Positions 1-40,626 of a stretch of DNA of 40,626 nucleotides are shown one piece after another (within the stretch, counting starts at the first letter, position 1; every line of letters begins with the position of its first letter). A program made the position numbers and the translations under genes. The stretch lies in IMG/VR virus record IMGVR_UViG_3300028557_000082, positions 1 through 40,626 of that record; one strand, 5' to 3'. The notes under the pieces are model-generated. The model did not search any database. It was not told the DNA's origin and saw only the letters and a program-made list of their open reading frames with translations. The DNA is from a virus.

Positions 1-26
1 AAAGGGATGACCGAAGCCACCCCTTT
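1..26 (-). terminator. Intrinsic terminator after gp23
   Basis: Read on the minus strand, these bases form an 11-bp stem (two G-T pairs) closed by a C(TTCG)G tetraloop, a very stable fold typical of intrinsic terminators. It begins 37 nt past the gp23 stop codon. The T-tract that should follow lies outside the window, so the call rests on the stem, the loop and the position. Confidence 0.8.
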
Positions 27-62
27 CTGTTTAATTAGTTAAATAATTAAATTGATTAACTA

Positions 63-1703
63 TTATAGAGTATTAAGACCGTGTACATATACTTTACCGT
101 AGAACTCAGGACGAACCACTTTCTTCGCGTAACGTGTCATAACACCTTTACGTGGAGTGAAGTTAACTGGATCGTAAACTAATGGAGTCATGATAAGTGG
201 AATGTATGGAGAATAAACAGCACCTGTTTCAAGGAACTGACTACCTCTGAAGCCCATAAGGATTACATTCTCTGTCATGTATGGGTTTTTGTATACAGTG
301 TATCGGTTATTAATTGCACCAATTTTTTGTACACCAGCCGCAAATTCCATTTTAGTACCATCTGTGTCTGCAGCAAATCCTGGGATAGACTCAAGTACAG
401 TAGCTACTGATGGAGAAGTTACTAAGAAGTTTGCACCACCACGTAATGTCTTTTGGTGAATTTTATTAGATACTTTTTGAAGTTTAGTACCTAAAGTTTG
501 GAACCAACCACCTTGAGTGTTATAGAATCCGTCACCTGCAGTACCAACTGAACCAGCAGCTGCTTGTGTAAATCCTGTACCATTCCAGATGTTATTGTTC
601 AATGCAGACCAAAACTCAGTTGTTGGAGCTGCTGAAATCAACATATCTAATATCTCTAAATCAATTTCCATTGATACATACTCAGATAACATTGAAGTCA
701 ATTCAGCTTCAGCATCAATTGAATGGTAAGCGTTTAAATCTTGAGCAAATTCAGGTGTCCAAACTGCTTTCAATTTACGTGTTTTAGCAACAATTGGATC
801 TGATTGTAGTTCCAAGTTAATTTCTGGAATATCAACATCAACATTATAACCATTAGAGAACGTACCAACGTTATCTTCAAAATCACCTCTTGACACGTCA
901 GTTGGTTGTTTGCTATATTTAACTGTTAATGAGAAAGAACCAGTTGTTACTGCTGCTGAGTCAATAACGAAGTCAATAGATCCTACAGTTGTTACATCTA
1001 ATTTAGTAAATGCTGCATAATTAGCAATTGAAGTTGATCCAGAAACTAATGCAAATGAACGAACTGCTAAAGTATCTAAACCAGGTAATGAAGAAGTTGC
1101 AACAGTGATTCTTTTATAAGAAGTCAATGCACTTGTAAAATTACCATCAAAGTTAACAGATCCAGATCCTGCCAAAGAACCAGTAGTAGTTACTGCGGCA
1201 ACACTAGATGTTTCATTGATTGAATAACCAAAACGACCTGCACCATAAAGACCACCTGCTGCGTCAGAACCAGTAGTTGTAACACCAAACAATGAATCTA
1301 ATGCATTAGGGTTACCAAATGGATCACCCGTTCTATTAGAATTGTCATTGTCAAATCCTGGTTGAGCCGTACCATATTTAAAGTCTAAGTAAAATACTAG
1401 ACCTGATGGCAAGTTCATTGGTTGAACTGATACAAATTCTTTAGCTGCAAATTCAGCAAAGATACGACGTACCAATGGAAGTGCAACACCAGCCCACTCT
1501 TCAGATCCATTTGCGGTACCTGTTTGCGATGCTTCTTTTACTAATTGTCTTGCTTGGTTTTCAAGCAATTGAGACATTCCTGCCCTTTCTGTCTCATTTC
1601 TAAGACCTTCTAACAATCCTGTTCTTTCCCATTTACGAACACATGCTTGTGCAGCCGCTCTCTGAGAATTATCAGGACTTTGTAATAATGAATTTAAACT
1701 CAT
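63..1703 (-). CDS. 23: Major capsid protein, T4 gp23-like
   Basis: This 546-residue protein is the hexameric shell subunit of the T4-like head. The identification rests on family features: a phrase near residue 92 with the VQPMN-(S/L)PSG pattern typical of gp23, a segment near residue 310 matching the AK(S/T)R-LKA...AQDL..H-(D)AEAEL signature, and a C-terminal part with YKNPY and a KNFTP-like stretch (VNFTPRKGVMTRY). T4 gp23 is 521 residues, so the length fits. Residues about 115-260 are rich in Gly, Ser and Thr and correspond to the variable surface region. In T4, gp21 cleaves the N-terminus after an (I/L)xE site; LLE motifs occur here near residues 30 and 46, but which is used cannot be told. 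A full SD sequence precedes the start. It is the last gene before a strong terminator. Confidence 0.96.
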   Translation of the reverse strand: MSLNSLLQSPDNSQRAAAQACVRKWERTGLLEGLRNETERAGMSQLLENQARQLVKEASQTGTANGSEEWAGVALPLVRRIFAEFAAKEFVSVQPMNLPSGLVFYLDFKYGTAQPGFDNDNSNRTGDPFGNPNALDSLFGVTTTGSDAAGGLYGAGRFGYSINETSSVAAVTTTGSLAGSGSVNFDGNFTSALTSYKRITVATSSLPGLDTLAVRSFALVSGSTSIANYAAFTKLDVTTVGSIDFVIDSAAVTTGSFSLTVKYSKQPTDVSRGDFEDNVGTFSNGYNVDVDIPEINLELQSDPIVAKTRKLKAVWTPEFAQDLNAYHSIDAEAELTSMLSEYVSMEIDLEILDMLISAAPTTEFWSALNNNIWNGTGFTQAAAGSVGTAGDGFYNTQGGWFQTLGTKLQKVSNKIHQKTLRGGANFLVTSPSVATVLESIPGFAADTDGTKMEFAAGVQKIGAINNRYTVYKNPYMTENVILMGFRGSQFLETGAVYSPYIPLIMTPLVYDPVNFTPRKGVMTRYAKKVVRPEFYGKVYVHGLNTL

Positions 1704-1710
1704 TTTTTTT

Positions 1711-1717
1711 TCTCCTT
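1711..1717 (-). promoter_or_regulatory. Strong ribosome binding site of gp23
   Basis: On the minus strand AAGGAGA lies 7 nt (all A) before the gp23 ATG at 1703. It is one of only two seven-base SD matches found in the window; the other precedes gp22. Confidence 0.85.
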
Positions 1718-1732
1718 GTTTGTTTTTTTAAA

Positions 1733-2743
1733 TTAAATTAATCCTGCTAATTTTTTCCAACGATTTGCCATTTCAAATCCCTCAGATAAAATTTGCGTTG
1801 TTTGTCGAGATGGCGCAGTAGTAGAACTTGCTCTAGATGCTGCGGATTCTTTTACCATCTTGCGTTTTTGTTGTGGTTTGTTAAAGCTTTCTGCCAATGT
1901 AGCAAATACTAATTTTGCTTCTCTCGGTGAAACTGCTCTATCAAAGTTTTCAATAACTTTCATTTTTTGTCCGTTGTTCAAATCAAAGTTACGGAACAAT
2001 TTGTTTGTGTAAAGAAGTTTTGCATTTAAAAGATTAACTTCGTTGATAACAGACGTAAGGTGTCTAACCGTACGGTATGCTTCTTCTAAGTTTTGTTCCA
2101 ATGCTTCGTTTTCTTTAGCTAGTAATGCTGGATCTTCTGCTGCTGTTGCATCTGCTGTCATTTCATCTTCTTCACGTAGAATTGCTTCAATGATTGAGTT
2201 GATGTCTTCGTCAATAATGTTTGGATCATATGTTGGTTCGTCTGCTGACATATCTTGCTCATACATACCTTCATGATACATCTCTTCCATTTCCATACCA
2301 TCCATTGCATCAACTGGTTCTTCTAATTCTCTTAAAATTTCTTCTAAATTAAGATCATCTTCTTCAGCTTCTGCTCCTGCCTCTGCGCCCATTTCAGCTC
2401 CCATTTCAGCACCGGCTTCTGCTCCTGCCTCTACATCGTCGCCACCTAATAGGCCTGTTAAATCATAATCGCCATCATCATTGAAATCTAATCCAACGTT
2501 AACTGAATCTGGGAATCCTCCCATTTCAGCACCGGCTTCGGCTCCAGCCTCTACATCTGCATCCAAGTCTGTGTTAACCTCAATGTCGTCATCTTCAAGT
2601 TCATTCATTAAGCCATTGTGTAGCATACTTTCAAGTCTTGGAGCGAACGCTTCTTGTAATGCAATTTTTGCGTTTGCTAATGCTGTTTCTTTAACTGCTT
2701 TAGCATCGGCGATTGCTTGTTTTAGCAAATCTGATTTTGCCAT
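1733..2743 (-). CDS. 22: Prohead core scaffold protein, T4 gp22-like
   Basis: This 336-residue, strongly acidic protein is the likely internal scaffold around which gp23 assembles and which gp21 later degrades. Position directly upstream of gp23 and downstream of gp21 matches the T4 order 21-22-23. The N-terminal 50 residues are helical. Residues about 55-130 form an Ala/Glu/Gly/Asp/Met repeat region (units like DVEAGAEAGAEMG), followed by more acidic sequence to about residue 200. Residues 205-300 look like a helical, coiled-coil core. The protein ends in a short basic tail with the phrase WKKLAGLI, a type of ending common in gp22 homologues. T4 gp22 is 269 residues; the excess is accounted for by the acidic repeats. 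The start is fixed by a full SD. Confidence 0.88.
   Translation of the reverse strand: MAKSDLLKQAIADAKAVKETALANAKIALQEAFAPRLESMLHNGLMNELEDDDIEVNTDLDADVEAGAEAGAEMGGFPDSVNVGLDFNDDGDYDLTGLLGGDDVEAGAEAGAEMGAEMGAEAGAEAEEDDLNLEEILRELEEPVDAMDGMEMEEMYHEGMYEQDMSADEPTYDPNIIDEDINSIIEAILREEDEMTADATAAEDPALLAKENEALEQNLEEAYRTVRHLTSVINEVNLLNAKLLYTNKLFRNFDLNNGQKMKVIENFDRAVSPREAKLVFATLAESFNKPQQKRKMVKESAASRASSTTAPSRQTTQILSEGFEMANRWKKLAGLI
2400..2557 (-). repeat. Imperfect direct repeat inside the gp22 gene
   Basis: A 38-bp unit at 2400-2437 recurs at 2520-2557 with two mismatches, both encoding a DVEAGAEAGAEMG-type peptide. Shorter Ala-Glu-Met-Gly units lie between 2373 and 2410. The unit suggests expansion of the acidic scaffold segment by duplication. 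Confidence 0.75.
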
Positions 2744-2749
2744 ACTAGT

Positions 2750-2756
2750 TCTCCTT
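2750..2756 (-). promoter_or_regulatory. Strong ribosome binding site of gp22
   Basis: AAGGAGA on the minus strand, 6 nt before the ATG at 2743, decides the start of gp22. Confidence 0.85.
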
Positions 2757-2851
2757 AAATTTTGTTTTTTTGGAAATAAGATTATTTGTAAATCTTAATA
2801 AGAATATAAAATTTTGTAACGCTATATAAGATAGGATAGCGTATTCTAAGA

Positions 2852-2859
2852 ATAAATAT
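2852..2859 (-). promoter_or_regulatory. ATATTTAT octamer upstream of gp22
   Basis: The octamer shared by many operon heads occurs here in the gene-sense form ATATTTAT, 109 nt before the gp22 start and just downstream of the bS21 terminator. It is a candidate start point for the gp22-gp23 transcript. The spacing is longer than at most other sites. Confidence 0.4.
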
Positions 2860-2886
2860 GGGCATGAACAAAAAAAAACAGTAAAA

Positions 2887-2913
2887 AAGCCCTAACTTTT
2901 TAGGCTAGGGCTT
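2887..2913 (-). terminator. Intrinsic terminator after bS21
   Basis: An 8-bp stem (AAGCCCTA with its complement) and an 11-nt loop begin 20 nt past the bS21 stop. On the minus strand it is followed by TTTTAC and then a run of about nine T (2870-2879). It separates the bS21 operon from gp22-gp23. On the + strand it is also followed by a T-run, so it may be bidirectional. Confidence 0.8.
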
Positions 2914-2932
2914 AATTTTTTAAATAAATTAA

Positions 2933-3178
2933 TTAATCTCGGTGCAAGTCTCTTACATGTTGAATAAAACGGGCGGCACTTAATTGTTGTCTACGTTTAG
3001 CACTTGGTTTTGTAAAAGTTTTATTTTCTTTAATTTTTTCTAAAACACCAGCCGATTTTACTTTGCGTTTAAAAATTTTCATTGCTTGTGCAAAATCTTC
3101 TCTAAATGTTCCTACTACATGTACTGCAGTAGCATGGCCAGGTACAATTGATTTGTGTTGTTTTTCTTTTTTACTCAT
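2933..3178 (-). CDS. rpsU: Phage-encoded ribosomal protein bS21 homologue
   Basis: This 81-residue, very basic protein resembles bacterial small-subunit protein bS21, which sits near the anti-Shine-Dalgarno end of 16S rRNA and helps mRNA initiation. Residues about 25-75 match the family: F-(x)4-A-(x)3-FKRK-V-(x)-AGVL, then a KxFxKPSxKRR motif and an Ala/Arg-rich helix. About 20 extra residues precede the usual start. Bacterial bS21 is around 60-70 residues. Free-standing bS21 genes are known from several T4-like and large phages. The gene sits inside the head-assembly block as the last gene of a unit closed by a terminator, so it is probably made late with the head proteins. No SD precedes its ATG. 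Similarity is by eye, but the motif order is distinctive. Confidence 0.87.
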   Translation of the reverse strand: MSKKEKQHKSIVPGHATAVHVVGTFREDFAQAMKIFKRKVKSAGVLEKIKENKTFTKPSAKRRQQLSAARFIQHVRDLHRD

Positions 3179-3188
3179 ATATGTGTTA

Positions 3189-3614
3189 TTAAATTTTTCT
3201 TAAAGGCCGTTTTGTTTGCATTTGTGGTTCTGGCAATTCTTGAGCTGGATTTGCTTCTCCTCGAACTTTGAATTTGAATGCGACTAATTCTAAACGTTGT
3301 GCAAAATAACCTTGAATTCGTTGAGCTTCTTTTTGCGGGTCTTCTCCTAAACGAAAATAAAAATAACCACTTTTGCCATTTTTAGATATAGTTCGTTTAA
3401 TTATAGTAAATCCTTTTTTTACAGACCATTGCTTAATATCATCTGAAACTTTCTGGGCTTGTGCAGGATCTTTTATTGCATACACAATACCACCCTTATA
3501 CTCATCAATACCATTAACAAGTTTAGCTTCATCGACTAATTTTTCGCTGTTTGGATCAGATGATTCATTTAAGCCAAAAAAGTCTCGATATAATTTTTTA
3601 AATGTATTCATCAT
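3189..3614 (-). CDS. Hypothetical head-region protein
   Basis: I do not recognise this 141-residue protein. It is basic at the C-terminus (ends with a KRPLRKI phrase) and looks like a small alpha/beta protein: a Tyr-rich strand pair around residues 80-97 (GKSGYFYFRL) follows a predicted helix at 52-68. An N-terminal phrase FFGLNES suggests a short helix and linker. Two consecutive ATG codons open the frame; the SD-like AAAGGAAAGT stands directly before the first (3614), so either could serve. It lies between bS21 and a coiled-coil protein in the 21-22 interval, where T4 has no gene. A role in head assembly is suggested only by position. Confidence 0.75.
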   Translation of the reverse strand: MMNTFKKLYRDFFGLNESSDPNSEKLVDEAKLVNGIDEYKGGIVYAIKDPAQAQKVSDDIKQWSVKKGFTIIKRTISKNGKSGYFYFRLGEDPQKEAQRIQGYFAQRLELVAFKFKVRGEANPAQELPEPQMQTKRPLRKI

Positions 3615-3654
3615 ACTTTCCTTTAATATATAAAATTATTTTACAATATCCAAA

Positions 3655-4071
3655 TTATTGAACATCATAGTATTTTTTCATTGCTTCTGTAATGTCTTGA
3701 AATGCAGATTCCATTCTACGTTCATGTATCATTACTTCATTTGCAGATTGTTGAAATGCTTTTAATGCACTTTCCATTAGTTTAACGTGTCTTCCTGCTG
3801 CAACTTTTTCTACCATATCCTCGCCAGATTCGCCTACTAATTTACTAGCAGTTTCTACCATTTTTGTAACTTGCTCTACAGTATCTTGCAATTTTTGTCC
3901 GCGGGCCATTACTGTTTCTGCCATTGAGGAAAATGTTTGCAATGCGTTTGCAAATGCTCGTTTTTCATCAATTGATAATGGTTGTTCTTTTTCGCTAAAA
4001 ACTGTTTGCTTAGGGGTTGGTTGTTCGCCTAACCAAAGATTTCTTACTATTTCTAAATTACTTTTTTTCAT
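3655..4071 (-). CDS. Hypothetical coiled-coil protein next to gp21
   Basis: This 138-residue protein is almost entirely predicted helix with heptad-like spacing and no Cys; it begins MKKSNLEIVRNLW. I do not recognise it. I chose the ATG at 4071 because AGGA stands 9 nt upstream and it starts just past the gp21 stop (4076). The longer reading to 4101 uses GTG, has no SD and would overlap gp21 by 26 nt. Content and position, downstream of the protease and upstream of the scaffold, would suit a minor prohead core component comparable in place to T4 gp67/gp68, but no sequence similarity to those is visible to me. Confidence 0.72.
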   Translation of the reverse strand: MKKSNLEIVRNLWLGEQPTPKQTVFSEKEQPLSIDEKRAFANALQTFSSMAETVMARGQKLQDTVEQVTKMVETASKLVGESGEDMVEKVAAGRHVKLMESALKAFQQSANEVMIHERRMESAFQDITEAMKKYYDVQ

Positions 4072-4075
4072 ATTA

Positions 4076-4705
4076 TTATATCCTACATTTTCCGTCATCA
4101 CATAATATTGACGTAATAATACTGTTTACGCAATTATATTTATTTTTTGCTGTATTTGTATCCGTTGATTCATTTATTCCCTTAGGCCGCATAAAAGCAC
4201 CTTGAGTTGATGGATTTGATACGAAGTCCCAACAAATTAATTCAAAATCTTCTTGCACTTCTACTACGCCTTCACTACGTAATTCTTTAACTGAACCCAT
4301 TCCTCTACTAGAAATACCTAAAGTAATTCCTGCTTTAAACAGTGACTTTAAGATATTACCCGATGGCGTTTCAAGAATTTGAACTGCACCTAATAAATCA
4401 TCGCCGTTCCACCATATTTTTAAAACATTGTGAGAAACATTGTTTAAATTGACTACTGATGATTCTGGGTGATCTAATTCACCTAATGCTCTATGTTGAT
4501 CAATATATTCTCGTTGATATCGTTGACATTCGCGCATTAGGATATTTTTAGGATATACACGTCCGTTTTGATTTTTAGCGCCAGCACGTTGCAATACTCC
4601 TTGAACTACAATACCACCAGGAATTCCATATGCAGCACCGCTTTGCTCATTTAATGAACCTACGGGTTTAAATGGTATATATTCTACTATTAATTGCTTT
4701 GACAT
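4076..4705 (-). CDS. 21: Prohead protease, T4 gp21-like
   Basis: This 209-residue protein (T4 gp21 is 212) is the serine protease that matures the prohead by degrading the scaffold and trimming capsid proteins. Visible family features are GxxxxNGRVYPK near residues 43-53, GELDHP with the probable catalytic His79, and the GISSRGMGS motif with the probable nucleophile Ser132 or Ser133. The QEDFELICWDFVSNPST stretch at about 178-194 is also typical of this fold. The order 20-21-22-23 supports it. The C-terminal tail with three Cys (residues about 190-209) is unlike the core and may be a dispensable or self-cleaved end. It starts 3 nt below the upstream stop, so translation is probably coupled. 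Confidence 0.93.
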   Translation of the reverse strand: MSKQLIVEYIPFKPVGSLNEQSGAAYGIPGGIVVQGVLQRAGAKNQNGRVYPKNILMRECQRYQREYIDQHRALGELDHPESSVVNLNNVSHNVLKIWWNGDDLLGAVQILETPSGNILKSLFKAGITLGISSRGMGSVKELRSEGVVEVQEDFELICWDFVSNPSTQGAFMRPKGINESTDTNTAKNKYNCVNSIITSILCDDGKCRI

Positions 4706-4707
4706 AT

Positions 4708-5466
4708 TTACTCTCCTAATGCTCTTACACGTTCCGATATCTTAATTAATCGTTCTGATATTTTATTCAATGCCTTTGAAGTCGACGGACCATAATTTGA
4801 TGATGTAACCCCTGATTCTGTTTTTAAGCGTGAATTGTAACTTACTAATGTTTCTATTTCGCGGAGCTTCATTGCAATTTCTTGAATTGTTCGTTTTACT
4901 TTACTGGAAGGTTTTATATCACCTTGTTTAAAATTGCGATATGATTCAATGAGTTGTTCATATTTAGTATCCATTGTTTCATATACGCTTTCATTAGTTT
5001 TATTTTTTACACCTGACCAATCATATTCAACACTCGATTTTTCCGTTACGTGTGCAGGACGATCGCTATATTTTTTATATTTGTCTACTAATGGTTCTGT
5101 TGGATACTTAAATTTTGCATGTTGCCAGCGCTGTTCATCATCTGCAAATGGAAACTTTTCGTTGTATTCTTCTTCTTCAGATTCAGGACGTTGATATTCT
5201 CCTAGTCTATAATTCGGAGGAGTATTAATACCTTCTCGTACATTTTTGACCCGTTTCATTCCTAATACTTCAACTGTATCATCATCTGCTTTTGCAAATG
5301 CATTAGGAGTCATATATGAGCCAACAGCACCAGAAGTTGAGATTTCGTCTAATTCTAATTCGTCATCGGGTAAATGGTCTACATGATTTGCTTGAGTATC
5401 AATGATATCATTGGTTTTATCAACAGCTTCAAATGCTTCTTCTATTTGTTGTAAGAATGATTTCAT
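4708..5466 (-). CDS. Hypothetical protein between gp20 and gp21
   Basis: This 252-residue, largely hydrophilic and probably partly disordered protein is not recognised. Residues 1-60 are acidic (DDELELDEIS). The middle (about 85-165) is rich in Tyr, Pro and charged residues, and the end (about 175-252) is helical with Lys/Glu/Arg heptads (LNKISERLIKISERV). Its ATG overlaps the stop of the upstream gene by 4 nt, giving translational coupling. In T4 the interval between genes 20 and 21 holds the small core proteins gp67 and gp68. This gene occupies the same interval but is much larger, so equivalence is only positional. Confidence 0.75.
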   Translation of the reverse strand: MKSFLQQIEEAFEAVDKTNDIIDTQANHVDHLPDDELELDEISTSGAVGSYMTPNAFAKADDDTVEVLGMKRVKNVREGINTPPNYRLGEYQRPESEEEEYNEKFPFADDEQRWQHAKFKYPTEPLVDKYKKYSDRPAHVTEKSSVEYDWSGVKNKTNESVYETMDTKYEQLIESYRNFKQGDIKPSSKVKRTIQEIAMKLREIETLVSYNSRLKTESGVTSSNYGPSTSKALNKISERLIKISERVRALGE

Positions 5467-6317
5467 TTATGTATCTCATTTAATTCATCAACTAAATCCA
5501 TATATCGCATTAAATTTAATATATGTGATTCTTTTAATTTTTTTATTGTTTCTACATTGCAAAGCATTTCTGCTAATTTTTCTACTTTAATTTTAACTAC
5601 CGTATCTGTAATATGTTTAGAATGATTAGCTAATTTTGTTTTAATAGTAGGTATTATCTTTTGTACATACTCTTTAAGAGCTTCAGTATCATTAACGTGC
5701 GTAATATATTTATTTAACAATTGTTTTTGCGATTCTGATAATACACTCGAATATGTAGTATTAAATTTATCAACAAGCAATTTATAGGTCAATAACCGGA
5801 CGTCTTTATCTTGTTTTACAAAGGATTCCATCACCAGATCTCGCTGTTCAACCAATTTAGGTTTAGGCATTGCGTGTTCAAGTAAAACCAATTTACACGC
5901 CATTACTTGTTTTGGATTATCAGTTTCCTCATATTCAAATAACATATAAATTGATGCTAATTCTTTATAGTTGTTTATATGCATTTTAGACATATTTTCA
6001 AATATAAAATTGTCAGAAATTTCTTTAACTAAATTATATTTTTGACGTTTTAATGTGTTATGATTTAATTTAGAATGTGCATCTTTTATTGTGCGCATAA
6101 AATCTAATGCGCGGGCTTCAGATTTATGTTGTTCTTTTATCAAGGCATTATATAGTTGCAATTCTTTTGAAAGCTCAGTATTTCTACCAAAATATTTTTT
6201 TATAATATCAATAGTTATTGATTTGTCTGATGTTAATGTTTCTGAAGTTAGTTTTCGTACTAACATTTCAAAAAGAATGCCGGTATTTTTATACTTAGAA
6301 TGTTTTAATTTTTTCAT
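5463..6317 (-). CDS. Hypothetical helical protein downstream of the portal
   Basis: This 284-residue, Lys-rich, all-helical protein has no motif I can name. The N-terminus MKKLKHSKYKNTGILFEMLVRKLTSE starts with a basic patch, and the rest is a series of amphipathic helices without clear membrane segments. It lies directly downstream of gp20 and overlaps the next gene by 4 nt. An octamer ATATTTAT stands 23 nt before its start, suggesting its own transcript start as well as read-through from gp20. A structural or chaperone role in head assembly is possible from position only. Confidence 0.75.
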   Translation of the reverse strand: MKKLKHSKYKNTGILFEMLVRKLTSETLTSDKSITIDIIKKYFGRNTELSKELQLYNALIKEQHKSEARALDFMRTIKDAHSKLNHNTLKRQKYNLVKEISDNFIFENMSKMHINNYKELASIYMLFEYEETDNPKQVMACKLVLLEHAMPKPKLVEQRDLVMESFVKQDKDVRLLTYKLLVDKFNTTYSSVLSESQKQLLNKYITHVNDTEALKEYVQKIIPTIKTKLANHSKHITDTVVKIKVEKLAEMLCNVETIKKLKESHILNLMRYMDLVDELNEIHK

Positions 6318-6339
6318 ATCAATATGATACTTTTTTTAA

Positions 6340-6347
6340 ATAAATAT
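6340..6347 (-). promoter_or_regulatory. ATATTTAT octamer before the 5463-6317 gene
   Basis: The octamer is followed in gene sense by TTAAAAAAAG and lies 23 nt before the ATG at 6317. Confidence 0.45.
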
Positions 6348-6348
6348 G

Positions 6349-8184
6349 TTATAAAATATTATTTTCGTCTAATAGCGTTCCTGCATCAGAATCAGCTGGA
6401 TTTGCTTTTTCTAATGATTCTAAAATAATATTAGATGTTTTTGTGTATTTTGAATTTTTCATTATTTTTATAACACTTTCATGAGCCAAATCTAATTTAC
6501 GTTCTCGTCTAGGATCTGGTAAAAATGCTGATTTTTGATTTTCTACATCAAATGCTTGATCTAATTCTTTTTTACCGGTAGGATCCCACCCAAATGCATT
6601 TTTATGTTGTCCAAATTTAATTCCTTCTTTTGGTCGACCACCTTTGTCTTTTTCTTCAACATCATCTGAACTCATATGCATTGATGCTAAATCGTGTGGT
6701 GTACCATATGACACTCCGGTAACAGCTGGGTCATTGCCTTCTTGTTCTAGCTGATTTTGACGGAATCTCAATTTCAAATCTTCAATAACATTGGTACGTT
6801 CTGATAGCCATTGTTCTTCAGTCATGTTAAAGATGTATTCATATATGTATTTATCAGAAACTAATTTTGAATCTTTCATTGATGTTGCTAATGTTATTTT
6901 TTCTGTCATTAATGCAACTTTTTGTTGATCATATATAATTGATGGTGCTGTTAATTCTAATTCAAATCCAACTAAATCTTCACCTTCATAGCCTTGTGCA
7001 TATAAATGAACAATTGCAATTTTATATAATTCTGATGTTACTATTTTTTGAATACGTTCAATTGTCCTAGCAAATCGAATATCCATTGATGCTAAGGTAG
7101 TTTTACCTTCAACTGCTTCTGCATACCCTAAAAATGGTTTAGGAATTTTAAGTGCAGCCATCATTTTGTCTTTAACATAATTGATATCATCAATACCGGT
7201 AAAAGTCATACCCGGTAATGTATCAATTGCCGTGGATGATTGCCCTCCGCGTACTGGCAAATAATAATCTTCCAACATGTTGTTCAAATTAAATTTCAAA
7301 TTGTAATTACCAGTTTGGGCATCAACGTGAGGAATTTTTTTCATTTTATTGATAACTTGTTCCATGAATGTATCTACTTCATTTGGCGGAATATTACCAA
7401 TATCAATTTTAAAAATACGTTTTTCTGGTGCTCGCATTATTCTATGAATAAGCATTGCATCTTCTAACATTGTTAATTTTTGAAATTCTTTACGGGCGCC
7501 TTCTAGCATCGATTTACCGTACGGTAAAAAGTTTGAATCTGATAACATTCGAAAATGTGCTACTTCAAATACATCATACATTAGGCCAGGACTAGATGCA
7601 TGACGAAATTTAATTTTATATTCACCGGTATCTTCAGCAAATTCTTCCCAACGTTCAACTTCATAACTAGAAAAAGGACGAGCATTAATAATACCTAATT
7701 CATTTGCAATATCAAGTTTTAAAAAGAAATCACCGTATTTAGTCATGTTTCGGATCCATGGCCAAAGATTAAATTCTATGTTTAATACATCATAAAATAA
7801 ATTATAAAGTATTTTTTGTATGTGAGTTTTATTTGTTTTAATTGTTAGCATATCACCGAATTGATCTGCTAGAGTTGATTCATCTGCATAAATATCTAAT
7901 GCAGCACTTATAATTGGATCTTTATCCATCATTTCGTAATCAGTGTATAACTGCATACGATTTTGATGCATATAATAATTTGAATCATATCCACCCATAC
8001 CACCAACACGATGTCGATTTGAACCATGTAATCGTGTATATCTGTCAGCTACTTTTGTTTGATTTAGATTACCAGTTGCTTGTAAACGGTTGGTATCTAC
8101 AACTTTAATTTGATCTTTTCCATATGCCCGTACGATAACGTTCGTAGCAAATAGATTTTGTAATCGTTTTCTTAATGATGCCAT
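6349..8184 (-). CDS. 20: Portal vertex protein, T4 gp20-like
   Basis: This 611-residue protein is the dodecameric portal through which DNA is packaged and to which the tail joins (T4 gp20 is 524). Family features include YTDYEMMDKDPIISAALDIYADEST near residue 80, the LPYGKSMLEGARKEF phrase near 222, RAPEKRIFKIDIGN near 255, and the LPVRGG...IDTLPG segment near 310 that precedes the tunnel-loop region. The C-terminal 80 residues are charged and variable. The neighbouring gene at 8231-9808 is the terminase that docks on the portal. It has no SD; the octamer lies 14 nt upstream. Confidence 0.95.
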   Translation of the reverse strand: MASLRKRLQNLFATNVIVRAYGKDQIKVVDTNRLQATGNLNQTKVADRYTRLHGSNRHRVGGMGGYDSNYYMHQNRMQLYTDYEMMDKDPIISAALDIYADESTLADQFGDMLTIKTNKTHIQKILYNLFYDVLNIEFNLWPWIRNMTKYGDFFLKLDIANELGIINARPFSSYEVERWEEFAEDTGEYKIKFRHASSPGLMYDVFEVAHFRMLSDSNFLPYGKSMLEGARKEFQKLTMLEDAMLIHRIMRAPEKRIFKIDIGNIPPNEVDTFMEQVINKMKKIPHVDAQTGNYNLKFNLNNMLEDYYLPVRGGQSSTAIDTLPGMTFTGIDDINYVKDKMMAALKIPKPFLGYAEAVEGKTTLASMDIRFARTIERIQKIVTSELYKIAIVHLYAQGYEGEDLVGFELELTAPSIIYDQQKVALMTEKITLATSMKDSKLVSDKYIYEYIFNMTEEQWLSERTNVIEDLKLRFRQNQLEQEGNDPAVTGVSYGTPHDLASMHMSSDDVEEKDKGGRPKEGIKFGQHKNAFGWDPTGKKELDQAFDVENQKSAFLPDPRRERKLDLAHESVIKIMKNSKYTKTSNIILESLEKANPADSDAGTLLDENNIL

Positions 8185-8197
8185 ATATTATTTTTAT

Positions 8198-8205
8198 ATA
8201 AATAT
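8198..8205 (-). promoter_or_regulatory. ATATTTAT octamer before gp20
   Basis: In gene sense this reads ATATTTATATAAAA, the longest shared form, 14 nt before the gp20 ATG. Confidence 0.5.
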
Positions 8206-8230
8206 AACTAATTATAGATACATGGTGATT

Positions 8231-9808
8231 TTATAACAACCAAGTTAAACTTTCGTCGTTATTTCCGTTGTTCCATGTCCAACCAGTGTCTTGTCGTTTT
8301 TGCAAGTTGGTATATATAACCGGATCGGTTTTTGTGAAATGGGATAAGGCACGTTTATTAAGTTCAATGCCTTGTTGTCGCAGTTTAAGTGAGGTATCGC
8401 GTAACCATAACCCAATACAAAATGCCATTACAAGATCATCATTATAACCACTTTGTGATTGAGCTTTGCCATTTAGCCAAATAAATACAAATAATTCTTG
8501 TATTAACCGTTTAGATCTAATTATAGGAGTTCGTTCACGCATATACATTTCAAGGGCTGATATCATTAATGGACGTGTACGTGTGGTTGTCGACACTCCA
8601 GGAACCATTTGGCTCTTATCTTTCATATCATAACCTTTTTTCAATTGTACATCGGCATCAGTATAGCCGTCATCTTTATAGGTATAAAATAGATTTTGAT
8701 AGCCTCTATCTAATGCTGGCTGAATTGCCGCCCATCCGATGTTTGCATTTTCAATTGCTAGCAATGCATTGTTCCATTCCGTAGCAACCGTTACTAACAT
8801 GTTTCCAAAATCATTAGGAGGAATTTTACCTTTGTATTCAGCTACTTGCCGTACATCTAATGTGTCTATAACATGAAATGTTGACCAGTCACCACCATCG
8901 CCACGAGCAACGTCAGCAATAACCATATAATCTCGCGAATAGTCCGGATATTCCCAAACCCAATATGCATTGTCATATCCTCGTTTTTCAATTGGATCTG
9001 TACATTTTTCATCAAATTCCATTAATATGGAACCATCAATCACAGTATGCCCTGATGAAATAAAGTCACAGTCACACTCCTGAGCCGCTCCTCGTTCGCC
9101 TAACAACTGTGTTTGTTGATCTCGCCAAGGTTGGTCTCGTTCTGGGTGTACGGTCCAGTGCAATTTAATTGTATGGAATCCATTGATTGCGGCTTCGGCA
9201 TCTGCCCATGTTTGATGAAACCAATTACCTACTCCATTCGGAGTTGATAATACTATGGCGCCTCCACCCGTTGATAGTGTAGCCTGTGATGCTATCCATA
9301 TTTCTTCAATGTTCCGAATAAATGCAGCCTCATCAATGATTAACAATGATAATGCTTCTGAACGTGCACCGGTTGTTGCGGATGATACTGCTTTTATCTG
9401 TGAACCATTTTTAAATTTAAGTGATAGTTTATTATCAGCTTCAATAGTCCCCTTTAACCAACTTGGTAAATTTTCATGCATCACTCGCACTTTAGTTACT
9501 AAGTTTTTTGCTACTTCTTGTGTTGTTGCAATAACAAGTACATTGAAATCTTCTTTGAACAACATACTCCATAAGGCAAACCCAGCTGACAAAGTTGATA
9601 TTCCTAACTGTCGTGATTTCAATATTACACTGTATCGGTTATCTCGTAATTCTGTTAATGAGTCTTCCTGAAATGGAAATAAATTAAATTTTATCTTTCC
9701 TTTTTTAGGATGTTGTATATAACAATATTGTCTCATAAAAAACACAGGATCTTTAGCACACATTTGATATTGTTGCTGAATAATCTGCTTTATCGTTAGT
9801 TGAGACAT
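8231..9808 (-). CDS. 17: Terminase large subunit, T4 gp17-like
   Basis: This 525-residue protein is the ATPase-nuclease motor that cuts concatemers and pumps DNA into the head. The N-terminal ATPase has an adenine-binding Gln motif (FPFQ, about 45-48), a Walker A-like KSRQLGIST at 64-72, Walker B LLIIDE at 155-160 with Asp159/Glu160, and a coupling motif STPNG near 188-192. The C-terminal RNase H-like nuclease begins with IADVARGDGGD (Asp299), followed by acidic positions near IENAN (about 356) and NDDLVMA. The Walker A lacks the usual Lys before Ser/Thr and instead has Lys64 at the start of the loop, a deviant form known in some terminases such as lambda gpA. The length is shorter than T4 gp17 (610). 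No small terminase subunit was recognised nearby. Confidence 0.94.
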   Translation of the reverse strand: MSQLTIKQIIQQQYQMCAKDPVFFMRQYCYIQHPKKGKIKFNLFPFQEDSLTELRDNRYSVILKSRQLGISTLSAGFALWSMLFKEDFNVLVIATTQEVAKNLVTKVRVMHENLPSWLKGTIEADNKLSLKFKNGSQIKAVSSATTGARSEALSLLIIDEAAFIRNIEEIWIASQATLSTGGGAIVLSTPNGVGNWFHQTWADAEAAINGFHTIKLHWTVHPERDQPWRDQQTQLLGERGAAQECDCDFISSGHTVIDGSILMEFDEKCTDPIEKRGYDNAYWVWEYPDYSRDYMVIADVARGDGGDWSTFHVIDTLDVRQVAEYKGKIPPNDFGNMLVTVATEWNNALLAIENANIGWAAIQPALDRGYQNLFYTYKDDGYTDADVQLKKGYDMKDKSQMVPGVSTTTRTRPLMISALEMYMRERTPIIRSKRLIQELFVFIWLNGKAQSQSGYNDDLVMAFCIGLWLRDTSLKLRQQGIELNKRALSHFTKTDPVIYTNLQKRQDTGWTWNNGNNDESLTWLL

Positions 9809-9809
9809 A

Positions 9810-10190
9810 TTATTTTGTTAGTTCGTTAATTAATATTCCAGATCCGATGGAAGTTATAATTCCTAATCCAAACCATATGTTTTTATTATCATACCACTTT
9901 GGTTGTAATCGTTTTTCACGTTGAACATACAAATCAATATTTGTCTGCAATAACGCAACTTGTTGATATTGTAACGCAATCTGTACAGAATCTAAATACA
10001 TAACAGATTTTTGTTTTTTAATAATAAGTTGTTGATTTGCAATTATTTCAGTATTTATTTCATCTACGTGCCAAAGTGAATCAATTGTAGCAGATATATC
10101 AAACAATTCTTGTTCGGTAAAACATGTATCCGGAGTTGTTTGAGTAAAACAAAATATAGGAAATAATAATATAACTAATAATTTTTTCAT
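9810..10190 (-). CDS. Secreted or membrane-anchored small protein, spanin-like
   Basis: This 126-residue protein starts with a signal-peptide-like stretch (MKKLLVILLFPIFCF) ending with a Cys at position 14, and carries a second hydrophobic segment at about 107-122 (WFGLGIITSIGSGILI). Between them is a helical, Gln-rich, coiled-coil-like region. Its ATG overlaps the stop of the upstream gene (ATGA), and its stop abuts the terminase start. The pair with the upstream gene resembles phage lysis or envelope cassettes, in which one protein is an inner-membrane coiled coil and the other is exported. Calling it a spanin is inference, as there is no clear lipobox. An alternative is an envelope or superinfection-immunity protein. 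Confidence 0.7.
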   Translation of the reverse strand: MKKLLVILLFPIFCFTQTTPDTCFTEQELFDISATIDSLWHVDEINTEIIANQQLIIKKQKSVMYLDSVQIALQYQQVALLQTNIDLYVQREKRLQPKWYDNKNIWFGLGIITSIGSGILINELTK

Positions 10191-10522
10191 TTTTTCTTTT
10201 TCTTGTTAGTTTTATTCAAAATATTGGTTTTAGCTTGGTTTGCTGTTTTAGACAATTCAACTTTAATATTTTGTTTTTTATCTTCTAACGCTTTAACTTT
10301 AGTTTCTGCCGTTAAAATATCTTTTTTAACTTCAGTTTTTTGATTTTCAATTGCATCTACTTTTCCGGATATAATATCCACTTGATGTGTATTATTATCA
10401 ATTTGTTTATCTAGTTTTTTAACAGCCTTAACCGTTGTTTTTCTATTAATAGCAATTGCCATTCCAAATGCAGCTACTATTGAGCCTATTATAATTGCCC
10501 AATATTTCTTAATTATTTTCAT
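10187..10522 (-). CDS. Inner-membrane coiled-coil protein (i-spanin or holin-like)
   Basis: This 111-residue protein has one N-terminal membrane segment (about residues 8-25, WAIIIGSIVAAFGMAIAI) followed by a long Lys/Glu-rich coiled coil and a poly-Lys tail. I chose the ATG at 10522 because GGAG lies 7 nt upstream; an in-frame ATG at 10534 would put that SD inside the gene. Such topology, a single N-terminal anchor plus a periplasmic coiled coil, is that of i-spanins, and the neighbour 9810-10190 would be the partner. Both are guesses from topology and gene pairing. A membrane-bound phage factor unrelated to lysis is an alternative. Confidence 0.7.
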   Translation of the reverse strand: MKIIKKYWAIIIGSIVAAFGMAIAINRKTTVKAVKKLDKQIDNNTHQVDIISGKVDAIENQKTEVKKDILTAETKVKALEDKKQNIKVELSKTANQAKTNILNKTNKKKKK

Positions 10523-11156
10523 TGTTTTCTCCATTTAATCGATTTAAAAATTGTTGTTTGAATTCTGTAAAACTTTTTTCTATTTTTTCTTCAAATTCGT
10601 CTGGTGTCATTTTTGCGGCATATGATTCCGTTTCTCCGTCGGCATTAAGTACAAATTTGGATACTTCTGTATATGCCTTTCTTAGCATTACAACATCTTG
10701 TTCGGCATCGTGTAACCATGCTAATGCATTTTCACGTATTTTATTGTGTTCATATTCATCGAACGTTCCATTTATTTTTAATTGATGTTCCATTTCAATT
10801 ACACAATCAAAACACATTCCATGAATTTTTCTCATTTTTTCATCAAGCTGATTTGCTTTGTAACATGTACATATGTCTTTTTGACAATTAGTAAATGCGG
10901 TTAATTCATCTCGAACTTCTTGAAATAAATCAGAATTTTTTGTTTTTCGAATTCGAAATCCATCTTTTTGTTCTATAATGTATATGTTGCCATGGCTATC
11001 AGTTTCTTCCCACGTATCGCCTACAACATGACGTTGTGCCTTTTTAGCTGTAGCTTCTGTATCAGAAAATCCAATTGTTTTTTTGGTTTGGAACCTGTGT
11101 GTGCCGTCAATCATTTGTTGTACGGCTTTGACGTTTTGTAACTTATTATTCGACAT
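10509..11156 (-). CDS. Hypothetical protein with Cys cluster
   Basis: This 215-residue protein is not recognised. Residues about 93-100 carry three Cys (CQKDICTC), and a further CFDC follows at about 117-120, a spacing compatible with a zinc-binding knuckle. The N-terminal part (residues 20-80) contains two beta hairpin-like stretches with GDTWEETDSHGNIYIIEQKDG. The C-terminal half is helical with Asp/Glu/Lys. It overlaps the next gene at its 3' end and follows the stop of the previous one by 1 nt, so it is in an operon running from 12045 to 9810. A nucleic-acid or metal-binding role is possible but unproven. Confidence 0.75.
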   Translation of the reverse strand: MSNNKLQNVKAVQQMIDGTHRFQTKKTIGFSDTEATAKKAQRHVVGDTWEETDSHGNIYIIEQKDGFRIRKTKNSDLFQEVRDELTAFTNCQKDICTCYKANQLDEKMRKIHGMCFDCVIEMEHQLKINGTFDEYEHNKIRENALAWLHDAEQDVVMLRKAYTEVSKFVLNADGETESYAAKMTPDEFEEKIEKSFTEFKQQFLNRLNGENNENN

Positions 11157-11157
11157 A

Positions 11158-12045
11158 TTATTTATTGTTTGATTGCGTATTCAATTTAGCTAATTGTTTA
11201 TTCGATGTAATCTTTAACATTTTCCAAACATTTGCTTTATCTTCAACTTCAGCTTTATCCAATGATAATCCAATTACTTTGATAATTGATTTAAGTTTTG
11301 CAATATTGCCTTCTTGTTTCTTAAGATACTGTACAAACCGGTCAACGTCTAATGCTTCTTTAGTTTCTGGTGATACTTGACTTTCTGCATCTTTTTCTGC
11401 CGTGTCTGTTGGTGCTGCAGGTGGTGGTGTATCCATTGGAGCCATTGAATCCGTTGGTGCTGCGTCGGTTGTAGCTGGTGGCGTGTCCGTTGGTGCTGCA
11501 GGTGGTGGTGTATCCATTGGAGCCATTGAATCCGTTGGTGCTGCGTCGGTTGTAGCTGGTGGCGTGTCCGTTGGTGCTGCGGCAGGGGCTGGTGCATCAG
11601 CTGATGCTTTCTCTTTCTCTTCTTCTGGTGCAGGTGTTGTTTGTTCTAAAATAACTTTAACAATTTTTTTGCGGACATATTCTCTAACTAATCGTTCTCG
11701 TTGTTCTCTAGTAAGATTTTCTACTTTGTCCTTAATAACATCAGATATATTTTTTTCTTCATTATCTTGACGTTTTTTAAATACTTTTGCTGCATGTTTT
11801 GCATCATACTCACCATCTTCTAGATCTTTATATAAACGATCATCAGCATTATATTTTACATCATAATTACCGTCATCTTGCACAGGTTTATCTGTTTTAC
11901 GCAACACATTTGATAGTTTATTTTTAGTCGAATATGGATTAAGTTTTCCATCTTTATCATCTACCGTATAATCTTTCAAATCTTTTCTAGATTTATATTT
12001 TGTATTTTCTGGTTTCTTGTATTTGCTTTTGTGTTTCTCAGTCAT
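11158..12045 (-). CDS. Pro/Ala/Thr-repeat protein of unknown function
   Basis: This 295-residue protein has three parts. Residues 1-150 are highly charged, Lys/Asp/Tyr-rich and probably extended, ending in a helix with LTREQRERLVREYVRKKIVKVIL. Residues about 150-225 form a low-complexity linker with two 27-residue repeats of APTDTPP-type units. Residues 225-295 are a compact helical end. The linker is encoded by an 81-bp tandem repeat. I recognise no family. It heads an operon with the octamer 23 nt upstream and AGGAT as a possible SD. The architecture, two folded ends joined by a Pro/Ala tether, is common in phage virion or anchoring proteins, but nothing here proves which. Confidence 0.8.
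   Translation of the reverse strand: MTEKHKSKYKKPENTKYKSRKDLKDYTVDDKDGKLNPYSTKNKLSNVLRKTDKPVQDDGNYDVKYNADDRLYKDLEDGEYDAKHAAKVFKKRQDNEEKNISDVIKDKVENLTREQRERLVREYVRKKIVKVILEQTTPAPEEEKEKASADAPAPAAAPTDTPPATTDAAPTDSMAPMDTPPPAAPTDTPPATTDAAPTDSMAPMDTPPPAAPTDTAEKDAESQVSPETKEALDVDRFVQYLKKQEGNIAKLKSIIKVIGLSLDKAEVEDKANVWKMLKITSNKQLAKLNTQSNNK
11411..11572 (-). repeat. 81-bp tandem repeat, two copies
   Basis: Copy 1 is 11411-11491 and copy 2 is 11492-11572; a partial third copy begins at 11573. The two full copies are identical apart from the junction region. The unit is a multiple of three and encodes 27 residues, so copy number can change without shifting the frame. Confidence 0.93.
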
Positions 12046-12067
12046 CGTTTAATCCTATTTTTCTTTT

Positions 12068-12081
12068 ATAAATATAAATAT
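12068..12081 (-). promoter_or_regulatory. Double ATATTTAT octamer before the 11158-12045 gene
   Basis: Two overlapping copies of the octamer (12068-12075 and 12074-12081) stand 23 nt before the ATG at 12045. It is the only site with a doubled motif. Confidence 0.45.
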
Positions 12082-12094
12082 CATATCAATTAAA

Positions 12095-14119
12095 TCACCT
12101 TGCGTATTTTAATACTCCTAGTATTTGATTGACAGGTGCAAATGCTCCGGTTAGCTTATAAGTATTGCCGCCGTAGACAAATACTACTCCTTCTGATGGT
12201 ACAATTGCTTCAAATCCGCCTAATCGCTGTATACGCTTTAATTCATGTTCTAATTTCTTGATACTGTTAATATCATTAGTTGTTTGCAATTCTCGAATTA
12301 AATCTGCTAAATCTCGTTTTAATTCTTGTGCCGACTTAGATGGATTTGCTGCTAAAAAGTTTTGAGCATTTTGTAATACCACTGCACCTAAGCGTAAAAA
12401 TATGCTTTCAAATGGTTCCATATTTTGTTTGTAATACGTTTTAAAATCTTTTTTATCAAATTCAGTTACCCAATTTGCAAAGTCTGGATTGTCTATTAGT
12501 TTTTTAACTGCTACTATGCTTGTTGATTTATCAAAGAATGCCCATCGATTAATTAACAAAGACAATAGGTTATCTGGAATTTCATATCCAACGGCTCGAG
12601 CTTTTTCACGTATTACATCTGCCCACCACGCCTTATGATAATCAGAAACTAAATCTGTATCTTTTAGTCCGTAACGTGTTTTTAATTGATCTACTTCATT
12701 AAAGAATGCAGCTTGTTGATCTTCAAAATCTTCCAATCTACCAATTTTAATTCGTTGCGGTGGTATAAATGAAAATGTTTTTTGTAAGTGTGCATTTGCT
12801 TCTTGTATAATGCCTTGCAGTACGCCACCGCCAGTTAAATCAGTTTCAACTGTGTTACCTTGTTCATCGTATTCAACTAAATTGTGGAATTGCAACACAG
12901 CTACATCATATGAAATAACATTTTTAGTTGCTGGGTAAATAATTTCCATGTTTGCAAATACTCGACCGTTTTTAAAAATACCATTCAATGTTTGTGGATT
13001 GACACGGGTAAATGCTTCTGCTAAATCTTCTGCAGCATTTCCAAATGCATCTGATATAGGTCCGCGGCCTCCGAATTTATCTTGTATTTCTTGTACTGAC
13101 ATCGGATTAATTACAGTGCCTTTATTACGAGCAAATCCGATTTGATTGTTCTTGTATGTTACTTGAATATTTTGACCATCAGTTTTTTCTGTTACTGCGG
13201 CTTCAATGTCTAAACGTCCACCTAATGATCTAGCAATAATTTCTTTAACATCGCCAAATGACAATGAATGATCATCATATGGGTGTGCCATATGGCCTGC
13301 CGCACCACCTTCTTTAATCATTTGAATTGCTTCAGTTAATGGAACTCCATATACAGTTTTTTCAAAATCTTTGAAATCATATACAAATGGTTTTCCAAAA
13401 CTAGAATTTAAAAATTTTTTTAATTTAGCAATTTTATGTTTATGTTTTTCAGCTGTTTTAGGATCCATATATCCTTCCACTACTTGTTTAATATCTTCTT
13501 GTAGTGTTTTAGTCCACCAGTCTTTAGAAAATAATGACTCTTGTACGCCTTTTAATATTTGCCATATATTTTTTACTTCTGCATCGTTTTGGTTAGGATA
13601 TGAAGCTCGAAATGTGGAATAATCATCATTTGCTAATGCAACGCGTATTGTTGATGCCGAAATTGGTTCTCTTGATTTATATAGTAGTGGATCAATGTCA
13701 ATATTTAATTCTGTTGCATCAACTCCAGAAGGAATTTTGCGTCCTTGTTTATCTCCAATTGTTTTGTATTTATCTACATTTGGAACAAATGCTTTTGCTC
13801 GTACGTAATCATCTCCTTTTGTTGATGCTGCCATAGCAAATCGACCTTGTACATCAGATGGAAGTGCAAATAGGTATTCATACGCAGCCATTATAGGAGA
13901 ATTGAATTCTGTTGGCTGTATAGTAATATTTGGATTGCGATTAATTAAATTGAATATATCAATTGTTTTTTCTCGTGTAATTCCGTCTCGGTCTTTAGGT
14001 CCAATTAAAAGTATCACTTTATCAGTATCAGGATGTTGAGCATATCGTTCTGCTAATGCTAAATGAGCTCCGGTTAATGGTTTAAATCCTCCTGGAAATA
14101 ACGTTGTTATTTTATTCAT
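12095..14119 (-). CDS. Bifunctional nucleotidyltransferase / RNA-ligase-like fusion
   Basis: This 674-residue protein joins two enzyme domains. Residues about 1-200 form a HIGH-type cytidylyltransferase-like fold: FPGGFKPLTGAHL at 8-20 (TGAH standing for the (H/T)xGH motif) and ISASTIR at about 152-158, equivalent to the ISSTxxR motif of NMN adenylyltransferases. Residues about 300-660 carry the ligase/capping-enzyme nucleotidyltransferase motifs in order: motif I EKTDGQN with Lys312, FARNKG as Ia, motif III FANMEI with Glu392, motif IV SEGVVF with Glu643 and motif V YKLTG with Lys655. This is the pattern of Rnl2-like RNA ligases, which join or repair RNA via a Lys-AMP intermediate. The substrate of either half is unknown: NMN, other nucleotides or tRNA-related groups are possible for the first. 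Each domain call is confident; the joint function is inference. Confidence 0.85.
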   Translation of the reverse strand: MNKITTLFPGGFKPLTGAHLALAERYAQHPDTDKVILLIGPKDRDGITREKTIDIFNLINRNPNITIQPTEFNSPIMAAYEYLFALPSDVQGRFAMAASTKGDDYVRAKAFVPNVDKYKTIGDKQGRKIPSGVDATELNIDIDPLLYKSREPISASTIRVALANDDYSTFRASYPNQNDAEVKNIWQILKGVQESLFSKDWWTKTLQEDIKQVVEGYMDPKTAEKHKHKIAKLKKFLNSSFGKPFVYDFKDFEKTVYGVPLTEAIQMIKEGGAAGHMAHPYDDHSLSFGDVKEIIARSLGGRLDIEAAVTEKTDGQNIQVTYKNNQIGFARNKGTVINPMSVQEIQDKFGGRGPISDAFGNAAEDLAEAFTRVNPQTLNGIFKNGRVFANMEIIYPATKNVISYDVAVLQFHNLVEYDEQGNTVETDLTGGGVLQGIIQEANAHLQKTFSFIPPQRIKIGRLEDFEDQQAAFFNEVDQLKTRYGLKDTDLVSDYHKAWWADVIREKARAVGYEIPDNLLSLLINRWAFFDKSTSIVAVKKLIDNPDFANWVTEFDKKDFKTYYKQNMEPFESIFLRLGAVVLQNAQNFLAANPSKSAQELKRDLADLIRELQTTNDINSIKKLEHELKRIQRLGGFEAIVPSEGVVFVYGGNTYKLTGAFAPVNQILGVLKYAR

Positions 14120-14135
14120 TATGTTTCCGTTTTAT

Positions 14136-14143
14136 ATAAATAT
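14136..14143 (-). promoter_or_regulatory. ATATTTAT octamer before the fusion enzyme
   Basis: Gene-sense ATATTTATATAAAA, 17 nt before the ATG at 14119, followed by GGAAA as a weak SD. Confidence 0.5.
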
Positions 14144-14156
14144 TATAATAAGTTAT

Positions 14157-16856
14157 TCATCGTATTGGATTAATTGGGGGGGCAACAGAACCTCCTGTTA
14201 ATCGACTTGTTCGATAAACAAATCCTTTAAATTTAAGTATATCACTAGAATTACCAGTTGATGATCTTTCGGTAATCATATAAATTCGAACATATCGTCC
14301 TTGATAATTTTCAAATGTAGTTGAATATGCACCTGCTGTAATTAATTGATTTTTTGCTCCGCCTTCTATTGCAACACTATTAATTGGAGTAATTTGTACT
14401 ACGGATGATATTGTTTCAGGAGTACTCCATGAATCATATCCGGTTGTTGTTCCGATGCTACCAGTTATACTTGCAGATTGAATGTACCATGTACTGCGAA
14501 TTGTTCCTGTTGCTGACATAAACGGGGTAAATTGATACATGAATGATGTTTGTAAACTTGTTTCACCTGGCAATATAAATGTTTCAAATATAGATGTTAT
14601 CTGCGGATTTGTTGTTAAATCGCCAGTATATGTATATTCATCTCGATTAAAATAAACAATGCGTCCTATATTTACAGCATCTGCATATTCATTATTAGAA
14701 TCAAATAGAATTGCACCGGTAGGTCCAACCGTTATAATTGATGATGCAGTAACATCGCCGGCTGCATTTAAAACAAATCCACTAGATGAAATTTCTAAAT
14801 TGCCGTTGCTACCGCTAATATAAGTTCCATTTGGATTTCCAAAAAAGAAATTGTCTGTTGCAACATAAATTTCATCATCGCTAGTTGAATATCTAAAATA
14901 ACTTGAAGTATTTAGATAAAGTTCTAATCCAACACCACTGTATGGTTGATTATATTTAGATAATGAACCTGTTAATGCAGATCCACTCCACAATAAAAAT
15001 CCTGGGAAACCTGCATCAAATCCTTCATATCCTAAAGATCTAATAAACCCGGAATTTTTATATCCACTAATTGCAACTCCTGATTCTAGTGAATCTGCTA
15101 CATATAAAGATCCAGTAAGCATTGAATAATCACCATCGATATATCTATTACCCCCTTGCCACGCATTATCATATAAATAAGATATTTGTTTGCTAACAAC
15201 CCCATCTACATTATAATATTCCACTTTAAATGAAATTTGATTGTTTGCCTTATGTGGCGTTTCAATAATAGATCGGATTCTAGTATAATTAGGAGAATAT
15301 CCAGCATCATTATCAGTCGTTGTTCGTACATCGGCAATTTGCCATTGTCCCGCCTCTACCACAAATAATAATGCTGCGGTACCGTTGTAGTTAGTTTCAA
15401 AATTAAATACTACATCATCAAATCGTTGTGAATCGGATGTTACTTCTAATTCGCCAATGCGTTTGCCTAATATCTTTGGTAGTTCTTGATTAAAATAATC
15501 CGTTGGATCAAATGCTACAGCACTTCCAGAAACATAAACTGATAAGCGTGGATTAAGTCCGGAGGTGTCTCTCGTACCTAATGCATCAATTGTAACTTTA
15601 TATGATGATGTTGCAATAAATACTCCGTTATATGCAGATTTATTTTGTACTACTAACGCTGCATTTCGAGCTGAAATATCGGTTGCACTAGTAATATTCA
15701 TTGCATTATTCAATGACGCCGTAGACCAAGTAAGTGTAGGAGCCGTTCCGGTTGTTTTTCCAACGTATGTAAATCCTTCCCAATATGCATTGATAATGCT
15801 TTGTGATGTAAATGTGCCTATGCTTTGGTCTGGAAACAATGATGCCGTGCTAGTTACAAATATTTCTGTTTCTTCAAGTTCAACATCATTAACTAGTTCC
15901 CATGTGCCAACTGTACCTTTATTGTTTGTATATACTTTTATACGAGATACATCGCCTGTTGCTGGTTCCAATCCTTTAATTTGCAACAACGCAAACGATT
16001 GTGAATTTTCTGTTGCAACATAGGTTGGAGTTTGTTCATATGTCAATGAGTAGGCCGATGCTGCAAATTCCGTGTAAGTATGTGGAAAAATGCTTTGGCT
16101 ACTATAAACCGTATATTCTCGATCTAACAATGCCGTAGTGTCAGATAATATCTTTTTTATCGTAGATGTATACGCCGGAGAGATGATGGTGTAATTAGGC
16201 GTAGGGGTAGGAGATTGTGGTGTAGCAACTGTAATTGTACCTGTCTGCATATCTCCGGTGAATTTACCACCTGTTAATTCTATTGCTGGTGCACCATTGA
16301 GTGTAAACAATCTAACAGTGCCTGTGGTATATATTGGAAATTGTTGACTGCCGGAATAGATTCGGTCTAATTGTACTCCAACTTGTTCAGAAACGGTTAC
16401 TTCTGGTACTTTTGAAAATATAATTTCAGATACATTTGATACGTTTGGATTAACAGGAACTGTACGAGACCATCTTAAATTAGGTCGACCTTGCCATTCT
16501 TGTGGTACTGATTGTCCATTAATGGTTTGTGCTTCGGAGATTAGGGTTACCGTACAATCACCTGGAGATGTTTCTGTGTAAATGTATATTGCAATTACAC
16601 GAGACTTGTCTTCATCAATGTAATCTACAACTTCCGTATAAATTGGATCACCGTTATAATCTAATACTTCTAAATTTAATACACCGCCTACTCGCAAATT
16701 AGTAGGATGACCTCGAAGTTTAAATAAATTTTTACCAGCAGTTAATCGTGTAGGAAATTCAGTTATTTGAAAATAGTCCGGTGAGGTTAACGATGTATCT
16801 TGAAAATAAACCGGAATGTATTGTAAACCTTTATATACAGCTTCTTTGCGTTTCAT
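14157..16856 (-). CDS. Large virion structural protein, probably tail fibre or baseplate
   Basis: This 899-residue protein is rich in Thr, Ser, Gly, Tyr and Asn and consists of predicted beta strands throughout, with only three Cys seen. Residues about 1-330 look like several small beta domains (PTNLRVGGVLNLEVLDYNGDPIY). The middle (about 360-620) has long stretches of the kind seen in adhesin or carbohydrate-binding modules. Around 690-740 there is a fibre-like passage (GNLEISSSGFVLNAAGDVTASS) suggesting a trimeric beta-helical stem, and the last 150 residues form another beta domain. It is not recognised as a specific T4 protein. Composition and location support a virion surface role. The gene stands alone between the fusion enzyme and the gp47/46 gene, with its own octamer. 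Confidence 0.72.
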   Translation of the reverse strand: MKRKEAVYKGLQYIPVYFQDTSLTSPDYFQITEFPTRLTAGKNLFKLRGHPTNLRVGGVLNLEVLDYNGDPIYTEVVDYIDEDKSRVIAIYIYTETSPGDCTVTLISEAQTINGQSVPQEWQGRPNLRWSRTVPVNPNVSNVSEIIFSKVPEVTVSEQVGVQLDRIYSGSQQFPIYTTGTVRLFTLNGAPAIELTGGKFTGDMQTGTITVATPQSPTPTPNYTIISPAYTSTIKKILSDTTALLDREYTVYSSQSIFPHTYTEFAASAYSLTYEQTPTYVATENSQSFALLQIKGLEPATGDVSRIKVYTNNKGTVGTWELVNDVELEETEIFVTSTASLFPDQSIGTFTSQSIINAYWEGFTYVGKTTGTAPTLTWSTASLNNAMNITSATDISARNAALVVQNKSAYNGVFIATSSYKVTIDALGTRDTSGLNPRLSVYVSGSAVAFDPTDYFNQELPKILGKRIGELEVTSDSQRFDDVVFNFETNYNGTAALLFVVEAGQWQIADVRTTTDNDAGYSPNYTRIRSIIETPHKANNQISFKVEYYNVDGVVSKQISYLYDNAWQGGNRYIDGDYSMLTGSLYVADSLESGVAISGYKNSGFIRSLGYEGFDAGFPGFLLWSGSALTGSLSKYNQPYSGVGLELYLNTSSYFRYSTSDDEIYVATDNFFFGNPNGTYISGSNGNLEISSSGFVLNAAGDVTASSIITVGPTGAILFDSNNEYADAVNIGRIVYFNRDEYTYTGDLTTNPQITSIFETFILPGETSLQTSFMYQFTPFMSATGTIRSTWYIQSASITGSIGTTTGYDSWSTPETISSVVQITPINSVAIEGGAKNQLITAGAYSTTFENYQGRYVRIYMITERSSTGNSSDILKFKGFVYRTSRLTGGSVAPPINPIR

Positions 16857-16875
16857 TGCGTTTAATATCTTTTAT

Positions 16876-16883
16876 ATAAATAT
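16876..16883 (-). promoter_or_regulatory. ATATTTAT octamer before the 14157-16856 gene
   Basis: Gene-sense ATATTTATATAAAAGATATT, 20 nt before the ATG at 16856. It touches the last base of the upstream stop codon. Confidence 0.5.
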
Positions 16884-19800
16884 CAAACATGATTAATCTT
16901 GCTGTATCCGTCTATCTTGTTTACTTCAATTAAATTATCAACCATATCGCGCATTGAATCAACGTGTGAAATAATTATAGAAAAATCAAATTTGGTGCGG
17001 AAATAATCAAATAGATTTGCCACCGACGAAATGTGTTCTGCGTCTAAACTTCCCCAGCCCTCATCGATTGCTATAAAATTTGGACGGGGCAATGCAGACA
17101 CATTGATAAGTGCTATGCGAATTGCTAAACTAGAAATAAATCTTTCCATACCTGATGTTAATTCTAATGGCCAATAATTATCTTCGTCATAAATAATATA
17201 ACTATTAATATTTTTACCATCAGTATTCATTACCATATTAAATTCAACTATTTGATTAAGTACATTGTTTATTTCTGCTTCAATTTTTGGAAGCGCTTTA
17301 GTAATTAATTCATATGGAATACCATCTCGTTTAACGGATTCTAAGTAATATCCATATGCTTTGTATTCAGTTTCAAGTTGTTGATATCGATCCAATTGTT
17401 GCATTGCGGTAGCTTTCTGTGTTTTTGCTACTTCGATTGCACCGTAATTATTTTTAATTTGATTCTGAATTATTTTAATTTGATCAGATATATTTGTAAT
17501 CTGTTTTTTGCATGATTCGATTTCTATATTAATGGTCTGATTATGTTTAATTGCCGTTTCATTTTGACGAAATGATTCTTGTCGTTCTACGGCCGTTTCT
17601 AATTCTGACTCACGAGTTTGTAAATCACTTTCTAGTATTTGAAGTTGCAATTCATTGCGTTCTTTTGTAATTGCCTTTGTTGCTATAGTATTACGTAATG
17701 TATTAAGTTGTTCTGTTTGTTCAAATACCGGCTTTAATATTTCAATTTCATTGTTTAACGTTACAATTTTTTCTTTTATAGAATCTAATAAGTTTCTATC
17801 TTGGTCAATTGTATTTTGAGCTTCGATTGCATTTTGTACGAAAACGTTAGATGTACAGTATTGGCATTGCGGATCATATTTATGGTCGGCAAGGTGATTA
17901 ATTTTTTCTTGTTTTGCATTTATGGTTTCCTGTTGTTGACGTAATTTTTGTAAAAGTATGTTGACTGAATTTTCTTTTGCTGCGTATTGTTTTGTTTGTT
18001 CTGTTATTGTTGGTATATTAAATTGACTCAATGTTGTTTTATGTTCGCCAATAGTTGCAATCAATGATTCTAAATCAACTTCGGCAGTTTCAATGGCTGT
18101 TTGAATTGATTCAATATGTTCAATTAGCGTTGCTTCTTGTTTTTTCAATTCATCAATGTCCGGGCCATTATATGACTGCTGCATTTTAGTTTCAATTAAT
18201 TCAACAATACGTTCTTGCAATGTATTGCGGCGATCTTGCAATTTATCTTCATCAGTTTCTAATGTATTAATTGTTTCTTGATTGTCGGTAATGATATTAT
18301 CAGAATTAATTATAATTTCAGCAAAATCAGTTTTCTTATAATCCTTTAAACGCCCTGCCGTTTCTTTTATTTCATCTGCAGCAAGTTGATATAGTTGTTC
18401 AAATACCGTAATATCTAAAAATTGTGAAAGTAAATCTTTGCGTTCTTTTTGTGATTTTTCAATAAAATTATTGTTGTCTGCTTGAAGAGAAAATGCCGTT
18501 AAAATAAAATCATCATATGTACCTAGGTAACGACGAATACTTTTATTTGTGTCACTTCGTTCATCACCGTTTAAATTTTCAGTATCAGTATAAAAATTTA
18601 CATCTACTTTTACGTGAGTTGGATGTTTTTTATTTTTTGTGCCGCGGCGTTCAATTGTATATGTTATTCCATTCATCTCAAAACAAAATACACCTCGGAA
18701 CCATGTTTTTTTATTATTTAAAACTTCGTTAGCTTTACCAGTTTTGCTACATTTATCAAATATAGTATATGTTATTGCATCTAATAAACTAGATTTACCT
18801 GATGTATTTGCTGCAAATAATCCACATACATCTGATAAATTTTCAAAATTAATAACATTGCCTTCGCCATATGAAAACATATTATCAAATTCAAATGATA
18901 TCGGATGCCATGTTGTATGTCGGATTGATTCAACTGCTGGTAGTCTAGAATTTATTGTGCGATTGATATGTCTAATTGCATCAACTTCTTCTGCCGTAGC
19001 TTGGGGAAAATGTAAATCTATATGATCTGACAACAATGTATTTTGATATTCAACGTCACGTACATTGCCAATAGCTAAACTAGATGATGCTACCGTTGCC
19101 CCATGATCAATAGTACGTTGAATTGTTATGTCTTGAACATTGTATTTTTTACGAATAGTTGCAATTAGTTTTTTCATACCAGCTGCACTTGTACCATTAA
19201 ATTTAATTCTGATACGAGGTTTATTTGGCATTCGGTGTGGATAATTAGTTATCTTATCACCCTGAGTCTCCACCGTAACATAACCATAATCATTTTCAAT
19301 TTGTACAAATTCAGCACTACGTGTTTCAACATCCCATACAAGTATTCCGTGGTCTAATGCTTCTCCGTGATTTTGTTGTATAAGTGAACCTGCATATGCA
19401 ATTGTTTGTTCTTTATTTAAAAATTGAGCCGGTTTATGTATATCACCTAACAATGTAATGTCATGACCTGCAAATAATTCTGTAGTAACATGCTCATTTG
19501 ATATTTGATAACCAATATCAGTTTTTGCAGTATTAACCGCTCCATGGTGAAGTGCAATTTTATATGTAGCATCAAATTGATCTGCTCGAATATAATCCGC
19601 CGGTGACTTATCAACTGCCATATGATTCCACGTAATACCACCTAATTCAAAAAGTCCGTTATCCTTTATAAAATGAATATTTTTATTACGTATAACATCT
19701 AATACTGGACTTACGGCATCAACGCGATGCATATTATTGAGATTCATGTCATGATTACCAAGAATAACAACGGTAGGTATTTGGAATCCGTTAAAGAAAT

Positions 19801-20029
19801 CAACTAGCATTTGAACTAGTTCGGGTGACATATCTAATTTGCTATGCACAATGTCTCCGGTAACAACCGCAATGCTATTGCCGGTGCAATGTGTTTCTAT
19901 ACAATTAAATAAATTTTCAAATACCGATCGGTATTCTCCGTGACGTTTCAAAGTACGAATATGTATATCCGAAATATGAAATATTTTATCAATCTGCGTG
20001 ATCGATGTATCAATATGTTTTATGTCCAT
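16883..20029 (-). CDS. Fused Mre11-Rad50-type recombination nuclease (gp47+gp46)
   Basis: This 1048-residue protein joins in one chain the nuclease and the SMC-type ATPase that T4 makes from genes 47 and 46. These process DNA ends for recombination-dependent replication. Residues 1-345 are the metallophosphoesterase: DIH with Asp21/His23, GD at 58-59, GNHD at 91-94, then LHHGAV and GDIHKP. From about 375 the Rad50 part starts with FDNMFSYGEG, Walker A NTSGKSS with Lys412, long coiled coils with a zinc hook CQYC (Cys722/Cys725) near the middle, the LTSGMERF signature near 960, and Walker B FIAIDEGWGSLD with Asp989/Glu990. All key residues are intact. Its start overlaps the primase end, so the two are coupled. 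Confidence 0.94.
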   Translation of the reverse strand: MDIKHIDTSITQIDKIFHISDIHIRTLKRHGEYRSVFENLFNCIETHCTGNSIAVVTGDIVHSKLDMSPELVQMLVDFFNGFQIPTVVILGNHDMNLNNMHRVDAVSPVLDVIRNKNIHFIKDNGLFELGGITWNHMAVDKSPADYIRADQFDATYKIALHHGAVNTAKTDIGYQISNEHVTTELFAGHDITLLGDIHKPAQFLNKEQTIAYAGSLIQQNHGEALDHGILVWDVETRSAEFVQIENDYGYVTVETQGDKITNYPHRMPNKPRIRIKFNGTSAAGMKKLIATIRKKYNVQDITIQRTIDHGATVASSSLAIGNVRDVEYQNTLLSDHIDLHFPQATAEEVDAIRHINRTINSRLPAVESIRHTTWHPISFEFDNMFSYGEGNVINFENLSDVCGLFAANTSGKSSLLDAITYTIFDKCSKTGKANEVLNNKKTWFRGVFCFEMNGITYTIERRGTKNKKHPTHVKVDVNFYTDTENLNGDERSDTNKSIRRYLGTYDDFILTAFSLQADNNNFIEKSQKERKDLLSQFLDITVFEQLYQLAADEIKETAGRLKDYKKTDFAEIIINSDNIITDNQETINTLETDEDKLQDRRNTLQERIVELIETKMQQSYNGPDIDELKKQEATLIEHIESIQTAIETAEVDLESLIATIGEHKTTLSQFNIPTITEQTKQYAAKENSVNILLQKLRQQQETINAKQEKINHLADHKYDPQCQYCTSNVFVQNAIEAQNTIDQDRNLLDSIKEKIVTLNNEIEILKPVFEQTEQLNTLRNTIATKAITKERNELQLQILESDLQTRESELETAVERQESFRQNETAIKHNQTINIEIESCKKQITNISDQIKIIQNQIKNNYGAIEVAKTQKATAMQQLDRYQQLETEYKAYGYYLESVKRDGIPYELITKALPKIEAEINNVLNQIVEFNMVMNTDGKNINSYIIYDEDNYWPLELTSGMERFISSLAIRIALINVSALPRPNFIAIDEGWGSLDAEHISSVANLFDYFRTKFDFSIIISHVDSMRDMVDNLIEVNKIDGYSKINHV

Positions 20030-20964
20030 AATAATCCCATTCTGAGTTCCATTATACGTTCAAATGTTAGTATAATTGTGTTTTCTAAAATTTCGGTAAT
20101 TTGATGAAATCCTAATTCAGACGCATCCGCATCTTGCAATTCAACAAAGTAAACATTGAGGCCTTCACCGATAAATTTTTCAGCAATTGTTAATGCATTT
20201 TTTAATGCATCAGCATCTAAACATATATAAATGTTTTTAACTCGTTCTTCAATAATTTTCTTTTGTAGTGCCGGTTGTATTATTTTGCCGAATAACGGTA
20301 TCGCATTTCGCTTAACTGCGATTGCATCAAATGACCCTTCACATAATACAATTGGTTCAGCCCAATTAATTAACATTTCAAATCCAATTATATCTTTAGA
20401 AATTTTTGGATTCTTATGTTTGAATTTATCTGCCTTATAAAATGCTCTACTAACAAAATAATTTAATTGACCATCTCGATCATAACTAGGAATAATTATT
20501 TTGCCAGAATATTCTCCAGATTCACAATATCCTATTCTATATTTTAAAATATCAAAAACCGTTACACCTCTGTTTGTTAAGTAATGAATTGCGTTGCGAT
20601 AATCAGGTGTATTTTTTTTAATCCAAAGTGGAGCATATTCCGCAGGTAATTGAATTGTTTGATTGGTTTTTATTTCTTTTTCATTAACTCGGTACCGGGT
20701 TGATTCAATTATACGATTAAGTTGTTCTAAACGTTCTTTAGGTAAATTTAATTGTTTAAACAACGAGTAAATGCTTTTACCTTTTTTATCCGTAATCCAA
20801 CAATGCCATGTATAATTTCCAACTTCGTCCGGAGTACTACGAATTTCTAATTTAGGTTTATGATGTGAAGTAAATGGAGAGAAGAATGTAATATTACCAC
20901 CCGACGTAGGTTTTCCTTTACCTAATATGGATTCTAGTAATTGAATTAATTTATTATTCTTCAT
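20020..20964 (-). CDS. 61: DnaG-type DNA primase, T4 gp61-like
   Basis: This 314-residue protein would make RNA primers for lagging-strand synthesis with a helicase that is outside the window. The Toprim domain is clear: LCEGSFDAIAV with Glu209 and Asp213, and ICLDADA with Asp250 and Asp252. The preceding core, about 105-200, has the FDILKYRIGYCESGEYSGKIIIPSYDRDG pattern of primase cores. At the N-terminus the usual zinc ribbon is degenerate: a FFSPFTSHHKPKLE phrase and a WHCW stand where CPFH and CFGC motifs are normally found, so only one Cys remains. It is close in length to T4 gp61 (342). It overlaps the gp47/46 gene by 10 nt. About 187 bp of very AT-rich, gene-free DNA lies upstream. Confidence 0.88.
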   Translation of the reverse strand: MKNNKLIQLLESILGKGKPTSGGNITFFSPFTSHHKPKLEIRSTPDEVGNYTWHCWITDKKGKSIYSLFKQLNLPKERLEQLNRIIESTRYRVNEKEIKTNQTIQLPAEYAPLWIKKNTPDYRNAIHYLTNRGVTVFDILKYRIGYCESGEYSGKIIIPSYDRDGQLNYFVSRAFYKADKFKHKNPKISKDIIGFEMLINWAEPIVLCEGSFDAIAVKRNAIPLFGKIIQPALQKKIIEERVKNIYICLDADALKNALTIAEKFIGEGLNVYFVELQDADASELGFHQITEILENTIILTFERIMELRMGLLWT

Positions 20965-21151
20965 ATTAATATATTATGGAAATTCTGTAAGAAATCCAAT
21001 TAATTATTAATAATAATATAAATAATATTTGTTTGACACATACATTTCATTACTGATCAAACGATCAAATTAATAAATGATTTAATCTATTAATATAATA
21101 AATGTCATATATATTTTATCAATATATTAAAAATAATTTTAAAATCAAACC

Positions 21152-21634
21152 TTATTCAAAGAAACGTTTAACATTTATCGGAGATTCGCCGGATTTCACG
21201 CATTCTAATAACCATTCTTCAGGGATATCTTTTTTAGCAACATGATTTATTCCCATTTTTAATGCAAATTCAGCATACGTAGTTTTACTAGTTTTTGACA
21301 ATCGTTGTGTTGGATTTTGAAATACCATACGAATATCAACACCTGGATTTGATTGTAATACATGTTTCATTTTAGTACGATCGGCTGTTGTCCATCGTCC
21401 TTTTGTTTCAATAAACATAAATTGGCCGGTGCGTTTTGTAAATACAAAGTCTGGTGTATATTTTGCTTTACGCTCGGGTACTATATAATGTATGATTTCT
21501 GTCTCATATTTCAAATCATATGCAGTAGTTTTTATCCAATCTGCTACAGTATGTTCTAATCCAGATTTATAACCATATTTAATTGCTGCAGCTCGCTTTG
21601 AATTTCCTGAGCTGTGAAAGTGATTTTTTGCCAT
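21152..21634 (-). CDS. Endonuclease I, T7 gp3-like Holliday junction resolvase
   Basis: This 160-residue protein resembles phage T7 endonuclease I (149 residues), which cuts branched DNA such as Holliday junctions before packaging. Matching features are SGLE with Glu27, YTPDF with Asp62, and IETKGRW with Glu76 and Lys78, corresponding to T7 Glu20, Asp55, Glu65 and Lys67. A later DIRMVFQNP stretch and SKTTYAEFALKMGI match the T7 DIRIVFSSS and SPTSYGEFCEKHGI segments. All catalytic residues are present. T4 itself uses the unrelated gp49 (endonuclease VII) for this step, so this gene probably replaces it. It lies just upstream of the primase in the DNA-metabolism island and has no SD. Confidence 0.92.
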   Translation of the reverse strand: MAKNHFHSSGNSKRAAAIKYGYKSGLEHTVADWIKTTAYDLKYETEIIHYIVPERKAKYTPDFVFTKRTGQFMFIETKGRWTTADRTKMKHVLQSNPGVDIRMVFQNPTQRLSKTSKTTYAEFALKMGINHVAKKDIPEEWLLECVKSGESPINVKRFFE

Positions 21635-21647
21635 AACTTATTTTTAT

Positions 21648-22193
21648 TTACCAATCTACTAATACTAATTTATTATTCCATATCATCATATTTGACGAAC
21701 TAAAATCTAAATCTAATTCAAAATCCGGAATGTCTAATTTTTCAACATCTCGTTGCAAAGCACGTATAAAATTTACAAGTGCAACATTTGTATTTCGTGC
21801 ACCATCTGCATCTAAAAAATCAAATATAGAAACTTCCCCGCCTTCTGATCTTGCAAATTGTTTAAATTGCTCCATAAATTTATCAATAGTAATACGATCG
21901 GATTCTGGCAATGTTTCTGCATTTGCCATTATATATAATTGTTCTCGATCACTAATATAATATACCGGTATAAAACATGTAAATTCAGCTGACCGATTTA
22001 CAATAATTGTAGCAACTTCAAATTCATCGCGTTCAGTGGTAATTTTAAAAACTTTATCTTCTCCATCAATCTCATAGACACGGCCATTATCACCTCCACC
22101 GATTAAACGAAATTGTTTGTTTTTTATTTTATCTAACAATCTAGTTTTTTCTGAGTCAGATAACTCACGCAAAAGTTGTTTTAATCTTATCAT
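21648..22193 (-). CDS. Minimal protein-kinase-like protein
   Basis: This 181-residue protein has the residues of a kinase-like fold in the right order: a Gly-rich loop GGGDNGRVYE at 32-41, VFKIT with Lys50 in the place of the ATP-binding Lys, an acidic helix with Glu57/Glu59, a hinge-like LYIMANAE near 86-93, a catalytic-loop-like DFSSSN with Asp163 and Asn168, and LVDW with Asp180 in the DFG position. The chain stops one residue after that Asp, so no activation segment or distal C-lobe follows. It could be a small kinase-like enzyme (protein or small molecule) or a non-enzymatic binder. Its ATG overlaps the stop of the upstream structural gene (ATGA), so it is made with the tail proteins. 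Confidence 0.72.
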   Translation of the reverse strand: MIRLKQLLRELSDSEKTRLLDKIKNKQFRLIGGGDNGRVYEIDGEDKVFKITTERDEFEVATIIVNRSAEFTCFIPVYYISDREQLYIMANAETLPESDRITIDKFMEQFKQFARSEGGEVSIFDFLDADGARNTNVALVNFIRALQRDVEKLDIPDFELDLDFSSSNMMIWNNKLVLVDW

Positions 22194-23818
22194 GATATAT
22201 TCTTATCTAAATCTATTCTAATTAAAAAATTCATATCCACATCTGGACGTTTGCGAATTGGTTGTGCTAATTTACCAATTGCTAGAAGTTGTCCGGCATT
22301 ATCATATAATCCAATTGTAGTAACATATGGTGCAAATGCACTCCCGGTAACAAAATTATAATAAGTAGAATCATCATCCGCTGTTAATGAAATATTGGAT
22401 GACATATTAAAATCACCTGCATCAGCATTTGCTAAAACACCTAATTCATAAATTGTTTTAGTACTACGATATGATGCAGTATATGGTAAATTTAAAATAT
22501 TATTAAATCGATAATCTGGAGTAGAAATAACAGCAACACCTTGTTTAGTAAATACGTTTCCTACGTGATTTGTTTGCATAAATGCACCGCCTACTTGCCG
22601 ATCGGCTAGATATCCAATTTCCGTTGCAGTTAATGCTCGATTAAAAATACGTATTTCATCTATATCTCCGGTCATATTTGCGTTAGATTCCCAACCTCCA
22701 ATATATAATGGATCTGAATTATCAATACGAGCTGATGCTGTAAATGGTGACATTGTATCAATTAACAAGTTATTAGTAGCATCTATATCTACATTCCCAT
22801 CTATCCAAATTTGCATAGTACTACCAGATTTTTGACATACTACATGTAGATGCGATGTTGCATCAATATCGATAGTAGAGGTTATCTGTGATTTAAACGT
22901 AGTACTGCCAGCAATTGTATATACCAATCGATTTGTATCTACTTCGATTTTAAATGGATATTGTGGTGTTAATGAACTAGAAGCTTTTGCCATGATTAAA
23001 TTTGACGCACTTCCGGTGGCTGTTGCAAAAATCCAAAATGAAATTGCATAATCATGATTACGATCATAATACCCATCAAGCTCAGTTTTTATATAACCAG
23101 TTCCAGCAAATCTAGCAAGTAATCCATGATTTTGAGTTAAACTAGGAACGTATTGTATTCCTGGAACAAAATTTACATTTGCATATTCATATGTAATTCT
23201 AGAAGAATCAAAATATTCATTGAATCCTTCATAAAATTTTACTCCAGATATTATAGAACTCGTATCAAATGCCGCATTATACAAATTACTATATCTGTCA
23301 GATTTAATATAGAGAGGCACGTTAGTTGAATAAGATGCTGTTCCGTATGATCCAGATCCATATATGCCGCTACCACTAACATAACTTGCTGTCATGGTAA
23401 ATGAAGCTGGTTTAATGCCTTCTCCTACACGTACTTGCGGAAATGATATAATGGATGCTGACTGATATAAAAACTTCTTAGTCCTGTTTAAATCGGTAGG
23501 ACCATAGGTTTTCATCGGGTCTAATTTATGTTTATAATATAAATGATTGATTGAAAAATATGTAATTGTTTGTAATGAGTCATCTACGTTCTTTGCATCA
23601 TTAAATGTTAAATTAGAACCTAATGCTGGCAAATAATCGATATCAGAATAAATTGCTTGAAGTGGTAATGCGCTAGAAGTTGCACTACCTGATGTAACCG
23701 ACCACGATTTATATGTTTGAAATGGTGTAACTTTTACATCAGATGCATTAATCTTTTTAAAGACCGTAGGTATTGGGCCATTATAAGTAGTTTGTTCTTG
23801 TATTTTCGATTCTGCCAT
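22190..23818 (-). CDS. Virion protein with LamG-like domain
   Basis: This 542-residue protein has a concanavalin/LamG-type jelly roll at about residues 205-410: a FAGTGYIKTE start, DYAISFWIFA near 235, LHVVCQKSG and QIWIDG near 320, and the closing GDIDEIRIFNRALTATEI near 385. Such modules bind glycans or proteins on surfaces and are frequent in phage tail adhesins. The first 200 residues are a separate beta-rich part with many Tyr/Ser. The last 45 residues (TTIGLYDNAGQLLAIGKLAQP) form a module also found in the next gene, 23874-25157. This suggests that both attach to the same partner. It is probably part of the baseplate or fibre attachment. The octamer lies within an overlapping terminator-like hairpin just upstream. 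Confidence 0.8.
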   Translation of the reverse strand: MAESKIQEQTTYNGPIPTVFKKINASDVKVTPFQTYKSWSVTSGSATSSALPLQAIYSDIDYLPALGSNLTFNDAKNVDDSLQTITYFSINHLYYKHKLDPMKTYGPTDLNRTKKFLYQSASIISFPQVRVGEGIKPASFTMTASYVSGSGIYGSGSYGTASYSTNVPLYIKSDRYSNLYNAAFDTSSIISGVKFYEGFNEYFDSSRITYEYANVNFVPGIQYVPSLTQNHGLLARFAGTGYIKTELDGYYDRNHDYAISFWIFATATGSASNLIMAKASSSLTPQYPFKIEVDTNRLVYTIAGSTTFKSQITSTIDIDATSHLHVVCQKSGSTMQIWIDGNVDIDATNNLLIDTMSPFTASARIDNSDPLYIGGWESNANMTGDIDEIRIFNRALTATEIGYLADRQVGGAFMQTNHVGNVFTKQGVAVISTPDYRFNNILNLPYTASYRSTKTIYELGVLANADAGDFNMSSNISLTADDDSTYYNFVTGSAFAPYVTTIGLYDNAGQLLAIGKLAQPIRKRPDVDMNFLIRIDLDKNIS

Positions 23819-23829
23819 AATAGTAAAAA

Positions 23830-23855
23830 CCCGTTATACATATAAATATAACGGG
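23830..23855 (-). terminator. Terminator-like hairpin with octamer in its loop
   Basis: A perfect 9-bp stem (CCCGTTATA / TATAACGGG) with an 8-nt loop is followed on the minus strand by TTTTTA, a standard intrinsic terminator form. It starts 19 nt past the stop of the 23874-25157 gene and ends 12 nt before the ATG at 23818. The octamer ATATTTAT (23842-23849) lies in the loop and adjoining stem. Confidence 0.7.
23842..23849 (-). promoter_or_regulatory. ATATTTAT octamer before the LamG-like gene
   Basis: It lies 24 nt before the ATG at 23818 and inside a 9-bp hairpin. Confidence 0.4.
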
Positions 23856-23873
23856 CTCTAATTACTGTTATTT

Positions 23874-25157
23874 TTAGTAGTCTAGCTTGACTCTAATCAA
23901 TGCTTCTCGCTGGAATGATTTCAATAATGGTTTAGAAAGTTTTGCAACTGCTAATAATTGTTGTGAATCATTATACAATCCTACTGTAGTAATATATGTT
24001 TTCGGATCACCGATAAAAGTTGATTGTGCTACTTGTCCAACACTCCCCGTAACATACGAAGGATTATTAGAAAAATTATATTCCGCATTTTTTACCCTTA
24101 CAAAATAATGTGTACTTGTTACTTTTTCTGAATTACGTGCTAAGAAACCATATGGATCTGATGTTGATGGATTTGTTACTAATGCAGATCCTGATATTGA
24201 ATGGAACAATGCAAAATGATTATTACCTTCAGAACTAGAACCTGTATTAGTTTGGAACTTTAATTGTTGGTCTAACATTTTACCGTCTAATACCAATGTT
24301 CCATAATCTGGATAAACTAATCCATAATAAACCGGTGCGGATGGATTAAATACTCCGCCGTTAATTGACCCTGATACTATATTATATATTTTTCCAGAAT
24401 CACCTACAGTTGCAGATGAAATTGATGAATCATCAATCAATGTAATAATTGCCGTTGAACTAGATACTGCAACACTGCCTGTTGCATTTGTTGGACGACC
24501 GGGTGCAATTTGACGTAATGGTAACTCAAAATTACCTGCATCTAAACGTTCTTTTAATCGGTTACGTTTAAAATTAACTATATAGATATAATCCGTACTT
24601 CCGGATCCTGCCGTTGTAAATCGTGTATCTGTAGGAGCAAGTAATAGTTGTCGGTATTGTGAATAAATTGCTTTACTAGGAGAATCATTAAGTTGACCTT
24701 GCGAATCAGATCCACTTCCTAATGCATGACCAAAAGCTAAAGAAAATTGTACTGCGGATCCTGTTTCTGTAGTAGCTTTGTGATATGTATCAACATAATA
24801 ACGACGTTGTGATGTAGTCTGTGTTGATGACGTAAAAAATGTTTCTAAACTTGCTAAATTATCTGACCACAATCCTGCTGTAACAGTTTCAGTTTGATTT
24901 GAAATGATATCATTAGCAGTATCAAATTTAGTATATGTTCTACCGTTACGAGCTAATATTTGTGTCTGCTGTTGTTCAGCCACCATTTGATTTGCAAGTT
25001 GTTGCGCTAATTGTCTAACTTGATCTGTAATTCCATTATTAGCTGTACTTAATACTTGATTTTGATCTCGTAATTGTTGATTTTCTCGTACTATCTGTGC
25101 CGGTAATCTAGGAAAACCGCCATGACGTGGTTGAGATTTTAAATTTGTATAATTCAT
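23874..25157 (-). CDS. Baseplate or fibre structural protein
   Basis: This 427-residue protein starts with a short basic segment and a Gln-rich coiled coil (about residues 22-68, ENQQLRDQNQVLSTAN), suggesting an oligomeric stem. The rest is beta-rich and Ser/Gly/Thr-rich. Residues about 75-200 include an FSLAFGHALGSGSDSQGQLN phrase that I have seen as a typical structural-protein passage in T4-like environmental phages, but I cannot name the family. The C-terminal 45 residues share a module with the neighbouring 22190-23818 product (TTVGLYNDSQQLLAVAKLSKP). It lies next to a baseplate gene cluster. AGGT lies 8 nt upstream as a weak SD. Confidence 0.78.
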   Translation of the reverse strand: MNYTNLKSQPRHGGFPRLPAQIVRENQQLRDQNQVLSTANNGITDQVRQLAQQLANQMVAEQQQTQILARNGRTYTKFDTANDIISNQTETVTAGLWSDNLASLETFFTSSTQTTSQRRYYVDTYHKATTETGSAVQFSLAFGHALGSGSDSQGQLNDSPSKAIYSQYRQLLLAPTDTRFTTAGSGSTDYIYIVNFKRNRLKERLDAGNFELPLRQIAPGRPTNATGSVAVSSSTAIITLIDDSSISSATVGDSGKIYNIVSGSINGGVFNPSAPVYYGLVYPDYGTLVLDGKMLDQQLKFQTNTGSSSEGNNHFALFHSISGSALVTNPSTSDPYGFLARNSEKVTSTHYFVRVKNAEYNFSNNPSYVTGSVGQVAQSTFIGDPKTYITTVGLYNDSQQLLAVAKLSKPLLKSFQREALIRVKLDY

Positions 25158-25169
25158 TTTTTTTACCTA

Positions 25170-25820
25170 TTATATAGTTGCTGTAGTTGCTTTTTTAACT
25201 GTTAATGTAATTGTTACACTACCACCTGTTTCATTACCAATTACCGTAACCGTTGCTGTTTTATCTTCAATCATTTGAGTTTTACCAACAATGCGGAATT
25301 CAAATCCAGCAACTGCAATACTTTGTGCATCTTCATTATCTCCAATAAAACGCGGAGTGGTTGGCAGTGTTGAATTCTGTAATGCTCTAGTTACTTGAAT
25401 ATCTGCAACTGATGAATCAGACAAAATAGCTGTATATCCTAAATTTGCATTTCCGCCTTGGAAATTGCTTGTATTAGGTGCAATGATAGAACTATCGCCT
25501 GGGGCGGCTAATGTAATTGCAGTGTTTCCTACATTCACAACCGGAATATTAGTTGTTTGTTTTGGCAAAGTAACTAATTTATATTTTAATGCTTGAGTTT
25601 CATCCGGAATTGCTTCTGTTACTGGCATATTTTCTATAATAGTACCATAATAATCAGTTCCTAGTGGATGATCTGGATTCCATAATGAATAATCAATTTC
25701 ATCATCTCCCAATGCAAACTGTGTAATTTGAAATGCATTTCCACCCTTTGCAAGTAATTCACGACCTTTTAATGTTAGTATTGCGTCAATTGTAACGCTA
25801 GAATTATCTAAGTATCCCAT
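25170..25820 (-). CDS. Baseplate/tail structural protein
   Basis: This 216-residue protein opens with MGYLDNSSVTIDAILTLKGRELLAKGG, an N-terminus found on virion structural proteins of this phage type, with a helix followed by FQITQFALGDDEIDYSLWNP. The N-terminal 100 residues are mixed, and residues about 165-216 form an Ig-like or beta-sandwich end (TATVTVIGNETGGSVTITLTV). No catalytic motif is seen. It is transcribed from its own octamer, with AAAGG as SD, and precedes the 23874-25157 gene by 12 nt. A wedge or fibre-connector role is suggested by context only. Confidence 0.78.
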   Translation of the reverse strand: MGYLDNSSVTIDAILTLKGRELLAKGGNAFQITQFALGDDEIDYSLWNPDHPLGTDYYGTIIENMPVTEAIPDETQALKYKLVTLPKQTTNIPVVNVGNTAITLAAPGDSSIIAPNTSNFQGGNANLGYTAILSDSSVADIQVTRALQNSTLPTTPRFIGDNEDAQSIAVAGFEFRIVGKTQMIEDKTATVTVIGNETGGSVTITLTVKKATTATI

Positions 25821-25842
25821 ATTGTTTTAACCTTTATTTCAT

Positions 25843-25850
25843 ATAAATAT
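25843..25850 (-). promoter_or_regulatory. ATATTTAT octamer before the 25170-25820 gene
   Basis: The octamer (ATATTTATATGAAA in gene sense) lies 23 nt before the ATG at 25820. Confidence 0.5.
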
Positions 25851-25864
25851 GTATAGTATAAAAA

Positions 25865-28800
25865 TTATACCAATACAAAACTTCCTTGTTCGCCATTGTT
25901 TTGATAGATCAATTGATTTGGATTTGCCGTTCGCCATTCTACCACCGGACCGCCATCTGATGTTTGTGTAGAACTAATATTAAATCCAGGTGATGTCATT
26001 TTTGCACCCGAATATCGTTGATTGTCAATTCCGGTTGGTAAATAATCACTAAACTGCGAAGGAGTATAACTAGCAGTTAAATTGATAATATTTTTATATT
26101 CAGAATATTCTGATAATGTACTACCAGTAATTGCAAGACATAAACCTTCACTTCTCCAATACGGAGTCGATGCAGTAATATATGTACTACCTGATCTAAT
26201 TAGATATTCATATGAATATGTAGTTCCATCATATTTTTCACCTTGTGATGCCGTTAAATACATTTGCAATTGGTCATCATCTTGTGCTGAAATTGTTAAT
26301 ATGTCTCCATCAATTGCGCCTAGATATTGTAAATAATCTCCAGATGCCGTTGGGTGTGTTTCTTCAATTAATGCATAATATGTAGAATCAAATTGTTTTA
26401 ATTTAGGAAGTATAGTGTCTTTGCTACGTTCTAATATATTTGGTTGAATTACAATACCGGTAATTTTATCAACGCGTGCCGGTAACAGCTGATCTAGTTG
26501 TTTGAAGAATGATAAATCAAACAATGTAAATAATTTGATATATTCATTAATGTCATTTTTATCAGTATATTTTTTCCAATAGCCTTGGGCAGCTTGTATC
26601 AATCTAGGATATGATTTAGCTTCCGTTTCTCCCGGATCGCCAATATATTGATCTAAATCAGTGAATCCTAATTGAGCAATGATATCTTCATCAATCATTG
26701 TTTGCGGAGAAAAATATACTCCTAGTTTTTTGCTATCTAATGGTGCTGTATCAAATTGACTGCGTTCAGCTCTAGTTTTAACATCTAATGTGCCAATTAA
26801 ATTATTGGATTCAATACGTATTTTATTGTCATCAAATGTACCAGCACCTAATGATATTGAATCATAATAATATATTTCTTCATATGAATCATATGGAGTT
26901 GGCAATGTCCAACTTGTAAATGATGCTGTGATACTAGAAGAAACTGGTTGAACACCTGGTAAGCTACTAGTAAGGGCATGATTAATTTTTTGTGTTAGTG
27001 GCAATCTAAATAATAATTCAGAATATGCATCTACATTTCCATTATAAGCAGCTGGCGCTTTAACGTGATTGTCAAAGGCAGAATCTTGTAAACTAGATGA
27101 CCATAATCTTAATTCTTGTAATTGTCCTACAAATCGACTTCCGCTAGTATTACCACCTAAGGTAACAGTTCCAGTACCAGCAAATGAAGCAGTTGCAGAT
27201 GCAGACACTGCGGCTACAATCTTACCGTACTTGGATTTTTTTGTTATTAAATCTAAATTAGTTCCATTTGTTCTTAATACGGTAGTAAGCCATTCGTCAT
27301 TATATATTTCAATATTTGCAGAACTAGTACCATTTAACCGCATTGTACCTTTATTACCACTAGTAAAATCGATTGTGACGGTGTTAGCCCCTACTGTGCA
27401 CAAGTTCATCGTGTTCGGGATAAATGGGTTTGCTACAATATCATCGGCACGGAAACGTAGTTGTACTGCGTTTATAGGGGATGTATAATTAACTGATACG
27501 GTACCTGCAGCGCTGCTACTCAAATCCAATGCATAATCAAAATTTAATTTTTCATATATTGGAGCTCTTTCTAATCTAGGGCCACCATATTCATTAATTG
27601 AAATCATGGATTGCGGAATACCGTAACATGATAACAATGCCTGAACACTTCGTTTTGTACCTTTAGATTTTAAAAGTAATGGTAAATTATTTACAATTCT
27701 TCGCCATATGGTATATGTTCGGTCTTGGGCTGACAATGAAGTTCCATTAACTGAATTTGAACCAGTTTGTGGAATACCAGATTCATCAGTACCTAATACA
27801 TATGACCACAAATCTGATTGCTGATTACCATCGATCAAGTTCCATCCGAATTGTTTTGCTACAGAATATAGTAATTCATTTGGCATACCTAATTTTGGAT
27901 TTTCTTCACGGGTTAGCGTTTGGGTCATATGATTGATATATGTATAAAGAATATCAAAATGATGTCCTAACATATTAACAAATGTAATCGCTGACTGACT
28001 ATTAACATCAGATCTAATGAATTCTGGAACTGCGTATGCTAAAGAATTTATATTCATGGAATCATAGTATGATGCAGAATTAAATAAATTTTCATACCAC
28101 GCAGTAAACTGACTACTAGATATTGGATATAATGTATATGGTACTACGGCTGAAGATTTTGGTACAGGCTGTATGTAACTTCCTGTTAAATCAGATACAT
28201 TTGCATTAATAATAGGAATTTCATAGGTAGTTACTTTTGATGACGATTGATAATATAAATATTTTTCAAAATCGTCAAATCCACTAACTAAACTAGTTTG
28301 TTGTTGCTGATAATCTGCCTGATTAGTTGTAGCAACGGATCCAGAAATTTGTGATACAACTAAACTTTGTGAAGTATAATATTCAAGTAGATGTAATTTA
28401 TATTTGAAATTTTCTAAACGTTCTGTTGCTGAACTATAGAATACAAATGTATTAAAATCAGTATAATCAATATTTAATTTAACTCCAGATAAACTTCCAG
28501 AAAAATAGTTATCAACAATTTGTTGCGATGTTTGGGTTGATGATCCTAATATATCAGTCCAAGTTTTAAATCCAGTTTCCGAAGAAATATTAATTGTAGA
28601 ATTTGCATCCCAATTTGGATTAGATAATTTATTAAATTGTCTTTCTGGTGATTTAACTATAATTGAAACGCGATCAATATAAGCATCTTTTTGTTCTGCA
28701 ACTACCCAACATTTAAAATCAACATTGATTGTTGTGTCTAGCGGATCTGCTAATTTAACATATAAATATTCGCCAATAACTACACTATTAACAAATAATA

Positions 28801-29362
28801 CACAGTTATTTCTACTAAAATTTAATAGATAATTTTTATAATATGTATCTGTAGTTTGTTTAACAGTTTGAATATATGATGTAATTTGAGTCAAATAATC
28901 CGGGTTATCAGCATCAATTGCACGTAATCTAATTTCTGTACGATCTGGTGATATTTCGTCTACTCGTAGATATTGTTGATCATAGTTACCAATTAAATTC
29001 TTAAAAAAATTAACAGCAATACGAAAAGCACCAGCTGATAATTTTAACTGATTGAATTCATTGTATAAATCAATAGCCAATGGCTGTGCTGGGAATTGAA
29101 TTAATTTATTAGTTTGTTTGTTGCGATATTCTGGTATTTTAGTTTGTAATTGAACTTTATGATTACCAGTAATCCACGTATCGCCAGCATACACGTGCAT
29201 TTCAACACGTTGTGAATCATCTTGTTTATTTATATCGGTATTAAAATAAACAATTTCATCTTCAAAACTTGCAAATTCTGTTTTACTCGTAGATAAACGT
29301 TCTGCAGATATTGAACCTGACGCCGTTTGTATTTGTTTGATATTTTTATATTGTGTTAACAT
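25865..29362 (-). CDS. Large baseplate wedge protein (gp7-like position) with LamG-like insert
   Basis: At 1165 residues this is the largest product in the window. T4 gp7, the largest wedge protein (1032), lies in the corresponding place downstream of gp6. The part near residues 470-600 resembles phage tail-protein cores: ENPKLGMPNELLYSVAKQFGWNL, then an IWRRIVNNLPLLLKSKGTKRSV helix typical of baseplate/tail-protein-I families. Residues about 625-770 look like an inserted jelly roll (IDFTSGNKGTMRLNG ... GQLQELRLWSSSL) of the LamG/concanavalin type. The C-terminal 350 residues include DLSFFKQLDQLLPARVDKITGIVIQPNILERS, another baseplate-type phrase. Its ATG coincides with the ancestral stop of the upstream gene. 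I assign gp7 by position and size, not by clear similarity. Confidence 0.82.
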   Translation of the reverse strand: MLTQYKNIKQIQTASGSISAERLSTSKTEFASFEDEIVYFNTDINKQDDSQRVEMHVYAGDTWITGNHKVQLQTKIPEYRNKQTNKLIQFPAQPLAIDLYNEFNQLKLSAGAFRIAVNFFKNLIGNYDQQYLRVDEISPDRTEIRLRAIDADNPDYLTQITSYIQTVKQTTDTYYKNYLLNFSRNNCVLFVNSVVIGEYLYVKLADPLDTTINVDFKCWVVAEQKDAYIDRVSIIVKSPERQFNKLSNPNWDANSTINISSETGFKTWTDILGSSTQTSQQIVDNYFSGSLSGVKLNIDYTDFNTFVFYSSATERLENFKYKLHLLEYYTSQSLVVSQISGSVATTNQADYQQQQTSLVSGFDDFEKYLYYQSSSKVTTYEIPIINANVSDLTGSYIQPVPKSSAVVPYTLYPISSSQFTAWYENLFNSASYYDSMNINSLAYAVPEFIRSDVNSQSAITFVNMLGHHFDILYTYINHMTQTLTREENPKLGMPNELLYSVAKQFGWNLIDGNQQSDLWSYVLGTDESGIPQTGSNSVNGTSLSAQDRTYTIWRRIVNNLPLLLKSKGTKRSVQALLSCYGIPQSMISINEYGGPRLERAPIYEKLNFDYALDLSSSAAGTVSVNYTSPINAVQLRFRADDIVANPFIPNTMNLCTVGANTVTIDFTSGNKGTMRLNGTSSANIEIYNDEWLTTVLRTNGTNLDLITKKSKYGKIVAAVSASATASFAGTGTVTLGGNTSGSRFVGQLQELRLWSSSLQDSAFDNHVKAPAAYNGNVDAYSELLFRLPLTQKINHALTSSLPGVQPVSSSITASFTSWTLPTPYDSYEEIYYYDSISLGAGTFDDNKIRIESNNLIGTLDVKTRAERSQFDTAPLDSKKLGVYFSPQTMIDEDIIAQLGFTDLDQYIGDPGETEAKSYPRLIQAAQGYWKKYTDKNDINEYIKLFTLFDLSFFKQLDQLLPARVDKITGIVIQPNILERSKDTILPKLKQFDSTYYALIEETHPTASGDYLQYLGAIDGDILTISAQDDDQLQMYLTASQGEKYDGTTYSYEYLIRSGSTYITASTPYWRSEGLCLAITGSTLSEYSEYKNIINLTASYTPSQFSDYLPTGIDNQRYSGAKMTSPGFNISSTQTSDGGPVVEWRTANPNQLIYQNNGEQGSFVLV

Positions 29363-30263
29363 TAGCTAATTTCTTGATTCCAATCATCTTAATTTCTTGA
29401 TTCCAATCATCTACATTTTTATTTGCATCTGTTATCGTCCAATATGATTGTTCAGCCGTTATAAAATGATAAGCAGAATCATCGTTTTGCCCAGCAAATG
29501 CACCAATACTCAAAGTATCTCCAATTTCAAATTCCTCATTAAGAATTGTTATATCTAAATTTAAGTCTTGTATTTCATCATGATATATTGACCCAAATTC
29601 TGTTGGATTTGAAATTGAATTATTTGCAAACGGGCCTTTCCATTCACGAACCAATCCGCGATCTGGTGAATTTAATATTACTGAAAAATATGAAGTTCCG
29701 TAACTAGCTACATCTGTTTGATATGTGTGATTTAGTTTAATTCTAAAACGAAGATCACTTCCGGTATTTTTAATATCTTTAGTTATAAAATAACCATTTG
29801 CATTTTGTTGTGGTAATCCATCAACAACTTCATCCATTAAAATACCTGAATATCTTTGATCACCATCTTGATTAGTATCACCGGTGTTAATTCTTCTGTC
29901 TTCAGATGGTTTATACCGAGCATATATTGGATCCAATATTGGTGCTTCTAATTCCGGTATTGTTAAATCAATATTAACCGGTGCCGCATCAATAACACGC
30001 GTTGTTGCAGGAAATTTAAAATATTGAAATCTTGTATCCAACACTTTAAGCATTGACGTTAAAAATATTTTAGTTGCAACCGGTTCAATAATAAGCAATG
30101 GATTTGTTTCTAGATTAGATTCCAATTGTATGTTTCCAGCATCATCCCTAGGAATAATGTTAGAATTATTGGATGTTACAGTTAAGTTGTTTTGGTATTT
30201 TATTGCCTGCTGAACTTTTGCGGGATCTAATAATTTATTTATGTTTAATTTTGGTATTAACAT
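29346..30263 (-). CDS. Baseplate-region protein with duplicated, frame-shifted C-terminus
   Basis: This 305-residue protein is not recognised by family. It is rich in Asp/Asn/Thr, with a Leu/Ile-rich N-terminal helix and a probable beta-sandwich middle (about 165-285, RFRIKLNHTYQTDVASYGTSYFSVIL). It lies between a lectin-like gene and the gp7-position gene, so it is probably a baseplate wedge component. The last 14 residues (from KMIGIKK) come from a 23-bp tandem duplication. Without it the protein would end VDDWNQEIS, with its TAA overlapping the next ATG as TAATG. As read here it runs 17 nt into the next gene. Confidence 0.78.
   Translation of the reverse strand: MLIPKLNINKLLDPAKVQQAIKYQNNLTVTSNNSNIIPRDDAGNIQLESNLETNPLLIIEPVATKIFLTSMLKVLDTRFQYFKFPATTRVIDAAPVNIDLTIPELEAPILDPIYARYKPSEDRRINTGDTNQDGDQRYSGILMDEVVDGLPQQNANGYFITKDIKNTGSDLRFRIKLNHTYQTDVASYGTSYFSVILNSPDRGLVREWKGPFANNSISNPTEFGSIYHDEIQDLNLDITILNEEFEIGDTLSIGAFAGQNDDSAYHFITAEQSYWTITDANKNVDDWNQEIKMIGIKKLANVNTI
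29367..29412 (-). repeat. Perfect 23-bp tandem duplication
   Basis: Copies 29367-29389 and 29390-29412 are identical and directly adjacent. As 23 is not a multiple of three, the second copy in gene order is read in another frame, changing the C-terminus of the 29346-30263 product. Confidence 0.95.
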
Positions 30264-31396
30264 TATCTAACTACTTTAAAATATACATCGTTGTCAATAT
30301 ACTGTTCCGTAAATCCATCTTCAATTTTGAATTGTAAACGATAATATCGTTCCGGCATAAATCCATTCATATCAATATAGATGTAATTACTGGTATTATC
30401 ACAACTTACTTTAGTATAAATATCGTCGTAGGGAATTATGGTCTCATCTGTAGCCGCATCTAGTATTGTATAATATGTAGTCGCCGGCAATCGCTTAACC
30501 GTTTGTGTTGGAAATAAATTTGTTGGTGATTTTTGAGGATACTTATCCCGTGTATAAATACGCATTTTAATTATTTCAGTGTCTTTATATTCAGATTTTA
30601 ATTTGGTATATACCGTGTATGATTCTAAATCTGCAGCTGATAATGATGATGAATAAACCGTATCATTCCAATACATTGTTAATTTAGGAACATATATTGT
30701 ATGGGTATCGCGACTAAAAAAATCTATATAACCAGTAACAGCATCTGTGGATTCATCGGTATTAGAAAATTTAAGTAAGAATCCATTATTATCAATCGAT
30801 TGACTGTTACTTCCACTAACCCATTTTAAAATTAAACTAGAAACATCTATCGACAAATCAGTTGTTTGATAGGAAAATGCCTGCGAACTAGAAAACGATG
30901 TGCTACCCGTGCTGTACAGCCAACTGCCACCCGCGCCTGAACCCGATATCCGTATTCCTGATGTTCCTAAGTCAATTTGTTGTGAACTAGAAATCCACAT
31001 TCCTCCCGTTTGTGAGTCCAATAACCAAGATGCATACGGAGTTGCCCATTGTACACCATTTGATACAATTGGATTTGATGCTAAATATCCCGTACCATTG
31101 GTCCATGGTTGACCGGCCATTTGTGCATCAATTGTATATTGAGCTGGTAAATTTTTTGCAGTGCTGGTATATAATTGTAATACAAATTTAGATGAACTAA
31201 TATTAGTTGCATATTTTGAAACCGCCGCAGTAACTTCAGCCATATCAAATTTGATTAATATTCTAGATTTTTGTAATGTAGAACCATCCGTTCCTAATCG
31301 TTTACCAATTTCTAAAATTTCATCTAATCCTGTATTTGTAGTTGGTACACTTTCATATACAGTAGCATCAGCTTCTGGATAAAATATTCTAAACAT
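30263..31396 (-). CDS. Virion protein with DNRLRE/lectin-like N-terminal domain
   Basis: This 377-residue protein begins MFRIFYPEADATVYESVPTTNTG, resembling the opening of DNRLRE-type beta-sandwich domains (A-T-(V/I)-Y-(x)n-N-G-(x)-(D/E)), and continues with SRILIKFDM and QPWTNGTGY...GVQWATPYASW, both typical of that fold, to about residue 215. The rest (about 225-377) is a second, beta-rich domain. DNRLRE domains occur in surface and adhesion proteins. The gene follows gp6 and precedes the gp7-position gene, where T4 has wedge genes 7 and 8. An outer baseplate or tail-fibre attachment protein is likely. It shares its stop codon bases with the next ATG. Confidence 0.78.
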   Translation of the reverse strand: MFRIFYPEADATVYESVPTTNTGLDEILEIGKRLGTDGSTLQKSRILIKFDMAEVTAAVSKYATNISSSKFVLQLYTSTAKNLPAQYTIDAQMAGQPWTNGTGYLASNPIVSNGVQWATPYASWLLDSQTGGMWISSSQQIDLGTSGIRISGSGAGGSWLYSTGSTSFSSSQAFSYQTTDLSIDVSSLILKWVSGSNSQSIDNNGFLLKFSNTDESTDAVTGYIDFFSRDTHTIYVPKLTMYWNDTVYSSSLSAADLESYTVYTKLKSEYKDTEIIKMRIYTRDKYPQKSPTNLFPTQTVKRLPATTYYTILDAATDETIIPYDDIYTKVSCDNTSNYIYIDMNGFMPERYYRLQFKIEDGFTEQYIDNDVYFKVVR

Positions 31397-31410
31397 AATA
31401 TACTTTTAGT

Positions 31411-31418
31411 ATAAATAT
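31411..31418 (-). promoter_or_regulatory. ATATTTAT octamer before the 30263-31396 gene
   Basis: The octamer (ATATTTATACTAAA in gene sense) lies 15 nt before the ATG at 31396 and just after the gp6 stop. Confidence 0.5.
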
Positions 31419-31425
31419 AGGCGAA

Positions 31426-33306
31426 TTAATAACTTACTACGCGTCCCCGGATGTCTTGATTTGGATATTTTAATTCAAAAATACTAGGATCTAATGAAGG
31501 ATACACTATACCATTGCGAGTTGCAGTGTGTAAATCATATATGTTTCCGGAATAACCAAAATCAGTATCATATAGATTTAATAATTTAACACCAACCACA
31601 CTTTGAACACCTTTTACATTGGCCAATGACGTTGTAATATCTGATTTAATTATTGGTTGATTTATTTGCCATTTCGTAATATCAAACAAAGATTTAACTA
31701 CGTCAACACAACGAAGAAGTATTTCATTGCTGTTATAATTTGGTAATACTGAAATTTCAAAATCAATACCTACATTAATAATGAATGCATCTTTAATATT
31801 CACCGCATCCGTTAATATGCGATAATAACCTAAATATGTTTTTAAATTTTCTTTGATTGCATCATTTAATTGTGTCAATTGTTTAGATTCATTGTATCCT
31901 AACACATACATATTCATTGCTAATGGATTTGCAATTCTATTTGTAGTTGCATCTTGTTGTGATAATTGATCATCTGGTACGATATATGCTTTTGCAACAC
32001 TACCAAATTTTGCTGGCATTGAATAAGTACGTATAATATAATCATCTCTAGTTACTAAACGATTTTGAGTTGCAAATGCAGCCAATGCATTATTTTTTAC
32101 ATCTGTTGCAGATTCATTAGATTTTGCACCAGCTGCTGGCATTGGATTATTTACAGCAACAGTTCCTTTAATAAAATTAGTTAAACCGGCACCAATGGAT
32201 GAATTAATATCATCATGAAATTGTATTTGATCAATAATTGTAAGTACATCAGCAATTACATTATCAGAAATACCATTTGCTACCGAATAAGTTACAGTTA
32301 ATGTAGTATTTGATGGAGCTTGACCGTATGTTCTAGTATATAAAAAATTAGATGGATCAATATCAATATCAATTGTACGGCGTATGTTAGATAGGCCATT
32401 TCCTACATTATCCGGATTTGGTAATATCTCCTCATCGTTATTATCAGATATACCAGCGCCAAATTGTAATTCTAATTTATTATCACTGCGCAGTTTTGTT
32501 ATAAACCTTTTTGCAGTTTTTCTTAATTTTAATAAATTTGGAGCACTAGAACGGTAGGCGGAAAGTTCCGGATCATTTTCTATTAAGTTAGGAACTGATT
32601 CAAATATAGTATCTTGTGCCAAATACGGAACCTCATACCAATTATCTCCATCCGATTCTTCCATTGATATAATTTCTACAATATTTGTATCAGATAGTAC
32701 CACTTTATCATAAGGCACTGGCGTACTAAATGTAAATTTTTGAGTTCGTACATCACCAGAAATTGCTCGAGCTGATTTTTTAAGAAGATAATATGTAGGT
32801 AATTTTGTAGTTGAATTCACGTCATATATAGTTATATCAGTAGGATCTGATGATGATGAATACATAAAATTAATTGTATCCAATGTTCTAAAAGTAGCAG
32901 CTCCATTATTTTGTTTTACAACTAACCCGGGTTTAATTGACAATGCATAATTAAAATCCGGTTGAACATTAACACCAGTACCAATAGCTGGAACTAATTG
33001 AAATATATCCAAATCAACAGAGGCAGGTACTATATTATTAGGTTTATATCCTAACATACGAGCTATATCATATACATTTTCTCGTTCCGTTGCATGTTGT
33101 AAAAATGATTCTTTTAAATTGGTGTCTGCGTGAAAACTAAGAACATCTCCTACATATGCAGCCATTTCAATAAACATACTACCAGGAGACGATGTATCAA
33201 AATCAGTGTAGGTGTTTGGAAAATATTGTTTAGCAAAGTCAATTAAATTGGTTCTAAACTCGCTAAAATTTTTTGATAAATATGATATATCTTTTTTTGT
33301 TTCCAT
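31426..33306 (-). CDS. 6: Baseplate wedge protein, T4 gp6-like
   Basis: This 626-residue protein (T4 gp6 is 660) is a central wedge subunit of the baseplate and belongs to the gpJ-like group. Its N-terminus LSKNFSEFRTNLIDFAKQYFPNTYTDFDTSSPGSMFIEMAAYVGDVLSFHADTN is a clear family signature, with AxxxxRENVYDIARMLGYKPN near residue 75. A LVTRDDYIIRTYSMP segment near 420 and the C-terminal YLGYYRILTDAVNIKDAFIINVGIDFEI are also typical. It is followed by the gp25 gene at 7 nt distance upstream. The start has AGGAAA before it. Confidence 0.94.
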   Translation of the reverse strand: METKKDISYLSKNFSEFRTNLIDFAKQYFPNTYTDFDTSSPGSMFIEMAAYVGDVLSFHADTNLKESFLQHATERENVYDIARMLGYKPNNIVPASVDLDIFQLVPAIGTGVNVQPDFNYALSIKPGLVVKQNNGAATFRTLDTINFMYSSSSDPTDITIYDVNSTTKLPTYYLLKKSARAISGDVRTQKFTFSTPVPYDKVVLSDTNIVEIISMEESDGDNWYEVPYLAQDTIFESVPNLIENDPELSAYRSSAPNLLKLRKTAKRFITKLRSDNKLELQFGAGISDNNDEEILPNPDNVGNGLSNIRRTIDIDIDPSNFLYTRTYGQAPSNTTLTVTYSVANGISDNVIADVLTIIDQIQFHDDINSSIGAGLTNFIKGTVAVNNPMPAAGAKSNESATDVKNNALAAFATQNRLVTRDDYIIRTYSMPAKFGSVAKAYIVPDDQLSQQDATTNRIANPLAMNMYVLGYNESKQLTQLNDAIKENLKTYLGYYRILTDAVNIKDAFIINVGIDFEISVLPNYNSNEILLRCVDVVKSLFDITKWQINQPIIKSDITTSLANVKGVQSVVGVKLLNLYDTDFGYSGNIYDLHTATRNGIVYPSLDPSIFELKYPNQDIRGRVVSY

Positions 33307-33313
33307 AAATTTC

Positions 33314-33772
33314 CTAAATTACAACACCTGTAGATGTTGTCACTGTTCCAAATTCTGTTGTATTAATATTTAATTCTTGGACCAATGTATCATCTACAGA
33401 AAATATTATTTTAATTTCAATTTCATGTTGCAGATTTGGGTCATCTTCTGACGTAGTAATAACAATATCAATAACATTAACGTTAGGTAGCCATTTATTT
33501 ATCGGAATTCGAATTAATTCTTTGACGGCATCTTTTAAATTATTTAAGTTTGGTTGAAATAATACGTATAATAACTCCGATCCATATGTTGGTATTCCGT
33601 AGCGTTCGCCCATTTTTGTTAATAATAAAAGTTTTAAATTGTTAAGAACTTGAGTTGTATTTTGATAGATTCTATCAAATAATTGTGAAGTTTCAAAATT
33701 TAATCCAATACCAATTGGCAATTGAATATCATTAATCAATGCATTATTAGAAGTTACTACTGTATACCCCAT
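33314..33772 (-). CDS. 25: Baseplate wedge protein, T4 gp25-like
   Basis: This 152-residue protein (T4 gp25 is 132) belongs to the lysozyme-like gp25/GpW family of contractile tails, where it links hub and wedge. Family features: the DIQLPIGIGLNF start near residue 15-27, NLKLLLLTKMGERYGIPTYGSELLYVLF near 45-72 with the conserved MGER-G-P-x-YG-(S/C) phrase, and AVKELIRIPINKWLPNVNV near 82-100. It overlaps the upstream gene by 1 nt and precedes gp6, matching the close coupling of gp25 and gp6 seen in many contractile tails. Confidence 0.94.
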   Translation of the reverse strand: MGYTVVTSNNALINDIQLPIGIGLNFETSQLFDRIYQNTTQVLNNLKLLLLTKMGERYGIPTYGSELLYVLFQPNLNNLKDAVKELIRIPINKWLPNVNVIDIVITTSEDDPNLQHEIEIKIIFSVDDTLVQELNINTTEFGTVTTSTGVVI

Positions 33773-34257
33773 TATTTACCTTTCTTTTTATCAATTGCTT
33801 TCATTAATGCCGAATAATCTCGAGTCATTGCTTTTTGAACTGCGGGATCAACTTGAAATGTCTGTCCGGTTTCTGGATCATTCATTACTTGTTGCGTTGC
33901 TGGTTGTTGACCCGTACGCATCATTCCAAACCCTTGTGCATCAGCGGAGGTAAATGATAAATCTTGATAACTTTCATTCATCAAGTCTGAAAAACTAGAC
34001 ATTGCTGGAGATGCATCTTTCATCGAAGGCGTACTATTTAAAATATCTGCAAACCCTGTTTTTTGAAATTGTACTTTGTTTTTCACCGGTGGTTGTTGCA
34101 CCGGTCTACCTGTTGCCCGACTGGCCGGTACCGGAGATGATGATTTTATCTCATTGATAGTTGATTGTAGTCCGTCTCGAAGTATTTCAGTTAATTCTTC
34201 TTTAATAACATCACGTACGGCTATTTTAAGTGCTTTGATTAATGTTTTTGAATCCAT
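33772..34257 (-). CDS. Hypothetical baseplate-region protein
   Basis: This 161-residue protein is not recognised. Residues 1-40 form an amphipathic helix (ALKIAVRDVIKEELTEIL), residues 40-110 are Pro/Ser-rich and likely disordered, and the end carries DPETGQTFQVDPAVQKAMTRDYSALMKAIDKKKGK, a helix and basic tail. The phrases FADILNS and FSDLMNESYQDLSF resemble FADLMSDVYHNS in the 36126-36566 product, which may point to a shared binding motif. It stands between the coiled-coil/hub genes and gp25. It is probably a minor baseplate or assembly protein, by context only. Confidence 0.75.
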   Translation of the reverse strand: MDSKTLIKALKIAVRDVIKEELTEILRDGLQSTINEIKSSSPVPASRATGRPVQQPPVKNKVQFQKTGFADILNSTPSMKDASPAMSSFSDLMNESYQDLSFTSADAQGFGMMRTGQQPATQQVMNDPETGQTFQVDPAVQKAMTRDYSALMKAIDKKKGK

Positions 34258-34272
34258 ATAATAACTTTATTA

Positions 34273-34280
34273 ATAAATAT
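34273..34280 (-). promoter_or_regulatory. ATATTTAT octamer before the 33772-34257 gene
   Basis: The octamer lies 16 nt before the ATG at 34257, the head of the unit that leads into gp25 and gp6. Confidence 0.5.
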
Positions 34281-34298
34281 GAATGAATGTAAATTTGA

Positions 34299-35111
34299 TT
34301 AGATATTTATGCCGATACCCCAACCAGCAGTTGTTTTTGGACCATATATTTTTTCTTCGTCGGTTGAAATATAATAATCATTAATATCTCCAGTATCAGC
34401 GGATGGTGTTAATACTCCCGCTATCACTTTACTAGGAGCCTCTTTAAGATTTTGTAATATATTCAATTGTTGTTGTAATAAATCTTGTATAATTGCAATT
34501 CTATTTTGTAAATCATCATCTGATACATTTAATGTTGTATAAAATTGTGTTGGTGCTAAAGAATTATAATCTAAATTAATGACATCTAATTCCGCCGCAA
34601 TATCTGACGTTACATTGAAAGTATCACTATTACATATAGATGCTAACTTATCTATTGCAATTGCCAATGATTTATTAATTAAATCAAATCTAGCATTAAT
34701 ACTAGAAATTAAGCCTTGCAAAGATGCAGTTGATGATTTAGCATTAGTACCTAAATTATCAAATGTATTAATTAGTTCAGTCACTGGCCCAGCTGGTACA
34801 CCTGGCACTGAAGGAATTGCCAATTGAATTGTTTTTAAAAGTTTTGCAACCGTGGATATGGTAGTAATTACTGGTACAATATTATTAATAGAATTTAATC
34901 CTTGTTTAATTGTAGTAATCAATTGATAAATGTTTTCTAAATCAGATTTTAATTGGGTAACTTGCGGATCAGAACATTTTATTTTTGAATTAAGTTGCAT
35001 AACTTTATCGGTAAATTTAGTTGCAATATCAGAAAGTTGTTCTGTTTGTTTCATTAACAGCGGAATTATTTGCTTTATTAATGTTGCTGGTATTGTTGCT
35101 CCGATTGCCAT
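34299..35111 (-). CDS. Helical tail/baseplate protein with YGPKT C-terminal tag
   Basis: This 270-residue protein is nearly all helical from 1 to 220, with a long heptad-rich part (about 15-85) and a Pro/Gly break at about 120-130 (AIPSVPGVPAGP). The last 30 residues have the phrase DINDYYIST, then IYGPKT and WGIGINI, a pattern of a short beta module that ends many phage tail-fibre and collagen-like virion proteins. It is coupled to the gp5-like gene upstream, sharing one base at the stop/start. A tail-hub or tape-measure-associated role is possible, but it is too short to be a normal tape measure of a contractile tail. Confidence 0.75.
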   Translation of the reverse strand: MAIGATIPATLIKQIIPLLMKQTEQLSDIATKFTDKVMQLNSKIKCSDPQVTQLKSDLENIYQLITTIKQGLNSINNIVPVITTISTVAKLLKTIQLAIPSVPGVPAGPVTELINTFDNLGTNAKSSTASLQGLISSINARFDLINKSLAIAIDKLASICNSDTFNVTSDIAAELDVINLDYNSLAPTQFYTTLNVSDDDLQNRIAIIQDLLQQQLNILQNLKEAPSKVIAGVLTPSADTGDINDYYISTDEEKIYGPKTTAGWGIGINI

Positions 35112-36139
35112 TAGTTTTTATATTTATCAACCATTATGTTGTAATTTTTAATTTGTTTTAATAACGTTCCGGCATCTTGTAATGCATTATATACCGGTGT
35201 CGATATCTTACCACCTGCATCAACAAAGCCCATACTGCATACATCAATTAATTTTTGTAATAGTTTAACAACTGCATCAGTATGTAATAATGGTTCTTTT
35301 TCACGGGAACTACCTAAATATATTTTAGGAGAATTTATTTCAATACCCGTTTGCGAATCTAAAATAATGTGATCAGATTTTGATTTTAATGTAATTCGAT
35401 CTGCAGTACAAATTAATTGTGGGTAATCAAATTCAGCTGAACCAAATGCTTGATTCAATTCATTATTTAGCTTAAAATTTGGCAATCGTTGAGTGCTTGT
35501 TAAATATATTGATGCTGGATCTTCTTGTATATTCTCAACTACAAATTTTCTATTAGGTAAATTCTTTTGACCATTTGAAATTATAATAATAGGATCACCA
35601 GCTGTATTACCTTGCCATGGAGTTGGCAACATTGCAGCTGAATAATTTGTAGTGCTACTTAATCTAATTGTATTACCATACCGACCTTGATGTATAATGT
35701 CACCTTCATATGGTTGCAATGGAGATATAGATGCAGTAATAAAATTCTCACCAGGCTTAACAGACTCAACATCCGAGTTATTAATTGTATCGCGATATGA
35801 AATACCGGGAACTAAATTTGAATTAATATTGGATTGTATTGCATATGGCTGAAAATAATACCATTGTATTCCGGTATTAGTTAATGTAGTTTGTTGATTA
35901 TATGCGTTGAATATTAAAACATGTTCACCAATCAATGGAATTTGCAGTACATTCATATTGATTGGTCTAGCAGTACGAATATCTTTTTTGCTTGTATATC
36001 GATTAACAGTTTGAACTTGAATTGAAAATAGCTGATCAGCATTCCCTGCCTGTGTCGTAGAAGATTCAATGTAATTTAATGTGCCATTGATTCCTATTAC
36101 TTCTGCTAATTCAAGTTTTACCTGTTCATGATTTGTCAT
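35111..36139 (-). CDS. 5: Baseplate hub/central spike protein, gp5-like without lysozyme
   Basis: This 342-residue protein has an OB-fold-like N-terminal half followed by the passage EGDIIHQGRYGNTIRLSSTTNYS near residues 145-165, which is a signature of gp5/phage spike proteins, and a beta-helical stretch (DRITLKSKSDHIILDSQTGIEINSPKIYLGSS) at about 248-280 that forms the trimeric needle. T4 gp5 is 575 residues with an internal lysozyme. No such catalytic domain is seen here, so cell-wall digestion must come from elsewhere. The C-terminal 50 residues are helical. The location between the coiled-coil protein and gp55 block fits the hub region. Confidence 0.86.
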   Translation of the reverse strand: MTNHEQVKLELAEVIGINGTLNYIESSTTQAGNADQLFSIQVQTVNRYTSKKDIRTARPINMNVLQIPLIGEHVLIFNAYNQQTTLTNTGIQWYYFQPYAIQSNINSNLVPGISYRDTINNSDVESVKPGENFITASISPLQPYEGDIIHQGRYGNTIRLSSTTNYSAAMLPTPWQGNTAGDPIIIISNGQKNLPNRKFVVENIQEDPASIYLTSTQRLPNFKLNNELNQAFGSAEFDYPQLICTADRITLKSKSDHIILDSQTGIEINSPKIYLGSSREKEPLLHTDAVVKLLQKLIDVCSMGFVDAGGKISTPVYNALQDAGTLLKQIKNYNIMVDKYKN

Positions 36140-36566
36140 TTGATAACTTTTGTTTTGCTTGATCTATTTTAGATTGCATAACGCGATCATGTTGATCTAA
36201 TTTGTGCAAATCCTCAATTTCATCAATTAATTCAGTTTCTAATGTTGATTCTGCAATTCTAAGTAATTGAAGTTTCTCGTCATCACTTAATAAGGAGTCA
36301 GCTCCTGCAATAGTTTGTTGAGTTGAAATATAGCGTTGAACAATTGCAGTTAATTTTACGAGATGATCATCATTCTTAACTGCAACATCTAGGTACTCTT
36401 TGATTAAGGGTACTATGATTGTAGCATCAGATGCATTCCGAATCAACGGTTGCAACTGTGCTATTAATTGTGTAATTTGTCGGTCTTTCTTTTTGCTGTT
36501 ATGATATACATCAGACATTAAATCTGCAAAAGATGTACCTTTAAATAATTCTTCGTTTTTATCCAT
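36126..36566 (-). CDS. Hypothetical small helical protein near hub and gp55
   Basis: This 146-residue, acidic, all-helical protein is not recognised. It starts MDKNEELFKGTSFADLMSDVYHNSKKKDRQI, whose FADLMSDVYHNS resembles segments of the 33772-34257 product. The rest is Leu/Ile/Asp-rich with amphipathic helices. It overlaps the gp5-like gene by 14 nt and begins 26 nt below the gp55 stop. Roles to consider are a tail-assembly factor or a small late-transcription partner, given the gp55 neighbour; neither is shown by sequence. Confidence 0.72.
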   Translation of the reverse strand: MDKNEELFKGTSFADLMSDVYHNSKKKDRQITQLIAQLQPLIRNASDATIIVPLIKEYLDVAVKNDDHLVKLTAIVQRYISTQQTIAGADSLLSDDEKLQLLRIAESTLETELIDEIEDLHKLDQHDRVMQSKIDQAKQKLSNDKS

Positions 36567-36584
36567 AATGAGACATTTATATAT

Positions 36585-36592
36585 ATAAATAT
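36585..36592 (-). promoter_or_regulatory. ATATTTAT octamer before the 36126-36566 gene
   Basis: The octamer lies 19 nt before the ATG at 36566 and overlaps the end of the gp55 stop codon; a nearby 14-nt TTTATATATATAAA palindrome is also present. Confidence 0.45.
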
Positions 36593-37293
36593 CAAAACGG
36601 CAATTTTATGAAGTCTGATTGTTCGTATTCTTTAAATTTGGTATCGTAAATTTGTTTAAATGTTTTAATTACCCGGGTAATGTTTGTAGTTGCTAAGCCG
36701 GTACGCTCACGTATAAAAATATACAATGCCTTTTTATTAAAATCTTCTATGTTTTCTCGAGTTTCAAAAATATGAAGTATCGAATCTGCTACATGTATAT
36801 CTGTTGCATTAATGAAAATATAATTTAGATTAGCATAACAATATTCAATATACGCATCCATAAAGTAACGCAATGTTTCTCGCATTTCATTATTGTGAAT
36901 TTCTGTGATAATATTGCGTTGTTCATCAATATCTAAAGTTTGCGTAGTTTGTTTAAGTTTTGCATATGCTTTTTGATTTTCACTTATTAGATAATTAAAT
37001 GACGTTCTTGTATAATACGAATAGGCTTTACCGGCAATTGGATTAAATTTATCTAATCGAGCTGTTAAGAAAGTAACTAAGTCAGTTTGTAAATCGTAAA
37101 ACGTTGAATCAATATAACCTGGTTTCATTTTGTTAATTAGATTTTCAGCTAACTTCATAAATGCTGGATAGATAAACCGGCGATATATTTTTTCTCGCTT
37201 TACTGTACTATCTGATTTATTATAAGCACTAATAGCTATATCAGTTATCTTGGTAAAGTAATTATTACTTTTCTTCTTTGCTCGCTTCGCCAT
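36592..37293 (-). CDS. 55: Late-transcription sigma factor, T4 gp55-like
   Basis: This 233-residue protein (T4 gp55 is 185) is a divergent sigma factor that directs RNA polymerase to late promoters. The region-2 core LDKFNPIAGKAYSYYTRTSFNYLISENQKAYAKL, at about 80-115, matches the F-(D/N)-(x)n-AY-(x)3-(S/C)FN pattern of gp55. An N-terminal MAKRAKKKSNNYF tail is typical of environmental T4-like gp55. The C-terminal part is helical and ends with an acidic/hydrophobic DFIKLPF, which could be the sliding-clamp (gp45) binding tail. I start at the ATG at 37293; the codon before it is TTG. It overlaps the upstream gene by 29 nt. Confidence 0.87.
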   Translation of the reverse strand: MAKRAKKKSNNYFTKITDIAISAYNKSDSTVKREKIYRRFIYPAFMKLAENLINKMKPGYIDSTFYDLQTDLVTFLTARLDKFNPIAGKAYSYYTRTSFNYLISENQKAYAKLKQTTQTLDIDEQRNIITEIHNNEMRETLRYFMDAYIEYCYANLNYIFINATDIHVADSILHIFETRENIEDFNKKALYIFIRERTGLATTNITRVIKTFKQIYDTKFKEYEQSDFIKLPF

Positions 37294-37567
37294 CAAATTC
37301 CGTTTTAAGATTAATAATTACTTCTTTTAACAATGAAAACGTTGTTCCTGCTTCATCATCTTGTTCAAAGGCACCAATGCGGTCAATTTCTTGCATTTTA
37401 GTATACGATTCGCATATTTTAGAATACATGTACATATTTGTCATTTCAACGGATTCATGATGATCATCACTATCTGCTAGTAAACCGGCTAATACATATG
37501 CTCTACGAGCAAAGTATCCAAAAGCAATTGCAAACACAATGCTTGTTATCGATAAAAATATTGTCAT
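37265..37567 (-). CDS. Small membrane protein
   Basis: This 100-residue protein has one clear membrane segment at about residues 2-20 (IFLSITSIVFAIAFGYFAR) followed by a helical, acidic cytoplasmic or periplasmic part with two MYMYS/YTKMQE stretches. I do not recognise it. It starts at the base where the HD-hydrolase gene stops (TAATG overlap) and ends inside gp55, so it is translated in a coupled run of three genes. Its role is unknown. Confidence 0.75.
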   Translation of the reverse strand: MTIFLSITSIVFAIAFGYFARRAYVLAGLLADSDDHHESVEMTNMYMYSKICESYTKMQEIDRIGAFEQDDEAGTTFSLLKEVIINLKTEFDGEASKEEK

Positions 37568-38337
37568 TATTGGAATGCTTTAAAAATATCATTTAATGAT
37601 TTTTGAACTTCCGGATTATTTTCTGCTAAGTTTTTTAATCCGTTACTTTTTTGTGTTTTGCTTTTGTCTGCAACCGGTGCCGGGGAAGATGTTTTCCCCG
37701 TCCTCCAACGCTCAAATTCAATGGTAGATGCCATATGATCTGCATGATGCAAAATGATAGGTAAATTTGTTTTCAATCTAGCTTGTGCTGAACGAGCAAT
37801 AAAATACGGTTTATTTGCCTCATCATACAACCCATCATGTATCTTAATTGATTGATATTCTGTCCAAGACATTTTAACATTGTATTCCTGTAACAACCAA
37901 ATTGAAAGATCTGGTACCATTGTAAAAGGAATATTTGAATTTGTCTTGTAAAGTTTACCTTGATTCTTGCGATGCCAATCTGAAGTTTCAATTTGATATA
38001 CTTCATTGCCATCACCTGGGAAACCTGCCTTACCTAAATCATGATGCATTGCGGCAAACATTAATTCTTCTTGGGTATATCCTGACATATCAGCCCCCAT
38101 TGCGGTCCAAGTATTATGCAATGTTACTGCACAATCCATTACTCTAAGTACGTGATCAACATAACCTCCTGCAAATGCATTATGGAAATGTTCCATTGAA
38201 GATGCTGGCATAAATACCATACGGTCTTCTAATGCATCATACATTTGGTTTAATGCATCTTTACGAGTAGGAAATGACGTGTTAACTAATCCGCGGTATC
38301 TTTCCCAATTGGATTTTATTTTTTCTGCTTCAATCAT
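37567..38337 (-). CDS. HD-domain phosphohydrolase
   Basis: This 256-residue protein has the metal-binding HD signature: GGYVDHVLRV with His62, then AAMHHDLGKAG with His99/Asp100, and a late ILHHADHMAS with Asp200. Proteins of this type hydrolyse nucleotides, cyclic nucleotides or similar phosphate esters. The substrate cannot be read from sequence; phage HD proteins are often thought to act on nucleotide pools or host signals. Residues 211-236 are a low-complexity Ser/Pro/Lys linker, and a short helix ends the chain. It heads the gp55 operon and is followed, upstream, by two small genes. No octamer precedes it. Confidence 0.85.
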   Translation of the reverse strand: MIEAEKIKSNWERYRGLVNTSFPTRKDALNQMYDALEDRMVFMPASSMEHFHNAFAGGYVDHVLRVMDCAVTLHNTWTAMGADMSGYTQEELMFAAMHHDLGKAGFPGDGNEVYQIETSDWHRKNQGKLYKTNSNIPFTMVPDLSIWLLQEYNVKMSWTEYQSIKIHDGLYDEANKPYFIARSAQARLKTNLPIILHHADHMASTIEFERWRTGKTSSPAPVADKSKTQKSNGLKNLAENNPEVQKSLNDIFKAFQ

Positions 38338-38361
38338 AACTTTTTTATTTAATATATGTAA

Positions 38362-38523
38362 TTATTTTCTTAGTTCCAATGTTTGCCCATTTACGAGCTT
38401 AGATGTACATATTGCACAAGTTATTGCTGTGGCATTTTCATCAACCCGGTTACATATATCGGTGCAATATTTACATTGCATTTTTTTAAAGCCTTTCGGC
38501 ACATAGCTCTTTTTAACTTTCAT
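38362..38523 (-). CDS. Small zinc-ribbon protein
   Basis: This 53-residue protein (MKVKKSYVPKGFKKMQC...) has CKYC at 17-20, a further Cys at 24, and CAIC at 36-39, forming a CxxC...CxxC zinc ribbon. No long frame marks it, but the frame is intact and starts 1 nt past the stop of the next upstream gene. Zinc ribbons of this size bind nucleic acid or proteins. The position between an HD hydrolase and UV endonuclease genes gives no clear job. I call it from the pattern and the lack of any better frame. Confidence 0.7.
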   Translation of the reverse strand: MKVKKSYVPKGFKKMQCKYCTDICNRVDENATAITCAICTSKLVNGQTLELRK

Positions 38524-38524
38524 A

Positions 38525-38704
38525 TTATTCTCGTTCAATGTAATAGATTGCTGATTCTACTTTTTTTAATGCCCTGCCTAAATTGTCTAGCGTTGAATCT
38601 TTGTCAATTTTGCCTTCTGTAATCATTCTACCTAATAAACGTATAATTTCACGTGTAGCTTCTAAATCATCAGTAACTTTGTTTTTGTAACGGTAATGTG
38701 CCAT
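38525..38704 (-). CDS. Small helical hypothetical protein
   Basis: This 59-residue protein (starting MAHYRYKNKV, ending AIYYIERE) is all helical and charged, with no Cys. The start at 38704 has AGGG 6 nt upstream, a clear SD. Its stop abuts the start of the zinc-ribbon gene. The spacing and the SD make it likely to be real even though it is short. No function is recognisable. Confidence 0.68.
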   Translation of the reverse strand: MAHYRYKNKVTDDLEATREIIRLLGRMITEGKIDKDSTLDNLGRALKKVESAIYYIERE

Positions 38705-38740
38705 TGTAACCCTTTTTTTTTGTTATTATTAATACTATAT

Positions 38741-38748
38741 ATAAATAT
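38741..38748 (-). promoter_or_regulatory. ATATTTAT octamer before the small-gene operon
   Basis: The octamer (ATATTTATATATAGTAT in gene sense) lies 37 nt before the ATG at 38704 and just past the UV endonuclease stop; it may start the transcript of 38704-36592. Confidence 0.45.
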
Positions 38749-38749
38749 G

Positions 38750-39778
38750 TTAATCTAAAATTAATGCGGTATTTTCTTGACAACACCTAACACCTAATTG
38801 CAACAATGATTGCTCCTTAGCCTTTGCTTCTACCACAATATCTAAGATATCAACACCATATGTATTAGGTAACTGAGTAATATAATCTGCATGAGCTTGT
38901 TCTTTAATCTTGGTAAACTCTTTGTATTGTTTTTGGAAGGTAGGCCATTTAGCTAAATCCTCCATTGCAATATTATGATGCTTAAACATACCTTCTATGA
39001 GGATTTGGGACTCTCTGCGACGTGATTCTGAATAGTGGGTACATTGGGTTACGTTATGTCTATCCCACGTCTCGCGAGCTAAAAAGAAGGCTTCACGCTC
39101 GGTTAAATCACCGGTATTGAAAGTGTGATGCCAATAGTCAAACGTTATCGGAATCGCAGTAGGAACATGCAAATACTCATATAATTCTCGTACAGAATAC
39201 ATTGATGCCTTGTCATCATTTTCAATAACTAACCGTGCACGACACGAATCTGATAAACGATAATAGTTAGCTAACCACCGGGCAATAGTACCAGGCTTAT
39301 CATTGTAAGTAGCACCAATATGTATATTGATCTTATTTTCAAAGCTAGGTGCAAACCCCATAAGATCAAATAACTCACTGTGTCGTTCTAAACTAACAAG
39401 GCTGTTATCAACAATCGTAGCATCCGGACTACCTAGGATATGAAACATACCTGGATGCGTTGTAATGCGATGCCCATGTTGCTTTGCAAAGTCACCGGCA
39501 GCACGAAGATACTGAGTAATTTCGGCAATACCTGGCAGTGCATGCAACTCATAATGATTCCAACGAGGAAACAATTCAGAACCTAAACGGAATAGGCGAA
39601 TGCCATTTTCTTCGTTCCATTTAAGTATAGTTAAAAAATCTTTTGCATTAGCAAGTGCAATATCAGAAGCTAATTGTAAACCGCCAATTTTAAATTTGCG
39701 CTCAATCATTGTACGACCGGTGCGGATACTAGATGTAGATAGGTGCATATTATTACAGGCATAACCTAGTCGAATCAT
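38750..39778 (-). CDS. uvdE: UV damage endonuclease (UvdE/UvsE family)
   Basis: This 342-residue protein matches the UV-damage endonuclease family, TIM-barrel enzymes that nick DNA 5' of photoproducts and start an alternative excision repair. Signature segments: the N-terminal MIRLGYACNN, the FRLGSELFPRW phrase near residue 63, RITTHPGMFHILGSPD near 105, NIHIGATYNDKPG near 150, ARLVIENDD near 184, the PITFDYWHH near 213, and HYSESR near 247. Metal-binding His and acidic residues appear in the expected order. The family is common in bacteria and some phages. It likely repairs sunlight damage to phage DNA, consistent with a surface-water habitat. It lies alone between the small-gene unit and the HNH gene. 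Confidence 0.93.
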   Translation of the reverse strand: MIRLGYACNNMHLSTSSIRTGRTMIERKFKIGGLQLASDIALANAKDFLTILKWNEENGIRLFRLGSELFPRWNHYELHALPGIAEITQYLRAAGDFAKQHGHRITTHPGMFHILGSPDATIVDNSLVSLERHSELFDLMGFAPSFENKINIHIGATYNDKPGTIARWLANYYRLSDSCRARLVIENDDKASMYSVRELYEYLHVPTAIPITFDYWHHTFNTGDLTEREAFFLARETWDRHNVTQCTHYSESRRRESQILIEGMFKHHNIAMEDLAKWPTFQKQYKEFTKIKEQAHADYITQLPNTYGVDILDIVVEAKAKEQSLLQLGVRCCQENTALILD

Positions 39779-39828
39779 ATAAATAGATAAAGGATTATAT
39801 TAATAATATATGAAAAATTATTGACAAT

Positions 39829-40476
39829 TCAAAGTTTATACTTACATTTATCCATATGTTGACGTTTAATTACAGACGCACTATGAGTTAAATTGCAATA
39901 TGGACATGTTAAGTACCGTAAATTATATTTACCTCGTTTTTGTCCAGTACGTGAAGCAACTGATTTTTTTATTTGTTGTTGTATTCTAGGATCATCTTTC
40001 GTCAATCCAGCATTCCATCTAGTTGCATTAGCAATTTTTGCTACTCTAGGATCATCTTTTGTTAATCCATGACACCATGAAGATTTTCCTCTACGGCCAC
40101 TATTTTGTTTCATTTTAGCTCGTATTTCATCAGTATGTTTTTTTCCGTAATAATGATTTAATTTACCAGTATTGCGCTTTGCAAATTCCGTACGTAAATA
40201 ATCATATTCTCGTGCAGTTATAGCAATATTTCTTTTATTTTGCTTTAACATAGCCATTGCATAATAACCTTTTAGAATTCCATGATGATTTGTATATATT
40301 TCGCAAAGAAGTTTATGTATTAAAAAATGTTCTCGAGCGGTTAACTCGACTAAATTTTCTGCCGAATTATCTCCTCCCATACAACGAGGTATGATGTGGT
40401 GCCTTTCTTTATAACCTGTTAATGTTCTTGTTTTTGCTCGTTCAATTATAGAATCATGTATTTTTTTGTAATCCAT
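39829..40476 (-). CDS. HNH homing endonuclease with NUMOD3-type repeats
   Basis: This 215-residue protein has an HNH nuclease at 20-60 (YKERHHIIPR with His26/His27, Asn41, then TAREHFLIHK with His50/His54), followed by a NUMOD3-type DNA-binding element near 107-125 (TGKLNHYYGKKHTDEIRAKM) and two related GLTKDDPR(V/I) units near 140-170. A C-terminal CPYC zinc-knuckle-like pair with a later HMDKCKYK closes it. Such free-standing HNH genes spread by cutting intron-less or endonuclease-less alleles of a target site. It lies between the UV endonuclease and further genes outside the window. It has an unusual, structured upstream region. Confidence 0.88.
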   Translation of the reverse strand: MDYKKIHDSIIERAKTRTLTGYKERHHIIPRCMGGDNSAENLVELTAREHFLIHKLLCEIYTNHHGILKGYYAMAMLKQNKRNIAITAREYDYLRTEFAKRNTGKLNHYYGKKHTDEIRAKMKQNSGRRGKSSWCHGLTKDDPRVAKIANATRWNAGLTKDDPRIQQQIKKSVASRTGQKRGKYNLRYLTCPYCNLTHSASVIKRQHMDKCKYKL

Positions 40477-40486
40477 ATAAGTAAGT

Positions 40487-40531
40487 AACCTTGCATTTTT
40501 CGAGGTTGCGGACTCTACTCAATGCAAGGTT
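40487..40531 (-). promoter_or_regulatory. Hairpin covering the HNH ribosome binding site
   Basis: Inverted repeat arms AACCTTGCAT (40487-40496) and its complement (40522-40531) pair over 10 bp with a 25-nt loop, 10 nt before the HNH ATG. In gene sense the descending arm includes AAGG, the only SD-like sequence there. A second, looser inverted repeat (GTTGCGG at 40505-40511 with CCGCAAC at 40556-40562) could compete with it. Confidence 0.65.
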
Positions 40532-40571
40532 TCTTTATTAAATTTCTTCACGTAGCCGCAACTCTACATTA

Positions 40572-40579
40572 ATAAATAT
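40572..40579 (-). promoter_or_regulatory. ATATTTAT octamer upstream of the HNH gene
   Basis: The octamer lies 96 nt before the HNH ATG, just outside the inverted-repeat region, at a spacing longer than most. Confidence 0.35.
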
Positions 40580-40606
40580 AAAATAGTTTATTTTTTTAGA
40601 TGCATA

Positions 40607-40614
40607 TATTTATA
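40607..40614 (-). promoter_or_regulatory. Candidate T4-type late promoter TATAAATA
   Basis: On the minus strand the exact T4 late-promoter -10 octamer TATAAATA reads toward the HNH gene, with the leader covering the hairpin. It is the one canonical-sense match I found between genes. Chance occurrence in AT-rich DNA is possible. Confidence 0.4.
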
Positions 40615-40626
40615 CTAAAGAAAATA

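Follow-up and report, generated by a model that had tools for sequence, protein, structure and literature searches.

The window analysed here, a stretch of 40,626 nucleotides (positions 1 to 40,626 of IMG/VR virus record IMGVR_UViG_3300028557_000082), encodes a 674-residue protein that joins a HIGH-type nucleotidyltransferase domain to a domain with an RNA-ligase fold. The open reading frame lies on the minus strand, running from 14119 to 12095, and the plus strand of this interval is full of stops. The first-pass annotation had placed the boundaries exactly and left the strand unstated. The motifs that it named (T16-G-A-H19, I153-S-A-S-T-I-R159, K312-T-D-G, FARNKG with R331, E392, E643 and K655) were all found in the translation, and chance is excluded as an explanation. 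The features of the gene, apart from the candidate cleavage sites listed further below, are as follows.

12095..14119, minus strand: HIGH nucleotidyltransferase and RNA-ligase-fold gene, 674 aa
13550..14119, minus strand: HIGH-superfamily nucleotidyltransferase domain, residues 1-190 (Pfam, Foldseek, profile comparison)
14063..14074, minus strand: T16-G-A-H19, a (T/H)xGH variant; H19 invariant among near relatives
13643..13663, minus strand: I153-S-A-S-T-I-R159, ISxTxxR-type; S154 and R159 invariant among near relatives
13310..13549, minus strand: linker, residues 191-270, mostly disordered and fast-evolving
12098..13309, minus strand: predicted divergent ATP-dependent RNA-ligase-fold domain, residues 271-674 (model, Foldseek, invariant residues)
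13184..13186, minus strand: K312, predicted nucleophile, in motif I (KTDG); invariant
12944..12946, minus strand: E392, motif III; invariant
12191..12193, minus strand: E643, motif IV (EG, E643-G644); invariant
12155..12157, minus strand: K655, motif V; invariant

Two enzyme folds in one chain

The AlphaFold2 model of the full protein (49 relatives) has both halves folded, with a mean pLDDT of 78.6, and Foldseek returned matches for each half, in agreement with the two-enzyme architecture first read from the motifs. For residues 1-190, Pfam CTP_transf_like was matched under its cut-off (E 0.0029), and the structural matches were NaMNAT (8aih, E 1.2e-4, probability 1.00), NadM (2qjo) and PPAT. 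The Rossmann-like HIGH fold is thus present, as is the ISASTIR motif on which the original domain call relied; the other motif reads TGAH rather than (T/H)xGH. This position differs by group, being TGAH in the window protein, HDGH in Lak-type relatives and GPHH in most marine relatives. The sequence profile of the window domain is nearest to PPAT (3nd5, E 1.6e-5), and that of the marine version is nearest to archaeal NMNAT/NadM.

The placement with NaMNAT, NMNAT and PPAT speaks for an earlier proposal that the domain acts in NAD metabolism. An NMN/NaMN adenylyltransferase could refill NAD+ after an NADase defence, and a tRNA-repairing ligase could be bundled with it as an unrelated tool, as unrelated activities are in polyvalent proteins (described in sections of Iyer et al., PMC5512222). 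However, among curated NMN adenylyltransferase families in NCBIfam the best match to the HIGH domain is far under the cut-off. NadV (nicotinamide phosphoribosyltransferase, PF04095) was not found in five phages or large contigs with such a HIGH protein outside the Lak lineage (Mel-JY01, immuto, S-PM2 and two large family contigs, the latter perhaps incomplete). Every NadM-bearing phage surveyed elsewhere also has NadV (PMC9503650), and NAD salvage is therefore weakened. Bundling of unrelated tools also does not predict the repeated and specific HIGH-ligase pairing described below, and we consider this explanation improbable. The phage NadM/NadR bifunctional NMN adenylyltransferases likewise fuse a HIGH-superfamily domain to a second enzyme, but their partner is a Nudix or kinase domain and not a ligase, and the window family differs from them also in the missing NadV and the unmet family cut-offs. 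In the Lak-A1 phage (MK250016.1) the HIGH domain is a stand-alone protein of 207 aa; the phage also encodes a NAPRTase homologue and, elsewhere, several RNA_ligase matches.

Plain searches of Pfam, PHROGs, NCBIfam and PDB sequences did not name the ligase above cut-off, and structure was therefore used. Modelled alone, the ligase domain has a pLDDT of 89.6 and a pTM of 0.85. Its best PDB match is T4 Rnl1 (9do4, E 2.2e-4, probability 0.97); T4 Rnl2, archaeal RNA ligases and Trl1 also rank near the top, the first ten include a single DNA ligase, and the Naegleria RNA ligase ranks lower. The C-terminal half of the full model matched T4 Rnl2 and fungal Trl1. The TM-scores of the ligase matches are near 0.2, a low value that the domain positions and the large helical insertion separating motifs III and IV probably explain. 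Residues K312, D314, G315, R331, E392, E643 and K655 are invariant in 24 ligase sequences with identity down to 29%, which supports the assignment of Lys312 as the catalytic lysine. The lack of a ligase fold in this half, which would have overturned the first-pass call, was not observed.

The predicted ligase fold, and with it motifs I, III, IV and V, is shared with T4 Rnl1, T4 Rnl2 and Trl1. The Rnl2 subfamily proposed at first is not singled out: structural matches are spread about equally over Rnl1, Rnl2 and Trl1, the helical insertion sets the protein apart from all three, and it is assignable to neither Rnl1 nor Rnl2. Pfam RNA_ligase, the highest-scoring of the named families, is matched weakly in 8 of 24 family members and scores 14.9 bits against a gathering score of 27 bits. 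We therefore call residues 271-674 a divergent RNA-ligase-fold enzyme; the model indicates an ATP-dependent RNA-ligase fold, and enzyme activity is predicted. Matches to HEPN_AbiA (residues 545-627) and to phrog_11759 were at or near chance level and were set aside.

The conservation of both halves also bears on whether the long chain is cargo or a scaffold-filling head protein only, with degenerate enzyme domains. Such decay would fit the GPHH variant that most marine relatives have at the HIGH motif, and T4 degrades its core proteins gp22, gp67 and gp68 (according to excerpts of PMC9958956). Against this, the catalytic residues of the ligase are all invariant in the 24 diverse members, and dN/dS is 0.05-0.20 in the HIGH half and 0.05-0.10 in the ligase half. 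We thus regard degenerate cargo as very improbable.

Recurrent pairing of the two enzymes

Relatives of the 674-residue protein are encoded in 277 IMG/VR stretches, and a query with the protein of Microcystis phage Mel-JY01 confirmed 304 stretches, which may overlap with the 277. Of 50,697 public phage records, just three contain the ligase: Mel-JY01, where it is fused to the HIGH domain (WWT39297, 639 aa), LR756508, where the ligase-bearing protein has 915 aa, and LR756500, where ligase and HIGH are separate, neighbouring genes 31 bp apart. A scan of viral contigs with the 915-residue LR756508 protein gave no match. By terminase and major capsid protein, the closest cultured relatives of the window phage are Mel-JY01 and Flavobacterium phage immuto. 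Motif searches of complete ORFs identified both domains in 75/75 window-type proteins and in 24/26 marine and other proteins, and a Lake Baikal contig (L171) has the domain order reversed.

A Foldseek comparison of the window ligase with viral models matched a 591-residue protein of Synechococcus phage S-PM2 (E 1.2e-5), which its length and annotation identify as S-PM2d138. Residues 1-400 of this protein belong to DUF6267 (PF19782, phrog_455), an uncharacterised family in which the KxDG, EG and K motifs are invariant, and the C-terminal end is a HIGH domain. S-PM2d138 is matched in one or both parts by 548 phage records, mainly of T4-like cyanophages, and in the cyanophages examined DUF6267 and HIGH are neighbouring, mostly overlapping genes. 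The sequence comparison of DUF6267 with the window ligase (hhalign, probability 5.9, E 0.006) is not significant alone, and the equivalence of the two therefore rests on the Foldseek structure and the shared motifs. DUF6267 and the cyanophage cytidyltransferase thus resemble the window protein in the ligase-like fold, the KxDG...EG...K motifs and the adjacent or fused HIGH partner; they differ in the order, ligase then HIGH, in having almost no sequence similarity, and in their location outside the head-gene region (after gp41/mazG). No L/I-x-E site separates the two domains of the S-PM2 fusion, which also lies outside the head genes. Pairing therefore does not require packaging.

The HIGH domain and the RNA-ligase-fold enzyme recur as partners, either fused, in one order or the other, or encoded by adjacent genes. 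They may form an undescribed two-enzyme module of T4-like phages whose range would run from cyanophages, with DUF6267 and cytidyltransferase, to jumbo phages of aquatic and gut origin. The ligase would use the HIGH product, whether as nucleotide donor or as a group to be attached to RNA, and one branch would deliver the module as a precursor cut by the prohead protease; we offer this wider reading tentatively, as the odds seem to us to lie against it. Each ingredient has been described before: RNA ligases and HIGH enzymes, as well as polyvalent proteins and head proteins that are injected. In the literature searched, which covered few subscription papers, we found neither the HIGH-ligase combination nor enzyme modules set apart by prohead-protease sites, and no account of DUF6267 as a ligase. 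The first-pass reading had overlooked the adjacent-gene pairs and the swapped fusions.

Linker junctions and head-gene context

Residues 192-223 and 251-275 are disordered in the AlphaFold2 model (pLDDT below 50), and dN/dS is highest in the linker in four of five comparisons. The linker is also rich in (L/I)-x-E, which we take to be the consensus of the T4 prohead protease gp21: [LI]xE[GASTDN] occurs 37.4 times per 1000 residues in the linker, 1.8 times in the HIGH half and 5.2 times in the ligase half. The candidate sites, with bars at the putative cuts, are the following.

13538..13546, minus strand: V-Q-E194|S; [LIV]xE in 30/38
13496..13504, minus strand: L-Q-E208|D, at the end of a CTS-like stretch SLFSKDWWTKTLQE; [LIV]xE in 30/38
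13475..13483, minus strand: V-V-E215|G; 24/38
13331..13339, minus strand: L-T-E263|A; 22/38
13310..13318, minus strand: I268-K-E270|GG, the strongest candidate; 38/38

The last of these is shared widely. At 78 distinct ligase-side junctions from all branches, P3 is L in 46, I in 31 and V in 1, 12 residue types occur at P2, and P1, which is followed by GG, is E in 76 and M in 2; (L/I)-x-E|GG is present in all but three. The ligases that occur alone have short leaders with the same ending (LILE|GG in LR756500 and PILE|GG in a second locus, L178). The conserved E270-G-G could serve the ligase instead of a protease. The distant prohead protease of SPN3US cuts at AxE (as given in part of PMC7411985).

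The fusion gene lies in a late-gene series on one strand, with baseplate and tail genes upstream and the following head genes downstream.

8231..9808, minus strand: terminase large subunit, T4 gp17 type (Pfam Terminase_6N, E 4.5e-14; synteny)
6349..8184, minus strand: portal protein, T4 gp20 type (Pfam Portal_T4, E 5e-67)
4076..4705, minus strand: head maturation (prohead) protease, gp21 family, the proposed processing enzyme (phrog_207, E 1.7e-54)
1733..2743, minus strand: probable acidic scaffold protein (position and sequence), with KIALQE|A near its N-terminus
63..1703, minus strand: major head protein (phrog_138, E 5e-67)

Among the 83 loci whose sequence continues for 5 kb or more past the gene, 81 have the terminase downstream on the same strand. 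The scaffold ORF has a match at the corresponding place in immuto, and the propeptide of the major head protein has LLE/ILE sites common to two relatives. Similar sites occur within the phage group in the protease N-terminus, the scaffold and the major capsid protein propeptide. The protease-site-rich character of the linker and the head-gene setting had both escaped the first description of this locus. SbcC-like and primase genes also sit between the baseplate genes and the fusion gene. The former belongs to a 1048-residue ORF (16883-20029, minus strand) that joins a calcineurin-like phosphoesterase (SbcD/gp47-like) to an SbcC/gp46-like ATPase, parts that are two genes in S-PM2. A ribosomal protein S21 homologue (2933-3178, minus strand; phrog_21469, E 1.8e-6) is encoded within the head gene cluster.

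Most complete marine relatives have between 1000 and 1900 residues, and they carry added segments: a zeta-toxin/AAA_33-type kinase, PF05618 (Zn_protease), ParB-like and Pol-beta-like domains. Their N-termini resemble capsid-targeting leaders (e.g., MKKLTEWLVKPFLKE|D), with [LI]xE at positions 12-26 in 15 of 17 marine N-termini versus 54 of 186 other ORFs. At cassette breakpoints away from the ligase junction, [LI]xE falls within 8 residues in 31% versus 13% by chance; [LI]xD, [LI]xK and [AG]xE are not enriched and [KR]xE is (19% versus 9%), and since the breakpoint sequences are related to each other these figures are indicative. At L131, L149, L141, L173 and other marine loci the encoded chains reach 1400-1900 residues and contain several cassettes with E-ending junctions between them; the unnamed conserved cassettes among these include 'STTLLTPTDDGPPTFYKGFSDY' and 'DDVMDKKIKYKTKDG'. 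The marine kinase might at most be a T4-type polynucleotide kinase, since apart from AAA_33/zeta-toxin profiles it matched just L-seryl-tRNA kinase, and that weakly; the Pol-beta-like domain might at most be RlaP, with no PDB match and a weak one to NTP_transf_2.

These observations have to be weighed against an uncut bifunctional cytoplasmic enzyme, in which the ligase would use or complement the nucleotide product of the HIGH domain and the linker would be a flexible tether, with no packaging in the head. The cyanophage pair located outside the head genes and the S-PM2 fusion that has no site between its domains speak for such an enzyme. The window protein, moreover, has no N-terminal targeting leader, its HIGH domain beginning at residue 1-5, and this counts against packaging. 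A tether does not, however, readily account for a nearly strict (L/I)xE|GG with a free P2 in a disordered, variable linker, nor for the CTS-like leaders of relatives and the location of the gene among head genes. We consider the uncut enzyme unlikely, while giving it real weight.

Proposed delivery with the DNA

In the reading that we favour, with a probability of about 0.55 for the whole of it (precursor, packaging, cleavage, injection and partner enzymes together), a T4-like phage makes the protein from a late gene as a precursor: a virion protein of the 'polyvalent' kind, divided into segments by prohead-protease sites, that is cut in the head and whose two partner enzymes are injected with the DNA for one early nucleotide-transfer or RNA-repair task. 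The fusion protein would probably be co-assembled into the prohead core, where the phage's own prohead protease would cut the L/I-x-E sites of the disordered linker. Cleavage would free two enzymes, one adenylyltransferase-like and of the HIGH family, the other resembling ATP-dependent RNA ligases, and both would be carried inside the head and reach the host cell together with the DNA. In the cell they may share a single task of nucleotide transfer or RNA repair during the first minutes after infection; the most plausible such task is the rescue of host-damaged RNA such as cleaved tRNA. Repair of tRNA by the ligase is plausible; Mel-JY01 has a conventional RNA ligase elsewhere, beside an AAA gene and a tRNA gene, and the fusion may therefore have a different substrate and is not the sole candidate for tRNA repair in that phage.

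The proposed route, from prohead core through cutting by the prohead protease to injection with DNA, is that of the T4 internal proteins IPI-III and Alt, whose leaders are removed by gp21 (according to portions of PMC9958956 and PMC7411985). Several relatives of the window protein begin with a comparable 12-18-residue leader ending in L/I-x-E. Unlike in the T4 proteins, the candidate sites of the window protein lie between two enzymes and not in an N-terminal leader, and its presence in virions is predicted from the genes.

Polyvalent proteins of phages and conjugative elements, also proposed to be injected with DNA (sections of Iyer et al. 2017, PMC5512222), are alike in combining disparate enzyme domains in one chain and in their late or virion-gene context. 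The sections of that paper used here describe no RNA ligase or HIGH-ligase pairing, and they attribute processing to a built-in metallopeptidase, whereas the window candidate sites fit the prohead protease instead. In the same region immuto encodes a 907-residue protein with Pol-beta-like and HIGH domains and two HExxH motifs, which fits the pattern of polyvalent proteins as laid out in those sections. This protein (gp088, NC_055915.1, L180:7132-9855) is annotated as NadR, which is probably misleading, and its HExxH motifs are zincin-like.

If the delivery reading is true, T4-like phages may bring RNA-ligase-type enzymes into the cell ready-made with their DNA, from precursors cut by the capsid-maturation protease. 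It would also offer a testable function for two large uncharacterised families, the window ligase family and the cyanophage DUF6267, which with its HIGH partner occurs in hundreds of sequenced phages. L/I-x-E between domains would then be a simple sequence rule for finding packaged multi-enzyme cargo.

Other genes of the window include an endonuclease of family phrog_8420 (38750-39778, minus strand; E 7e-37), probably of the UV-damage endonuclease type. Near the primase gene, a 181-residue ORF (21648-22193, minus strand) resembles a small protein-kinase fold (GGGDNGRVYEI...KVFKI).
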